Source of the DNA: a virus
IMG/VR virus record: IMGVR_UViG_3300037277_000026
Location: 1 to 41,784 of that record
Strand: one strand, 5' to 3'
DNA length: 41,784 nucleotides
This document shows, one piece after another, positions 1 to 41,784 of this stretch (positions are counted from its first letter, which is position 1; every line of letters starts with the position of its first letter). The position numbers and the translations under genes are program-made. Below the pieces are notes generated by a model. The model had not been told where the DNA came from. It was given only the letters and a program-made list of their open reading frames with translations, and did no database searches.

Positions 1-218
1 CCACAAACAATGGCGCAAATTCGACTACTCGCAGATCGAATACCGCTTTCTAGTTCACTACGCTGTAGGCACAGGCGCAGACGAAGCACGTAAGCGTTAC
101 CTAACTGATCCCACAACCGACTACCACGCTTGGGTCCAAAATGAGCTTGTTGGCCCGCGTGCTGGTTGGGATATGTCCACACCTGAACTTGCCAAGGCTT
201 GCCGCTTTCTCACTAAAA
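1..218. repeat. Contig-end overlap, left copy
   Basis: Identical to 41567-41784 except at base 92 (A here, C at 41658). The copy lies inside the polymerase gene and keeps its reading frame across the join. It is therefore best read as the closing overlap of a circular assembly rather than a true terminal repeat. The mismatch changes AAG (Lys) to CAG (Gln). Confidence 0.93.
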
Positions 219-778
219 ATCTGAACTTCGGCGCGGTCTACGGCATCGGTGAAATGCATATGGCGGAACTGTTGCAGAAGCCACGCAAAGAAGCGAAGCA
301 GATTCTAGACGACTATCACAAGGCGCTTCCGTTCGTGCGCGCAACGATGCAGGCTTGCATTCAACAGATTGAACAGACCGGCTACATCACAACAATACTA
401 GGCAGGCGAAGTCGCTTTGATTTGTGGGAATCGGCTCAGCAGCGCGGTTCGCTTCCCTTGCCTTATGCCACAGCGTTGTTGCAGTACGGGCAGATCAAGC
501 GCGCTTACGGTTACCGCAGCTTGAATCGGCGTCTGCAAGGTTCAGCCGCTGATTTGTTCAAGGTCGCCATGCTCACGTGCTGGAAGTCAGGCGTCTACGC
601 CTACACAGGAGTCCCGCGCTTGATCGTCCACGATGAAAAAGACTTCAGCGACGCAGGCGGCACGGATGAAGCCTTTGCCGAGATGAAACGGATCATGGAA
701 ACGGCGATCCCGCTGCGCGTGCCTGTAATGGCGGAAGAAGAACGCGGAAGCAATTGGGGGCAACTCAAGAGTTGCTAG
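1..778 (+). CDS. polA: DNA polymerase I family A, C-terminal part (gene continues from 40371)
   Basis: This is the carboxy-terminal part of the replicative DNA polymerase whose start is at 40371; the gene is cut only by contig linearisation. The open frame begins at base 2 and ends with TAG at 776-778. Visible family A motifs are motif A (FDYSQIEYR, near base 20), motif B (RFLTKNLNFGAVYG, near 200-240, with the conserved Lys and the FGAVYG turn) and motif C (LIVHDEKD, near 620-645, with the catalytic His-Asp-Glu). Joined to the other end after removing the duplicated 218 bp, the protein is 657 residues, about the size of T7-type phage polymerases. The 3' end overlaps the convergent gene at 765-1031 by 14 bp. 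Confidence 0.95.
   Translation, partial: HKQWRKFDYSQIEYRFLVHYAVGTGADEARKRYLTDPTTDYHAWVQNELVGPRAGWDMSTPELAKACRFLTKNLNFGAVYGIGEMHMAELLQKPRKEAKQILDDYHKALPFVRATMQACIQQIEQTGYITTILGRRSRFDLWESAQQRGSLPLPYATALLQYGQIKRAYGYRSLNRRLQGSAADLFKVAMLTCWKSGVYAYTGVPRLIVHDEKDFSDAGGTDEAFAEMKRIMETAIPLRVPVMAEEERGSNWGQLKSC
760..775. other. Palindrome at the convergent junction of the two arms
   Basis: GCAACT-CAAG-AGTTGC forms a perfect 6-bp stem with a 4-nt loop where the plus-strand polymerase gene and the minus-strand late operon end and overlap. No U-tract follows on either strand, so intrinsic terminator function is doubtful. The position suits a bidirectional end signal. Confidence 0.4.
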
Positions 779-1031
779 GATTCGCGATCAGCACGTATTG
801 CGCCAGCCTTGCTAGATGCTCGCCGTTCAGCCTGCCAGCCGTGACAGCTTCGCGAACAGTCGTTCGCACGTCAGCGAAGTCATGGCCAAGCGTTGTAAGC
901 TGACGCTGAACCGCTGCAAGCTGATCCGCCAATCCCTTCAGTGTAGCTGTTACTTCGTTCGCTGCTTTGAGCTTGCGTTCAAGCTCCACGAAGCGCGCTT
1001 CACATTCTGCGCGGTTTGCACAGGATTGCAT
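765..1031 (-). CDS. Small coiled-coil protein, last gene of late operon
   Basis: 88 residues, function not recognised. The sequence is dominated by a predicted coiled coil (roughly residues 8-60, heptad-like A/L/V/E/K pattern) with no signal peptide or membrane segment; two Cys lie near the N-terminus. ATG at 1031 directly abuts the stop of the upstream membrane-protein gene (1032-1472), so the two are probably translationally coupled. As the last late gene, next to a single-TM protein, it could belong to a lysis or accessory cassette, but nothing in the sequence proves this. Its 3' end overlaps the polymerase gene on the other strand by 14 bp. Confidence 0.75.
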   Translation of the reverse strand: MQSCANRAECEARFVELERKLKAANEVTATLKGLADQLAAVQRQLTTLGHDFADVRTTVREAVTAGRLNGEHLARLAQYVLIANPSNS

Positions 1032-1472
1032 CTAGCGCCCGATCTTTCGCTCGCCTGACGGATCCGAAGGTTCCTCGCGTCTTCGCAACTGATATGGGCG
1101 GCTAACTTCCTTTTCCAAGTCGTCAACCTGTTGGATCGTCTTGCCTGCTGCTGCCCACACGTCGTTTATGATTTTGTCCCGTGCGAGAATAAGGTCAGTG
1201 CAAACCTTGTTAGTTGCTTGCGCAATCTCATTGCGTAGCACGTGCGTGCTGTCGCGAGACTCTGCCAAATTGTCGGAACGGCAAGCCCCGCAACTCAGTG
1301 CGATCTTGTTCACGGCGTCCACAATGTCGCGCATGAACAGCTTGAAGTCGTCTTGTTGCCCGAACATTCTTTCGAGCATGCGTTTAAAGGCCCACACGAA
1401 GACAGACAGCACGACAGCGAGCACGACACCTGCGCTGCCGTAATTGATCAGAATTTTAGCTGTTTCTGTCAC
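1032..1472 (-). CDS. Single-TM protein with coiled-coil tail (holin or i-spanin candidate)
   Basis: 146 residues. One strongly hydrophobic segment at about residues 11-30 (YGSAGVVLAVVLSVFVWAFK) is followed by a basic stretch and a long, mostly helical charged region ending in a very basic tail. One N-terminal TM plus a helical domain is the topology of an inner-membrane spanin (Rz-like), and is also seen in some phage holin-associated proteins; no family motif settles this. The start is GTG with AGGAG upstream. It follows the large adhesin-like gene after 8 bp and abuts the next coiled-coil gene. A lysis role is inferred from topology and from the end-of-operon position only. Confidence 0.7.
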   Translation of the reverse strand: MTETAKILINYGSAGVVLAVVLSVFVWAFKRMLERMFGQQDDFKLFMRDIVDAVNKIALSCGACRSDNLAESRDSTHVLRNEIAQATNKVCTDLILARDKIINDVWAAAGKTIQQVDDLEKEVSRPYQLRRREEPSDPSGERKIGR

Positions 1473-1480
1473 GGTCGCTC

Positions 1481-4015
1481 CTACGCTCGAATTATTCCTG
1501 TGATGTTACTGTCTGCTTTGATTTCAGCATGTAACCACACAGCGTGCGCAAATACGCCGCCACTATTGGCCGCAATTGCGCAGCGAGAGCCCGCGCAATA
1601 AGCCGCGATCACGGCTTGGTGCGTCTGGCTTGTAGTAAGGGCAGCGCTAGCGCCTGCTGCCTGTGCTGTCACTACCGCGCCGCTAACTGCGGCAATGGCT
1701 GCCAGCGTAGCAGGCGCGCAAGTAGCGCTTACCGTGGTTTGTGTTGCTTGTGTGGCATTTGCGCTCGCTGTCGCGCCTGCGCACGCCGCAGCCGCGCTAA
1801 CCGATGCCGATTGTCCAGCGACAGTCGTGCAGGTTGCCCCGCCTGCTGTCGCGCTGATTGCCGTCGCGGAAAATTGCGCCGCCATAGTGGCGCACGTTGC
1901 GCCGCCCGCCGCCGCATTGACCACAGCGCCGACAAGCCCTGGTGAAGCTGCAACCGCGCACGTCGCGCCCGCTGCGCTTGCGGTAACGGATACGGCTGAA
2001 ACCTGGTATGCCGCGATACTTGCCGAAGCTGCGCCTGCGCTTGCGGTAACTGTGGTGCGATGCTCTTGCCTGGCGACTATGGCCGCAACACAGGCGGCAG
2101 CGGCTGCCGACACGCTAACAGGCGTTGATTGCCCCGCCGTTGCCGCAGCCGCAGTAGTACCTGTTGCAGTGGCAACAGTAACAGCAACGCGTTGACCGAG
2201 CGTAGCTGCCGCGATAGCCCCTGCGGCATTCGCTGTAACTGCCGTTGCAGGAGATCCTTGTACGGCAACGAGGAACACGGTTCCCGGTTGTGCGACATCG
2301 ATGTCAAATGAAACCGAGTATGTTCCTGCGGCTGAAACTTGCTTGTATGCCGATGCCCCTTGGACACCGACTAGCGCTGGCGCTTGGATGTCCAGAATGC
2401 TGAAGCCATTGGTCGGCACGTAGGTGCCGGGCATGGTGCCGCCGCCTGGAAAACAGAACGCGACAAGCAAGGCCGGGCCTGTGGTGGTGACTGGGTTGGA
2501 AGTGAGCGTTGATACGGTGGCGGCAATGGATGCCGAGGAGTAGTCATGTATTACAGCCCCGCTCTTAGCCTCCACAGCAAATAGCGTGACCTCGTCCAAG
2601 TCAGGCATACCTAATGATGCTTGCGAGACGACGTGTCCTGATCCGCCGGCCAGTGAAGCCTTGCCGTAGATTGCCGATCCGCTGTTGGTGTACTCTGTAT
2701 AGACGACGCTTGCGCCTAGTTTGGTGTACGTCCCATTCCCCTTATTGTCCGTTACAGCGCCGTCCAGGTTGCCTAGTCCGCCGCGTCCAATTGCGACAAT
2801 GATCGCGCTTCCTGCTGACTGTGTGGACATCGCAGGACTGTCAACGGCGGCAGGAGATCCGTATTCTTTGAACGTCGTTCCGTGTGCGCCTAGCGTCGGC
2901 TGCGCGGTCGTAACTTGTCCCGCGAATGCCGCACACGTCGCGCCTGCTGCCTGTGCTGCCGCGCTAACTGGCGTCCTTTGCCCTACTGCTACTGAAGCAG
3001 CGGTTCCTGCTGCCTGTGCTGCCGCGCTAACTGGCGTCCTTTGCCCTACTGCTACTGAAGCAGCGGTTCCTGCTGCCTGTGCTGCAATTGTTGCTCCCGC
3101 TTGCGTAGTCGTCGCAACAACAGCAGCAACAGATCCTGCTGCGTTGGCGGCCGTCGTGATCGCCGCGCGTTGTCCGACGGTAGCCGCAGCCGTAGCCCCT
3201 GCGGCGTTTGCCACAATAGTTATCTGTCCCGCAACAGCGTCCGCGATAGGTGCTAGGGATCCTTGAGCCTGCGTTCCTTCGCCGGAAATAACGTAGCTAT
3301 GGCCGCTCTGATCTGTACCCACAGGAGCGCCAGACAGCCATTCAAATCGCGCATCATACAGAGCGCCTGTATCGCCTGCATTTGTTATCGCCAGCGCGTT
3401 CAGTGCTGCATTGCTTGGCGTCGTTCCGGCGTCGGAAACACTGATGTGGAACCAGTCACCTGCAACGGCGTTTGTGTAGCTGTTGTCCCAATCTCCGAAC
3501 ATTACCGTTTCAGGGTTTGCAAGGGTGAATCCGCTGTCTATCGCAATGGCGGCGCTGGCGGGCATGGAGCACGTAAGTGGCCCCTGCATCGCGCCGCCTG
3601 CACCAAATTGTAGCCAGGCCGTAACATCCATCGACGACGCGCCCTTGGCGATTTGGATTACAACCCTTATCCAGCCCTTTGCTTCGGCATCTGTGACGTT
3701 CAAGGTGCCGGTTGAGTAGGAGGCAACTAACGAACCAGCGCCAGAAACATAGGGATTAAATTTTACTTTTACGTTAACTGAACTTCCAGACCCTGGCGCG
3801 AAGTCCAAGCCTAGGACCGCGTAGCATTTGGCTGACGAGTAATAGGCAGCGTCGTGAATATTGAACAGCATCACGTCGCTGCGAGTCCACGGCGAAGCGC
3901 CAGGGTCGGGTAACTTGAACCACGCAGCTACGCGCAACCCGGTATGTGTTGCACCAAAGCCACCATACGCAAATCGAGTGTCTGACGACGTTCGCACTGC
4001 GTACGGTGTAGCCAT
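1481..4015 (-). CDS. Repeat-rich adhesin / tail-fibre-like protein
   Basis: 844 residues, extremely Ala-rich. Residues about 1-245 resemble a LamG/concanavalin-like beta-sandwich (alternating strands, an FGDWDN segment). Next comes an array of degenerate repeats of about 21 residues (pattern GQxxPVSAxAxAAGxxASxAV), then a second globular domain (about residues 375-600, ending FLVAVQG), then a second, longer repeat array to near the C-terminus. Two consecutive repeats are identical in DNA (63-bp units at 2943-3068), showing recent duplication. SD AAAGGAAG precedes ATG 4015. The position after the tail-tip and fibre genes, together with the lectin-like and repeat architecture, suggests a virion-surface binding protein; the receptor is unknown. 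It could also be a capsid or tail decoration. Confidence 0.75.
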   Translation of the reverse strand: MATPYAVRTSSDTRFAYGGFGATHTGLRVAAWFKLPDPGASPWTRSDVMLFNIHDAAYYSSAKCYAVLGLDFAPGSGSSVNVKVKFNPYVSGAGSLVASYSTGTLNVTDAEAKGWIRVVIQIAKGASSMDVTAWLQFGAGGAMQGPLTCSMPASAAIAIDSGFTLANPETVMFGDWDNSYTNAVAGDWFHISVSDAGTTPSNAALNALAITNAGDTGALYDARFEWLSGAPVGTDQSGHSYVISGEGTQAQGSLAPIADAVAGQITIVANAAGATAAATVGQRAAITTAANAAGSVAAVVATTTQAGATIAAQAAGTAASVAVGQRTPVSAAAQAAGTAASVAVGQRTPVSAAAQAAGATCAAFAGQVTTAQPTLGAHGTTFKEYGSPAAVDSPAMSTQSAGSAIIVAIGRGGLGNLDGAVTDNKGNGTYTKLGASVVYTEYTNSGSAIYGKASLAGGSGHVVSQASLGMPDLDEVTLFAVEAKSGAVIHDYSSASIAATVSTLTSNPVTTTGPALLVAFCFPGGGTMPGTYVPTNGFSILDIQAPALVGVQGASAYKQVSAAGTYSVSFDIDVAQPGTVFLVAVQGSPATAVTANAAGAIAAATLGQRVAVTVATATGTTAAAATAGQSTPVSVSAAAAACVAAIVARQEHRTTVTASAGAASASIAAYQVSAVSVTASAAGATCAVAASPGLVGAVVNAAAGGATCATMAAQFSATAISATAGGATCTTVAGQSASVSAAAACAGATASANATQATQTTVSATCAPATLAAIAAVSGAVVTAQAAGASAALTTSQTHQAVIAAYCAGSRCAIAANSGGVFAHAVWLHAEIKADSNITGIIRA
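2943..3085. repeat. Perfect 63-bp tandem repeat (about 2.3 copies)
   Basis: Copies at 2943-3005 and 3006-3068 are identical, followed by a 17-bp partial copy. Each encodes 21 residues (GTAASVAVGQRTPVSAAAQAA) of the adhesin gene. In-frame length and DNA identity imply recent slippage or recombination. Confidence 0.93.
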
Positions 4016-4046
4016 GTAAAGCGCTTCCTTTAGTTGCTAGATTCAG

Positions 4047-4439
4047 CTACACGCCGTCAGGTTGGGTCACAGTGACCGACGTGATCGTGGACGTGAGCCC
4101 AGACGTGTACGTGGTCGAAGGAACCGTCACTTCCGCGCCGCTGGTTGCTACAGCCATTTGCCAAAGCGCCGTAGCGCCGTCGCTCGCGTACACGCGCGCA
4201 AATGATGCAGTGCCGCTCGCGGCGTTCGTAGCGTTGGAGATTGCCGCCGCAGTGGCAACGCCGTTGGTGTCAGTGAATGCCGTAGCAGCAAGCGTGTGCT
4301 CAACAAGCATCACAGCAGCGCCAAGTGCGGCTGCGACGTTAGCCGGAACAGAGCCACTGTAAATACGTAGCTTTCCTGTGTTAGCAAGGACTACGCGAGC
4401 AGCGTTGGCGGTGTGAAGACTATTTGCGGATTCTTTCAT
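4047..4439 (-). CDS. Small Ala/Thr-rich virion-associated protein, unknown role
   Basis: 130 residues. The pattern NAARVVLANTGKLRIYSGSVPA, then a hydrophobic strand, then GTASFARVYASDGATALWQ, is reminiscent of a family of small phage proteins found among tail or accessory genes; no biochemical function is known to me. It has no signal peptide and no TM segment, and a predicted beta-rich composition (Thr/Ser/Val). It lies 31 bp after the adhesin gene's start and 14 bp from the preceding 122-residue gene, within the late operon. A GGGAAAAG sequence upstream of ATG 4439 can serve as SD. Confidence 0.75.
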   Translation of the reverse strand: MKESANSLHTANAARVVLANTGKLRIYSGSVPANVAAALGAAVMLVEHTLAATAFTDTNGVATAAAISNATNAASGTASFARVYASDGATALWQMAVATSGAEVTVPSTTYTSGLTSTITSVTVTQPDGV

Positions 4440-4453
4440 AATTGCTTTTCCCT

Positions 4454-4822
4454 TCAGTCAATTGGTTGATTATCAGGCACAACTCTTACGTATACAGGAT
4501 CGTCGGCCAGTTTGGCAAGCGCGCCACCTGTCAAGGTGGCCAAGCCGCGAAACGAGTACACACCTAGCTCTTGTGCCTGCACGCTAGATGCGCCGGTTTC
4601 AGGAACCACCCATATGTGCGTTGCCTTCACACTCGCCGCTGTCGCTGCGCTTAGGGTAGCTGCTAGTGCCGTTTCGGTGCCTGTGTCTTCGTAGCGCATG
4701 ATCAGCGCGATGTCTGTCACGTCGCGCATATCCTCTACGCGGTCGCTCGCCAGGAAAGTCAGCACAAGCTGAGATCCGTTGGTAGGGCTGTGAATGCGTT
4801 TCGCAGGCTGAACGATAGGCAT
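4454..4822 (-). CDS. Conserved-looking small late protein, unknown
   Basis: 122 residues, not recognised. An N-terminal MPIVQPAKRIHSPTNGSQLV and a C-terminal DPVYVRVVPDNQPID flank an Ala/Thr-rich centre; no signal peptide, TM segment or Cys. Composition and position suggest a beta-rich structural or assembly protein. No clear SD is visible before ATG 4822. It follows the membrane-protein gene at 4886 after a 63-bp spacer that contains a small hairpin. Confidence 0.65.
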   Translation of the reverse strand: MPIVQPAKRIHSPTNGSQLVLTFLASDRVEDMRDVTDIALIMRYEDTGTETALAATLSAATAASVKATHIWVVPETGASSVQAQELGVYSFRGLATLTGGALAKLADDPVYVRVVPDNQPID

Positions 4823-4851
4823 GCGGAGACACTAACTTAGTTCACGCCGAA

Positions 4852-4866
4852 GCACAACTTTTGTGC
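4852..4866 (-). terminator. Small inverted repeat between late genes
   Basis: GCACAA-CTT-TTGTGC forms a perfect 6-bp stem with a 3-nt loop, just after the stop of the 4886-5716 gene in transcription order. There is no poly-U tail, so it may be a weak terminator or an RNA-processing site. Confidence 0.3.
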
Positions 4867-4885
4867 AAAGTCAAGATTAGACCGC

Positions 4886-5716
4886 CTACGGAAGCACACA
4901 AGCCGCGCCGACGCAAGCTGCGATCAGACGATCCATCCAAGGCAGAACCTTAGCCGTCGTGCCGCCTGCTGAATAGTTGACAGCTAGCGAGATCAGTGCT
5001 TGGTAAACGCGCGTGCCGTCTTCGCGCTGGAACGTCGTCACGCCAGGCCCAATCCCGATCATGTCTGCGAACGTGATCAGTAGGTTTGCTTGTGGCGCAT
5101 TCGGTTGATTGGCAGCGATCCCCACGCCGCCATACACAGACGCGCCGACGGTCAAGGCTTCGCCGTGGTAACTCACACCGTAGCCTGCAAGCAGCGATAC
5201 GCGCTGATAGGCGCTGCCGAGCCCGCTGTCCAAAGCCTTGCGCACGTTGATTTGCCCAGCGGCTGCGGCAAAGCTCGGTTGCAGCGTTAGTTTTCCACAA
5301 CGGTAAACCGTCGGCGAAACCGTTTGGCATTCGGCGTGCGCCATGCTCGCACCAAATAGCCAAGCGAACGCGCAGGCGAGCGCGCAGAAGATCGCCGTGA
5401 GCACAACGCTTGGTTCAACAACGCCGCTGTCTTTTGCTCGCGGCGTTTGCGGTGAAGTGACCGGCGTAGGTGTGGGCGAAGGCGCAGGCGCTGCGGTGTC
5501 CACAACATAGGTTGAGCTACCTTTTGCGGGCATGACATTTTCGACGCCCGCAACAAGTCGCGGATTTGTCAGCAGAGCAACCAGCGTTGCTATTAGCGAG
5601 CCAACCAGAACGCGCCAGTCAAACGGCTTGGCTATGATAGCCGGACCAACCGCAGCTAATAGTAGCGCTGCGATTGCTTGTGTGGTTTGGCGCGTTACTC
5701 TAGGATCGTTTTGCAT
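4886..5716 (-). CDS. Multi-TM protein with C-terminal beta-rich domain (holin-like fusion?)
   Basis: 276 residues. Two hydrophobic segments near residues 13-29 and 34-50 form an N-terminal hairpin. A Pro/Thr/Ala linker (about 74-92, APAPSPTPTPVTSPQ) follows, then a third hydrophobic stretch (about 104-124) ending in AHA-E, like a signal-peptidase site. The C-terminal ~145 residues have alternating Gly/Tyr/Val beta pattern (SLLAGYGVSYHGEALTVGAS) as in membrane beta-barrels or surface proteins. This would place the C-domain in the periplasm or envelope. Holin, superinfection-exclusion or envelope-bridging roles are possible. SD GTGGAG precedes ATG 5716. The start region overlaps the promoter of the divergent lipoprotein gene. 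Confidence 0.75.
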   Translation of the reverse strand: MQNDPRVTRQTTQAIAALLLAAVGPAIIAKPFDWRVLVGSLIATLVALLTNPRLVAGVENVMPAKGSSTYVVDTAAPAPSPTPTPVTSPQTPRAKDSGVVEPSVVLTAIFCALACAFAWLFGASMAHAECQTVSPTVYRCGKLTLQPSFAAAAGQINVRKALDSGLGSAYQRVSLLAGYGVSYHGEALTVGASVYGGVGIAANQPNAPQANLLITFADMIGIGPGVTTFQREDGTRVYQALISLAVNYSAGGTTAKVLPWMDRLIAACVGAACVLP

Positions 5717-5744
5717 TTGACTTGCTCCACTGTGCTGTTACAAT
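5717..5744 (+). promoter_or_regulatory. Strong sigma70-like promoter for the plus-strand lipoprotein gene
   Basis: TTGACT at 5717-5722 and TACAAT at 5739-5744, with a 16-bp spacer; five of six bases match consensus in each box. The predicted transcript starts about 16 nt before ATG 5767, with GAAAGG between as SD. It fires opposite to all surrounding late genes. Confidence 0.7.
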
Positions 5745-5766
5745 TTGGCTTGAAAGGTTGGTTCCC

Positions 5767-6078
5767 ATGCTATCAAAGATAACGCTAACTGTCACTATGT
5801 TTCTCATGGCCGCTTGCGACGTGGGAGGCTTGACCGTCGCTGACACAGGCAACTGCGGCGAGGCTATCGCGCTGCCCAGCCCCTCGAAAACCTGCGCCGT
5901 CGGCGTGCCTGCCGGTCTGTCGTGCGCCGATCTCGTGTGGTATCTCAACGGCGAAGCGCAGCCCGGCGCGGCCTACGACGTGATCTGCGGCGCAGGCCTG
6001 TTTGTCGTGCGCGACGCTGACGCCTGCGCGGCTGCGCAGCAGGGCGCGGTGTCTGAGATTCGCGTCTGTACACACTAG
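5767..6078 (+). CDS. Putative exported lipoprotein, lone plus-strand gene (moron-like)
   Basis: 103 residues on the strand opposite to all its late-gene neighbours. The N-terminus MLSKITLTVTMFLMAAC has a basic residue, a hydrophobic core and a lipobox-like MAAC (Cys17). The mature part holds six more Cys, at NCGE, KTC, LSC, VICG, DAC and VCTH, consistent with disulfides in the periplasm. Third codon positions are strongly G/C, unlike a shadow frame. It has its own promoter (5717-5744) and an SD. The organisation is that of a moron: an autonomously expressed phage gene acting on the host cell, for example superinfection exclusion or envelope modification. An outer-membrane spanin is an alternative. 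ATG 5767 is chosen over the upstream in-frame codon at 5722 because it follows the SD and begins the signal peptide. Confidence 0.75.
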   Translation: MLSKITLTVTMFLMAACDVGGLTVADTGNCGEAIALPSPSKTCAVGVPAGLSCADLVWYLNGEAQPGAAYDVICGAGLFVVRDADACAAAQQGAVSEIRVCTH

Positions 6079-6162
6079 CCGCATAGCGCGCCTACGGGCA
6101 ATCGCGGCGCTGACCGCCCCTTGGGTTCCGGATCCACTTAGTGCTTTGATTGCTGCGTCCAT
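5785..6162 (-). CDS. Doubtful frame opposite the lipoprotein gene
   Basis: A 125-codon minus-strand frame starts at ATG 6162 with an excellent SD (AAGGAG, 5-6 nt away) just after the tail-fibre stop, and would fill the operon gap exactly. However, beyond about residue 30 it lies wholly antisense to the lipoprotein gene and has the Arg/His/Ala-rich make-up typical of a shadow. The start signal may be genuine and the body a relic, with the lipoprotein inserted into or displacing an older gene. Function unknown. Confidence 0.25.
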   Translation of the reverse strand: MDAAIKALSGSGTQGAVSAAIARRRAMRLVCTDANLRHRALLRSRAGVSVAHDKQACAADHVVGRAGLRFAVEIPHEIGARQTGRHADGAGFRGAGQRDSLAAVACVSDGQASHVASGHEKHSDS

Positions 6163-6185
6163 GGGTGCTCCTTGGTGGTGCGCGA

Positions 6186-8660
6186 CTACTTCCAGAGCTT
6201 CACACGCATCCCAGCGTAGTGGGCGGGCACGGTTCCAGACCCTGAGATAGCGCAATACACCTGAGTCAGAATTAGGTGCCCGTCTGCGCTGCCTGAAAGG
6301 TTCTTCATGCCTGACACATGCAAGTGATTGTATTGGGTCATGCTCGCCGGAACTGAGAAGCACGAATTACCGCCTAGGACCGTGGCATCGTCGTAGAGCA
6401 CCTGAATGCAGCATGAAGTTCCTGCACCCCCACCCGCCGCTTGGATCGTGGCATCGGCATCAACTTCGATCGTCGTCGCCCCGGTGTAGTACGGTACGGT
6501 GTATGCCGCGATGTTGTCCCACGATGAATCCGTAGTGAGGTCAGCCGATGGTCCCGCCGCAGACATTGCCATGCTGACCATCTTGTAACCGGACACCCAG
6601 CCATCTAGCCGTGCCGCGCTATCAGCAACAGGAACGTAACCCGAATTGGGTGTTGTTCCCGCAGGGTATGCGCTGGCCACTGTGTGTGTGCCTGAAAAGT
6701 AAGCAAGATAGCCGGAAGTGCCATTGACTGCTGCATTGACTGCGCTTGTCGCTGCGCCACTTGCGTCTGCGCCAACGTCGCTTGCTGTGCATGTCACGTT
6801 GCTGTACAGTGCGTGGCCGCAGACAGTGCGACTTGGAGGCACAACGCTGGTGCATTGTGTGGTTCCTGGTGACGGGCTAGTCAGAGCGGTTCCCTCGCCG
6901 CCACAGTAGTAGGGCGGCGCTGACGGACGCGCGAGCCCGTCGGCCAGGTCTGCCGTTACGAGGACAGGGTTACCACTGATGGCGTGCCCGTTGACCGAGT
7001 TGGTGACTGTCGCGGTTGCGGTCGTGGTTGACGTGCGGACCATCGTGCAGTTGCGGTTCAGTGGGCAACGCGTGCTTGTCCCCGTCGCTGTGTTCGTTGT
7101 GGTATCGGTCCCCGTGCGGTAGGCCCAAGCATAGTCACCACCCGACGCTCCGATCTCGGTCGTGGCTAGCAGGTCATCCGATGCGTGGGTCTGCGCAGGG
7201 TGGACGTGGTCAGACCTGGCGGGTGTACCCGACACTCCGGGGGTTTCCGTTCCTGGTGCCGATGGATACGCGATGGAAAATCCCGACCACGGGGCCACGA
7301 CCATTGTTGCGTTGTCACCACCGTACCCGATGGTCATGTTGTTTGCGCTCGCAGAACTAGCATAGACCTTGACTAACAGTGCAGCGGGCGACGTTGAGTG
7401 GTAGTCAGAAGTGGCAGTGGCGACCAACTCGTAGGGCGCAACGCCTCCGGTAGCAACTGTAATGGTAGGACTGGTTGCAATGACCGTCGATCCCGCCGCC
7501 ACCGTGATGTAGACAGATGCCGACACGCTAGCCATCCCCGCCCACAGTCGTACCCTGTACGACCCTGCTGGCCAAAACACCAAGCCGGGGCCGATTCCGC
7601 TTGAACTCGAATTGACGACAACGGAAGGTGTCGAGGTGACAGACGCCGTTGTCGAACTCGTGGTATCGCTGCCAGCACTGCCTAGTGCGTACGATGTACC
7701 CGACACATTGAACGCGTAGTAGATCGTCCGTGGCAACTCCATGCCCGGCGTCAGCACCGACGCCCACGTCGTAACGCCGCTTCCGTTGGTTTGCAAGACT
7801 TGGCCTGAACTGCCTGCCGTCGTGGGAAGCGTAAGTGACCACGTGCCGGCGGCGGCGGCGGGCTGGATCGTGACGGTTCCGGAGGTGGCACCGTTGAGCT
7901 TGAGTGGCACATTGAACGTCGCCGCCTCTGACGTGACGTCCAAGACCAGAGGCCACGTCGTTGAACTATTGCCCAGATACAGGCGCAAGCGCGCTGGGAT
8001 GCCGGTGGCGGTCGCTGATCCGTTTTGCACAAACTGCAACCAGCCTGCCGTTCCGTAGGCATTGTCAGTGCGAACGCCACGGGCATAAATCGAGCCGAGG
8101 GTTGTCCCGTCGGTGGTCGTCACCAGCGAATCAAGCGTAGCCCCGAGCGACTTGTTAAGATAAATGGACGCTGCGGCGCTGGCGGTAGCAGAGAATGCGT
8201 ACAGCATGATGGTCTGCGCTCCTACTGTTTTCCGTTCTAGGAGATTGCCGTTTTCAAATAGCTTAGACACCGAAAGCTGATTCGCGCTCGCCCACACGGG
8301 AAAATAGCCGGTGACGCCAGTGCCGGTTTGCACGCTCGCAGGCAGCACCGAAACGTCCACTTTCGTATTGCTGTCCAGACACGGAATTCCGTTAGCCACG
8401 TTCCCGCAGTAGTCGGCGTAGGTCGTGGTCACGGATGCGCACGCGTTCCAAGCTGTCGCGGATGATCCAGGCAGCTTGACCGTTGGCCCGCGCGTCGCCT
8501 GCTCGCACTTCACCCTGTGCGTGGTCTTGTCGAGCATCGGCGCGGCTGACATCATGCCACTAGCATCGCTGCCTTCGGCGGTCGTGACGGCCCACGCGCG
8601 CTGCGGGAACGCGAGCGCAACAATAAACCAGCCAAGCAATAGAGCGCGCGTGCGGATCAT
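6186..8660 (-). CDS. Tail fibre / receptor-binding-like protein with N-terminal signal sequence
   Basis: 824 residues. Residues 1-24 (RTRALLLGWFIVALAFPQRAWA core) look like a Sec signal peptide with an AWA cleavage site, which is unexpected for a virion protein. Around residues 255-305 is a fibre repeat (GTVTIQPAAAAGTWSLTLP followed by a GQVLQTNGSGVTTW segment) common in phage tail fibres. Near residues 475-500 is GTPARSDHVHP, the HxH element of fibre tips that can bind metal. Ser/Thr/Gly-rich beta composition fits a trimeric fibre. It lies 3 bp after the tail-tip gene, in the usual place for a fibre. The signal sequence could instead mark a membrane anchor or be an accidental hydrophobic N-terminus. 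Confidence 0.8.
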   Translation of the reverse strand: MIRTRALLLGWFIVALAFPQRAWAVTTAEGSDASGMMSAAPMLDKTTHRVKCEQATRGPTVKLPGSSATAWNACASVTTTYADYCGNVANGIPCLDSNTKVDVSVLPASVQTGTGVTGYFPVWASANQLSVSKLFENGNLLERKTVGAQTIMLYAFSATASAAASIYLNKSLGATLDSLVTTTDGTTLGSIYARGVRTDNAYGTAGWLQFVQNGSATATGIPARLRLYLGNSSTTWPLVLDVTSEAATFNVPLKLNGATSGTVTIQPAAAAGTWSLTLPTTAGSSGQVLQTNGSGVTTWASVLTPGMELPRTIYYAFNVSGTSYALGSAGSDTTSSTTASVTSTPSVVVNSSSSGIGPGLVFWPAGSYRVRLWAGMASVSASVYITVAAGSTVIATSPTITVATGGVAPYELVATATSDYHSTSPAALLVKVYASSASANNMTIGYGGDNATMVVAPWSGFSIAYPSAPGTETPGVSGTPARSDHVHPAQTHASDDLLATTEIGASGGDYAWAYRTGTDTTTNTATGTSTRCPLNRNCTMVRTSTTTATATVTNSVNGHAISGNPVLVTADLADGLARPSAPPYYCGGEGTALTSPSPGTTQCTSVVPPSRTVCGHALYSNVTCTASDVGADASGAATSAVNAAVNGTSGYLAYFSGTHTVASAYPAGTTPNSGYVPVADSAARLDGWVSGYKMVSMAMSAAGPSADLTTDSSWDNIAAYTVPYYTGATTIEVDADATIQAAGGGAGTSCCIQVLYDDATVLGGNSCFSVPASMTQYNHLHVSGMKNLSGSADGHLILTQVYCAISGSGTVPAHYAGMRVKLWK

Positions 8661-8663
8661 GTT

Positions 8664-11600
8664 TTAACCTCCAATTAATTGCCAGAATTTCAAACTGCCC
8701 GAGTCGGTCATTAGCGCAACGCCGACAATAGCGTCAGCAGCAGCGTCGGCATTTTGATACACAGAGCCGAGTTTCTTTGTCTTGATTTGCGCGCCGCTTG
8801 TCGGCGTGCCTGCTGCTGTGATTGTCACGTCTTCAACGAATGAAAGACTAAGGTGCGTGCCGCCTGTGGACGTTGTTGTGTCGATTCCCACAAGTGGCCC
8901 GGCACCGTGCACGCGCAAGTGTCTGTGGTCGCTGAAGTCCGAGATCACACCGTCTACAATCGTTACGTCAAACCAGTCTTCAGTAGGCGGGAAAATCGAG
9001 TTAGTTACAGCCTTCGGCATTTGCAGCGTGATTGCATTTGCTGCGCTGAATAGCAGCGACACCGTAACAGGAGTTGTGGACGTCGTGTGCAACGTAGGAA
9101 TAAGCACAAGACGATCAGCAGGCGTCATCGGGTACGCTGGCGCTTCGTAGCGCAGCGGCTGGCCTAGCGGATTGAAGCCGTCAAGCAGTGCTGCTGTTTG
9201 AAGCTCAAACAGCGCGGCAGGTACAGCGCCCGCACGAAAGAGCTTGAAACCCAGCGTGGTGGTTGCGCCAGCATCGCCGCCGCTCAAGGTGCAGCCTTGC
9301 GGCGTGGCTGACCATCGACCGGCCGGAATGCGCGAAGCATTCAGCGCGAGCGTCGCGAAGCCCTGCAAGTCGGCTATGCGCCCTGTCTTAGAGACAACAA
9401 GGAATGAATCAGGCGACACTTGCCGCCCGGCAAACTGATCGTCGCGTAGCAAATCGTAGGTATCTGTGAAGGTGAAGTCTGCGCCTTCGTCTGACCACGC
9501 TTGCTCAGTAGTACCAAGCACAACGCCCGCAGTGTTCAATTGCAGGAAGTGCCCGCCGTAGGCCGTGCCGTTGCGAACCTGCAATACCATGTCTTTAATG
9601 AAGTCTGCGCTGGCATTGAAGCTGGTCGCGCGGTGCATGCGCGCGTAAGTGCTGACAAAGACCGCGCCCTCGTAGTGCCCGCCGATGTCGTCAACGATCC
9701 ACGCGCCCTGAAACTTCTTCCCGCCTGACACGTCGCCGGCAAGCGCAAAGGCAAAGACCGTGCGTCCGATCATCCACTGCTCACCCGACGTATACCCCGC
9801 ACCGCCGCTTACGCCGGTAAAAGGATCGATGTCGTCAAACATGCCCGCCGTCAGCGGCCCCGTGAAGTTTCGCACAAGCACGCCAGGCTCAGATTCGGTG
9901 AACGTTCCACACAGCCCGCCGTTGCCCCAAGCGGCATCGTGAAACGCAGTCTCAACCATGCCACGATTGCGCACATCAATAGTCAGGGCCGTGCGAAATT
10001 CATCCGTTGCAACAGTAGGTGTCGGCGCTGCGATGGGTGACAAGCCAACAGGGTCATTCGGCATCACAATAGCTTGCGACGGAAGAAAGAACACGTCTTC
10101 AACACAAGTGATTTTCACTTTGTTGTCGATGCCGTCGCCTGTGTCAAGCTCGTCAACGCGCATGACGAAATCTAGGAAGCCAAGGTCAGGCCAGCGAAGT
10201 ATGAACGGCTTTCCGGGATAGAAGTCAGCAGCCGAGCGATCAGCAACAACGCGAGCAGTGAGCAACGGCGCAGACAGCATCCGCAGATCGCGCAACGCCA
10301 GCTTCGCCGCATTTACAGGCGACGTGATTGCAGGGTAGTCAATCTGTGTGCTGACAACGCCGCCTTGTATTTCCACAAGCCCGTCATCGTACTGCGGATC
10401 GGTGCTTCCTTGATCGCCGCGCAGGCTTGCAGTGTATGTAACAGTCACGCAGTTAATTAGCTCGCCTGGCTGCTTGCGCGTAGCCTCCTCGATCTCGACA
10501 ATGTTGGATTCGTCGAGAATAGGAAGATCCTCGATTGCGTAGTCTTCGCGGATCAGCTTCAGCGTGAAAAGGCCCGTGGTCGGATCGATGTAAAGAACGG
10601 CTGAAATGTGGCGCTTAATGTCGTCAATGAAGTCTTCGATTGACATCTGCTGCGACCACACAACAGACAGGCCAAGCCCTTCGGCGTACAGCGTATCGGC
10701 TGCCGCTGTAAAAGACGCGGCGTCAATGTCGGCATCGCCGTAGCCCATGCCCCAAATACGATCCGTCAGCGCTTCGCGGATCATGTGCGCCGGGTTCATG
10801 TTGCCGACGCCTGCCGGTGGTTCAGAGCCAACAGCCGCGCCGATCTGAATACCAGCGTAGATCAGATCCCTAGTCCCAATCTTGGTAACACCGTCGGCGG
10901 CATAGCTGTCTTGCACGCAGTAGGCGATCACGTTGGGTCCGGCGTCGTCGAGGTACGCGGCGGGGATGATAGCCGTTGACGTGAAGTGTTCTTTCGTCAA
11001 ATCGATGTTTGCTGGTGTCAGCGTGACAGCGTTGCCGTTAACCCACAGTTTTGCGCTGTCGTCATGCCACAACTGCGCGACGGTCGGGAACTTAGGCATT
11101 GGACCCATGGTCCAACGCACCCAAATCTTCATGCCTTCAGGCACAGAATAGTTAGGGTGCCCGCCGATAAGCTGGCCGCCTAGTGTCGTGCCTGCGACGC
11201 ACGTAAGCACGCGCGGAACTGTCGTGTAGTCAGACAGTTCTTCGGATGGCTTCCAGAATTGTGATCCGTTACTTAATCCTCCTTTTCCTTGGCTCCAATC
11301 CGAATCGTCAACGCCTGTTCCACTGTAATCTGTCGTGTCCGCATTCGTGACTAGCTTGTATTTCCACAAGTCTTCGCGGCTGCGGATGCTTGGCAAAATC
11401 TCGGCTTTCGCGTCGTACCATTGTTCCGCCGTCCCGCCGTGCCTTGTGTGAATGCGCTTCACCGTGAAGGCAAGCGGTGCCGCAGTAGGCGACTGTGCAA
11501 ACCACGCCGTTTTCAGCATTGCGGTGCATACGCCACTGTAGTGCGGTCCTATGCCTGAAGGCATCCCAAGTTTTTCAGCGAGAAAGTCGGCGGTGCCTGT

Positions 11601-12053
11601 GTCGACGGTAGTCAGGTTTGCCAATCCTAACTTAAAATCGCCGCCAAAGTTTGGGGTATTGTGCGAATCGCCTTGATGGTCTGTTGCACCAATGTTCAAC
11701 ACGTTGCTGTCGGGTGTTGGATCATTCTTCAATAGCGCTGACTTACCGCCGATCAGCACGTCAAGCAAAGCATCGACTTTGCCGTGACAGATACCCATTT
11801 GCATACTGGCGCTGTATAGCTTGATGTTCGTTCCGTTGTCTTTCCAATCCTGCACAAGTCTATTGAGAAAAGCTGTCGTATTAGGATTCTTGACAGTAGC
11901 TGTGCCGAAGACGACCGGGATCGCTATTCCCTCTTCGGCGGTAGGTCCGTCAAAGCGCTGCGTGGCCAGCTTCGGTGCGCCGATCTTCGATGCCTTGTAA
12001 AGCGAGTAAGCATAGGCCACAGCAGTGAGCCCAACAATGATCCAAGCGCCCAT
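8664..12053 (-). CDS. Tail tip / central hub protein (lambda gpJ-like)
   Basis: 1129 residues, the largest protein. The central part (about 470-660, including RWPDLGFLDFVMRVDELDTG) matches the phage tail hub type (Phage-tail_3/gpJ-like), with N-terminal PVVFGTATVKNPN and GICHGKVDALLDVLIGG segments typical of this family. Residues 5-22 are hydrophobic (WIIVGLTAVAYAYSLYKA), as in many homologues. The C-terminal part (~700-1129) is beta-rich and likely carries fibre-attachment or receptor domains. Its place after the gpL-like gene and before the fibre gene is the standard lambda-type order; it should form the central spike of the tail tip. Confidence 0.9.
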   Translation of the reverse strand: MGAWIIVGLTAVAYAYSLYKASKIGAPKLATQRFDGPTAEEGIAIPVVFGTATVKNPNTTAFLNRLVQDWKDNGTNIKLYSASMQMGICHGKVDALLDVLIGGKSALLKNDPTPDSNVLNIGATDHQGDSHNTPNFGGDFKLGLANLTTVDTGTADFLAEKLGMPSGIGPHYSGVCTAMLKTAWFAQSPTAAPLAFTVKRIHTRHGGTAEQWYDAKAEILPSIRSREDLWKYKLVTNADTTDYSGTGVDDSDWSQGKGGLSNGSQFWKPSEELSDYTTVPRVLTCVAGTTLGGQLIGGHPNYSVPEGMKIWVRWTMGPMPKFPTVAQLWHDDSAKLWVNGNAVTLTPANIDLTKEHFTSTAIIPAAYLDDAGPNVIAYCVQDSYAADGVTKIGTRDLIYAGIQIGAAVGSEPPAGVGNMNPAHMIREALTDRIWGMGYGDADIDAASFTAAADTLYAEGLGLSVVWSQQMSIEDFIDDIKRHISAVLYIDPTTGLFTLKLIREDYAIEDLPILDESNIVEIEEATRKQPGELINCVTVTYTASLRGDQGSTDPQYDDGLVEIQGGVVSTQIDYPAITSPVNAAKLALRDLRMLSAPLLTARVVADRSAADFYPGKPFILRWPDLGFLDFVMRVDELDTGDGIDNKVKITCVEDVFFLPSQAIVMPNDPVGLSPIAAPTPTVATDEFRTALTIDVRNRGMVETAFHDAAWGNGGLCGTFTESEPGVLVRNFTGPLTAGMFDDIDPFTGVSGGAGYTSGEQWMIGRTVFAFALAGDVSGGKKFQGAWIVDDIGGHYEGAVFVSTYARMHRATSFNASADFIKDMVLQVRNGTAYGGHFLQLNTAGVVLGTTEQAWSDEGADFTFTDTYDLLRDDQFAGRQVSPDSFLVVSKTGRIADLQGFATLALNASRIPAGRWSATPQGCTLSGGDAGATTTLGFKLFRAGAVPAALFELQTAALLDGFNPLGQPLRYEAPAYPMTPADRLVLIPTLHTTSTTPVTVSLLFSAANAITLQMPKAVTNSIFPPTEDWFDVTIVDGVISDFSDHRHLRVHGAGPLVGIDTTTSTGGTHLSLSFVEDVTITAAGTPTSGAQIKTKKLGSVYQNADAAADAIVGVALMTDSGSLKFWQLIGG

Positions 12054-12066
12054 TTAGTTGCCTTTC

Positions 12067-12885
12067 CTAGAACGCATTGGTCACACCGTCCATTGGGTTA
12101 ACGCCGTTGATTCCCGCAAAGCCGCCGTGATTGCCAAGCGCATGGAACACGTCACGGCAAGTCGCTGTGGACTTGTCGCAGCCTGGATACAGCGTGGAAG
12201 CGAAGCCGCCAGGATTGTCAGCAAACTGCTGTATAAGGCTCGGCACTGGCCGCATAAGCGTCAGCACATAGCCCGCCTGACCGATGATCCTGCGTAGCGT
12301 GCCGTCTGCGGCTTTGATGCTGCCGCCTGTGTAGGTCGCATAGAGCACGTCACATGTGACTTTGTTTGCTGTCACGTTGTTGACCGTAACAGCAACAGCG
12401 TGCAATGCTCTATTGACGTTGCAGCCCGGCCCGTAAAGCACGTGCCGACACTTGCGCGAGTAGACTTGGCGAAGGCCCATTCGCCGCGCAGACGTAAACA
12501 CGCTTTCACAGTTAAGTGTAACTGTTGCAATTGCTACCGAAGAACTAAGCACGCGCCCTTTCCAGGCGGCGCGCCCTACTGTTGGGTTTGAGTAATACGT
12601 GCGGAAGATGGTAAGCGACGTAACGGCATCGGGCGCGTAGGCGATGAACGCCGCCGCCATTGCGTTGCTGATCGGCAGCGTGACATTCACATCGTTCTTG
12701 GAAATGTCGCCTGATTGCTTGAGGCTATCTGACAAGCTAACAACAGCAGAAAGCCACGTCTCGCCAAGCGCAGTAAACGCAACAGGCAGCGCGCAGTACC
12801 GCCAAGTAGTACCGGCGCGCGTGAACTGAAACAGCAGCACAGGATCAGCGTCTTGCACTGATGTATCGATACTTTCGTAGCTCAC
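12067..12885 (-). CDS. Tail tip protein, gpL / DUF2163-BR0599 type
   Basis: 272 residues. The C-terminal region has the signature of the BR0599/DUF2163 tail proteins: Cys-containing CNVNRAL, then YPGCDKSTATCRD, then NHGGFAGINGVNP. Several conserved Cys (SRKCRHVLYGPGC and GCDKSTATC) could coordinate a metal or Fe-S cluster, as reported for lambda gpL. The start is GTG at 12885, overlapping the upstream gene's stop by 4 bp (coupled). It connects the tail tube end with the hub at the tip. Confidence 0.85.
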   Translation of the reverse strand: MSYESIDTSVQDADPVLLFQFTRAGTTWRYCALPVAFTALGETWLSAVVSLSDSLKQSGDISKNDVNVTLPISNAMAAAFIAYAPDAVTSLTIFRTYYSNPTVGRAAWKGRVLSSSVAIATVTLNCESVFTSARRMGLRQVYSRKCRHVLYGPGCNVNRALHAVAVTVNNVTANKVTCDVLYATYTGGSIKAADGTLRRIIGQAGYVLTLMRPVPSLIQQFADNPGGFASTLYPGCDKSTATCRDVFHALGNHGGFAGINGVNPMDGVTNAF

Positions 12886-14033
12886 GCTGGCACCTCCACT
12901 GTAGGAACTGCGACAGTCACGGCCAGGCCCGGCAAGTATTGCAATTCGATGCGATCAGCGTCCAAGCGCGAAAGCGTCAACAGGCAAACCCTGTCCACAA
13001 GCGCCATGTCTAATCCGCCGCTAAAGACGCCGCCTGTGAAGTGCAGGCGCTCGCTGCCTGCTACTTCTGTGGATACGCTCGCCACTTGCCAGGCAATAAA
13101 ACCGCCTGTCTTTGTCACAACAACAAGGTGCGAGCCGATGCCGTAAGTATTGGCGAAGTCAATGGCCGAGACTTGCACATAGTTATTGCCTGCCACGATG
13201 TTGGCGGTGATCTCGAGATCGTGATTCCAGCTTGGCAGCCAAAAGGACTTCCAGCGCCCGCGCAGCGTTGCGAGGAAAGAGCGCAGGTTGAGCAATTCGG
13301 CTGCCGTCTGCGCTGTGATTGCAACGCTCATTCCGAGCGTTGCGTCGCTGCGCTTTGGATAGTTGATTAGCGGTCCTGTCTTTGAGTCCAGAACGTCAAG
13401 CTCACGCGCCATTGTGTCTTCTAGATCGTTGATTCCTTCGCGGCTGGACGTAACAAGCGCCTTGCCTTTGTAGGCTAGGTACGGCGTCGCCGAAGCATCG
13501 AACATGTCTTCTGTTGCCGTCACAACGAAAACAGCCTGCGCCGTGTTGTAGTGTGCGGGCGGTCGCTTACCTGTGAACGGCTGCGCGAACGTGCCTTCCC
13601 GCAACGGCGCAACAGTAAGGTAATCGTAATTGTTGACTGTTGCACTAATGCTGATTGTTCCTGAACCTATTGCAGAAATAGAGCACACTTCAAAGTGATC
13701 GTAGTCTTCCCACAAGAGCAGCGAGCCGCCGACTTTGTAGGCGGGAATGTGCGCTGCATTCACAGGGATTGAAACGGTTCCCGCGCTGATCCCTGGAATG
13801 TCTGTCAGGTGCTGCCATTCGGGAACGTACAGCGGATCACCGCCCACAAGACGCGCTTTCTCACGTGCAAGCCCGTACTCACGCGCCGAGAATTGATGAT
13901 CAAACGTCAGTGTCATGCGGGGCAGCGGGCGCAGGCTTGCGCGCTTTTCCCCTGCCTTGCAGGCGATAATGTCAGTCAACCATTCCAGGCTTTCAACCAC
14001 GTGCCCTTGCGGTCTGTGTGTCCACACTTCCAC
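12882..14033 (-). CDS. Minor tail protein (distal-tail-like)
   Basis: 383 residues, between tape measure and gpL-like protein, the slot of distal tail or minor tail proteins. The N-terminus MEVWTHRPQGHVVESLEWLT and RPLPRMTLTFDHQFS resembles phage proteins that begin by describing element angles of the tail tip; the middle is beta-rich (SIPVNAAHIPAYKVGGSLLL). No enzymatic motif is seen. Start is GTG 14033 with GAGG upstream inside the tape-measure stop region. Role is inferred from position. Confidence 0.8.
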   Translation of the reverse strand: MEVWTHRPQGHVVESLEWLTDIIACKAGEKRASLRPLPRMTLTFDHQFSAREYGLAREKARLVGGDPLYVPEWQHLTDIPGISAGTVSIPVNAAHIPAYKVGGSLLLWEDYDHFEVCSISAIGSGTISISATVNNYDYLTVAPLREGTFAQPFTGKRPPAHYNTAQAVFVVTATEDMFDASATPYLAYKGKALVTSSREGINDLEDTMARELDVLDSKTGPLINYPKRSDATLGMSVAITAQTAAELLNLRSFLATLRGRWKSFWLPSWNHDLEITANIVAGNNYVQVSAIDFANTYGIGSHLVVVTKTGGFIAWQVASVSTEVAGSERLHFTGGVFSGGLDMALVDRVCLLTLSRLDADRIELQYLPGLAVTVAVPTVEVPA

Positions 14034-14037
14034 GGCA

Positions 14038-16746
14038 TTACCTCGTAATTGACCTAATTAGCGGGCCGTTGCGCTTGATATGCAGGTTAATTGCCTGCTT
14101 CCCTCGCGTGCTGCTCATGTAGTGGTCGAAAGCACTGTTGATGTTGTCGTGCAAGTGTATGTCGAAACTAGGCGCAGCCGATTTGCCGCCGCCGAGTAAA
14201 GCTGCCGTAGCTTCGCCGCCGATCACGGTGGCAGGCCCTTGCACGCGCGAGCGCCCATGCACCATCAACAGTTCCGGCCTACGTTCGCCGACTTCGCCTG
14301 TGCTGCCGCTGTTGATTGTTCCGCCTGAATCGTAGGAGCCGCTAAACGACGTGCTGGAAATCTGCGCGATGATGTCCGCGCCTTGCGCGGCTGCCTTCAG
14401 GTACAGCGGAATGTTGGCGGGGTAGGGCTGCTTGCTCGCTTCGGCCATGGACTGAAACATTGCAATCTCAGCCGCTGCGATACCGAAGCCTTTCTGGATC
14501 GCAAACATCGTCTGATATTCTTTGCTCTGCTCGCCGTGAGCGTTTTTCATCACAGTGGCGAGGCTACCGAACATTGCACCCGCATTCTGCACAGACTGCG
14601 CGGCTAGCTCCATGTTCAGTTTCTTGATCTCTTCTGTGCGCTGCTTTTCAATGTCAATTGACTTCTGCGCGTAGGTGCGCTCGGCTTCCAGCTTCAGCGC
14701 TTCGCCGTTCTTGCCGCTAAGATTGTCCGCCAGTGCTGCGCCAAGCTCGTGGCGATCACCTGCTGTCTTGCTGTTGATTAGCTGAAGCTGCGATTGTGGG
14801 CCGATGCCGATGCTTTCGAGCTTGCGTTGCATCGCAAGCTGTTTCTCGGCGCTTTTCTCGGCAGCTTCGTCAATGTCTGCCGTGATCTTGTCAAGGTGTG
14901 CCTGCCAAGCCGCCTCATTGGCTGCGAACAGTTCTTCCTGTCCTTCGGCCCCTATGTTTGCTTCCAGCGTGCGGCGCTGCTTCTCATAGCTAGCTTTTGC
15001 GGCCTCTTCCTTGTTTGCAAGCGTAACCTTCAATGCTTCATATTCAGCAGCCTGCGCGGCTTCGTAGTCGGCTACTTCCTGCAAGAAAGCAGCATTAGCC
15101 GCTTGACCGTTTCGATATGCTAGATCGGCATAGTCAAAGTCTTTTTTCATTGTTCGCGCAGCCTTTTTCGTCTTGGTACCCGCGCCTGCGCCGTTGACGC
15201 TTTCTTCATACTGCCGCTTGTTTTCGTCGAGTGCTGCGCCGATGTCACCAGGCACACCCTGCACAAGTGCATCCTTCAGGACAGCTTCACGCGCACGATA
15301 CGCGGCCAGTTCCTTATCCTTTGTGGACTGCATACCCGTGTTGAGATGGTCAATAGCAGCCTGCACCTTGTCAGCTAGTGACGCCTCTTCGTCTGACTGT
15401 GCCGCGCCCCACTTGCTTGCACCTTTCGCAAATGCCGCCAGTTCTGCGCTCATGCCTGTAAATTTCGGCTTTTGCGAGGCTGTATAAAGAAAGGCTTCTA
15501 GTGCGTCGGTCGCGAGGTTGATCGCCTTCGCCGCTTCGGTCATGCCTGTCTTGATAAAGTCGCCGACAGCGCTACGCCCCACCTCGCGGAACATATCGCC
15601 CCAAGCGTCTTCCAGCTTCTTAACCGCGCCGCCCATCGTATCTAGCTGGCGCTCGGCTGCGCCTGCAAAGTCAGTCTCTCCGATTCCCACAAGGTACTGT
15701 GTAATCGCGTCGGCACTATTGCCTATTGTGCTGGTTACTCCTTTGAAAGTAACCTTGATTCCTTCACCTTCTTGCACAGCCTTGACGCCAAATTGGCGTA
15801 AGCCTTTGTAATTGCCGAGCGATGCTGCCAAGCTGGCTTCTGCTAGCTGCTCAATGCTCGTGCCTGTTGCAGACGCGATATTAGCAAAGGCTGTAAGTGT
15901 AGCCTCCGTCGGCTTCAATCCGTTTTGCTCCATACGGATGAAAGCCTCAGTAACTTGATTCTCTGTGTAGATTGTCTTGTCTGACAGCTTCTCTAGTTTG
16001 TCGAATTGCTCGCGTGCCGCTTCGGTTCCACCTGTTACGCCAGCGAGCCTCGCGATCAATCCGTCATAGGCTGACGTTTCGGCAATGACCTTGCTGAGTG
16101 TTGCGAACGAAGCAACAGCGCCAACCGCAGCCGCGGCGGCTGCCGCCGCACCGCCTGCAAGCGCGCCAAGGCCGAGCGCGGAGATCGCGCCTTCCTTGCC
16201 ACCCGCAAGGATACCGCTGAAGCCGCTTTCTGCGTGCGCTGGCGCTTCGTTGATCTTCGCTTCAATTCGTTGCAGCGACGGCCTAATCGGTAGCACGCCG
16301 TCAAGCCCTGCCTTTGCTCGCTGGATCGCATTGTTCCAGCGTTCATCTTCGCGCTTGGCTGCACGCTCTGTTGCGGCCATCTGCCGCTGTGACGCCTTCT
16401 CAGCGGCCGCTGCCTGCACTTCGTAGCGTGCAAGCGACTTCTGCTTTAAATCGTTCCAGCGTTCGTCTTCGCGCTGGGCTAGGCGTGCCGCCTGCGCTGC
16501 ACGTTTCTCTTCGGATTGCGCTACCTTGTCAGCGGCATCCTTCGCGGCCTGCGCTTTCGCGTTCGCAAGCGCAATCGCCTTCTTGGCTTCTTTCTCTTCA
16601 GCAGCAGCGATCTCCCCGAATACGTCAGCAAGCCGCTTGTTCTGCTTTTCCGTTTCCTTGCTGTAGCCAGTAAGCTCGCGAAGATCTTTGCTGGCACTTC
16701 GGACACCGCTGCTATCTACTTTTACCTCAAGGTGTGCCGTTGCCAT
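14038..16746 (-). CDS. Tape measure protein
   Basis: 902 residues. The N-terminal 150 are helical and Ala/Lys/Glu-rich with repeated REDERWN motifs (residues ~90 and ~130), followed by an Ala/Gly-rich hydrophobic patch (ALGLGALAGGAAAAAAAAVG) and further long coiled-coil segments, all typical of tape measure proteins that set tail length and are injected with DNA. It sits directly after the frameshifted tail chaperone genes, overlapping the T frame by 20 bp. Using the usual ~0.15 nm per residue, the tail would be roughly 135 nm long (inference). Confidence 0.93.
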   Translation of the reverse strand: MATAHLEVKVDSSGVRSASKDLRELTGYSKETEKQNKRLADVFGEIAAAEEKEAKKAIALANAKAQAAKDAADKVAQSEEKRAAQAARLAQREDERWNDLKQKSLARYEVQAAAAEKASQRQMAATERAAKREDERWNNAIQRAKAGLDGVLPIRPSLQRIEAKINEAPAHAESGFSGILAGGKEGAISALGLGALAGGAAAAAAAAVGAVASFATLSKVIAETSAYDGLIARLAGVTGGTEAAREQFDKLEKLSDKTIYTENQVTEAFIRMEQNGLKPTEATLTAFANIASATGTSIEQLAEASLAASLGNYKGLRQFGVKAVQEGEGIKVTFKGVTSTIGNSADAITQYLVGIGETDFAGAAERQLDTMGGAVKKLEDAWGDMFREVGRSAVGDFIKTGMTEAAKAINLATDALEAFLYTASQKPKFTGMSAELAAFAKGASKWGAAQSDEEASLADKVQAAIDHLNTGMQSTKDKELAAYRAREAVLKDALVQGVPGDIGAALDENKRQYEESVNGAGAGTKTKKAARTMKKDFDYADLAYRNGQAANAAFLQEVADYEAAQAAEYEALKVTLANKEEAAKASYEKQRRTLEANIGAEGQEELFAANEAAWQAHLDKITADIDEAAEKSAEKQLAMQRKLESIGIGPQSQLQLINSKTAGDRHELGAALADNLSGKNGEALKLEAERTYAQKSIDIEKQRTEEIKKLNMELAAQSVQNAGAMFGSLATVMKNAHGEQSKEYQTMFAIQKGFGIAAAEIAMFQSMAEASKQPYPANIPLYLKAAAQGADIIAQISSTSFSGSYDSGGTINSGSTGEVGERRPELLMVHGRSRVQGPATVIGGEATAALLGGGKSAAPSFDIHLHDNINSAFDHYMSSTRGKQAINLHIKRNGPLIRSITR

Positions 16747-17068
16747 TTATCGCTGCCTTTCTTCGCAAACCGTCTAGCCCTAGCAAAACTTCAACTTCCC
16801 AAGCAACCAAGCGATGCCCTGTCAATTGCATCCAAGCTGCTAACTCCGTGCAGGTAAGATCATCCCCTTTCGCGACTTCGCAAAACAGTGTCCACAAGTA
16901 AAGCAGTTCCGCGCACGGTTCAGGCGCTTCCTTGTGGCCTGGCGGTAGTTTTCCCGTGCGCGCATGGTAAGCCGCTACAGAGTCGGCAAGGGTGCGGGTG
17001 CTTCCTGTTGTGGCTGCTTTGCCAAGTCCGAGTTTGTATTCTGCCCAGCGGTAGAAGTCGCTGAGCAA
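16727..17068 (-). CDS. Tail assembly chaperone, frameshift (T) part
   Basis: 113-residue frame read mainly as the C-terminal half of a G-T fusion produced by -1 slippage at 17074-17080. The frame has only a TTG at 17068 and no convincing SD of its own. Upstream of that TTG the frame stays open through the slippery site, as required. It includes a KLPPGHKEAPEPCAELLYLW segment and an Ala/Leu-rich helical end. Predicted fusion length is 243 residues (128 zero-frame plus 115). In lambda the GT product links tape measure and tail tube protein during assembly. Confidence 0.85.
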   Translation of the reverse strand: MLSDFYRWAEYKLGLGKAATTGSTRTLADSVAAYHARTGKLPPGHKEAPEPCAELLYLWTLFCEVAKGDDLTCTELAAWMQLTGHRLVAWEVEVLLGLDGLRRKAAINGNGTP

Positions 17069-17457
17069 TTCTCGAAAAAACGATCACGATCTTGTGCGAA
17101 GTAGTACACCTGATCGCTCACGTAGGGCGCTTCACGCAAAAACTCTGCAACCTTCGCAGGCGTACAAGGTTCCTCGAAACTCCAAGCAGCCACGAGCGCC
17201 GCACGTTCCGCGAGCGCTTCCGTGTCTTTCTCTTCTTGCGTGGCTGCAAATAGCGTCGCGTCTGCGCCTTTCGTGCGTACAACGCTCGCGAGCCTTGCCA
17301 TTGCTCGGTTCAGGGAATCGTGCGCGGCTCGATAGGCGTCTGAGTCGAAGCCGCGCACAATAACCCAAGCGTCTGTGGCGTTGCCTGTGCCGTCAACCAG
17401 TTGCAGGCGTACGCCTTCGTTAGCCCGCTTTCGTGTGAAAAAGTCTTGCATCTTCAT
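16975..17457 (-). CDS. Tail assembly chaperone, G part
   Basis: 160 residues, starting MKMQDFFTRKRANEG, between tail tube and tape measure genes, which is the invariant location of G-type chaperones. Mostly helical acidic/Ala-rich middle. The C-terminal ~30 residues (SATSTAGQNTNSDLAKQPQQ and on) are low-complexity, as expected where the frame overlaps the T frame and is less constrained. The codons at 126-128 (CGT TTT TTC) hold the slippery heptamer. Confidence 0.85.
   Translation of the reverse strand: MKMQDFFTRKRANEGVRLQLVDGTGNATDAWVIVRGFDSDAYRAAHDSLNRAMARLASVVRTKGADATLFAATQEEKDTEALAERAALVAAWSFEEPCTPAKVAEFLREAPYVSDQVYYFAQDRDRFFENCSATSTAGQNTNSDLAKQPQQEAPAPLPTL
17074..17080 (-). promoter_or_regulatory. 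-1 ribosomal frameshift site TTTTTTC
   Basis: On the minus strand the heptamer T-TTT-TTC lies in phase with the G frame (codons 126-128). A -1 shift gives TTT TTT CGA GAA TTG and enters the T frame exactly. This matches the X-XXY-YYZ rule and the lambda G/GT layout. Confidence 0.88.
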
Positions 17458-17492
17458 AGTGGGGAGCCTTCCGTTGATTGTGGGCGCAGCGC

Positions 17493-18422
17493 TTACGCGT
17501 GCGGCGTACGCGTGATCGTAAGCTGCGAAGACGACACAGCATCGAAGTAGGCTTCAAAGTTCAGCGACACAGGAACTGACGTGTCACCCTTCACGTCAGG
17601 CATGCCGGAAGTGAACTTCAACGCAGGGATCACGAATGAGAGTACGTCGTTCGTTGGATCTGTGAGCGTGAGCGCGAGCGCCTTTTCCGTTTCGGACATG
17701 AAGGCGTCGATCAGCGCGCCCGTTCCCGTATCAAGCCACACTTCCAAAGTACCGTTGACCTTGACCACGCGGCTATCAGGCTGAAGCGTCGTAACGCCAT
17801 TTGCGGTAAAGCGCTGCTGAAGCTGGCGATCAATCGCGAGCGACATTGACGTGACGATGCCGATGCTTGATCCACCGACGGTGAAAGCGGCATCCTTGAA
17901 CGCCATCGCTTCTTGTGTGGACAGCGCGCCGTAGGTTGCGCCTGTGACGATCACAGTATCGCGAGCCATGTCTTTGCAGAGCCCATCAAAACTAGCAGAG
18001 ACAAGCTGATTGTTTGCAACGCTCATTGCAAACTTTGAGAATTCAACGCCCGAGTAGCGGTGATACGGCTTGTCACTGTTGTTCAAATCGCCATAGAATT
18101 CTTCCATGACGAATGACCTGCGCGTGGTGCCTGTCTTGAGCACGTTGGTCGTCCACGTGCCTCCGAGCAGCGCTTGCAAGTAGTTGTCATACGCGCCGTA
18201 TCGCATCCATGTGGACAGCGCGAAGCTGCCCTTGCGCACACCAGTGCGCACGCCAGTGCGCTGGAAGTCAGATCGGATCGTGTCGTCTTCGAGCGTATCC
18301 ATGTCGAGTTTCGGACCGCCTGAACGCACAAGCAATGTATCAAAGACAGGCGTCGCGGGCGCGCCTGCTCCATACGTAGCTTCTGCAACAACTGCCAGTC
18401 TGCGCGCTGCACCTGTAGCCAT
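17493..18422 (-). CDS. Major tail tube protein
   Basis: 309 residues. N-terminus MATGAARRLAVVAEATYGAG, then repeated beta strands and VSVPVSLNFEAYFD near the C-terminus, fit a siphophage tail tube protein. Size is in the family range, and no Ig-like extension is obvious. A strong SD (AAGGAG) precedes ATG 18422. It sits between the tail terminator and the chaperone genes. Polymerises as hexameric rings around the tape measure. Confidence 0.88.
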   Translation of the reverse strand: MATGAARRLAVVAEATYGAGAPATPVFDTLLVRSGGPKLDMDTLEDDTIRSDFQRTGVRTGVRKGSFALSTWMRYGAYDNYLQALLGGTWTTNVLKTGTTRRSFVMEEFYGDLNNSDKPYHRYSGVEFSKFAMSVANNQLVSASFDGLCKDMARDTVIVTGATYGALSTQEAMAFKDAAFTVGGSSIGIVTSMSLAIDRQLQQRFTANGVTTLQPDSRVVKVNGTLEVWLDTGTGALIDAFMSETEKALALTLTDPTNDVLSFVIPALKFTSGMPDVKGDTSVPVSLNFEAYFDAVSSSQLTITRTPHA

Positions 18423-18437
18423 GATCTGATCTCCTTT

Positions 18438-18842
18438 TTAGCGCGTGATCCGCGCTTCCCATTGAATGTCAACTATTGACAGAAAATACGTACCATCTTT
18501 ACGCGACATGCCCGGCCCACAGCCGGTTATAAGCACCGCCTGCCCGTCTTGCGTGAGCCAATGCCCAGCGACGAAAGCAACGCGCAGCAGATCAACAAAC
18601 AAAGCGCCACTGTTGCCGCTTTCAAGCGGCGCGTAGTAGTTAACCTGTGTGATCCCCGGTATCAAGTCGCGCCCGCCGTAACCGAGAGTATCCACAGCGG
18701 CTTGCCCTGGTAGATGAAATACTTCTGCGTAGGCGTTGCCATCAGGCACGATCACAGGACCGTTTGGCCACTGCACAGGCAACACGCCGAGCGCAGTCGC
18801 AAGCGCGTTTTCAACGGCAAGCTGTGCGCTTGCGTAGCTCAC
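18438..18842 (-). CDS. Tail terminator protein
   Basis: 134 residues, in the usual slot directly before the tail tube gene. Typical features are an N-terminal helix (SYASAQLAVENALATALG) and a beta-rich remainder with GITQVNYYAPLESGN and a C-terminal VDIQWEARI strand, resembling DUF4128/tail terminator proteins that cap the tail tube and join it to the head. GTG start at 18842 overlaps the upstream stop by 4 bp. Confidence 0.8.
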   Translation of the reverse strand: MSYASAQLAVENALATALGVLPVQWPNGPVIVPDGNAYAEVFHLPGQAAVDTLGYGGRDLIPGITQVNYYAPLESGNSGALFVDLLRVAFVAGHWLTQDGQAVLITGCGPGMSRKDGTYFLSIVDIQWEARITR

Positions 18843-19249
18843 GACATCAACTCGCCTTCGCGCACGGCTTGGTTGATTAGCTGTCCAACAGCAAGCAGGC
18901 TGATCCTAGCCATGCCGTCAGGAGCCTTGACGCTTGAATGCCCCTCATACTCGATGCGAAGCACATAAGGCGCGTTGTTTGAAAAGTAGAAAGTTTCATC
19001 ACCTTGCAGGCGCGCCAATACGTCAAGCGCTTGCTGCTTGACAAAGCCACCTGCTTTTGACTTGCGCGGTACTTCGTCCATCTCAGGTGTGCCAACGGAC
19101 GCTTGCCAGTTGCCTTTCAAGTGCCCGGTCAAGACTGGCGTTTTATCAATGATCATGATGCACAGTTTGCCAATAAATACGCGGCGGATGCGTTCAACCT
19201 GCTCGAGCGCATCGCCTGCAAACTGCTCTATTTCCGCTGCGAAACTCAC
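18839..19249 (-). CDS. Head-tail joining / tail completion protein (HK97 gp10-like)
   Basis: 136 residues from GTG 19249, which overlaps the preceding stop; the longer upstream frame is out of place and Cys-rich and is not used. The N-terminal helix EIEQFAGDALEQVERIRRVF and the sequence DKTPVLTGHLKGNWQASVG are characteristic of HK97 gp10-like neck proteins (TPVxTGxLxxxW). It should attach at the head-tail interface. Confidence 0.85.
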   Translation of the reverse strand: MSFAAEIEQFAGDALEQVERIRRVFIGKLCIMIIDKTPVLTGHLKGNWQASVGTPEMDEVPRKSKAGGFVKQQALDVLARLQGDETFYFSNNAPYVLRIEYEGHSSVKAPDGMARISLLAVGQLINQAVREGELMS

Positions 19250-19629
19250 TGGGCTACACCAACCGTGTAGACAAGCGGCGTGCCTGCTGGATTCGCAGGC
19301 GTGCAACCAACAACAGGCCACACAGAACCGTCGGAAAGCGTGATCGTGTCTTGTGGCACAGGTTGGAAGCCGAGCGCGGGAGAAACCTTGAACGCGCGAA
19401 CCGTCTTCTGCACAAGCGCGGCGTCAGCAAGGCGTAAGGCGAAGGCGTCGAGCAAGACTTGCGTAACAGGCACCTCAACCGCGTAAGCCGTTCCCATGCG
19501 CGTGGCCGCGCCTTTGGTGACAGCGCCCGTCGCTGGGTTGCGCGTGGGCGTGTACTGCGAAACGGTAATCTCCTGCCCGTTATTCGTCAGCAGCTTGTCA
19601 GACGTTGCAGCTAGTGCGGCGTAATTCAT
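19246..19629 (-). CDS. Head closure / stopper-like protein
   Basis: 127 residues. Beta-rich, with SQYTPTRNPATGAV, a Pro-Gly-rich middle and SDGSVWPVVGCTPANPAGTP, as in head-closure (stopper) proteins that plug the portal. It sits between the connector and the gp10-like gene, with 4-bp overlaps on both sides. Assignment rests on gene order plus the beta pattern. Confidence 0.75.
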   Translation of the reverse strand: MNYAALAATSDKLLTNNGQEITVSQYTPTRNPATGAVTKGAATRMGTAYAVEVPVTQVLLDAFALRLADAALVQKTVRAFKVSPALGFQPVPQDTITLSDGSVWPVVGCTPANPAGTPLVYTVGVAQ

Positions 19630-20135
19630 ACGCGCACCGAAATTCCAAAGCCTTCGGATCCGCCGCCTTCAAGCAACGGCGCAAGCAGCGCACGCGCGGC
19701 GGTCAACTGCGGCTGTGGATTGCTGTCGCCGTGATCGGCGTATTGCACTTCCACTGCGCCTTCGATGCGCTCTTTGATAACAACGCGCCCGTCGCCTACT
19801 GGCGTCAGCGTGCCGAGCGAAGCAACGTCGCAGGCAAGCTGCATCTGCGCCTTAACAAGCACAGAGGGGATCGCGTCTGCATCGACCGGGTAGCCGTCAA
19901 CAACAACGCCTTCGCGTGGCCACTGCAACTCTTGATCGGCAGACAGCTTGCTACCTTGAAACTCAGCGCGCAGTGCTTCGATGTAGTCGAGCGCCTTAAT
20001 CAAAAGTACTTCAACAGCGGCGTCGGTCGTGGGCAAGGTTAGCCCGCGAGCCAGCGCAAAAGCGCGCGTGTCACTGACCGAAACGTAGCTGTTAGCTCCG
20101 TCCGGAAGGCTCCCATCCTCGACCGTCAGTGACAC
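19626..20135 (-). CDS. Head-tail connector (DnaT-like) protein
   Basis: 169 residues from GTG 20135 (8 nt after AAGGAG; TTG 20141 would be too close to the SD). The start SLTVEDGSLPDGANSYVSV, followed by the helical ALARGLTLP and a WPREGVVVDG segment, is the signature of the phage connector family often labelled putative DnaT-like ssDNA-binding protein. It acts at the portal ring as head-completion adaptor. Confidence 0.85.
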   Translation of the reverse strand: MSLTVEDGSLPDGANSYVSVSDTRAFALARGLTLPTTDAAVEVLLIKALDYIEALRAEFQGSKLSADQELQWPREGVVVDGYPVDADAIPSVLVKAQMQLACDVASLGTLTPVGDGRVVIKERIEGAVEVQYADHGDSNPQPQLTAARALLAPLLEGGGSEGFGISVRV

Positions 20136-20147
20136 GCGCAAATCTCC

Positions 20148-20477
20148 TTAGCGGTGCTTGTGCTGCTTGGGTGCGTTCGTCAAGGCGTCGGCTTCCGCCT
20201 GTGCCTTCGTTTCCGCATCGATTTTCGCAGCCTTCGCCGCTTCTTCCGCCGCCAGTTCTTCAGCCGTACGGCCGGGCTTCACAACTTCGATCCCCTCGAC
20301 GTTCAGATATGCCGAAGGCACAGCGCCCGCAACCACGTTGCAGTGCTCGCGCAAGTGCGTAGCGTGCTCGGAGTTACGAAAGGCTGTGATGGCAAGCGCC
20401 GCAGCCGCCGCGCGTTCTTTATCGGTCGGGACAACGCCCGCCGTAAAGTAGAGTCCCCTTTTAGTAGCAGTTTTCAT
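20148..20477 (-). CDS. Small capsid-adjacent protein, cytosolic paralogue of the next gene
   Basis: 109 residues, function not recognised. It begins MKTATKRGLYFTAGVVPT and later has NVVAGAVPSAY, matching KRILYFTSGPTPT and DYVAGAIPPTY in the neighbouring 145-residue protein, so the two are paralogues. It lacks the signal peptide and ends in a Lys/Glu/Ala-rich helical tail (AEELAAEEAAKAAKIDAETK). Good SD (AAGGGG) before ATG 20477. Position after the capsid gene suggests a head decoration or completion role (inference). Confidence 0.75.
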   Translation of the reverse strand: MKTATKRGLYFTAGVVPTDKERAAAAALAITAFRNSEHATHLREHCNVVAGAVPSAYLNVEGIEVVKPGRTAEELAAEEAAKAAKIDAETKAQAEADALTNAPKQHKHR

Positions 20478-20486
20478 AGTGCCCCT

Positions 20487-20924
20487 TTACTGGTAAGCAA
20501 TCGCGGTGATCGTGTTGCTTGAAATGGTGAACGTGTACGTGTGTCCGCCTACGGTAAGCGCTTGCCCACTGTAGACTACCGCCTGTGTAGAAGGCAGCGT
20601 GTTTGGTGTGGGCGGATTGCTTGGATTCATGATCGTGTAAAGCGACGATCCCGAGTCAACGCCGCCGTCACGATACGTTGGTGGAATCGCACCGGCAACA
20701 TAGTCAGCAGCCACACGCTTTTTAGCCGATGTTTGCTGCCCGTTCAGAATGCGAACCTCAAAAGCAGGCGGCACAAGCGCATTCAACTTCGCGATCTCGG
20801 CTGCTTGGCCTACCGTCGGCGTAGGGCCTGACGTGAAATACAGAATGCGCTTCGGCGCGGCTACTGCGAAAGCAGCAACAAGCAGCGCACACAGAGCAGA
20901 CGCAATCAAAAGTAGCTTTTTCAT
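20487..20924 (-). CDS. Capsid-adjacent protein with Sec signal peptide
   Basis: 145 residues. Residues 1-23 (KKLLLIASALCALLVAAFAV core, ending AVAA) form a textbook signal peptide. The mature start PKRILYFTSGPTPT and internal DYVAGAIPPTY align with the next gene's protein. The C-terminus is beta-like (VVYSGQALTVGGHTYTFTIS). Strong SD GGGAG. A periplasmic protein coded within the head module is odd. The signal could alternatively be an N-terminal anchor or a peptide that is cleaved or retained in the virion. Confidence 0.8.
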   Translation of the reverse strand: MKKLLLIASALCALLVAAFAVAAPKRILYFTSGPTPTVGQAAEIAKLNALVPPAFEVRILNGQQTSAKKRVAADYVAGAIPPTYRDGGVDSGSSLYTIMNPSNPPTPNTLPSTQAVVYSGQALTVGGHTYTFTISSNTITAIAYQ

Positions 20925-20950
20925 GGTTCAGATCTCCCAAGTAAGGAGCC

Positions 20951-20989
20951 GATCACTGGCGCGGCAAGGAGGCAACCGCGCCAGTGATC
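20951..20989 (-). terminator. 14-bp hairpin after the capsid gene
   Basis: GATCACTGGCGCGG (20951-20964) and its exact complement (20976-20989) flank an 11-nt loop, 11 bp beyond the capsid stop. GGCTCCTTAC follows on the minus strand rather than a U-run. It is likely a partial terminator or an mRNA-stabilising hairpin that isolates the abundant capsid message. Confidence 0.65.
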
Positions 20990-20999
20990 AGCAAGCAGG

Positions 21000-21971
21000 T
21001 TAGGTAGAAAGAACCAGCACGCCAGCCAGATCCTTGGCAGACGTGGCAGCCTTGTCCCAGTTGGTCGACACAGCCAAGGCCGCATCATTGGGGCTCTTGC
21101 CGCCGTTCGCGGTGTCCCACTTGAAACCCTTGATCCCGAGGTTGAAAGAGCCCTGCGCCTGGTAGGTGTCCTTGATGTTGGTGCGCCCGTTCGCGGTCTG
21201 CGTGTTGACCCGCGTATCGGCGGCGTTGTCAACTAGCAACGCAGCGCCGGGAACCAAGCCAAGCGCGCGGTACTTCGTGCCGCTGCTCGTGTAAGTCAGG
21301 ATCGGGGCGTCGGTCATGATCAGCACGCGCCCGAAACCGTCTTCGCGGATGTTCAGATCGCCGAAGCGGAACAACACGTTGGTGTTGGTGATCGCGCCTG
21401 CAAACAAGTCGTGCATCGACTTGCTGTGCATGACCCAAGCCGCCAGCGACTGCGCACGGTCGCCCATCTTCGCAGATGCAAGATTGAGCGCCGTCAGCGT
21501 GACAACGCCGGTACCAGTGTTGTCCAACAGATTGGTGGCCTGGCCCGAAAGCCCAGCGACCAACGCCGTCAGCGCGAGGTTGAGCTTGCGTTGCATGATG
21601 CCGACGGCAAGCTGTTGACCGATGAACGCGCCAGCTTCGGCGGGCGACTTCTGAATCCAAGTCCAGAGGTGCTGATCGATGTTGATGGGCGGCGTACCCC
21701 AAGCAACCTTGACCGAAATTTCAACCAGGCGGGCAACGTCGGCAGAAGCGACGGCATCGTCGCTGTAGGCGTCGCGCGAAGTGACCAGATCGGCGATCAG
21801 CGCGTACTTCGCAAGCTCGGCAAAGTCACCTTCGTTGTTGCCGTTCTGAAGCAGGATCGTGCCGCGACTGGCGGCATTGAACAGGTTCACCTGTTGATCA
21901 ACCACTTCGGTTGACGCTTCATATGCGTACTGCTGAAATAGGGCAAGGGATGCAAGAGCGTTCGCGGCCAT
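21000..21971 (-). CDS. Major capsid protein
   Basis: 323 residues, directly after portal and scaffold. The N-terminal arm (MAANALASLALFQQYAYEAST), the acidic Gly/Asn segment ILLQNGNNEGDF, a spine-helix region (EISVKVAWGTPPINIDQHLW) and the C-terminal VDNAADTRVNTQTANGR fit an HK97-fold capsid of about 35 kDa. No separate protease gene is visible, so maturation may rely on the scaffold only. The leader has an exceptional SD (TCGGAGG), which is also one arm of a 7-bp inverted repeat. Confidence 0.88.
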   Translation of the reverse strand: MAANALASLALFQQYAYEASTEVVDQQVNLFNAASRGTILLQNGNNEGDFAELAKYALIADLVTSRDAYSDDAVASADVARLVEISVKVAWGTPPINIDQHLWTWIQKSPAEAGAFIGQQLAVGIMQRKLNLALTALVAGLSGQATNLLDNTGTGVVTLTALNLASAKMGDRAQSLAAWVMHSKSMHDLFAGAITNTNVLFRFGDLNIREDGFGRVLIMTDAPILTYTSSGTKYRALGLVPGAALLVDNAADTRVNTQTANGRTNIKDTYQAQGSFNLGIKGFKWDTANGGKSPNDAALAVSTNWDKAATSAKDLAGVLVLST

Positions 21972-21978
21972 GATGTAA

Positions 21979-22010
21979 CCTCCGAAAGTTTTGTGTCTAA
22001 CCGTCGGAGG
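21979..22010 (-). promoter_or_regulatory. Inverted repeat that can hide the capsid gene SD
   Basis: On the minus-strand mRNA, CCTCCGA (from 22004-22010) can pair over an 18-nt loop with TCGGAGG (from 21979-21985), the SD for ATG 21971. All seven pairs are Watson-Crick and five are G-C. Confidence 0.6.
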
Positions 22011-22029
22011 GTACAGCGGCTGCTGCGTG

Positions 22030-22764
22030 CTATCCGGCGGCTCGTTTGGCGTCTAGTCGCGCTACCAAGTCAGTAGGCGACATCGTAGCCGTATTGCCTT
22101 TGCTGCCGCTCGGGGCACCGCCGCCAGAGCCGCCAGGAGTGGCACCGCCACCGCTAGCTCGTGATCCAGAGAGTAGCGCATGATATTTGGGAGTTGCAAC
22201 TATTTCTTTTTTCAAGTCGTCAATCGTAGCCGCTGACGGCTTGCCGTCAGGACCAAGAACGCGCGTGACGGCCTTGCCTTCTGTGGTGATTTCCACAGTG
22301 AGCCGCCGTTGCACGGACTCTGCCAGCAACGATGCGGCGTTTGCGTCGAGCGCGATCCCTGCTGCCAGTGCATTCGCCTCGCGGTCAACAAGCACTTCGC
22401 GCAGGCTCGCACTTAGCGCGCCCGCGTGCTGATCACCTTCGGCCTTCAAGTCAGCAAGGCGCTTGTTGTAGTCGACTTCCAAGGCTTCAAGGTCGCTTTT
22501 GTCTACCTTGCCCATGAGTCGCTTGCGCATGGCCTCTTGAGCCTGCTCCAGTTCGCCCTTCAACTTCGCCGCCGTGGTCTTGTGTGTAGCGGCTTCGTCG
22601 GCTTCGCGCTTCTTTGCGCGCACAAGCTCGCCTACCGCCGGGTGTCCTGTGCCCTCTTCCAATCCTGAAATGTCAAGGAAGAACTTACCGCCGTCGCCTT
22701 GCTTGTACTCGCCGCGCACGGCTTCGGACACGTCTTCTAGTTTGTCAACAACTGCTTTCAACAT
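22030..22764 (-). CDS. Scaffold protein
   Basis: 244 residues, between portal and capsid. Highly charged and helical (KKREADEAATHKTTAAKLKG, ELEQAQEAMRKR), then a Gly/Ser-rich tail (ASGGGATPGGSGGGAPSG) and a short C-terminal helix, the standard layout of siphophage scaffolds whose C-terminus contacts the capsid. SD AAGGAGG precedes ATG 22764. Confidence 0.85.
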   Translation of the reverse strand: MLKAVVDKLEDVSEAVRGEYKQGDGGKFFLDISGLEEGTGHPAVGELVRAKKREADEAATHKTTAAKLKGELEQAQEAMRKRLMGKVDKSDLEALEVDYNKRLADLKAEGDQHAGALSASLREVLVDREANALAAGIALDANAASLLAESVQRRLTVEITTEGKAVTRVLGPDGKPSAATIDDLKKEIVATPKYHALLSGSRASGGGATPGGSGGGAPSGSKGNTATMSPTDLVARLDAKRAAG

Positions 22765-22776
22765 GGGAGCCTCCTT

Positions 22777-24351
22777 TTACGATTGCGGATCAACCGGCAT
22801 ATTTACCGGCATAGCTTTCTGCTTGTCAACTTGCGCGGCTGCATCCTTCGCCGCCTTCGCTGTTTCGGCTACTTTCGCGTCGCCTTCGGCTTTCACCTTG
22901 GCATCATCTTCAGTGGCCAGGCCGGCGCTGCGCAGCTTGTTGCGTACCTCAGTAAAAGACAGCGTGCCTTCTTGCAAGTCTGCAATTAGCGCCGCACGTT
23001 CTTCAGGTGTTAGCCGCTCAAGTTCTGCATTTGGATGCAGTTCAATTGTAGACGGCGCAGCAACGCCAGCAAATAGCCCGGCCCACGCTAGGCACTTCGT
23101 GTAGGCAGCCGCCACGTTGTTCGCGCACAAGTTGAGCACAGACATTTCGCTTGCGGTTTCGATCCGCGCTTCCGTGGCTGTCCGTTGCACGTTTGTGGAC
23201 TGAATCAAGCGTGCACCGAGTGCAACCATTTGGCGTTCTTTGTCTTGCATAGCCTCGCGCACAAGGCCGTTAGGCTCAGCTTGCACAAGTTCAAGAGCAG
23301 CACCAACAGGCAACGGCACAGCGGACCGCGAGCCAAGGCGCACCGTCTTCTTTAAGACATCCTCCCACCAAGGCTGTGTCATCCCTGTAAGCGTGGGCGT
23401 CGGCTGTCCACACATGAAGACGCTTTCTTCGTAGTCGGCGCTGTTGCGATAGTGAGCAATGTTCATTGTAGCAATATCGAGCATAGGCGGATCGTCGATG
23501 CACAGATCATTATTCTCGCTTCCGCAAGCAAGGAACGGAATTTCCATAAGGCGGTTTCCGTTCTTGTCTCTAGGCTCAAACTTCTGCGCGCTGTCTTCGC
23601 CTTTGCCAATTGCCTCGCGGTACACAGATACCGTGTAGCCGTCAGGCTCAAGCCGCAACACGCGCCACTGCTTACCTACTTCGAGCGTGAAGCCGTCAGA
23701 CGCACGTTGCTTGTACTCTTCAGCAAGCACAACAAGTGAAGGCACCTTGCGTGCGCCGATCACAACTTCATCCCAGTTGATGATCTCCCACGGCTTGTAC
23801 GTTCGCACGATTGGCCGCAAAGTAGTTGAGCCTGCAATTTCGCTTTGACTAACTGGCTTCTCGACTGGCGGATAGTCAACTAGCAATCCATAGCGCCCAT
23901 GCGCCGCAACGCCGCCTAGTGTTTCGTGCAACTGTTGCTCTAACGACAATCCTGCGCCGTTAATGTCCGTCAGCAACACAGACAGCCCGGAAGGAACCTT
24001 GATCACAGGCTTGTCCACAAATGCTAGTGCCGTTAGCCCGGCGTGCGTGCGCTTGGTTACGTTGTAGAACACTGCCCGCATGATGTACTGCAAATATCGC
24101 TTTAGATTCTCTGTGCCCATGTCGTCAGCATTCGGCATAGGCAGATAGGCCGTATTGCGCATCTGTGCGACGTTGCTGTCAATGACATTGCTGCTTGACC
24201 CGCGCGTGCCGCTAAATAGCGTTAGGTCACGTCGCTTTACCGCGCGTTCACCTGCTAGGCAGTCTTCAATCAAGCGCCAGTCGCGCAGGCGATCTTCTAC
24301 TTCAGGCAGTACGTAACTAGCAGCCACTGTTTCATTTCCCATTGTTGTCAC
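22777..24351 (-). CDS. Portal protein (DUF4055 type)
   Basis: 524 residues. Features are NTAYLPMPNADDMGT near residues 67-80, a RTHAGLTALAF segment and PPVEKPVSQ with RPIVRTYKPWEIINWD, diagnostic of DUF4055 portal proteins. A long C-terminal helical domain (EERAALIADLQEGTLSFTEV) and a low-complexity Ala/Lys tail follow. It forms the dodecameric DNA channel. ATG 24351 overlaps the terminase stop by 4 bp. Confidence 0.92.
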   Translation of the reverse strand: MTTMGNETVAASYVLPEVEDRLRDWRLIEDCLAGERAVKRRDLTLFSGTRGSSSNVIDSNVAQMRNTAYLPMPNADDMGTENLKRYLQYIMRAVFYNVTKRTHAGLTALAFVDKPVIKVPSGLSVLLTDINGAGLSLEQQLHETLGGVAAHGRYGLLVDYPPVEKPVSQSEIAGSTTLRPIVRTYKPWEIINWDEVVIGARKVPSLVVLAEEYKQRASDGFTLEVGKQWRVLRLEPDGYTVSVYREAIGKGEDSAQKFEPRDKNGNRLMEIPFLACGSENNDLCIDDPPMLDIATMNIAHYRNSADYEESVFMCGQPTPTLTGMTQPWWEDVLKKTVRLGSRSAVPLPVGAALELVQAEPNGLVREAMQDKERQMVALGARLIQSTNVQRTATEARIETASEMSVLNLCANNVAAAYTKCLAWAGLFAGVAAPSTIELHPNAELERLTPEERAALIADLQEGTLSFTEVRNKLRSAGLATEDDAKVKAEGDAKVAETAKAAKDAAAQVDKQKAMPVNMPVDPQS

Positions 24352-25904
24352 CTCGCAAATTGAATTTCGATATCTGTTGAAAGTAAAGCGCCGCTGTCAA
24401 GCACCATGTAGCGTTCTTCATCGTGCAAGTGATCTTCGCATTCCGTGTCTACTTCGTCGGGCTTTTCATCGTCACGCGGAAGTGTTGGGTTTAGCGCAAT
24501 AGCAGCACGGCAGTTGTCTGTGTAGTAAAGGCCAGGCCCTTCGCCGCGCAGCGAGTTTTCAAGGCGCGTGCGAATCAAGTCAAGGCCGAGCTTACGCGAG
24601 CCTGGCGACTTGTTGGCACGCGTGAATGTAACACACTCAGCCTCCATCTGCTTGGCGATGGAGTCCGCCGCTAGATTGTCGCCAGTGCTAAAGATATTGT
24701 TATCAGCAGGACCGGCCCACACAGGCGAAGCGATCCAACCGTTCGCTAGTAGCGCCTGCTCGCGTTCTTTGATGCCCCGGCCAGCGGCACCGCCTGTCAT
24801 GCGCAAACCGATGTTGCCGCCTATGTCTTCGCTGCCGTACCACTCAGCAATGCGCACAAGTGAGCCAGGCTGCGGGCACCATACAGTGCCGTCTAGCAGC
24901 TTGATTTCTTCGCCGTTTGCTTTCATCCACCAACCAACCGAGAACGGCTTAGTAGTGCCCCAGTCAAGCGCGCGGTACACACGACAGCCAACAGGCACAC
25001 GAAAGCGCGGGCGTACGTGAACAGACTTTTTCCACAAGTCGCCTACCGCGTAGCTGCCACCTCCGAGGATATCCCAGTTGCCGTCGCGCCAAGCCTTCTG
25101 CTTATCCTTGTCGGTCATACGTTCCAAGCCTGCAACGTACATCGGATCAAGATGCTCATTCTCGCGCCAGCTACCAAAGATCGCAACCTGCGACGTTGTG
25201 ACAGGCTCACGCTGTTGCGTCTGCGGATTAAAGACTAGCGTAGTCGTCTTTACTATTTGGCCCGCTTCTGCAACGTCGATAAAGCGCTTCTTGACCCACG
25301 TGTGGCCGGGCCCAAAGGGATTGCCCGTCGAAAATGTAGCCAGCGGAATCGAAGGCAACAAGACGCCCGTGCGCGCGTAGTGCTCTGTGGATGTGAAGCC
25401 GCTGCGGTTGCAGCTTCCCATGGCATCGTAAAGCGTAGGCGTCGGGTACTTTGGTAATTCATTCCAGCCGATGAAGGGAAACTCTTGCCCGTGATAGAGC
25501 CAGTAGTCAGACTCTTTCTTGATCTGCCTGATTAGTAGTTCTTCGCCTGTAGGCCAGCGCCACTTGTAGTCACTGCGGCTTGCAAGGAAGGTTGCGCCAT
25601 CGTTGCGCCCGTTGAACAAGCGGTGCGACTTTGCAACCAAGTCGTCAAGGTTCTTGTACTCGCGGTCAAACACAACGCCGCGCCAGTGCGAGCCGTAGCC
25701 CGCGCCGACGTAGCGACGATACGCCATCAACTGCGCTTCGGTGCTACCGCGCCCTCGCGCACCGTGGAAGAAGACGTGATTGCAACGGCACTGAATAGCT
25801 AATAGCTGGCCTGTCACGCGGCTAATACGCAACTGCCACTTACCGTCGCTGTCGCGTTCAGCGACAGTGCCAAGCGGTGTCCAGGCTGCTACCTGCTGCT
25901 GCAT
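24348..25904 (-). CDS. terL: Terminase large subunit
   Basis: 518 residues. The ATPase has a deviant Walker A (HGARGRGST, residues 47-55) and Walker B-like FIGWNEL (144-150) with the catalytic Glu kept and Asn in place of the usual Asp. The C-terminal nuclease begins with ALDWGTTKPFSVGWW. It packages DNA into the prohead through the portal. No earlier ATG/GTG/TTG exists in frame before a stop, so ATG 25904 is the start; there the frame overlaps a 30-codon frame that begins at 25981. Confidence 0.92.
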   Translation of the reverse strand: MQQQVAAWTPLGTVAERDSDGKWQLRISRVTGQLLAIQCRCNHVFFHGARGRGSTEAQLMAYRRYVGAGYGSHWRGVVFDREYKNLDDLVAKSHRLFNGRNDGATFLASRSDYKWRWPTGEELLIRQIKKESDYWLYHGQEFPFIGWNELPKYPTPTLYDAMGSCNRSGFTSTEHYARTGVLLPSIPLATFSTGNPFGPGHTWVKKRFIDVAEAGQIVKTTTLVFNPQTQQREPVTTSQVAIFGSWRENEHLDPMYVAGLERMTDKDKQKAWRDGNWDILGGGSYAVGDLWKKSVHVRPRFRVPVGCRVYRALDWGTTKPFSVGWWMKANGEEIKLLDGTVWCPQPGSLVRIAEWYGSEDIGGNIGLRMTGGAAGRGIKEREQALLANGWIASPVWAGPADNNIFSTGDNLAADSIAKQMEAECVTFTRANKSPGSRKLGLDLIRTRLENSLRGEGPGLYYTDNCRAAIALNPTLPRDDEKPDEVDTECEDHLHDEERYMVLDSGALLSTDIEIQFAR

Positions 25905-25981
25905 CGCCGCCCAAGTAGCAAGCGTGCCACGAACGCGCCAACAGGTAGCGGCAGCATGCGCGCCGCAATGTCAAACGCCAT
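25889..25981 (-). CDS. Possible 30-residue leader ORF before terL
   Basis: ATG 25981 follows the endolysin stop after 2 nt and encodes 30 residues (MAFDIAARMLPLPVGAFVAR and on), ending inside terL (16-bp overlap). It fills the only gap between endolysin and terL and could couple their translation. It has a weak SD (GTGAAG). No function is evident. Confidence 0.35.
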   Translation of the reverse strand: MAFDIAARMLPLPVGAFVARLLLGRRCSSR

Positions 25982-25983
25982 CT

Positions 25984-26583
25984 TCACGTCACCACCACAG
26001 CCGCAAGCATAGTGTTGCGCCGCCAGGTGTTGCGCTTGCCCCACGTCGCGGGATTCTTCGGATCTTCGCCGTCTTTCTTAGTGTGGACGTGCTCCGCTGC
26101 TGCACCAAATTGCCCGCTGTTACACAAGGCGATCAAATAGTCAAAAGCAGCGAAGCCGGTTCCGCCGCCGACGTTGTAGCAAATGTCAATTAACACTAGC
26201 TTTACCTGTAGCGGAAAGTACGTGAACTGCGGGCACTGCTTTTCGACTGCGGGGATAAACTCGCTATTTAGCCTGTATTGCAATCGACGCCGGCAGAAAG
26301 CAGCATCCAGCCGCAAGTCACTGCAAGCACGATATGCGCCCGCTGTCAAGCCTTTCTTAAAGAAATCTTGCACACGTACGAATGCTGTTGACTTTTCCTC
26401 AGACGTAGCGCCGACGCCTGTTGCCATGTGGACGAAAGGCATCGTCAGCACAGACGACGGCGAAACCTTGTCGCCTACTCCGACGGTTACAAAGCCACGG
26501 TAATCGCAGTACAGCCAAGGGATCAAGCCTTCATGTTCGATCAGCGTGTCGCAAACTTGATCTAGCTCATCAGCCGTTAGCAT
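25984..26583 (-). CDS. Endolysin, GH24 (T4 lysozyme-type)
   Basis: 199 residues. The N-terminal HEGLIPWLYCDYRGFVTVGVG contains the GH24 triad with exact spacing: Glu18, Asp27 (+9) and Thr33 (+15), as in T4 lysozyme (E11, D20, T26). The C-terminal CYNVGGGTGFAAFDYLIALC, EHVHTKKDG and WRRNTMLA also fit the family's second lobe. It cleaves the MurNAc-GlcNAc bond of peptidoglycan. No SAR or signal segment is seen, so a holin should be needed. ATG 26583 (with GAGGTGG upstream) is preferred over GTG 26598; it overlaps the TerS stop. Placement between TerS and TerL is unusual. Confidence 0.85.
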   Translation of the reverse strand: MLTADELDQVCDTLIEHEGLIPWLYCDYRGFVTVGVGDKVSPSSVLTMPFVHMATGVGATSEEKSTAFVRVQDFFKKGLTAGAYRACSDLRLDAAFCRRRLQYRLNSEFIPAVEKQCPQFTYFPLQVKLVLIDICYNVGGGTGFAAFDYLIALCNSGQFGAAAEHVHTKKDGEDPKNPATWGKRNTWRRNTMLAAVVVT

Positions 26584-27076
26584 CGGCGTCCACCTCACGC
26601 TTTAGCGCTGCTTGCGCAGCAATTGCTTGCTTTTCCCAGACTTCCATGCTTTCGGCTACAGGCAACAGCAGGACGCCGCCGTTGATAGTGCTCTCCGACT
26701 TCGTAGCCGCTTCGTGCCCCATGAGCCGCGCAAGCAGCGCGTGCGCAGAGATCCGCGTTTGCTTCGGAGTGAACTGTTCGTCAAAGGCGATTGACTTCAC
26801 GTTCAACGCCTGTTCGGCGAAGCTGCAAATTTCGTCCTTCGTCAGCTTCTCACGCAGCAGCTTGAAGCGTTCGCGCACGTACGGATCGTGCGCGTACTTG
26901 TATCCCGTGCGCGCGGCTGACTTGCTCGCGACGCCTGCAAACACAGCGGCGGACGTGCTGCCAAGCCCCATACACAGCCCCTCGACAAAACGGTCAAGCT
27001 GCGCACACACGCGCGGATCTACCCCGCCTTGCGAGCGGGGCAGCTTCACGCGCTGATTGACGGTGCGACGGGGCAT
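26570..27076 (-). CDS. terS: Terminase small subunit
   Basis: 168 residues. The core YKYAHDPYVRERFKLLREKL and ISAHALLARLMGHEA is typical of terminase small subunits that bind the packaging site and load TerL; a helix-turn-helix-like N-terminal half and a helical oligomerisation segment fit. It is the first gene of the packaging-morphogenesis cluster. Only a weak SD-like sequence (GCAGG) lies before ATG 27076. Confidence 0.85.
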   Translation of the reverse strand: MPRRTVNQRVKLPRSQGGVDPRVCAQLDRFVEGLCMGLGSTSAAVFAGVASKSAARTGYKYAHDPYVRERFKLLREKLTKDEICSFAEQALNVKSIAFDEQFTPKQTRISAHALLARLMGHEAATKSESTINGGVLLLPVAESMEVWEKQAIAAQAALKREVDADANG

Positions 27077-27118
27077 TCAACCTGCAAGGCTACGCCGCGC
27101 AGAGTGCCGATGTCAAAT

Positions 27119-27349
27119 CTAGCTAGAGCGCGGCAACACAACGCGAGCACGCTTTCGGCCTTCAAGATCGGCATGAAAGCGCTTGGCGTTGTCATAGTGC
27201 TTGCGCCCGTACTTCAGCGGCACGGGCTCTGCACCGGTGCGCAGGCCCGCCGCCTTCTTGTCCTGGCAGCCCCGGCACCACGGCGCGAACGTCTTAGGCG
27301 TGCCAGGCACCCAACCAGACGTACATTGCCAGCAATTGTGCGCTCTCAT
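27119..27349 (-). CDS. Small zinc-finger-like protein
   Basis: 76 residues from ATG 27349, which overlaps the preceding stop and follows AAGGCAG. Two CxxC pairs (CWQC and CRGC, about 19 residues apart) suggest a treble-clef or ribbon zinc site; the rest is basic (YGRKHYDN, EGRKRARVVLP). The layout resembles small nuclease-like phage proteins (endonuclease VII/HNH-type), but I cannot confirm catalytic residues. Confidence 0.65.
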   Translation of the reverse strand: MRAHNCWQCTSGWVPGTPKTFAPWCRGCQDKKAAGLRTGAEPVPLKYGRKHYDNAKRFHADLEGRKRARVVLPRSS

Positions 27350-27597
27350 AGCTGCCTTGCGCGCATGAAGAAAAGCATGTCCTGCTGCCACTCCACGGTG
27401 CGCGTGCATTCGTGCGGACCACGACAGCCGCACACACAAGGCGGTTGATCCATGCCCCAGAGCAAGCGCGTGTGTGCTGCGTGCCGCTTCTGCGTAGCCT
27501 TGCTCGGTGCCTGGCGTCTGATCGAAATGCTGCCGCACGCAGGGCAAGAGCGTTGATAGGGCTTAACAGCTAGGCCGCATGTCTTACAAGTCTTCAC
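27346..27597 (-). CDS. Small protein with zinc ribbon
   Basis: 83 residues from GTG 27597. CKTCGLAVKPYQRSCPACG at residues 4-22 is a classic four-Cys zinc ribbon; a second cluster CVCGCRGPHEC follows. Overlaps upstream and downstream genes by 14 and 4 bp. Probably nucleic-acid or protein binding; role unknown. Confidence 0.65.
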   Translation of the reverse strand: MKTCKTCGLAVKPYQRSCPACGSISIRRQAPSKATQKRHAAHTRLLWGMDQPPCVCGCRGPHECTRTVEWQQDMLFFMRARQL

Positions 27598-28012
27598 GAT
27601 TTCTCCTTAGCCACAAGCGAAGCGCTTGCTCAAAGTAGTACAAAAAGTCAATCATGGAGATGTCTGCAACAACGTATGTATTCACGACAGCTATTTGCAC
27701 AAGTAGCCGCGCCATCCATTTACGTTTGTTTTGCCGATACACAAGCAAAGCAAGTTGTCCAGGCTGCGCTTGCTCGTAACACTGTCGCCACCAGCTTTCG
27801 ATTTGCAGCGTTTCACAGCGCTTGACTTCCAACGCCAGCCAAGGCAGCCCGTGAACGTCGCAGCCGCCGCCGTCGGCCTGCATACTGCTCGTGCGTTTGA
27901 GTTGCGGCGGCTCCTGGCCTGCCTCGCGATAGGCAGTGTCCACAATAGGTTGCAACATGTCGATTACTTCACGCTCGCCACGTGCGCCTTTACTTCTTGC
28001 CATTTTTCCCAT
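27584..28012 (-). CDS. PD-(D/E)XK endonuclease (Holliday-junction-resolvase-like)
   Basis: 142 residues. SKGARGEREVIDML (GxxxE motif), GGGCDVHGLPWLALEVKR (Asp then ExK) and YRQNKRKWMARL form the PD-(D/E)XK core as in Hjc/phage resolvase-like nucleases. It could resolve recombination or replication intermediates before packaging, fitting its place upstream of the terminase genes. Overlaps the preceding small gene by 23 bp; SD AGGA before ATG 28012. Confidence 0.8.
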   Translation of the reverse strand: MGKMARSKGARGEREVIDMLQPIVDTAYREAGQEPPQLKRTSSMQADGGGCDVHGLPWLALEVKRCETLQIESWWRQCYEQAQPGQLALLVYRQNKRKWMARLLVQIAVVNTYVVADISMIDFLYYFEQALRLWLRRNREDL

Positions 28013-28163
28013 TGAGCAAATCCTCTTTTACGTCCCAAGATCCTTCGAGCCATTGTTTTCGCAGAGCTTCGCTCTGCTTGCGCATCTTGTGTACGTATTG
28101 CTTGGTGTAAGCGGAAGGCGGTTGTGTTTTCTTAGTTCCTTTGTCTCTACTTGCTTTTGCCAT
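27990..28163 (-). CDS. Small basic protein
   Basis: 57 residues from ATG 28163, with a very strong SD (AGGAGG). Mostly Lys/Arg/Gln (KASRDKGTKKTQ, HKMRKQSEALRKQWLEGSW), no Cys. It overlaps the previous gene's end by 17 bp. Likely nucleic-acid binding, otherwise unknown. The longer frame to 28328 is rejected because its N-terminal part is Cys-rich antisense-like sequence. Confidence 0.65.
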   Translation of the reverse strand: MAKASRDKGTKKTQPPSAYTKQYVHKMRKQSEALRKQWLEGSWDVKEDLLNGKNGKK

Positions 28164-28368
28164 TGTCGTCTGCCTCCTTTGCTGCTGCATCTTCTTGCAC
28201 GCTAACCAGCCGCACAAGTTCCCGCACAGTTTCATCAGGCAAGAAGCTGCAAGCGTACTGGTAGCCTTGCAAGTGCTCCATGCACAGAGTTGACCGCACA
28301 GACGTGCCGTTGCTGAAGCGCACGTCAACGCCTTCGCAGTTGCATAGCTTACAGTTTACTTTCGACAT
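28147..28368 (-). CDS. Small Cys-rich protein
   Basis: 73 residues. CKLCNCEGVDVRF with STLCMEHL gives a CxxC...CxxxH pattern compatible with a zinc site; the C-terminus is acidic and helical. SD AAAGGAG before ATG 28368. Function unknown. Confidence 0.7.
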   Translation of the reverse strand: MSKVNCKLCNCEGVDVRFSNGTSVRSTLCMEHLQGYQYACSFLPDETVRELVRLVSVQEDAAAKEADDNGKSK

Positions 28369-28402
28369 TTGCTTTCTCCTTTGTTGCTTTCAGTGTCCAC
28401 AA

Positions 28403-28822
28403 TTAGCAGCGCTTGAGTGATAGCGCCATGTCAGCAGAAGTCAGCACGAATTGCAAGCGTTGCCCGCTGTAGCCAAGCAGGTCGAATAGCTCAAGCATCC
28501 GGTCGATGTCCGCTGGCGTTAGCGGCGTCTCTTGCAGCCACGCTAAAGCATCGGGCTCACGCCACACTTCAGGCAACTCCTCGAATGCTTCGTTCATAGC
28601 AACAGCATCCTGTTTGCTGGCTTCCTTCACTGCTTGCTTTTGCACGGCATCCTTGAACGCTTTAGCTACTTCCCTGACAATAGCAATCGGGTCCATTTTT
28701 GCAACGGACTTCTTGCTAAGTCCTGCTTCATGTACTATCTCGCCTAGCTTTTCCACGAGGTAGCAATAGTAACTGTTTGCTGTATCCAATTGCTTTTGCA
28801 GCTTCACGCATTCATCGCACAT
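28403..28822 (-). CDS. Helical early protein, unknown
   Basis: 139 residues. Starts MCDECVKLQKQLDTANSYYC (CxxC plus coiled coil), then a helical Ala/Lys segment and a C-terminal ALAWLQETPLTPADIDRMLE. SD AAAGGAG before ATG 28822. It is the first gene downstream of the repeat-rich region, so it could be an early or origin-linked function; no domain is recognised. Confidence 0.7.
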   Translation of the reverse strand: MCDECVKLQKQLDTANSYYCYLVEKLGEIVHEAGLSKKSVAKMDPIAIVREVAKAFKDAVQKQAVKEASKQDAVAMNEAFEELPEVWREPDALAWLQETPLTPADIDRMLELFDLLGYSGQRLQFVLTSADMALSLKRC

Positions 28823-28851
28823 GTTGTAACTCCTTTGTTATTTGCTCCGCT

Positions 28852-29147
28852 ATTCCCCTACAAATAGGGGGATTGCTACTATTTACTCTATCCCCTATAT
28901 AGTCCCCTATATAGTCCCCTACTATAAGTATATATATATATATTTATGTATGTATTGTATTGCATTGCTTGCTTTTACGCTACTATACAAATAGGGGGAG
29001 AAGGGGAGAGGCTTTTTCACTTTTCGTTCTCCGTTGGGACGTCGCGTTTTTCTATCCCCTACTATTGACGCAGATATTTGCGTAAAAGCACCGCATTTGT
29101 GTAAATGCTTTACAGATAGGGGGACAGGTTCAAAAGTAGGGGATAGA
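28852..29147. other. Candidate replication origin: iterons plus AT-rich tract
   Basis: A roughly 290-bp stretch holding a 9-bp hairpin (28852-28873, TTCCCCTA/TAGGGGGA), three 12-bp direct repeats based on TCCCCTATATAG (28891-28902, 28903-28914, and a variant at 28915-28926), then a 40-bp TATATAT-rich tract (28921-28970). More TAGGGG(G)A or TCCCCTA copies lie near 28991, 29055, 29117 and 29137. Further hairpins are ACGCA-GATATT-TGCGT (29068-29083) and GCATTT-GTGT-AAATGC (29093-29108). The section 28823-29109 has no convincing gene. The layout is that of an iteron-type origin, next to the primase gene. Confidence 0.55.
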
Positions 29148-29271
29148 CCGAATCCCTTGTTTCCGTGACAGGCCACCCTAGCGCCGCCGCTATCTTTTCT
29201 TCCAGTGTGCGCGGCTTCGTGCGCGCCTTTTGTGGTGTTACGAGGTCAAGTAGCAAGCTAGCCGCAAGCAT
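29110..29271 (-). CDS. Small protein after the primase gene
   Basis: 53 residues from ATG 29271, 3 bp after the primase stop, with GGAAGGA upstream. MLAASLLLDLVTPQKARTKP, then a short helix EEKIAAALGW, ending in a part coded by the origin repeats (PLLLNLSPYL). Function unknown. Confidence 0.55.
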   Translation of the reverse strand: MLAASLLLDLVTPQKARTKPRTLEEKIAAALGWPVTETRDSVYPLLLNLSPYL

Positions 29272-29274
29272 GGT

Positions 29275-31443
29275 CTACCATCCTTCCCCGGCGCAATAGA
29301 GCGCCACTGTTGAGCTAAACTGCTGCGCCGCTTGCTGTGGCGGAACACGTGTTAGCATACCCGTTGCTACGCAGTTGTTGAGTGTCTCGACTAGAGCCTT
29401 GTTTGCACCTCTGTGATCTTGCTGAAACGGCGCACGCTTTTGCAGCCTGCGCACGAAGTAGCCGTAGGGCGCGATAGGGTGTGCAAGCAAACCCTTTGGC
29501 ACTTTGTAGTCGATGCGTTGTTGTGGACTCAGCGTCAAGTAGGCGGCGAAGGCTTCCTTTACCTCGTGGGTGAGCCTGTGGTCGCCTGCGCCTACTGAGC
29601 CGCTTGCGTAGTGCTCTGTCGTGTTCTCTACTTCGCGCGTGACAAATTCGATAGCCCATTCCGCGTGCAAGGAAGACACTTGGGGATAGTGCAGGTTCTC
29701 GCCGACTGCCAGCAAGGCACCCAGTTTGAGTGCTTTTAGATGCGCGCGGTTCCATAGCTGGCGCTCTGTCTCGCCGCCTGCCTCGTTGATCTTGCCGTCC
29801 ACTTTCACGTCGAACGCGGCGAGCAGGTCTGCGGCTTCGTCTGACAGGCCAACGGGAAGGCAGGTGCGATTCTGGTTAGCCGCGAGCGCTACCGCGCACA
29901 TCTGCGCCATGCTGTTAATCAGGGCGGTAGGTGGCGGCACGTTGCTCGCTAGGTTGCTCGGCACGCGCGGGCCGGTGTATTCCACAATAGAGAATCGCGG
30001 GATCAAGCCGCTTGCTATGTGTGTAGCCGACAAGCTATCGAAGAAGGTTTCGGGAGTCGATTCACCGAATATAGTGACAGCCGGTGCGCGTACCTCTTTT
30101 GTGTTCTTGTCTTTGTCGCTGTAGGCAGTCGTACGGAAGCTCTGCGCCCATCCTGATTTAGAGTAGAGATCTAAAAGCATCTGCCGTAGAGCAAGCTGCG
30201 AGCTATTAGGATTAGGATCGCATATCTGTTGCAGCGTTAGTCCAAACTCGCCAAGGATGCTCACAAAGCAAGGATGTTGGTCAAGTGTGCGCAGCAAGCC
30301 CTGTCCGCTAGCGAACGCGCGGGGGCCAAGGAACGTGTCTGCGCTTGGAACAATCTGGCGGACAGCCGTCATCAACAAATCAATACCTGCCGCTGCGCCT
30401 TCTTTGCCTGTGCCTGTTGGCGCGAGGACGATCACGTACTGATTTAGCCCTGTGCTGCTGATATTGTAGGAGCGCCCGACTACGCCAGCAACAAGCGCGA
30501 TTGCGCCAGCCAAGGCTATCTCGGGAACAGGGCGCACTGCCGCCGCATAGATGTAATCTGCCACGTCGCCAACGATGCCAGGCGGGCGGCTGAACGCTTT
30601 TGCTTTGTTGATAGGCAGTGCCGCGTTGATAGGGCTGGCGAGCATCGACAGATCAACAGGCGCGATCTCTGTCGAGCGCACACGTTCTAGCGAGCGGCGC
30701 AGGTAATCGTCACGTTGCGCTTTCTTGCGTGCGCCTAGCATAGTCTGCCGAAACATGCGCGTGCATTGCTCGTTACTCTTACTGTAGAAAGCCAGAATGC
30801 TTAACAGCGCTTCGTCTGCTTCCGACTGGCTTGGGTATCCCATCGCATGCCAGTCACCATCACACAAGCCGATAAACTTGGCCGCGTTTGCCGCTGTACT
30901 GGCCTTGCGCCAGATCTCGGCGTCGTCACGGCTTGCCGCTTGGTCTGCAAAGCTGCTTGTCGGGCGCGGCTTCATCTCGCCGGCTAGCTGTAACAGAAGG
31001 CTTTGCTTATCCACAATGGGAGCATTGTTGACGGCATCGCCCGTGCAAATCATGTAGCGATCTTGCGTGTAGATCTCAACGGTGCCGCGCTTGATAGCTG
31101 CCGGAAGGGCACCACGGCACCAGATGTGCCAGCCCTTGCCGCTCACGCTGCGTTCGATATACGTATCCGAGAACGCCGACAAGATGCGCGCGTGTACGTC
31201 TTGCTCCTCGCGTGTGATCTCGCCTTTGGCGTCTAGGTCGATCACAGTGTAGGGATCTGAATTCAGGACGAAGCCTGTCCACAATTGAGTTGCTTTTGCC
31301 TCTTCAAATGTCGCCCACGTTCCGTGATCTGTGACGCTCGCACGCTGCCCCGTGCGCGGATTCAACGGAATTTTGTCAGGGCCTGGCCTGGTAACAACCC
31401 ACTGCGCACGTTCGCGCAGTTCTGCGGGGATACGTCCACGCAT
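29275..31443 (-). CDS. Primase-polymerase/helicase (PrimPol-DUF3987)
   Basis: 722 residues. The N-terminal AEP-type PrimPol domain shows the metal-binding VIDLDAKGE (Asp69, Asp71) and SVSGKGWHIW (residues 99-108, with His106). A linking helix bundle follows (about 185-255, as in NrS-1-type polymerases). The C-terminal DUF3987 ATPase has Walker A APTGTGKEG (341-349). It should prime and unwind at the origin next to it. It is coded on the minus arm, opposite to the other replication genes, directly after the regulator gene. An SD-like GCAGGTAG precedes ATG 31443. Confidence 0.88.
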   Translation of the reverse strand: MRGRIPAELRERAQWVVTRPGPDKIPLNPRTGQRASVTDHGTWATFEEAKATQLWTGFVLNSDPYTVIDLDAKGEITREEQDVHARILSAFSDTYIERSVSGKGWHIWCRGALPAAIKRGTVEIYTQDRYMICTGDAVNNAPIVDKQSLLLQLAGEMKPRPTSSFADQAASRDDAEIWRKASTAANAAKFIGLCDGDWHAMGYPSQSEADEALLSILAFYSKSNEQCTRMFRQTMLGARKKAQRDDYLRRSLERVRSTEIAPVDLSMLASPINAALPINKAKAFSRPPGIVGDVADYIYAAAVRPVPEIALAGAIALVAGVVGRSYNISSTGLNQYVIVLAPTGTGKEGAAAGIDLLMTAVRQIVPSADTFLGPRAFASGQGLLRTLDQHPCFVSILGEFGLTLQQICDPNPNSSQLALRQMLLDLYSKSGWAQSFRTTAYSDKDKNTKEVRAPAVTIFGESTPETFFDSLSATHIASGLIPRFSIVEYTGPRVPSNLASNVPPPTALINSMAQMCAVALAANQNRTCLPVGLSDEAADLLAAFDVKVDGKINEAGGETERQLWNRAHLKALKLGALLAVGENLHYPQVSSLHAEWAIEFVTREVENTTEHYASGSVGAGDHRLTHEVKEAFAAYLTLSPQQRIDYKVPKGLLAHPIAPYGYFVRRLQKRAPFQQDHRGANKALVETLNNCVATGMLTRVPPQQAAQQFSSTVALYCAGEGW
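31007..31015. other. Consensus DnaA-box match
   Basis: TTATCCACA, the exact consensus, lies within the primase gene. Alone it may be chance, but related TxTCCACA sequences are numerous in the genome. Confidence 0.3.
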
Positions 31444-31447
31444 GGGG

Positions 31448-31672
31448 CTACCTGCGCAGCGCGAGCGGTTTGCCTGTTAGGTATTCGTAGAGGCGCTGGA
31501 CTTTTGAGACGCTGGGGTTTTTCATGCGACCGCAAGCGAAGGCCACGATCCACGAGTAGGAAAGCTCCGTTCCGACGGCAACGTCAAACGTCGTTTGTGC
31601 GTCGGCTTTCAGCAATTCCCGCGTGATTTCGTGCAAAGTGCCTGGCGGCGTTTGGTCTTTACGTTTAGGCAT
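31448..31672 (-). CDS. Small HTH regulator
   Basis: 74 residues from ATG 31672. The TTFDVAVGTELSYSWIVAFA segment, followed by CGRMKNPSVSKVQRL, is a Cro/C1 (XRE)-type helix-turn-helix: recognition helix around SYSWIVAFACG, then the conserved NPSVSKVQ turn. No dimerisation or cleavage domain is present, so it resembles Cro more than a full CI. It is the first minus-strand gene next to the operator and should act there. A TTG at 31708 in the same frame lies before the predicted minus transcript start, so it is not used. Confidence 0.75.
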   Translation of the reverse strand: MPKRKDQTPPGTLHEITRELLKADAQTTFDVAVGTELSYSWIVAFACGRMKNPSVSKVQRLYEYLTGKPLALRR

Positions 31673-31708
31673 GGTGGCGAGTATCGTCTGCGACGGCCAG
31701 CGAGGCAA

Positions 31709-31746
31709 GAATATATTGTTTGTAAAATATTCTTGACAATATATTC
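31709..31746. promoter_or_regulatory. Operator with 11-bp inverted repeat
   Basis: GAATATATTGT (31709-31719) and ACAATATATTC (31736-31746) are perfect complements separated by 16 bp, in an AT-rich stretch between the HTH gene and the first plus-strand gene. The arms cover elements of both divergent promoters, so a bound dimer or tetramer could control both. Confidence 0.7.
31710..31739 (-). promoter_or_regulatory. Promoter toward regulator/primase
   Basis: On the minus strand TTGTCA (31739-31734) and TATATT (31715-31710), 18 bp apart. The start would be near 31703, upstream of ATG 31672. Confidence 0.5.
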
Positions 31747-31760
31747 GCAGGCCCTAGAGT
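31733..31760 (+). promoter_or_regulatory. Promoter of the plus-strand replication operon
   Basis: TTGACA (31733-31738, perfect -35) and TAGAGT (31755-31760), 16-bp spacer. SD AAGGAG (31768-31773) precedes ATG 31780, giving a very short leader. A similar -10 (TAGTGT) is seen at 37689. Confidence 0.6.
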
Positions 31761-31779
31761 CAGCGGAAAGGAGACGCCG

Positions 31780-32205
31780 ATGCTTACCCCAACGCAACAC
31801 GCTGCACTTTCCACCTGGTATGTTGCCAGCGCAGAAGCCGAAGCCGCAAAGCTGGTAATCGCTCGCGAGCAAGCCGCACGCAAGTTGGCCTGCGAAGCGC
31901 TTGCGCCGCTGCTGCCGGACGCTGACGGCGAAGGCACGATGTACGCTGACTTGCCGGATGGCTGGCGGCTGAAGCGCACCATTGGATACACACGCAAGGT
32001 GGACGCGCGAACAGTAGAGGCGCTGCGCGCACCGCTCAAAGCGTTGCACGTTTCTCTGGATCGGCTCGTCGATTGGAAACCGGCGCTCGTGACGAAAGAG
32101 TACCGCGAGCTAACAGCAGAAGCGCGTGCCGTCTTTGATCAGTGCTTGACCACAACGCCGGGCCTGCCTGCACTTGAACTTGTGCCGCCGAAGGATGCAA
32201 AGTGA
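31780..32205 (+). CDS. First early gene, unknown (helical)
   Basis: 141 residues. N-terminal helix rich in Ala/Glu/Lys (AEAEAAKLVIAREQAARK), then DLPDGWRLKRTIGYTRKVDA and a helical end with YRELTAEARAVFDQ. It is the first gene downstream of the main plus promoter, next to Sak4-SSB-type genes, so a recombination-accessory role is likely; I do not recognise a named function. Perfect SD AAGGAG. Confidence 0.8.
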   Translation: MLTPTQHAALSTWYVASAEAEAAKLVIAREQAARKLACEALAPLLPDADGEGTMYADLPDGWRLKRTIGYTRKVDARTVEALRAPLKALHVSLDRLVDWKPALVTKEYRELTAEARAVFDQCLTTTPGLPALELVPPKDAK

Positions 32206-32378
32206 TCGCCGCTCTGCTGTCAAAGGCAAAGGCTTTCTTTGTGCAAGACGTGCCTGCCGAGATCGACGCCTGCGAGGCTTGCGGCATGCTGGCTCTACAC
32301 TGCACAGAAGAACAAGCAGCGACATGCAAACTTAGGTTGTGCGTAGAAGCGGAACGCAAAGCGGAGGCGCAGCCGTGA
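32202..32378 (+). CDS. Small Cys-rich early protein
   Basis: 58 residues, GTG start overlapping the previous stop by 4 bp. CEACGMLALHC, then TCKLRLC, offers four or five Cys for a zinc site. Helical, unknown role. Both the start and the end are coupled to neighbours. Confidence 0.6.
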   Translation: MIAALLSKAKAFFVQDVPAEIDACEACGMLALHCTEEQAATCKLRLCVEAERKAEAQP

Positions 32379-32545
32379 GCGATACAATCGGCGAAGCGCT
32401 GCTAACTGCTGTCCGCCGCCGCTCCATTGCACGCCAGCGCGTGAAAGACGCCAGGCAAGCGCTGCATACTGCCGAGCTAGAGCAAGCCGACGCCGACGCA
32501 AACGTGCGCGAAGCTGAAGCAGCAGAACGCAAGGAAACACTATGA
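32375..32545 (+). CDS. Small charged helical protein
   Basis: 56 residues from GTG 32375, which overlaps the previous stop by 4 bp (a longer TTG start at 32339 is less likely). Almost one long Arg/Ala/Glu helix (RRRSIARQRVKDARQALHTA). Stop overlaps the Sak4 start (ATGA). Unknown. Confidence 0.6.
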   Translation: MSDTIGEALLTAVRRRSIARQRVKDARQALHTAELEQADADANVREAEAAERKETL

Positions 32546-33225
32546 CGATTAAGTGGCTCACGACAGATCAGGTTGCCCGCAACGGCGTAAAGATACTAGG
32601 CTACGGCGTCGGCGGCGTGGGCAAGACGACGCTGATTGCAACCGCGCCCGCGCCGTTCGTAATCAGTGCAGAAGCTGGCCTGTTGTCACTGGCTCGCCAC
32701 AAGATACCAGGCGCTGCCGTTTCATCGCTCGCTGAATTAGGCGAAGTGTGGCGTTGGGTAACTGAAGCAAACGAGGCGAAGCAATTTGCAACCATCTGCG
32801 TTGACTCCTCGACAGAGATTGCTGAGGTACTGTTGCAAACACTCAAGGCGAGCAACAAAGATCCGCGCAAAGCCTACGGCGAATTATTGGATCAACTAAT
32901 GGCAATCCTGCGCGGCTTCCGTGATATTGTGGGCAAGCACGTCTACATCACAGCAAAGGAAGAATGGGCGAAGGATGAAGCATCGGGCGCTATGCGGTTT
33001 CAACCCATGATGCCAGGACAGAAACTGGGTCAACAACTGCCTTACCTTTTCGACGAAGTTTTCCGGCTAATTGTGGCGCGAGATCAACAAGGCAAAAAGC
33101 AGCACGTGATCTGCACACAAGCAGACTATCAATACGAAGGTAAAGACAGGTCAGGCTGTCTTGCGCCTTTTGAGAAACCAGACCTGACGGCAATTATCAA
33201 CAAGATCACAGGAGGCACGAAGTAA
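32542..33225 (+). CDS. Sak4-like recombination ATPase (AAA_24)
   Basis: 227 residues, RecA-like. Walker A is GVGGVGKTT (residues 22-30), Walker B is ATICVDSS (Asp88), and later VYITAKEEW and RLIVARDQQG strands complete the core. It matches the phage nucleotide-binding AAA_24/Sak4 single-strand annealing proteins, which work with an SSB partner and an exonuclease; both follow directly. Start ATG overlaps the previous stop. Confidence 0.82.
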   Translation: MTIKWLTTDQVARNGVKILGYGVGGVGKTTLIATAPAPFVISAEAGLLSLARHKIPGAAVSSLAELGEVWRWVTEANEAKQFATICVDSSTEIAEVLLQTLKASNKDPRKAYGELLDQLMAILRGFRDIVGKHVYITAKEEWAKDEASGAMRFQPMMPGQKLGQQLPYLFDEVFRLIVARDQQGKKQHVICTQADYQYEGKDRSGCLAPFEKPDLTAIINKITGGTK

Positions 33226-33227
33226 CC

Positions 33228-33890
33228 ATGGCACAACTATTCCAAACCCCATTCGACGCCAACACAGTCAAACCAAATGAGGCTTTCGAGCCCTTGCCCG
33301 CTGGCTGGTACAATGCGCGGATCATCGCCAGCGAGGCGAAGCCGACGAAAGACAACAGTGGCGGATACCTTGAATTGCAGCTTGAGATCATCGACGGTGA
33401 GCACGCAAACCGCAAGGTGTTTGACCGCCTGAACCTGTGGAACGGCGGCGCGAATGCCGTCAAGGTGTGCGAGATTGCACAGCGCCAGCTTTCGGCGTAC
33501 TGCCATGCAACGGGCGTGCTGATCTTGCAGGACTCCAACCAGCTTCACGGAATTCCGCTGAAGATCAAGCTGGCCGTGCGCACGCAAGAAGGTTTCGAGC
33601 CTTCCAACGATGTCAAGGCTGTGAAGCACATCCAAGACGGTGGTGCAGCCGTTGCGCCTGCCTCGCCGTTTGCAGCGCCCGCACCTGCTGCTTCACCCTT
33701 CGCGCCGCCTGCCGCTGCGCCAGCCGTTGCGCCCTTCGGCCAGAATCCCGCGTTGCCACCGCAGCCTGCGCAGCCTTCTTTCATGCAGGGGCCTCCTGTA
33801 ACGGCAGCGCCAGCCGCGGCACCGTGGTCGCCTCCCGCTGTGCCTGCCGACGCCCCGTCTGCCGGTCCTGTTCCGCCCTGGCGAAAGTAG
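33228..33890 (+). CDS. ssDNA-binding protein (DUF669 type)
   Basis: 220 residues. The N-terminal ~130 (FEPLPAGWYNARIIASEAKP, LELQLEIIDGEHANRKVFDR, LNLWNGG) match DUF669, used as phage ssDNA-binding protein beside Sak4. The tail (about 140-220) is a long Ala/Pro linker ending GPVPPWRK, reminiscent of the flexible tail plus interacting tip of SSBs. SD AGGAGG. Confidence 0.82.
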   Translation: MAQLFQTPFDANTVKPNEAFEPLPAGWYNARIIASEAKPTKDNSGGYLELQLEIIDGEHANRKVFDRLNLWNGGANAVKVCEIAQRQLSAYCHATGVLILQDSNQLHGIPLKIKLAVRTQEGFEPSNDVKAVKHIQDGGAAVAPASPFAAPAPAASPFAPPAAAPAVAPFGQNPALPPQPAQPSFMQGPPVTAAPAAAPWSPPAVPADAPSAGPVPPWRK

Positions 33891-33907
33891 CCCCGTGATC
33901 GAGGTAC

Positions 33908-33929
33908 GGCACCCACTGTAAACGGTGCC
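33908..33929 (+). other. Hairpin upstream of tRNA-like element
   Basis: GGCACC-(10 nt)-GGTGCC perfect stem 18 bp after the SSB stop and 2 bp before the tRNA-like element. Could be a terminator remnant or an RNA-processing determinant. Confidence 0.45.
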
Positions 33930-33931
33930 AA

Positions 33932-34039
33932 GGAAGCGTGTTCTAATGGTCTGTTGCGCACGCCCGCGAGGTGGAAGGCGGACAGTCTCGGTAAGATACC
34001 ATTGATCAGGTAATGCAGGTTCGATTCCTGCCGCTTCCC
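33932..34039 (+). ncRNA. tRNA-like element 1 (non-canonical)
   Basis: GGAAGCG at the 5' end pairs perfectly with CGCTTCC (34032-34038), and between them a perfect T-arm GCAGG-TTCGATT-CCTGC (34015-34031) carries the conserved TTCGAxT loop. T8-G9 and a GG in the D-loop region are present. At 108 nt it is too long for a usual tRNA, however; I find no 5-bp/7-nt anticodon arm, and CCA is not encoded (CCG follows). The middle can fold otherwise (AATGGT/ACCATT, CTGT/ACAG, CGCC/GGCG). It is either a degenerate or insertion-bearing tRNA, a tRNA mimic, or an attP-like tRNA-end copy. Confidence 0.45.
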
Positions 34040-34052
34040 CGAAAGGACCGAC

Positions 34053-35000
34053 ATGGTTACAATAGCGCACAAGACCCTAGCAGCTATCCGCACCGCAATT
34101 GAAGCCGATCAAGGCGCGAAGTTCCGCACGTTGCTGCGCGAGTTGCTGCCGCTTGCCGAGGATGCTTACCGAGGTGAGGATGATCCTTTTCGCTCGCACC
34201 TTGGCGCAAGCGTGATCGGTGACGACTGTGCCCGTAAACTCTGGTACGGCTTCCACTGGACAACAGCAGCGGCACACACTGATCGCATTCTGCGCCTGTT
34301 CAATCGCGGACATTTGGAAGAGCCGCGTTTTGTGGCCATGCTCGCGGCTGCCGGGATCAAGGTGTATCAGTACAAAGCGCCAAGCGAGCAATTCAAGATC
34401 GCTCTGCACGGCGGGCACTTCGGTGGCAGCCTTGACGGCGTAGCCGAAAGCATCGCCGAGGTAGAAGGTCCTGTGTTGCTCGAATTCAAGACCCACAGCG
34501 CGAAGTCTTTCAACAAGCTAGCGGGAAACAATTGGGCGGCGCACAGCTTCGCACCTGAACAGTCAGGCAACGGCTTTGCAGGTGAAGGCGTCAGGCATTC
34601 CAAATTCACGCATTACGTGCAAATGCAGATGTATATGGCCGCGTATCAATTGCAGCACGCGCTTTACCTCGCTGTGTGCAAAGACGATGATTCACTGTAT
34701 GCCGAGATCGTGCCGACTGACGCTGCAATCAGCGACGCGTTTGCCAACCGAGCGCGCGAGATCATCTTTGCGCAGGAGCCGCCCGCGCGAATCAAAAACG
34801 ATCCCTCATGGTGGCAGTGCAAGTTCTGTGACAAAGCGCCAGTATGCTACGGCAAGGTAGCGCCTGCGCGCAACTGCCGGACGTGTGTGCAAAGTGAAGC
34901 ACTTCACGCAGGAACGTGGTTCTGCCATCTGCACCAAATCACGCTTGACAAGACCGCGCAGTTAGCCGGATGCCCAGAATACGGAGCGCGCAAGCTATGA
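34053..35000 (+). CDS. PD-(D/E)XK exonuclease (RecB/Cas4-like)
   Basis: 315 residues. Motifs: ASVIGDDCARKLWY (residues ~52-65), GGSLDGV with Asp128, LLEFKTHS with Glu144-x-Lys146, and HYVQMQMYMAAYQ (QxxxY). A C-terminal Cys cluster (CKFCDKAPVC, CRTC and further Cys/His) may hold Fe-S or zinc, as in Cas4/AddB-like nucleases. Together with Sak4 and DUF669 SSB it forms a phage homologous-recombination set, digesting ends to give 3' ssDNA. SD AAAGGA before ATG 34053. Confidence 0.85.
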   Translation: MVTIAHKTLAAIRTAIEADQGAKFRTLLRELLPLAEDAYRGEDDPFRSHLGASVIGDDCARKLWYGFHWTTAAAHTDRILRLFNRGHLEEPRFVAMLAAAGIKVYQYKAPSEQFKIALHGGHFGGSLDGVAESIAEVEGPVLLEFKTHSAKSFNKLAGNNWAAHSFAPEQSGNGFAGEGVRHSKFTHYVQMQMYMAAYQLQHALYLAVCKDDDSLYAEIVPTDAAISDAFANRAREIIFAQEPPARIKNDPSWWQCKFCDKAPVCYGKVAPARNCRTCVQSEALHAGTWFCHLHQITLDKTAQLAGCPEYGARKL

Positions 35001-35116
35001 GCCCTGGGCATCTTGCTTGGCTGCTGACCAAAGGCAAAGCCGAGATCATCGATCGGCAGACGTACACGCTGCTACTGACTTGGATGTCACCAAAGGCGAT
35101 CAAGCGTGATAACTGA
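34997..35116 (+). CDS. 39-residue ORF
   Basis: ATG overlaps the nuclease stop (ATGA) and the end overlaps the next GTG start by 11 bp, so it fits the coupled operon. Sequence MSPGHLAWLLTKGKAEIIDR and on; no family recognised. Confidence 0.5.
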   Translation: MSPGHLAWLLTKGKAEIIDRQTYTLLLTWMSPKAIKRDN

Positions 35117-35585
35117 TTTTGAAGTCAGCAAGGCAGCGCCGTCTGCAAAGCCCAAACGGCTCTACGATACGGAAGGTATGTATCTAGAGATCGCGCCGTC
35201 GGGCGGCAAGTGGTGGCGGCTGAAGTATCGCTTTGCGGGCAAAGAAAAGCTGATTTCATTAGGCACCTATCCCGATGTGAGCTTAGCGGACGCCAGAGAC
35301 AAGCGAGATGCAGCGCGTAAGCTGCTCCACGAGGGCACGGACCCGAGCGCCAAGCGCCACGCGGAGAAAGCGCAATTCATCGCCGCAAACACCGAAGCGA
35401 CGGAGGGCGACCTTGCGTATATAGCGCGCGCACAACTCCACGACGTGATTGAGACTACAGCACTATTCCTTGGTTTACCTCCCACAGCTACGTGGGCGCA
35501 GTGTAAGGCCAGCATGTTGAAGCGAAGCAGACCGCTAGCGCCGTGGGCACGCAAAATCCTGAAGGACGACAATGAAACCACGTGA
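35106..35585 (+). CDS. Stand-alone integrase arm-binding domain protein (DUF4102-like)
   Basis: 159 residues from GTG 35106. Residues ~1-85 have the arm-site-binding domain of P4-type tyrosine integrases: TDFEVSKAAPSAKPKRLYDT, YLEIAPSGGKWWRLKYRFAG, KLISLGTYPDVSLADARDKR and LLHEGTDPSAKRHAEK. In integrases this binds arm sites while a C-terminal domain with Arg-His-Arg-Tyr cuts DNA; here the catalytic domain is absent. Instead an unrelated ~70-residue tail ends the protein. It sits tightly inside the replication operon (overlapping helicase by 14 bp), so it is unlikely to be a fresh truncation. Probably a DNA-binding or architectural factor. Confidence 0.82.
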   Translation: MITDFEVSKAAPSAKPKRLYDTEGMYLEIAPSGGKWWRLKYRFAGKEKLISLGTYPDVSLADARDKRDAARKLLHEGTDPSAKRHAEKAQFIAANTEATEGDLAYIARAQLHDVIETTALFLGLPPTATWAQCKASMLKRSRPLAPWARKILKDDNETT

Positions 35586-37209
35586 TTACCAGCAATATGG
35601 CGTCGATTGCCTCTGGCAATACTTCACCGAAGGCAACACGGGAAACCCTATTGTGGCGATGCCAACTGGCACAGGCAAATCGGTTGTCATTGCGCAGTTT
35701 CTTGTCGAGGCTTTCCGCCAGTACAGCAGCACGCGCGCAATGCTGCTTTCGCACGTCAAGGAGATACTACAACAAGATCTAAACTGGCTGCTAAAGCTGT
35801 GGCCGACTGCGCCCGTTGGTGTCTACTCTGCCGGACTTGGGCGCAAGGAAGCCTACGCGCCGATCACTGTTGCCGGTATTGGATCTGTCGCAGGCTGCGC
35901 CGCTGCCTTCGGCTTTATTGACTTTGTGATCGTGGATGAATGCCACCTTGTTTCGCCAAAGGAAGACACGCTTTATCAGACGTTCATTCGCGACTTGAAA
36001 CAAGCCAACCCACAACTAAAAGTGATCGGCCTGACGGCTACGCACTACAGGCTAGGACAAGGCGATCTAGTTAACGGCGGCTTGTTCACCGACGTGGCCG
36101 TGGACATGACGGAAATGGCTGCTTTTAATTGGTTCGTCGATGAAGGTTATCTAGCACCGTTGATTGCACGGCCTACACAAACAGAGCTTGACGTAGGCGG
36201 CGTACAAATACGCCAGGGCGAATACAATCAGAAGCAATTGCAGGGCGCAGTTGACAAAGCGGAAGTAACCCGCGCCGCACTGGCCGAAGCGCTGCGCTTA
36301 GGAGCCAACCGCGCACACTGGCTAGGCTTCGCTAGCGGTGTCGAGCACGCAGAGCACTGCGCGGAATACTGCAACGAGCTTGGCGTGTCTGCGACTGTTG
36401 TCCACAGCAAGATGCCTGACGGCGAGCGGGATAAGCGGCTCGCTGCCTACCGCGCCGGGGAGTATCGCGCCTGTTTCAATAACGGCGTACTGACGACCGG
36501 CTATGACTTCCCACTAATTGATCTGATCATCGGGCTACGTCCAACGCAGTCGCCAGGCTTGCACGTGCAAATACTAGGACGCGGCGGACGCCCTGTGTAC
36601 GCGCCAGGCTTTGACTTGTCCACAGCACAGGGTAGGCTCGCAGCCATTGCGGCGTCGCAGAAGCCAAACTGCTTGGTGCTGGACTTTGCAGGCAACGTGC
36701 GGCGCTTGGGTCCGGTCAACGATCCTGTCACGCCGAAAAAGAAAGGCAAAGGCCAGGGCGAAGCGCCTGTGAGGGTATGCGAGGGCTGCGCGTGCTACGT
36801 GCATGCGTCGGCGCGCGTGTGCCCCTATTGTGCGACGGCATTCCAAATCAAGGTGAAGTTCAAGGCGCACGCGACAGAAGACGAAATCATCAAGCGCAAC
36901 GATGCGCCGGAAATAGTCGACGTGCCTGTTGACCGCGTGGTGTACGCAGTCCACGCCAAGCCTGGAAGCCACGAAAGCCTGAAGGCTAGTTATCACTGCG
37001 GCCTGCGCATCTTTTCCGACTGGCTCTGCTTTGAACACGACGGTTACCCGAAACACAAAGCGCATGTGTGGTGGCGCGAGCATGCAGGAACAGTTCCGCC
37101 GCGCACAGTTGTTGAAGCTACAAAGCGCCTTCCTGAGTTACGAACGCCAAAGACAATCAAAGTGTGGATTAACAAGAAATACCCGGAAGTGAGGGGCTAT
37201 GGCTTCTGA
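35572..37209 (+). CDS. SF2 DNA helicase (DEAD/DEAH-like) with zinc ribbon
   Basis: 545 residues. Motif I PTGTGKS (31-37), motif II DECH (122-125), motif III LTAT (154-157), motif VI QILGRGGRP in the second RecA domain (~335). Then a zinc ribbon CEGCACYVHASARVCPYC (~403-420) and an additional C-terminal domain with repeated WWREH and Lys-rich end. Likely a replicative or recombination helicase for this operon, in addition to the DUF3987 ATPase on the other arm. Confidence 0.88.
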   Translation: MKPRDYQQYGVDCLWQYFTEGNTGNPIVAMPTGTGKSVVIAQFLVEAFRQYSSTRAMLLSHVKEILQQDLNWLLKLWPTAPVGVYSAGLGRKEAYAPITVAGIGSVAGCAAAFGFIDFVIVDECHLVSPKEDTLYQTFIRDLKQANPQLKVIGLTATHYRLGQGDLVNGGLFTDVAVDMTEMAAFNWFVDEGYLAPLIARPTQTELDVGGVQIRQGEYNQKQLQGAVDKAEVTRAALAEALRLGANRAHWLGFASGVEHAEHCAEYCNELGVSATVVHSKMPDGERDKRLAAYRAGEYRACFNNGVLTTGYDFPLIDLIIGLRPTQSPGLHVQILGRGGRPVYAPGFDLSTAQGRLAAIAASQKPNCLVLDFAGNVRRLGPVNDPVTPKKKGKGQGEAPVRVCEGCACYVHASARVCPYCATAFQIKVKFKAHATEDEIIKRNDAPEIVDVPVDRVVYAVHAKPGSHESLKASYHCGLRIFSDWLCFEHDGYPKHKAHVWWREHAGTVPPRTVVEATKRLPELRTPKTIKVWINKKYPEVRGYGF

Positions 37210-37411
37210 AGAACAAAAGCAATTCAATCGCGAAGTAATTGCCAAACAAGTTGAGTTGATAACACGCGGTGAATTCCAGTGCTGTGGTAATTGCTTGCAC
37301 ATACAATTGAGCACAGGCGGTGCCGAGCATTGCACGCTATACAGCACATTGCCTCCGCTTGCTGTGTTGCTTGTCGGCTGTGAAAGCTGGGAGCCAGGAG
37401 CACCGTTTTGA
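37199..37411 (+). CDS. Small Cys-rich protein
   Basis: 70 residues. CCGNCLHIQLSTGGAEHC and later GCESWEPG give four or five Cys (CxxC...C...C), suggesting a metal site. ATG overlaps the helicase end by 11 bp. Unknown role. Confidence 0.65.
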   Translation: MASEEQKQFNREVIAKQVELITRGEFQCCGNCLHIQLSTGGAEHCTLYSTLPPLAVLLVGCESWEPGAPF

Positions 37412-37623
37412 TCGCCGCTGCGCTACTGCTGACACACGGATCGCGGCGCATCTGGCCGCACGTTTGTCGCTGGCCAGGACTAGGCGTAGCCGACGGAAGG
37501 CAAAGTGAGGTAGACGAGGATGGCGAAGTCTGGACATACTATCCGCTGTGCGTCAAATGCGGCCACAAATTCGCTGTGCCAGATAGCGGGCTAGTTTGCT
37601 GCGTCTGTTTAGCAGTCAAATAG
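37408..37623 (+). CDS. Small zinc-ribbon protein
   Basis: 71 residues from TTG 37408, overlapping the previous stop by 4 bp. The C-terminus CVKCGHKFAVPDSGLVCCVC is a zinc ribbon. The first half is unremarkable. Role unknown. Confidence 0.55.
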   Translation: MIAAALLLTHGSRRIWPHVCRWPGLGVADGRQSEVDEDGEVWTYYPLCVKCGHKFAVPDSGLVCCVCLAVK

Positions 37624-37665
37624 CCGAGCAAAATCAAGGCTTTGTAAAATAGTTACTATCAGCTA

Positions 37666-37694
37666 TTGACTCAAAAGCAGCCGTAAAGTAGTGT
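37666..37694 (+). promoter_or_regulatory. Internal promoter candidate
   Basis: TTGACT (37666-37671) and TAGTGT (37689-37694), 17-bp spacer, in the only longer gap (77 bp) of this part of the operon. A perfect 11-nt palindrome ATAGT-T-ACTAT (37649-37659) lies just upstream and could be an operator. Confidence 0.5.
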
Positions 37695-37700
37695 CTAGGA

Positions 37701-37940
37701 ATGGAAACGATGCTCACTTTGATTCTAGCCGCCACACTGAATTCGCAGCCTGTAGCGTCTGCCACGTGGACCTTGACTGTTGCGCTCGAAACCCAACACG
37801 CCTCCCAAGTCGAGCGCCACGCGAAAGCCGAGCGCCTTGGCTCATGGCTTGACGGCTTGGACGGCGAGCGTATCCGCGCCGCTGCCGCCTACAGCCCCTT
37901 CGCAGACGATGCAGCCGACGCCAGCCCCTTCGCAGAGTAA
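37701..37940 (+). CDS. Small protein with hydrophobic N-terminus
   Basis: 79 residues from ATG 37701 (ATG 37710 possible). Starts METMLTLILAATLNSQPVAS, a short hydrophobic stretch that could be a weak signal or anchor, then Ala/Glu/Arg helical. It follows the internal promoter. Ends with two ASPFA-type repeats (YSPFADDA, ASPFAE). Confidence 0.6.
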   Translation: METMLTLILAATLNSQPVASATWTLTVALETQHASQVERHAKAERLGSWLDGLDGERIRAAAAYSPFADDAADASPFAE

Positions 37941-37963
37941 CGACACAACACAGGAGCACTGCC

Positions 37964-38200
37964 ATGCAAACAAGACCAAACGGACCGGGCATCTACGGCG
38001 AAATCTTTTTGCCAGCTAGCACGCGCCGAACAGTGCTGCAAGAGATGCACCGTGATCGCGACTACCTGCGCGCAATGCCTGACCCGCAGCAGGTAGCCCG
38101 CGAGCTAGATCGCCGCCTGGCCGCGAAGCCGCGCACGCTGCGCGACGTGGCTGTTGACTACCTCGCACTAGCAGCAACAGCGCCGAAGGTGAAGCCGTGA
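37964..38200 (+). CDS. Small helical protein, unknown
   Basis: 78 residues. MQTRPNGPGIYGEIFLPAST, then Arg/Leu helices (VARELDRRLAAKPRTLRDVA). SD AGGAG upstream. Unknown. Confidence 0.65.
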   Translation: MQTRPNGPGIYGEIFLPASTRRTVLQEMHRDRDYLRAMPDPQQVARELDRRLAAKPRTLRDVAVDYLALAATAPKVKP

Positions 38201-38307
38201 ACGCGCTTGACGACTATCTTCAAGAAGCCGACGAAGACGAACGCCGCTACAGCGAAGACGAAGACAGCGGCGATCCTGAAGATGCAAGCTATGAGGATGA
38301 AGCGTGA
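38197..38307 (+). CDS. 36-residue highly acidic peptide
   Basis: GTG start overlaps the previous stop by 4 bp and its own stop overlaps the next start. More than a third is Asp/Glu (EADEDERRYSEDEDSGDPED). Such acidic peptides can mimic DNA, but function is unknown. Confidence 0.6.
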   Translation: MNALDDYLQEADEDERRYSEDEDSGDPEDASYEDEA

Positions 38308-38582
38308 AAGTGCTCATTGACACCGCTTCCTGCGTCTTTTCTTTTCAGCTATCGCCAGGCGCAAAAGTAGTAGAAGGCGACGCGACGTTGAACCGCACAT
38401 ACAGCGCCCTCACGCTAGAGCAACTGCGCCGCCTGTATCGCAACCACACGGGCTACACGCTTGAGACGACCGACTACAACGCCGCAGTTCAAACTTGCAA
38501 GACGCTTGCAGTTAGGCTAATAACGTCAGAACAAAGGAGAGGCTACCATGTCCACAAAGACGAAGAAGGCGACGCCGGTTAA
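38304..38582 (+). CDS. Small protein, unknown
   Basis: 92 residues from GTG 38304. KVLIDTASCVFSFQLSPGAK, TLEQLRRLYRNHTGYTLETT. Its 3' end overlaps the histone-like gene by 35 bp. No domain recognised. Confidence 0.65.
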   Translation: MKVLIDTASCVFSFQLSPGAKVVEGDATLNRTYSALTLEQLRRLYRNHTGYTLETTDYNAAVQTCKTLAVRLITSEQRRGYHVHKDEEGDAG

Positions 38583-39330
38583 GCAGACCGCGAAGCCTGC
38601 GGCTAAAAAGCAAGCCGCGAAGAAACCAGCACCAAAGAAGTCTGTCAAGAAGTCCAACAACAAGAAAGGTATGCAGCCCATGCAAGATGCTCCTGTGAAG
38701 TCCCAGATCGAAGTGTTGCTAGAAACCATGATCGCCAAGCTGTCAGAGCTTGTGCAGATCGAAACCTACTGCGCGGAAAAGATCGCGGCAAAGTACGAAG
38801 CGCCCGTAGCGCCAGCCGTCGCAGCGCCTGCCGCTGTGGCACCTGCCGCCGCGCCCGCCAGCATTCCTGCCGCGCCCGCGCCTGGCGTTGCTGCCGCGCC
38901 TGCTGCACCGGCTACACGGCCAGGACAGGGCACAATCGGCGGTCTTGTGTGGGAGTATTGCGACGGGCTGAATAGTCAGCTAGGCAAGGCTCCAACAAAA
39001 GACGAAGTGATCGCCGCGGTCAAGCAGTACAGTCCCGTGTTCAACGGCCAGCCGATCAACGAATTGACCGTTTCCACTCAATACAGTAAGTGGCGCTCGG
39101 CACAGGGCTTGCCCCGCCTGCCACGCGGCTTCGGCGCTAACAAGCCTGCCGCCGCGCCTGCGCCTGTTGCAACGCCAGCCCCTGCACCGTCGGCAATGGC
39201 GCTGCCGCTGCCTGCTCCTGCGGCAGCCCCTGCGTTCGTGCCGCCTGTTGCGGCTCCTGTTGCGCCGCCAGTAGCGCCGCAGCCTGCGCCCGTAGCAACG
39301 TCGCTGCCGCCGTGGCTGCGTAGCGTCTAG
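38548..39330 (+). CDS. Histone-like Lys/Ala/Pro-rich protein with central domain
   Basis: 260 residues. The N-terminal 40 are a Lys/Ala/Pro tail like histone H1/HU tails (KQTAKPAAKKQAAKKPAPKK). A helix (~50-80) and an Ala/Pro linker follow. A compact domain (~125-195: GTIGGLVWEYCDGLNSQLGK, APTKDEVIAAVKQYSPVFNG, STQYSKWRSAQG) looks like a winged helix. A second Ala/Pro stretch ends in SLPPWLRSV. Likely binds and organises DNA. SD GGAGAG before ATG. Confidence 0.75.
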   Translation: MSTKTKKATPVKQTAKPAAKKQAAKKPAPKKSVKKSNNKKGMQPMQDAPVKSQIEVLLETMIAKLSELVQIETYCAEKIAAKYEAPVAPAVAAPAAVAPAAAPASIPAAPAPGVAAAPAAPATRPGQGTIGGLVWEYCDGLNSQLGKAPTKDEVIAAVKQYSPVFNGQPINELTVSTQYSKWRSAQGLPRLPRGFGANKPAAAPAPVATPAPAPSAMALPLPAPAAAPAFVPPVAAPVAPPVAPQPAPVATSLPPWLRSV

Positions 39331-39365
39331 CAATAGCGCCCGCTTGTGGGCATAAACGCAAGCTG

Positions 39366-39429
39366 GCAGATAGCAGGGCGCATGTGGAATGTGCGCGGCT
39401 GCGCAGTCGGTTCAAGTCCGATAATCTGC
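39366..39429 (+). ncRNA. tRNA-like element 2 (arm-less, 64 nt)
   Basis: GCAGAT (39366-39371) pairs with ATCTGC (39424-39429); the T-arm GTCGG-TTCAAGT-CCGAT (39406-39422) has one G-T pair. A 6-bp hairpin GCGCAT-GTGGAAT-GTGCGC lies between; read as an anticodon loop it would give GGA (Ser). There is no room for a D-arm. So it is either a degenerate D-armless tRNA or a mimic. The next gene's ATG follows after 3 nt, without SD. Confidence 0.4.
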
Positions 39430-39432
39430 ACG

Positions 39433-40371
39433 ATGGAACTTCTACAAGCCTTGAAGTTTGTAGCCGGTGCAGTCGCTAAAAGTGACTATCTGCCGTCACT
39501 GCAACACGTAGCAATCGGCGGCGGATACGTCGTCAGTTTCAACGGCACCGTCGCACTGTGCGCGCCTGTGGTGCTTGACCTTGCCGCCTGCCCGCGTGCT
39601 GACATCTTTGCAAAAGCTATCGCCGCCTGCACAGAGCCTGCGCAGCTTCACTTGACCGAGCAGGGCTTGCAGGTTCAATCGGGCGCGCTTCGTGTGACGG
39701 TGCCTTGCTCACAAGACACATTTCCGCGCGTGTTCCCGGAAGGCTTTGACTGCCTAATCGGCGGGCGCTTCCTGCCTGCGCTCAAAGCCCTGTTGCCTGT
39801 AGTGTCCACAGATGCGACCAAGCAATGGAGCAACGGAATACTTCTGCGTGGCTCGGCGGCCTACGCTACCAACAACACGATCCTAGCTGAATACCGGCTC
39901 GGCCACGTGCTGCCTATTGACGTGAATCTGCCGCTGGCTGCTGTCCGCGCCCTTGTCCACGAAGACGAAGAACCGACGCGACTACAGGTTAGCGAGCGCT
40001 CGGCAACATTCCATTTCAGTGATGGGCGTTGGCTTCGCACTTCGCTTTACCCTACAGTCTGGCCGCAGTCGCTCACGTCACTGTTGAGCCACACGGAAGC
40101 AACGCCGCTGCCTGACGGCTTCTTCGCGGCGCTGGCGCAGCTCGAAGGCTTTGTGGATGAAGACGTAGCTTTGTCTGCTGAAGGCTTGGCGACGTATCCT
40201 GATAACCGCGCCGCTGTTGCGCTCGCGGGGCTGCCTATTGGTTCGCGCTTCAGTCACGCGCAACTAGCCAAGCTAGCAGAGCTTGCAACGGCGATCAGCT
40301 TCGCAGACTACCCGCAGCCCTGCCGCTTCACCGGCGGTGACGCTCGCGGCGTGATAATAGGGAAGGTGTGA
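39433..40371 (+). CDS. Sliding-clamp-like protein (DnaN-type), probable
   Basis: 312 residues from ATG 39433. Three-fold similar segments (LLQALKFVAGAVAKSDYLPS, LPAFKALLP-like, FSHAQLAKLAELATAISFAD) and strand patterns LQHVAIGGGYVVSFNG and GRWLRTSLYPT resemble beta clamps; the end PCRFTGGDARGVIIGKV resembles the clamp C-terminus. It overlaps the polymerase start (ATGA), fitting a processivity factor. No SD is visible before 39433; a GTG at 39346 would run through the tRNA-like element. Assignment by pattern only. Confidence 0.6.
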   Translation: MELLQALKFVAGAVAKSDYLPSLQHVAIGGGYVVSFNGTVALCAPVVLDLAACPRADIFAKAIAACTEPAQLHLTEQGLQVQSGALRVTVPCSQDTFPRVFPEGFDCLIGGRFLPALKALLPVVSTDATKQWSNGILLRGSAAYATNNTILAEYRLGHVLPIDVNLPLAAVRALVHEDEEPTRLQVSERSATFHFSDGRWLRTSLYPTVWPQSLTSLLSHTEATPLPDGFFAALAQLEGFVDEDVALSAEGLATYPDNRAAVALAGLPIGSRFSHAQLAKLAELATAISFADYPQPCRFTGGDARGVIIGKV

Positions 40372-41784
40372 TGGCTGGTCTATTCTGGACAAACAGCGCC
40401 GCGCCTGTCACGCGCTTGATGCCGCCGATCCCTGAAACAGGCTGGAAGCCTCCGCGCGACTTCCCCAACCTTGCAGCGGCGCACGCGCTATGCATTGACG
40501 TTGAAACCTATGATCCTGACCTATTAGAGCACGGGCCAGGATGGGCGCGTGGCAAGGGGCACATTGTCGGCGTTGTTGTCGGAACTGACGACGGACACCG
40601 CTGGTACTTTCCGATCCGGCACACGGTTGAGCCGCAGGACAATCTAGATCCTGCGCGCGTGCTGGCGTGGGCTGCTGTTGAACTGACCAGGCCGACGCAG
40701 CCGAAGGTGGGCGCAAACCTGATCTATGATGTCGGCTGGCTTAGACACGAAGGCGTGCGCGTTGCTGGCGATCTGTTCGATGTCGAATTTGCCGAAGCGC
40801 TGCTAGACGAAGCTGCGCCGGTGAATCTAGACGATCTCGGGCAACGCTACCTCGGCACGGGCAAAACATCGTCGGCGCTTTATGACTGGTGTCGCGCCTG
40901 GTACGGCGGTGGGGTCGACCAACGCGCGAACATCTACCGAGCGCCGCCGCGCCTTGTGGGGCCTTACGCTGAAGGCGACGTAACGTTGCCTTTTCAAGTG
41001 CTGGACACGCAGTGGCCGCGACTGCAAGCCGAAGGCTTGACCGATCTCTTTCGCATGGAATGCGACTTGATACCATTGCTTGTCGAAATGCGCTTCGCTG
41101 GCGTCAGCGTGGACCTTGCAGCCGCTGAACACGTGCGTGCCGATTTGCTGAAGGCTTCGCTGGAAGAACAAGCGAAGCTGCGTGCGCTTGTTGGTTTTGA
41201 AATCAACGTCAACGCAGCCGCGAGCATTGCAAAGGCTTTCGACAAGTTTGGGTACGCTTACGGGCGCACGGCCAAGGGCGCACCGAGCTTTGACAAAGAC
41301 TTCCTAGCAGGCTGCAAGCATCCCGTTGCAGACGCAATCAATGAAATCCGCAAGCTAGACAAGCTGCGCGGCACATTTGTGGAAAACTACATACTAGGCG
41401 CACATGTAAACGGGAAAGTCTATTGCAGCTTCAACCCGCTGCGAGCCGACGAAACTGGCGCGCGGTCAGGACGTTTCAGCAGCAACGATCCGAATCTACA
41501 AAACATCCCGATCCGAAACAAGAAATGGGGTAAGAAGTTGCGCGGCTTGTTTGTTCCCGACGCTGGCCACAAACAATGGCGCAAATTCGACTACTCGCAG
41601 ATCGAATACCGCTTTCTAGTTCACTACGCTGTAGGCACAGGCGCAGACGAAGCACGTCAGCGTTACCTAACTGATCCCACAACCGACTACCACGCTTGGG
41701 TCCAAAATGAGCTTGTTGGCCCGCGTGCTGGTTGGGATATGTCCACACCTGAACTTGCCAAGGCTTGCCGCTTTCTCACTAAAA
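40371..41784 (+). CDS. polA: DNA polymerase I family A, N-terminal part (continues at base 1)
   Basis: Start ATG 40371 overlaps the clamp-like gene's stop. Residues ~38-55 hold exonuclease motif I (CIDVETYDPD, Asp43 and Glu45); GANLIYDVGW and YAEGDVTLP are exo II and III. The polymerase palm starts around residue 350 with RSGRFSSNDPNLQNIP, the family A fingerprint, then motif A (FDYSQIEYR) near 41586-41612. No 5'-3' exonuclease domain, so it is T7-like. The gene finishes at 778 in this contig. Confidence 0.95.
   Translation, partial: MAGLFWTNSAAPVTRLMPPIPETGWKPPRDFPNLAAAHALCIDVETYDPDLLEHGPGWARGKGHIVGVVVGTDDGHRWYFPIRHTVEPQDNLDPARVLAWAAVELTRPTQPKVGANLIYDVGWLRHEGVRVAGDLFDVEFAEALLDEAAPVNLDDLGQRYLGTGKTSSALYDWCRAWYGGGVDQRANIYRAPPRLVGPYAEGDVTLPFQVLDTQWPRLQAEGLTDLFRMECDLIPLLVEMRFAGVSVDLAAAEHVRADLLKASLEEQAKLRALVGFEINVNAAASIAKAFDKFGYAYGRTAKGAPSFDKDFLAGCKHPVADAINEIRKLDKLRGTFVENYILGAHVNGKVYCSFNPLRADETGARSGRFSSNDPNLQNIPIRNKKWGKKLRGLFVPDAGHKQWRKFDYSQIEYRFLVHYAVGTGADEARQRYLTDPTTDYHAWVQNELVGPRAGWDMSTPELAKACRFLTK
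41567..41784. repeat. Contig-end overlap, right copy
   Basis: Same 218 bp as 1-218 with C at 41658 in place of A at 92. Closing these ends restores a single uninterrupted polymerase gene. Confidence 0.93.

Follow-up and report, generated by a model that had tools for sequence, protein, structure and literature searches.

Genomic context of the element

The window analysed here is the whole 41,784-nt stretch of a viral record in which minus-strand genes form the left block and plus-strand genes the right block. The right block encodes a Sak4 annealing protein, a DUF669-type single-strand DNA-binding protein (SSB), a Cas4-domain exonuclease, an Arm-DNA-binding ORF, a helicase and a DNA polymerase processivity factor (clamp). 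The 162-nt gap between the SSB and exonuclease genes contains a tRNA-like element (TLE1; Table 1), and its placement between these two genes and just ahead of a Shine-Dalgarno (SD) sequence, described in an earlier note on this DNA, agrees with the SSB stop at 33890, the AAAGGA motif and the exonuclease ATG. The SD (duplex energy -5.3 kcal/mol) lies within the 13-nt spacer between TLE1 and the start codon. Further downstream, the ORF at 35106-35585 (159 aa) comprises an Arm DNA-binding domain of the integrase N-terminal type (PF13356) only, without a catalytic domain.

Promoters and terminators were looked for at TLE1 and at the second element of this genome, TLE2, and none was found. The motif GGCACCCACT was considered as a repeated phage promoter and rejected, as the window holds one full-length copy.

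Table 1. Features of the window and elements found after the SSB gene (ssb junction) in other phages.
Feature	Location	Strand	Description or evidence	Score
SSB, DUF669-type, gene upstream of TLE1	33228..33890	+	PHROG 6015 E 1.6e-49; Pfam DUF669	
Stem-loop GGCACC-CACTGTAAAC-GGTGCC	33908..33929	+	Sequence; 2 nt (AA) separate it from the TLE1 acceptor stem	
TLE1, tRNA-like element, 107 nt + discriminator	33932..34039	+	Rfam tRNA score, fold, covariation, simulation	
Shine-Dalgarno AAAGGA	34042..34047	+	Sequence	
Cas4-domain exonuclease, gene downstream of TLE1, ATG 34053	34053..35000	+	PHROG 1990 E 8e-92	
Stem-loop GCCC-GCTTGT-GGGC, upstream of TLE2	39338..39351	+	Sequence	
TLE2, second tRNA-like element	39366..39430	+	Pairing scan; fold z -2.7	
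DNA polymerase processivity factor (clamp)	39433..40371	+	PHROG 947, match from residue 29 of longer ORF, ~39430	
G001 (L003)	ssb junction		74 nt, near-complete tRNA, A33 for U33	49.3 bits
G002 (L004)	ssb junction		~54 nt, no anticodon arm, 6-nt T-loop, without D-loop GG	
G003 (L005)	ssb junction		59 nt, no anticodon arm	
G004 (L006)	ssb junction		68 nt, 5-bp anticodon stem on 4-nt loop	54.1 bits
G005 (L007)	ssb junction		59 nt, no anticodon arm	
G007 (L143)	ssb junction		70 nt, misshapen anticodon arm	41.9 bits
G008 (L147)	ssb junction		120 nt, large insert in place of anticodon arm	
L240	ssb junction		Canonical tRNA-Thr(UGU)	65.5 bits

Structure of TLE1

TLE1 is a real RNA element, tRNA-derived in its layout. 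Its acceptor stem pairs 33932-33938 (GGAAGCG) with 34032-34038 (CGCTTCC) in seven of seven Watson-Crick pairs, and its T-arm pairs 34015-34019 (GCAGG) with 34027-34031 (CCTGC) in five of five around the canonical loop TTCGATT (34020-34026), confirming the two stems previously read from the letters. The discriminator N73 is C34039 and no CCA follows. A perfect T-arm with a 7-bp acceptor stem occurred in none of 150 windows simulated with a first-order Markov model and once in the real window (both strands), which bears out the view that the combination exceeds chance.

The middle of the element had been described as lacking an anticodon arm and as unlike a tRNA. A canonical 5+7 anticodon arm with U33 is indeed not present in TLE1, whose middle hairpins are unable to act as one; the position of that arm is taken by a hairpin (UACC AUUGAUCA GGUA, 33997-34012) with a 4-bp stem and an 8-nt loop. 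The middle nevertheless retains a 3-bp D-stem (UCU 33942-33944/AGA 33994-33996, approximate borders; UUCU/AGAU with one mismatch in the Rfam version) and a D-loop made up of AATGGT and an inserted hairpin (33951-33985). The GG within AATGGT may contribute to an elbow, and most relatives have this motif too, but the insert in the D-loop is large. By the test of the anticodon arm TLE1 is not a tRNA, and a decoding tRNA is excluded.

The tRNA-finding programs proposed for checking the element gave divided answers: the Rfam tRNA model (RF00005) scored it at 29.6 bits against a gathering score of 29 (E 6.5e-6, for this genome and that one family), placing a 43-nt insertion in the D-loop, whereas ARAGORN called neither a tRNA nor a tmRNA. 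A tmRNA was rejected on this ARAGORN result and because the permuted tmRNA match comprised a weak T-arm only (14.6 vs 47 bits); no other Rfam family gave a credible match, and a search of TLE1 DNA against known phages returned no match. The RNAfold minimum free energy structure includes both the acceptor and T-arm stems, and its energy does not stand out for a sequence of this composition (z -0.83), so that the evidence lies in the specific tRNA layout and the comparative data, and thermodynamics alone would miss TLE1.

Related phages and covariation

Relatives were found via the exonuclease (69-81% identity) and the SSB, close phages being few in the collections. A tRNA or tRNA-like element lies directly after the same SSB gene in eight other phages (Table 1), with lengths of about 54-120 nt, inserts included. 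Given the defects on their anticodon side, decoding would be unlikely or impossible in most of them. In the inspected cases a stem-loop precedes the acceptor by 2-14 nt, and the GGCACC..GGTGCC-AA-GG layout of the window recurs in G005 (L007) and G002 (L004), in both of which an apparent terminator precedes the element, which may there sit in a 5' leader.

At the same junction G006 has a terminator-like hairpin only and no element, and many more distant relatives have a hairpin resembling an intrinsic terminator. Related genes occur in two known phages, Variovorax VPv64 and Stenotrophomonas Bhz54, where a terminator and other genes occupy the junction and no tRNA-like element was seen; a prophage search of genome contigs gave three weak relatives, with no such element in the two inspected.

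Over nine elements, 96.3% of acceptor and T-arm cells are paired and two-sided changes are seen at 11 of the 12 pairs, a covariation count that is inflated because some of the elements were picked up by a scan requiring pairing; none of 500 shuffles reached the observed pairing and slid controls were 31-48% paired. Compensatory changes in related phages, on which the earlier note had made its proposal depend, are thus present. Full-score scan matches (7/7 and 5/5) over all loci were limited to the window, G001, G007, G008 and ordinary tRNAs, which argues that such matches rarely arise by chance. The comparison suggests that these are tRNAs whose decoding was lost while their acceptor/elbow half remained under selection.

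CCA is encoded in none of the 12 elements compiled. The trinucleotide CGA, one base from CCA, follows the discriminator (positions 74-76) in 8 of these 12, two different gene junctions included.

Other structures were observed at the same junction. Just past the SSB stop, loci L003, L004, L005, L006, L007 and L011 carry a long hairpin with the conserved inner motif GCTGGGG(A/T)GYAAGYAAGC, which is more diverged in L011 and terminator-like in some, and whose pattern matches other viral contigs too. In the gap between the SSB and Cas4 exonuclease genes, L145 and L149 have in common an apparent pseudoknot (TGACAG/CTGTCA); after it come AAGG and a 7-bp helix that stops 3 nt before an SD-less ATG, and Rfam gave no match. 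Long helices of 13-20 bp close small domains in L009 (2912-2988), L260 (3463-3527), L241 (3389-3453) and L015 (2125-2273, containing GGAGTTCGAATCCC), and are possible RNase III sites.

A second element and start codons without Shine-Dalgarno sequences

The earlier note saw one element; TLE2, a second one ahead of the clamp gene, is additional, as are the SD-less genes adjoining elements. TLE2 has the acceptor GCAGAT/ATCTGC with A-A as the seventh pair, the T-arm GTCGG-TTCAAGT-CCGAT and A39430 as N73, and its middle is one elongated hairpin with GTGGAA in the loop and no anticodon arm. The scan threshold at which TLE2 was found admits about six chance hits per set, and the case for it rests on its position and fold. 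The clamp ATG lies 2 nt past the TLE2 discriminator and has no SD (duplex energy -0.2 kcal/mol).

Among the clamp leaders of relatives, that of G004 contains an element of 109 nt whose acceptor is perfect, the start codon lying in C-AAA-ATG, and that of G006 has a 109-nt acceptor/T-arm element farther upstream; no element was found in the clamp leaders of G003 and L295. Those of G002 and G005 are structured and, read by eye, have a common architecture in which a helix covaries (GATGG/CCATC, GGGG/CCCC). These two leaders (L193 and L195) contain ~300 nt of apparently noncoding, structured sequence without a match in Rfam, whose helices and hairpins have changed on both sides (GCGG..CCGC vs GCAG..CTGC).

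Eight genes start no more than 6 nt after an element (the clamps of the window, G002, G004 and G005, a gene of G007, the L240 phosphatase and the L145 and L149 exonucleases), a class that may be heterogeneous, four of the eight elements (the G002 and G005 clamp leaders, L145 and L149) being not clearly tRNA-like. Their SD energies, taken as the strongest duplex formed with the 16S tail, range from -0.2 to -2.9 kcal/mol, no better than the random-sequence mean of -3.6, whereas those of 12 comparators, which are the same genes or orthologues without an adjoining element or genes separated from a tRNA-like element by a spacer, range from -5.3 to -15.9 kcal/mol; the rank test gives p 0.0002, and 0.026 for clamp orthologues alone, for a grouping made after inspection. 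Exactly 2 nt separate N73 from the ATG in five of these cases, TLE2, G007 and L240 among them. A fold bridging an upstream SD was considered for these genes and rejected, no SD being there in at least five of the eight.

The earlier proposals and alternative explanations

The earlier note had proposed a tRNA mimic used for RNA processing or translational control, a direction that the comparative data favour and that is partly supported overall: the segments that RNase P and RNase Z recognise persist in related phages through compensatory changes, and the decoding arm is lost or variously deformed. In its translational form, the folded element would govern downstream initiation without cleavage, through a host tRNA-binding factor or ribosome docking, independently of an SD where it adjoins the AUG. 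The elements do lie directly upstream of starts, five of the adjoining ones at N73 + 2 nt with no SD, but TLE1 and most ssb-junction members retain a good SD outside the fold, neither the anticodon nor the loop sequence is conserved, SD bridging fails as described above, and the L240 element is an ordinary tRNA that should be processed; control without cleavage is thus unlikely. Degeneration of tRNA genes that were inserted at the junction and now have no function would account for the gradient from the canonical tRNA of L240 through the near-complete one of G001 to the fragments of G003, G005 and G002. It is nonetheless quite improbable, as many compensatory changes preserve the acceptor and T-arm and the anticodon arm alone decays, the upstream stem-loop and the absence of CCA recur, and the same genome has a second such element at another gene junction.

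A stable small RNA, decoy or regulator, would make the mRNA cut a by-product. The predicted product would be tRNA-sized and have CCA added, like mascRNA (PMC11693755), but the loop sequence and middle domain are not conserved among relatives, and an RNA without an anticodon loop cannot bait anticodon nucleases, which leaves this reading very improbable. The suggestion of a bait for host tRNA-targeting defence fits poorly with an anticodon loop that is absent or deformed in most members, and a role as anticodon-nuclease bait is unlikely. That TLE1 is a functional but aberrant tRNA is scarcely credible: set against an Rfam score barely above the cut-off are the missing 5+7 anticodon arm and the negative ARAGORN result, and the sequences of relatives, in which the anticodon loop has 4 nt or the arm is missing, refute it for most members.

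Proposed role in mRNA processing

TLE1 is probably a tRNA-gene derivative without a decoding arm that serves as an RNase P/RNase Z processing signal in a polycistronic replication/recombination mRNA. One mRNA would span the genes, and host RNase P would cut at the 5' end of TLE1, after A33931, so that the ssb mRNA would end in the stem-loop at 33908-33929, which may stabilise it. RNase Z would cut after N73, giving an exonuclease mRNA with a 13-nt leader that carries the SD. TLE2 would play the same role before the clamp gene, where the cut would leave a 2-nt leader (CG-AUG) and translation would start on a near-leaderless mRNA.

RNase P and RNase Z recognise the acceptor and elbow and not the anticodon arm, and the parts kept and lost in the phage elements match these requirements. 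The upstream stem-loops are placed where the preceding mRNA, once cut, would need its 3' end protected, and the structure adjoining the start codon in L240 is a normal tRNA, for whose maturation a 3' cut is required. As no CCA is encoded, RNase Z is the candidate 3' cutter of TLE1; this enzyme acts on CCA-less precursors (PMC4810234).

The mascRNA of MALAT1 and the menRNA of NEAT1 are cut by RNase P on the 5' side and by RNase Z on the 3' side; neither enzyme needs a decoding arm there, acceptor, T-arm and D-loop guanines being enough (PMC11693755). Like the phage elements, they keep acceptor and T-arm beside a non-decoding anticodon side; their elbow forms from D-loop guanines and T-loop (PMC11693755), and the phage elements may form one in the same way. 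A kept acceptor and T-arm with a non-canonical anticodon side are found in the window and most relatives. The human RNAs derive from nuclear long noncoding RNAs and their upstream product is a long RNA, whereas here processing is predicted in phage mRNA between coding genes.

In mitochondrial polycistronic transcripts tRNA structures between genes mark the cuts, and the downstream mRNAs have very short leaders or none, in contrast to bacteria, whose ribosomes normally use an SD. Short or absent leaders are likewise predicted for TLE2, G007 and L240, but mitochondrial tRNAs also decode and the phage elements mostly cannot. Bacterial and phage tRNA genes are also co-transcribed with mRNA, as in the E. 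coli tRNA-tufB operon, and RNase P cuts the C4 RNAs of P1/P7 and the CI immunity RNA of P4. There, as proposed here, host tRNA-processing enzymes act on transcripts containing mRNA or phage RNA as well; the products are a working tRNA or an antisense RNA, whereas TLE1 would be a tRNA relic of which the processing signal alone is kept. T7-like phages have intercistronic RNase III sites, structured cuts between early genes, and the long ssb-junction helices of L009, L260 and L241 could be such sites; the window element is a tRNA-like fold and not a long perfect helix.

It is possible, if still doubtful, that this phage lineage uses tRNAs and anticodon-less relics as general mRNA punctuation cut by RNase P and RNase Z, in a mitochondria-like layout in which the cut, at some of them, makes near-leaderless mRNAs that take the place of SD initiation. 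No account of phage mRNAs punctuated by anticodon-less tRNAs came up in a search of open-licence papers, a result that speaks only weakly for novelty. If the proposal is true, phages strip tRNA genes of decoding and reuse them purely as RNA-processing signals, and the elements form a natural series from a working tRNA to a minimal RNase P/RNase Z substrate. An element at the start codon offers a testable case of leaderless translation made by tRNA processing in bacteria, and among the 'tRNA-???' or sub-threshold calls made in phages there may be processing signals that are neither tRNAs nor junk.
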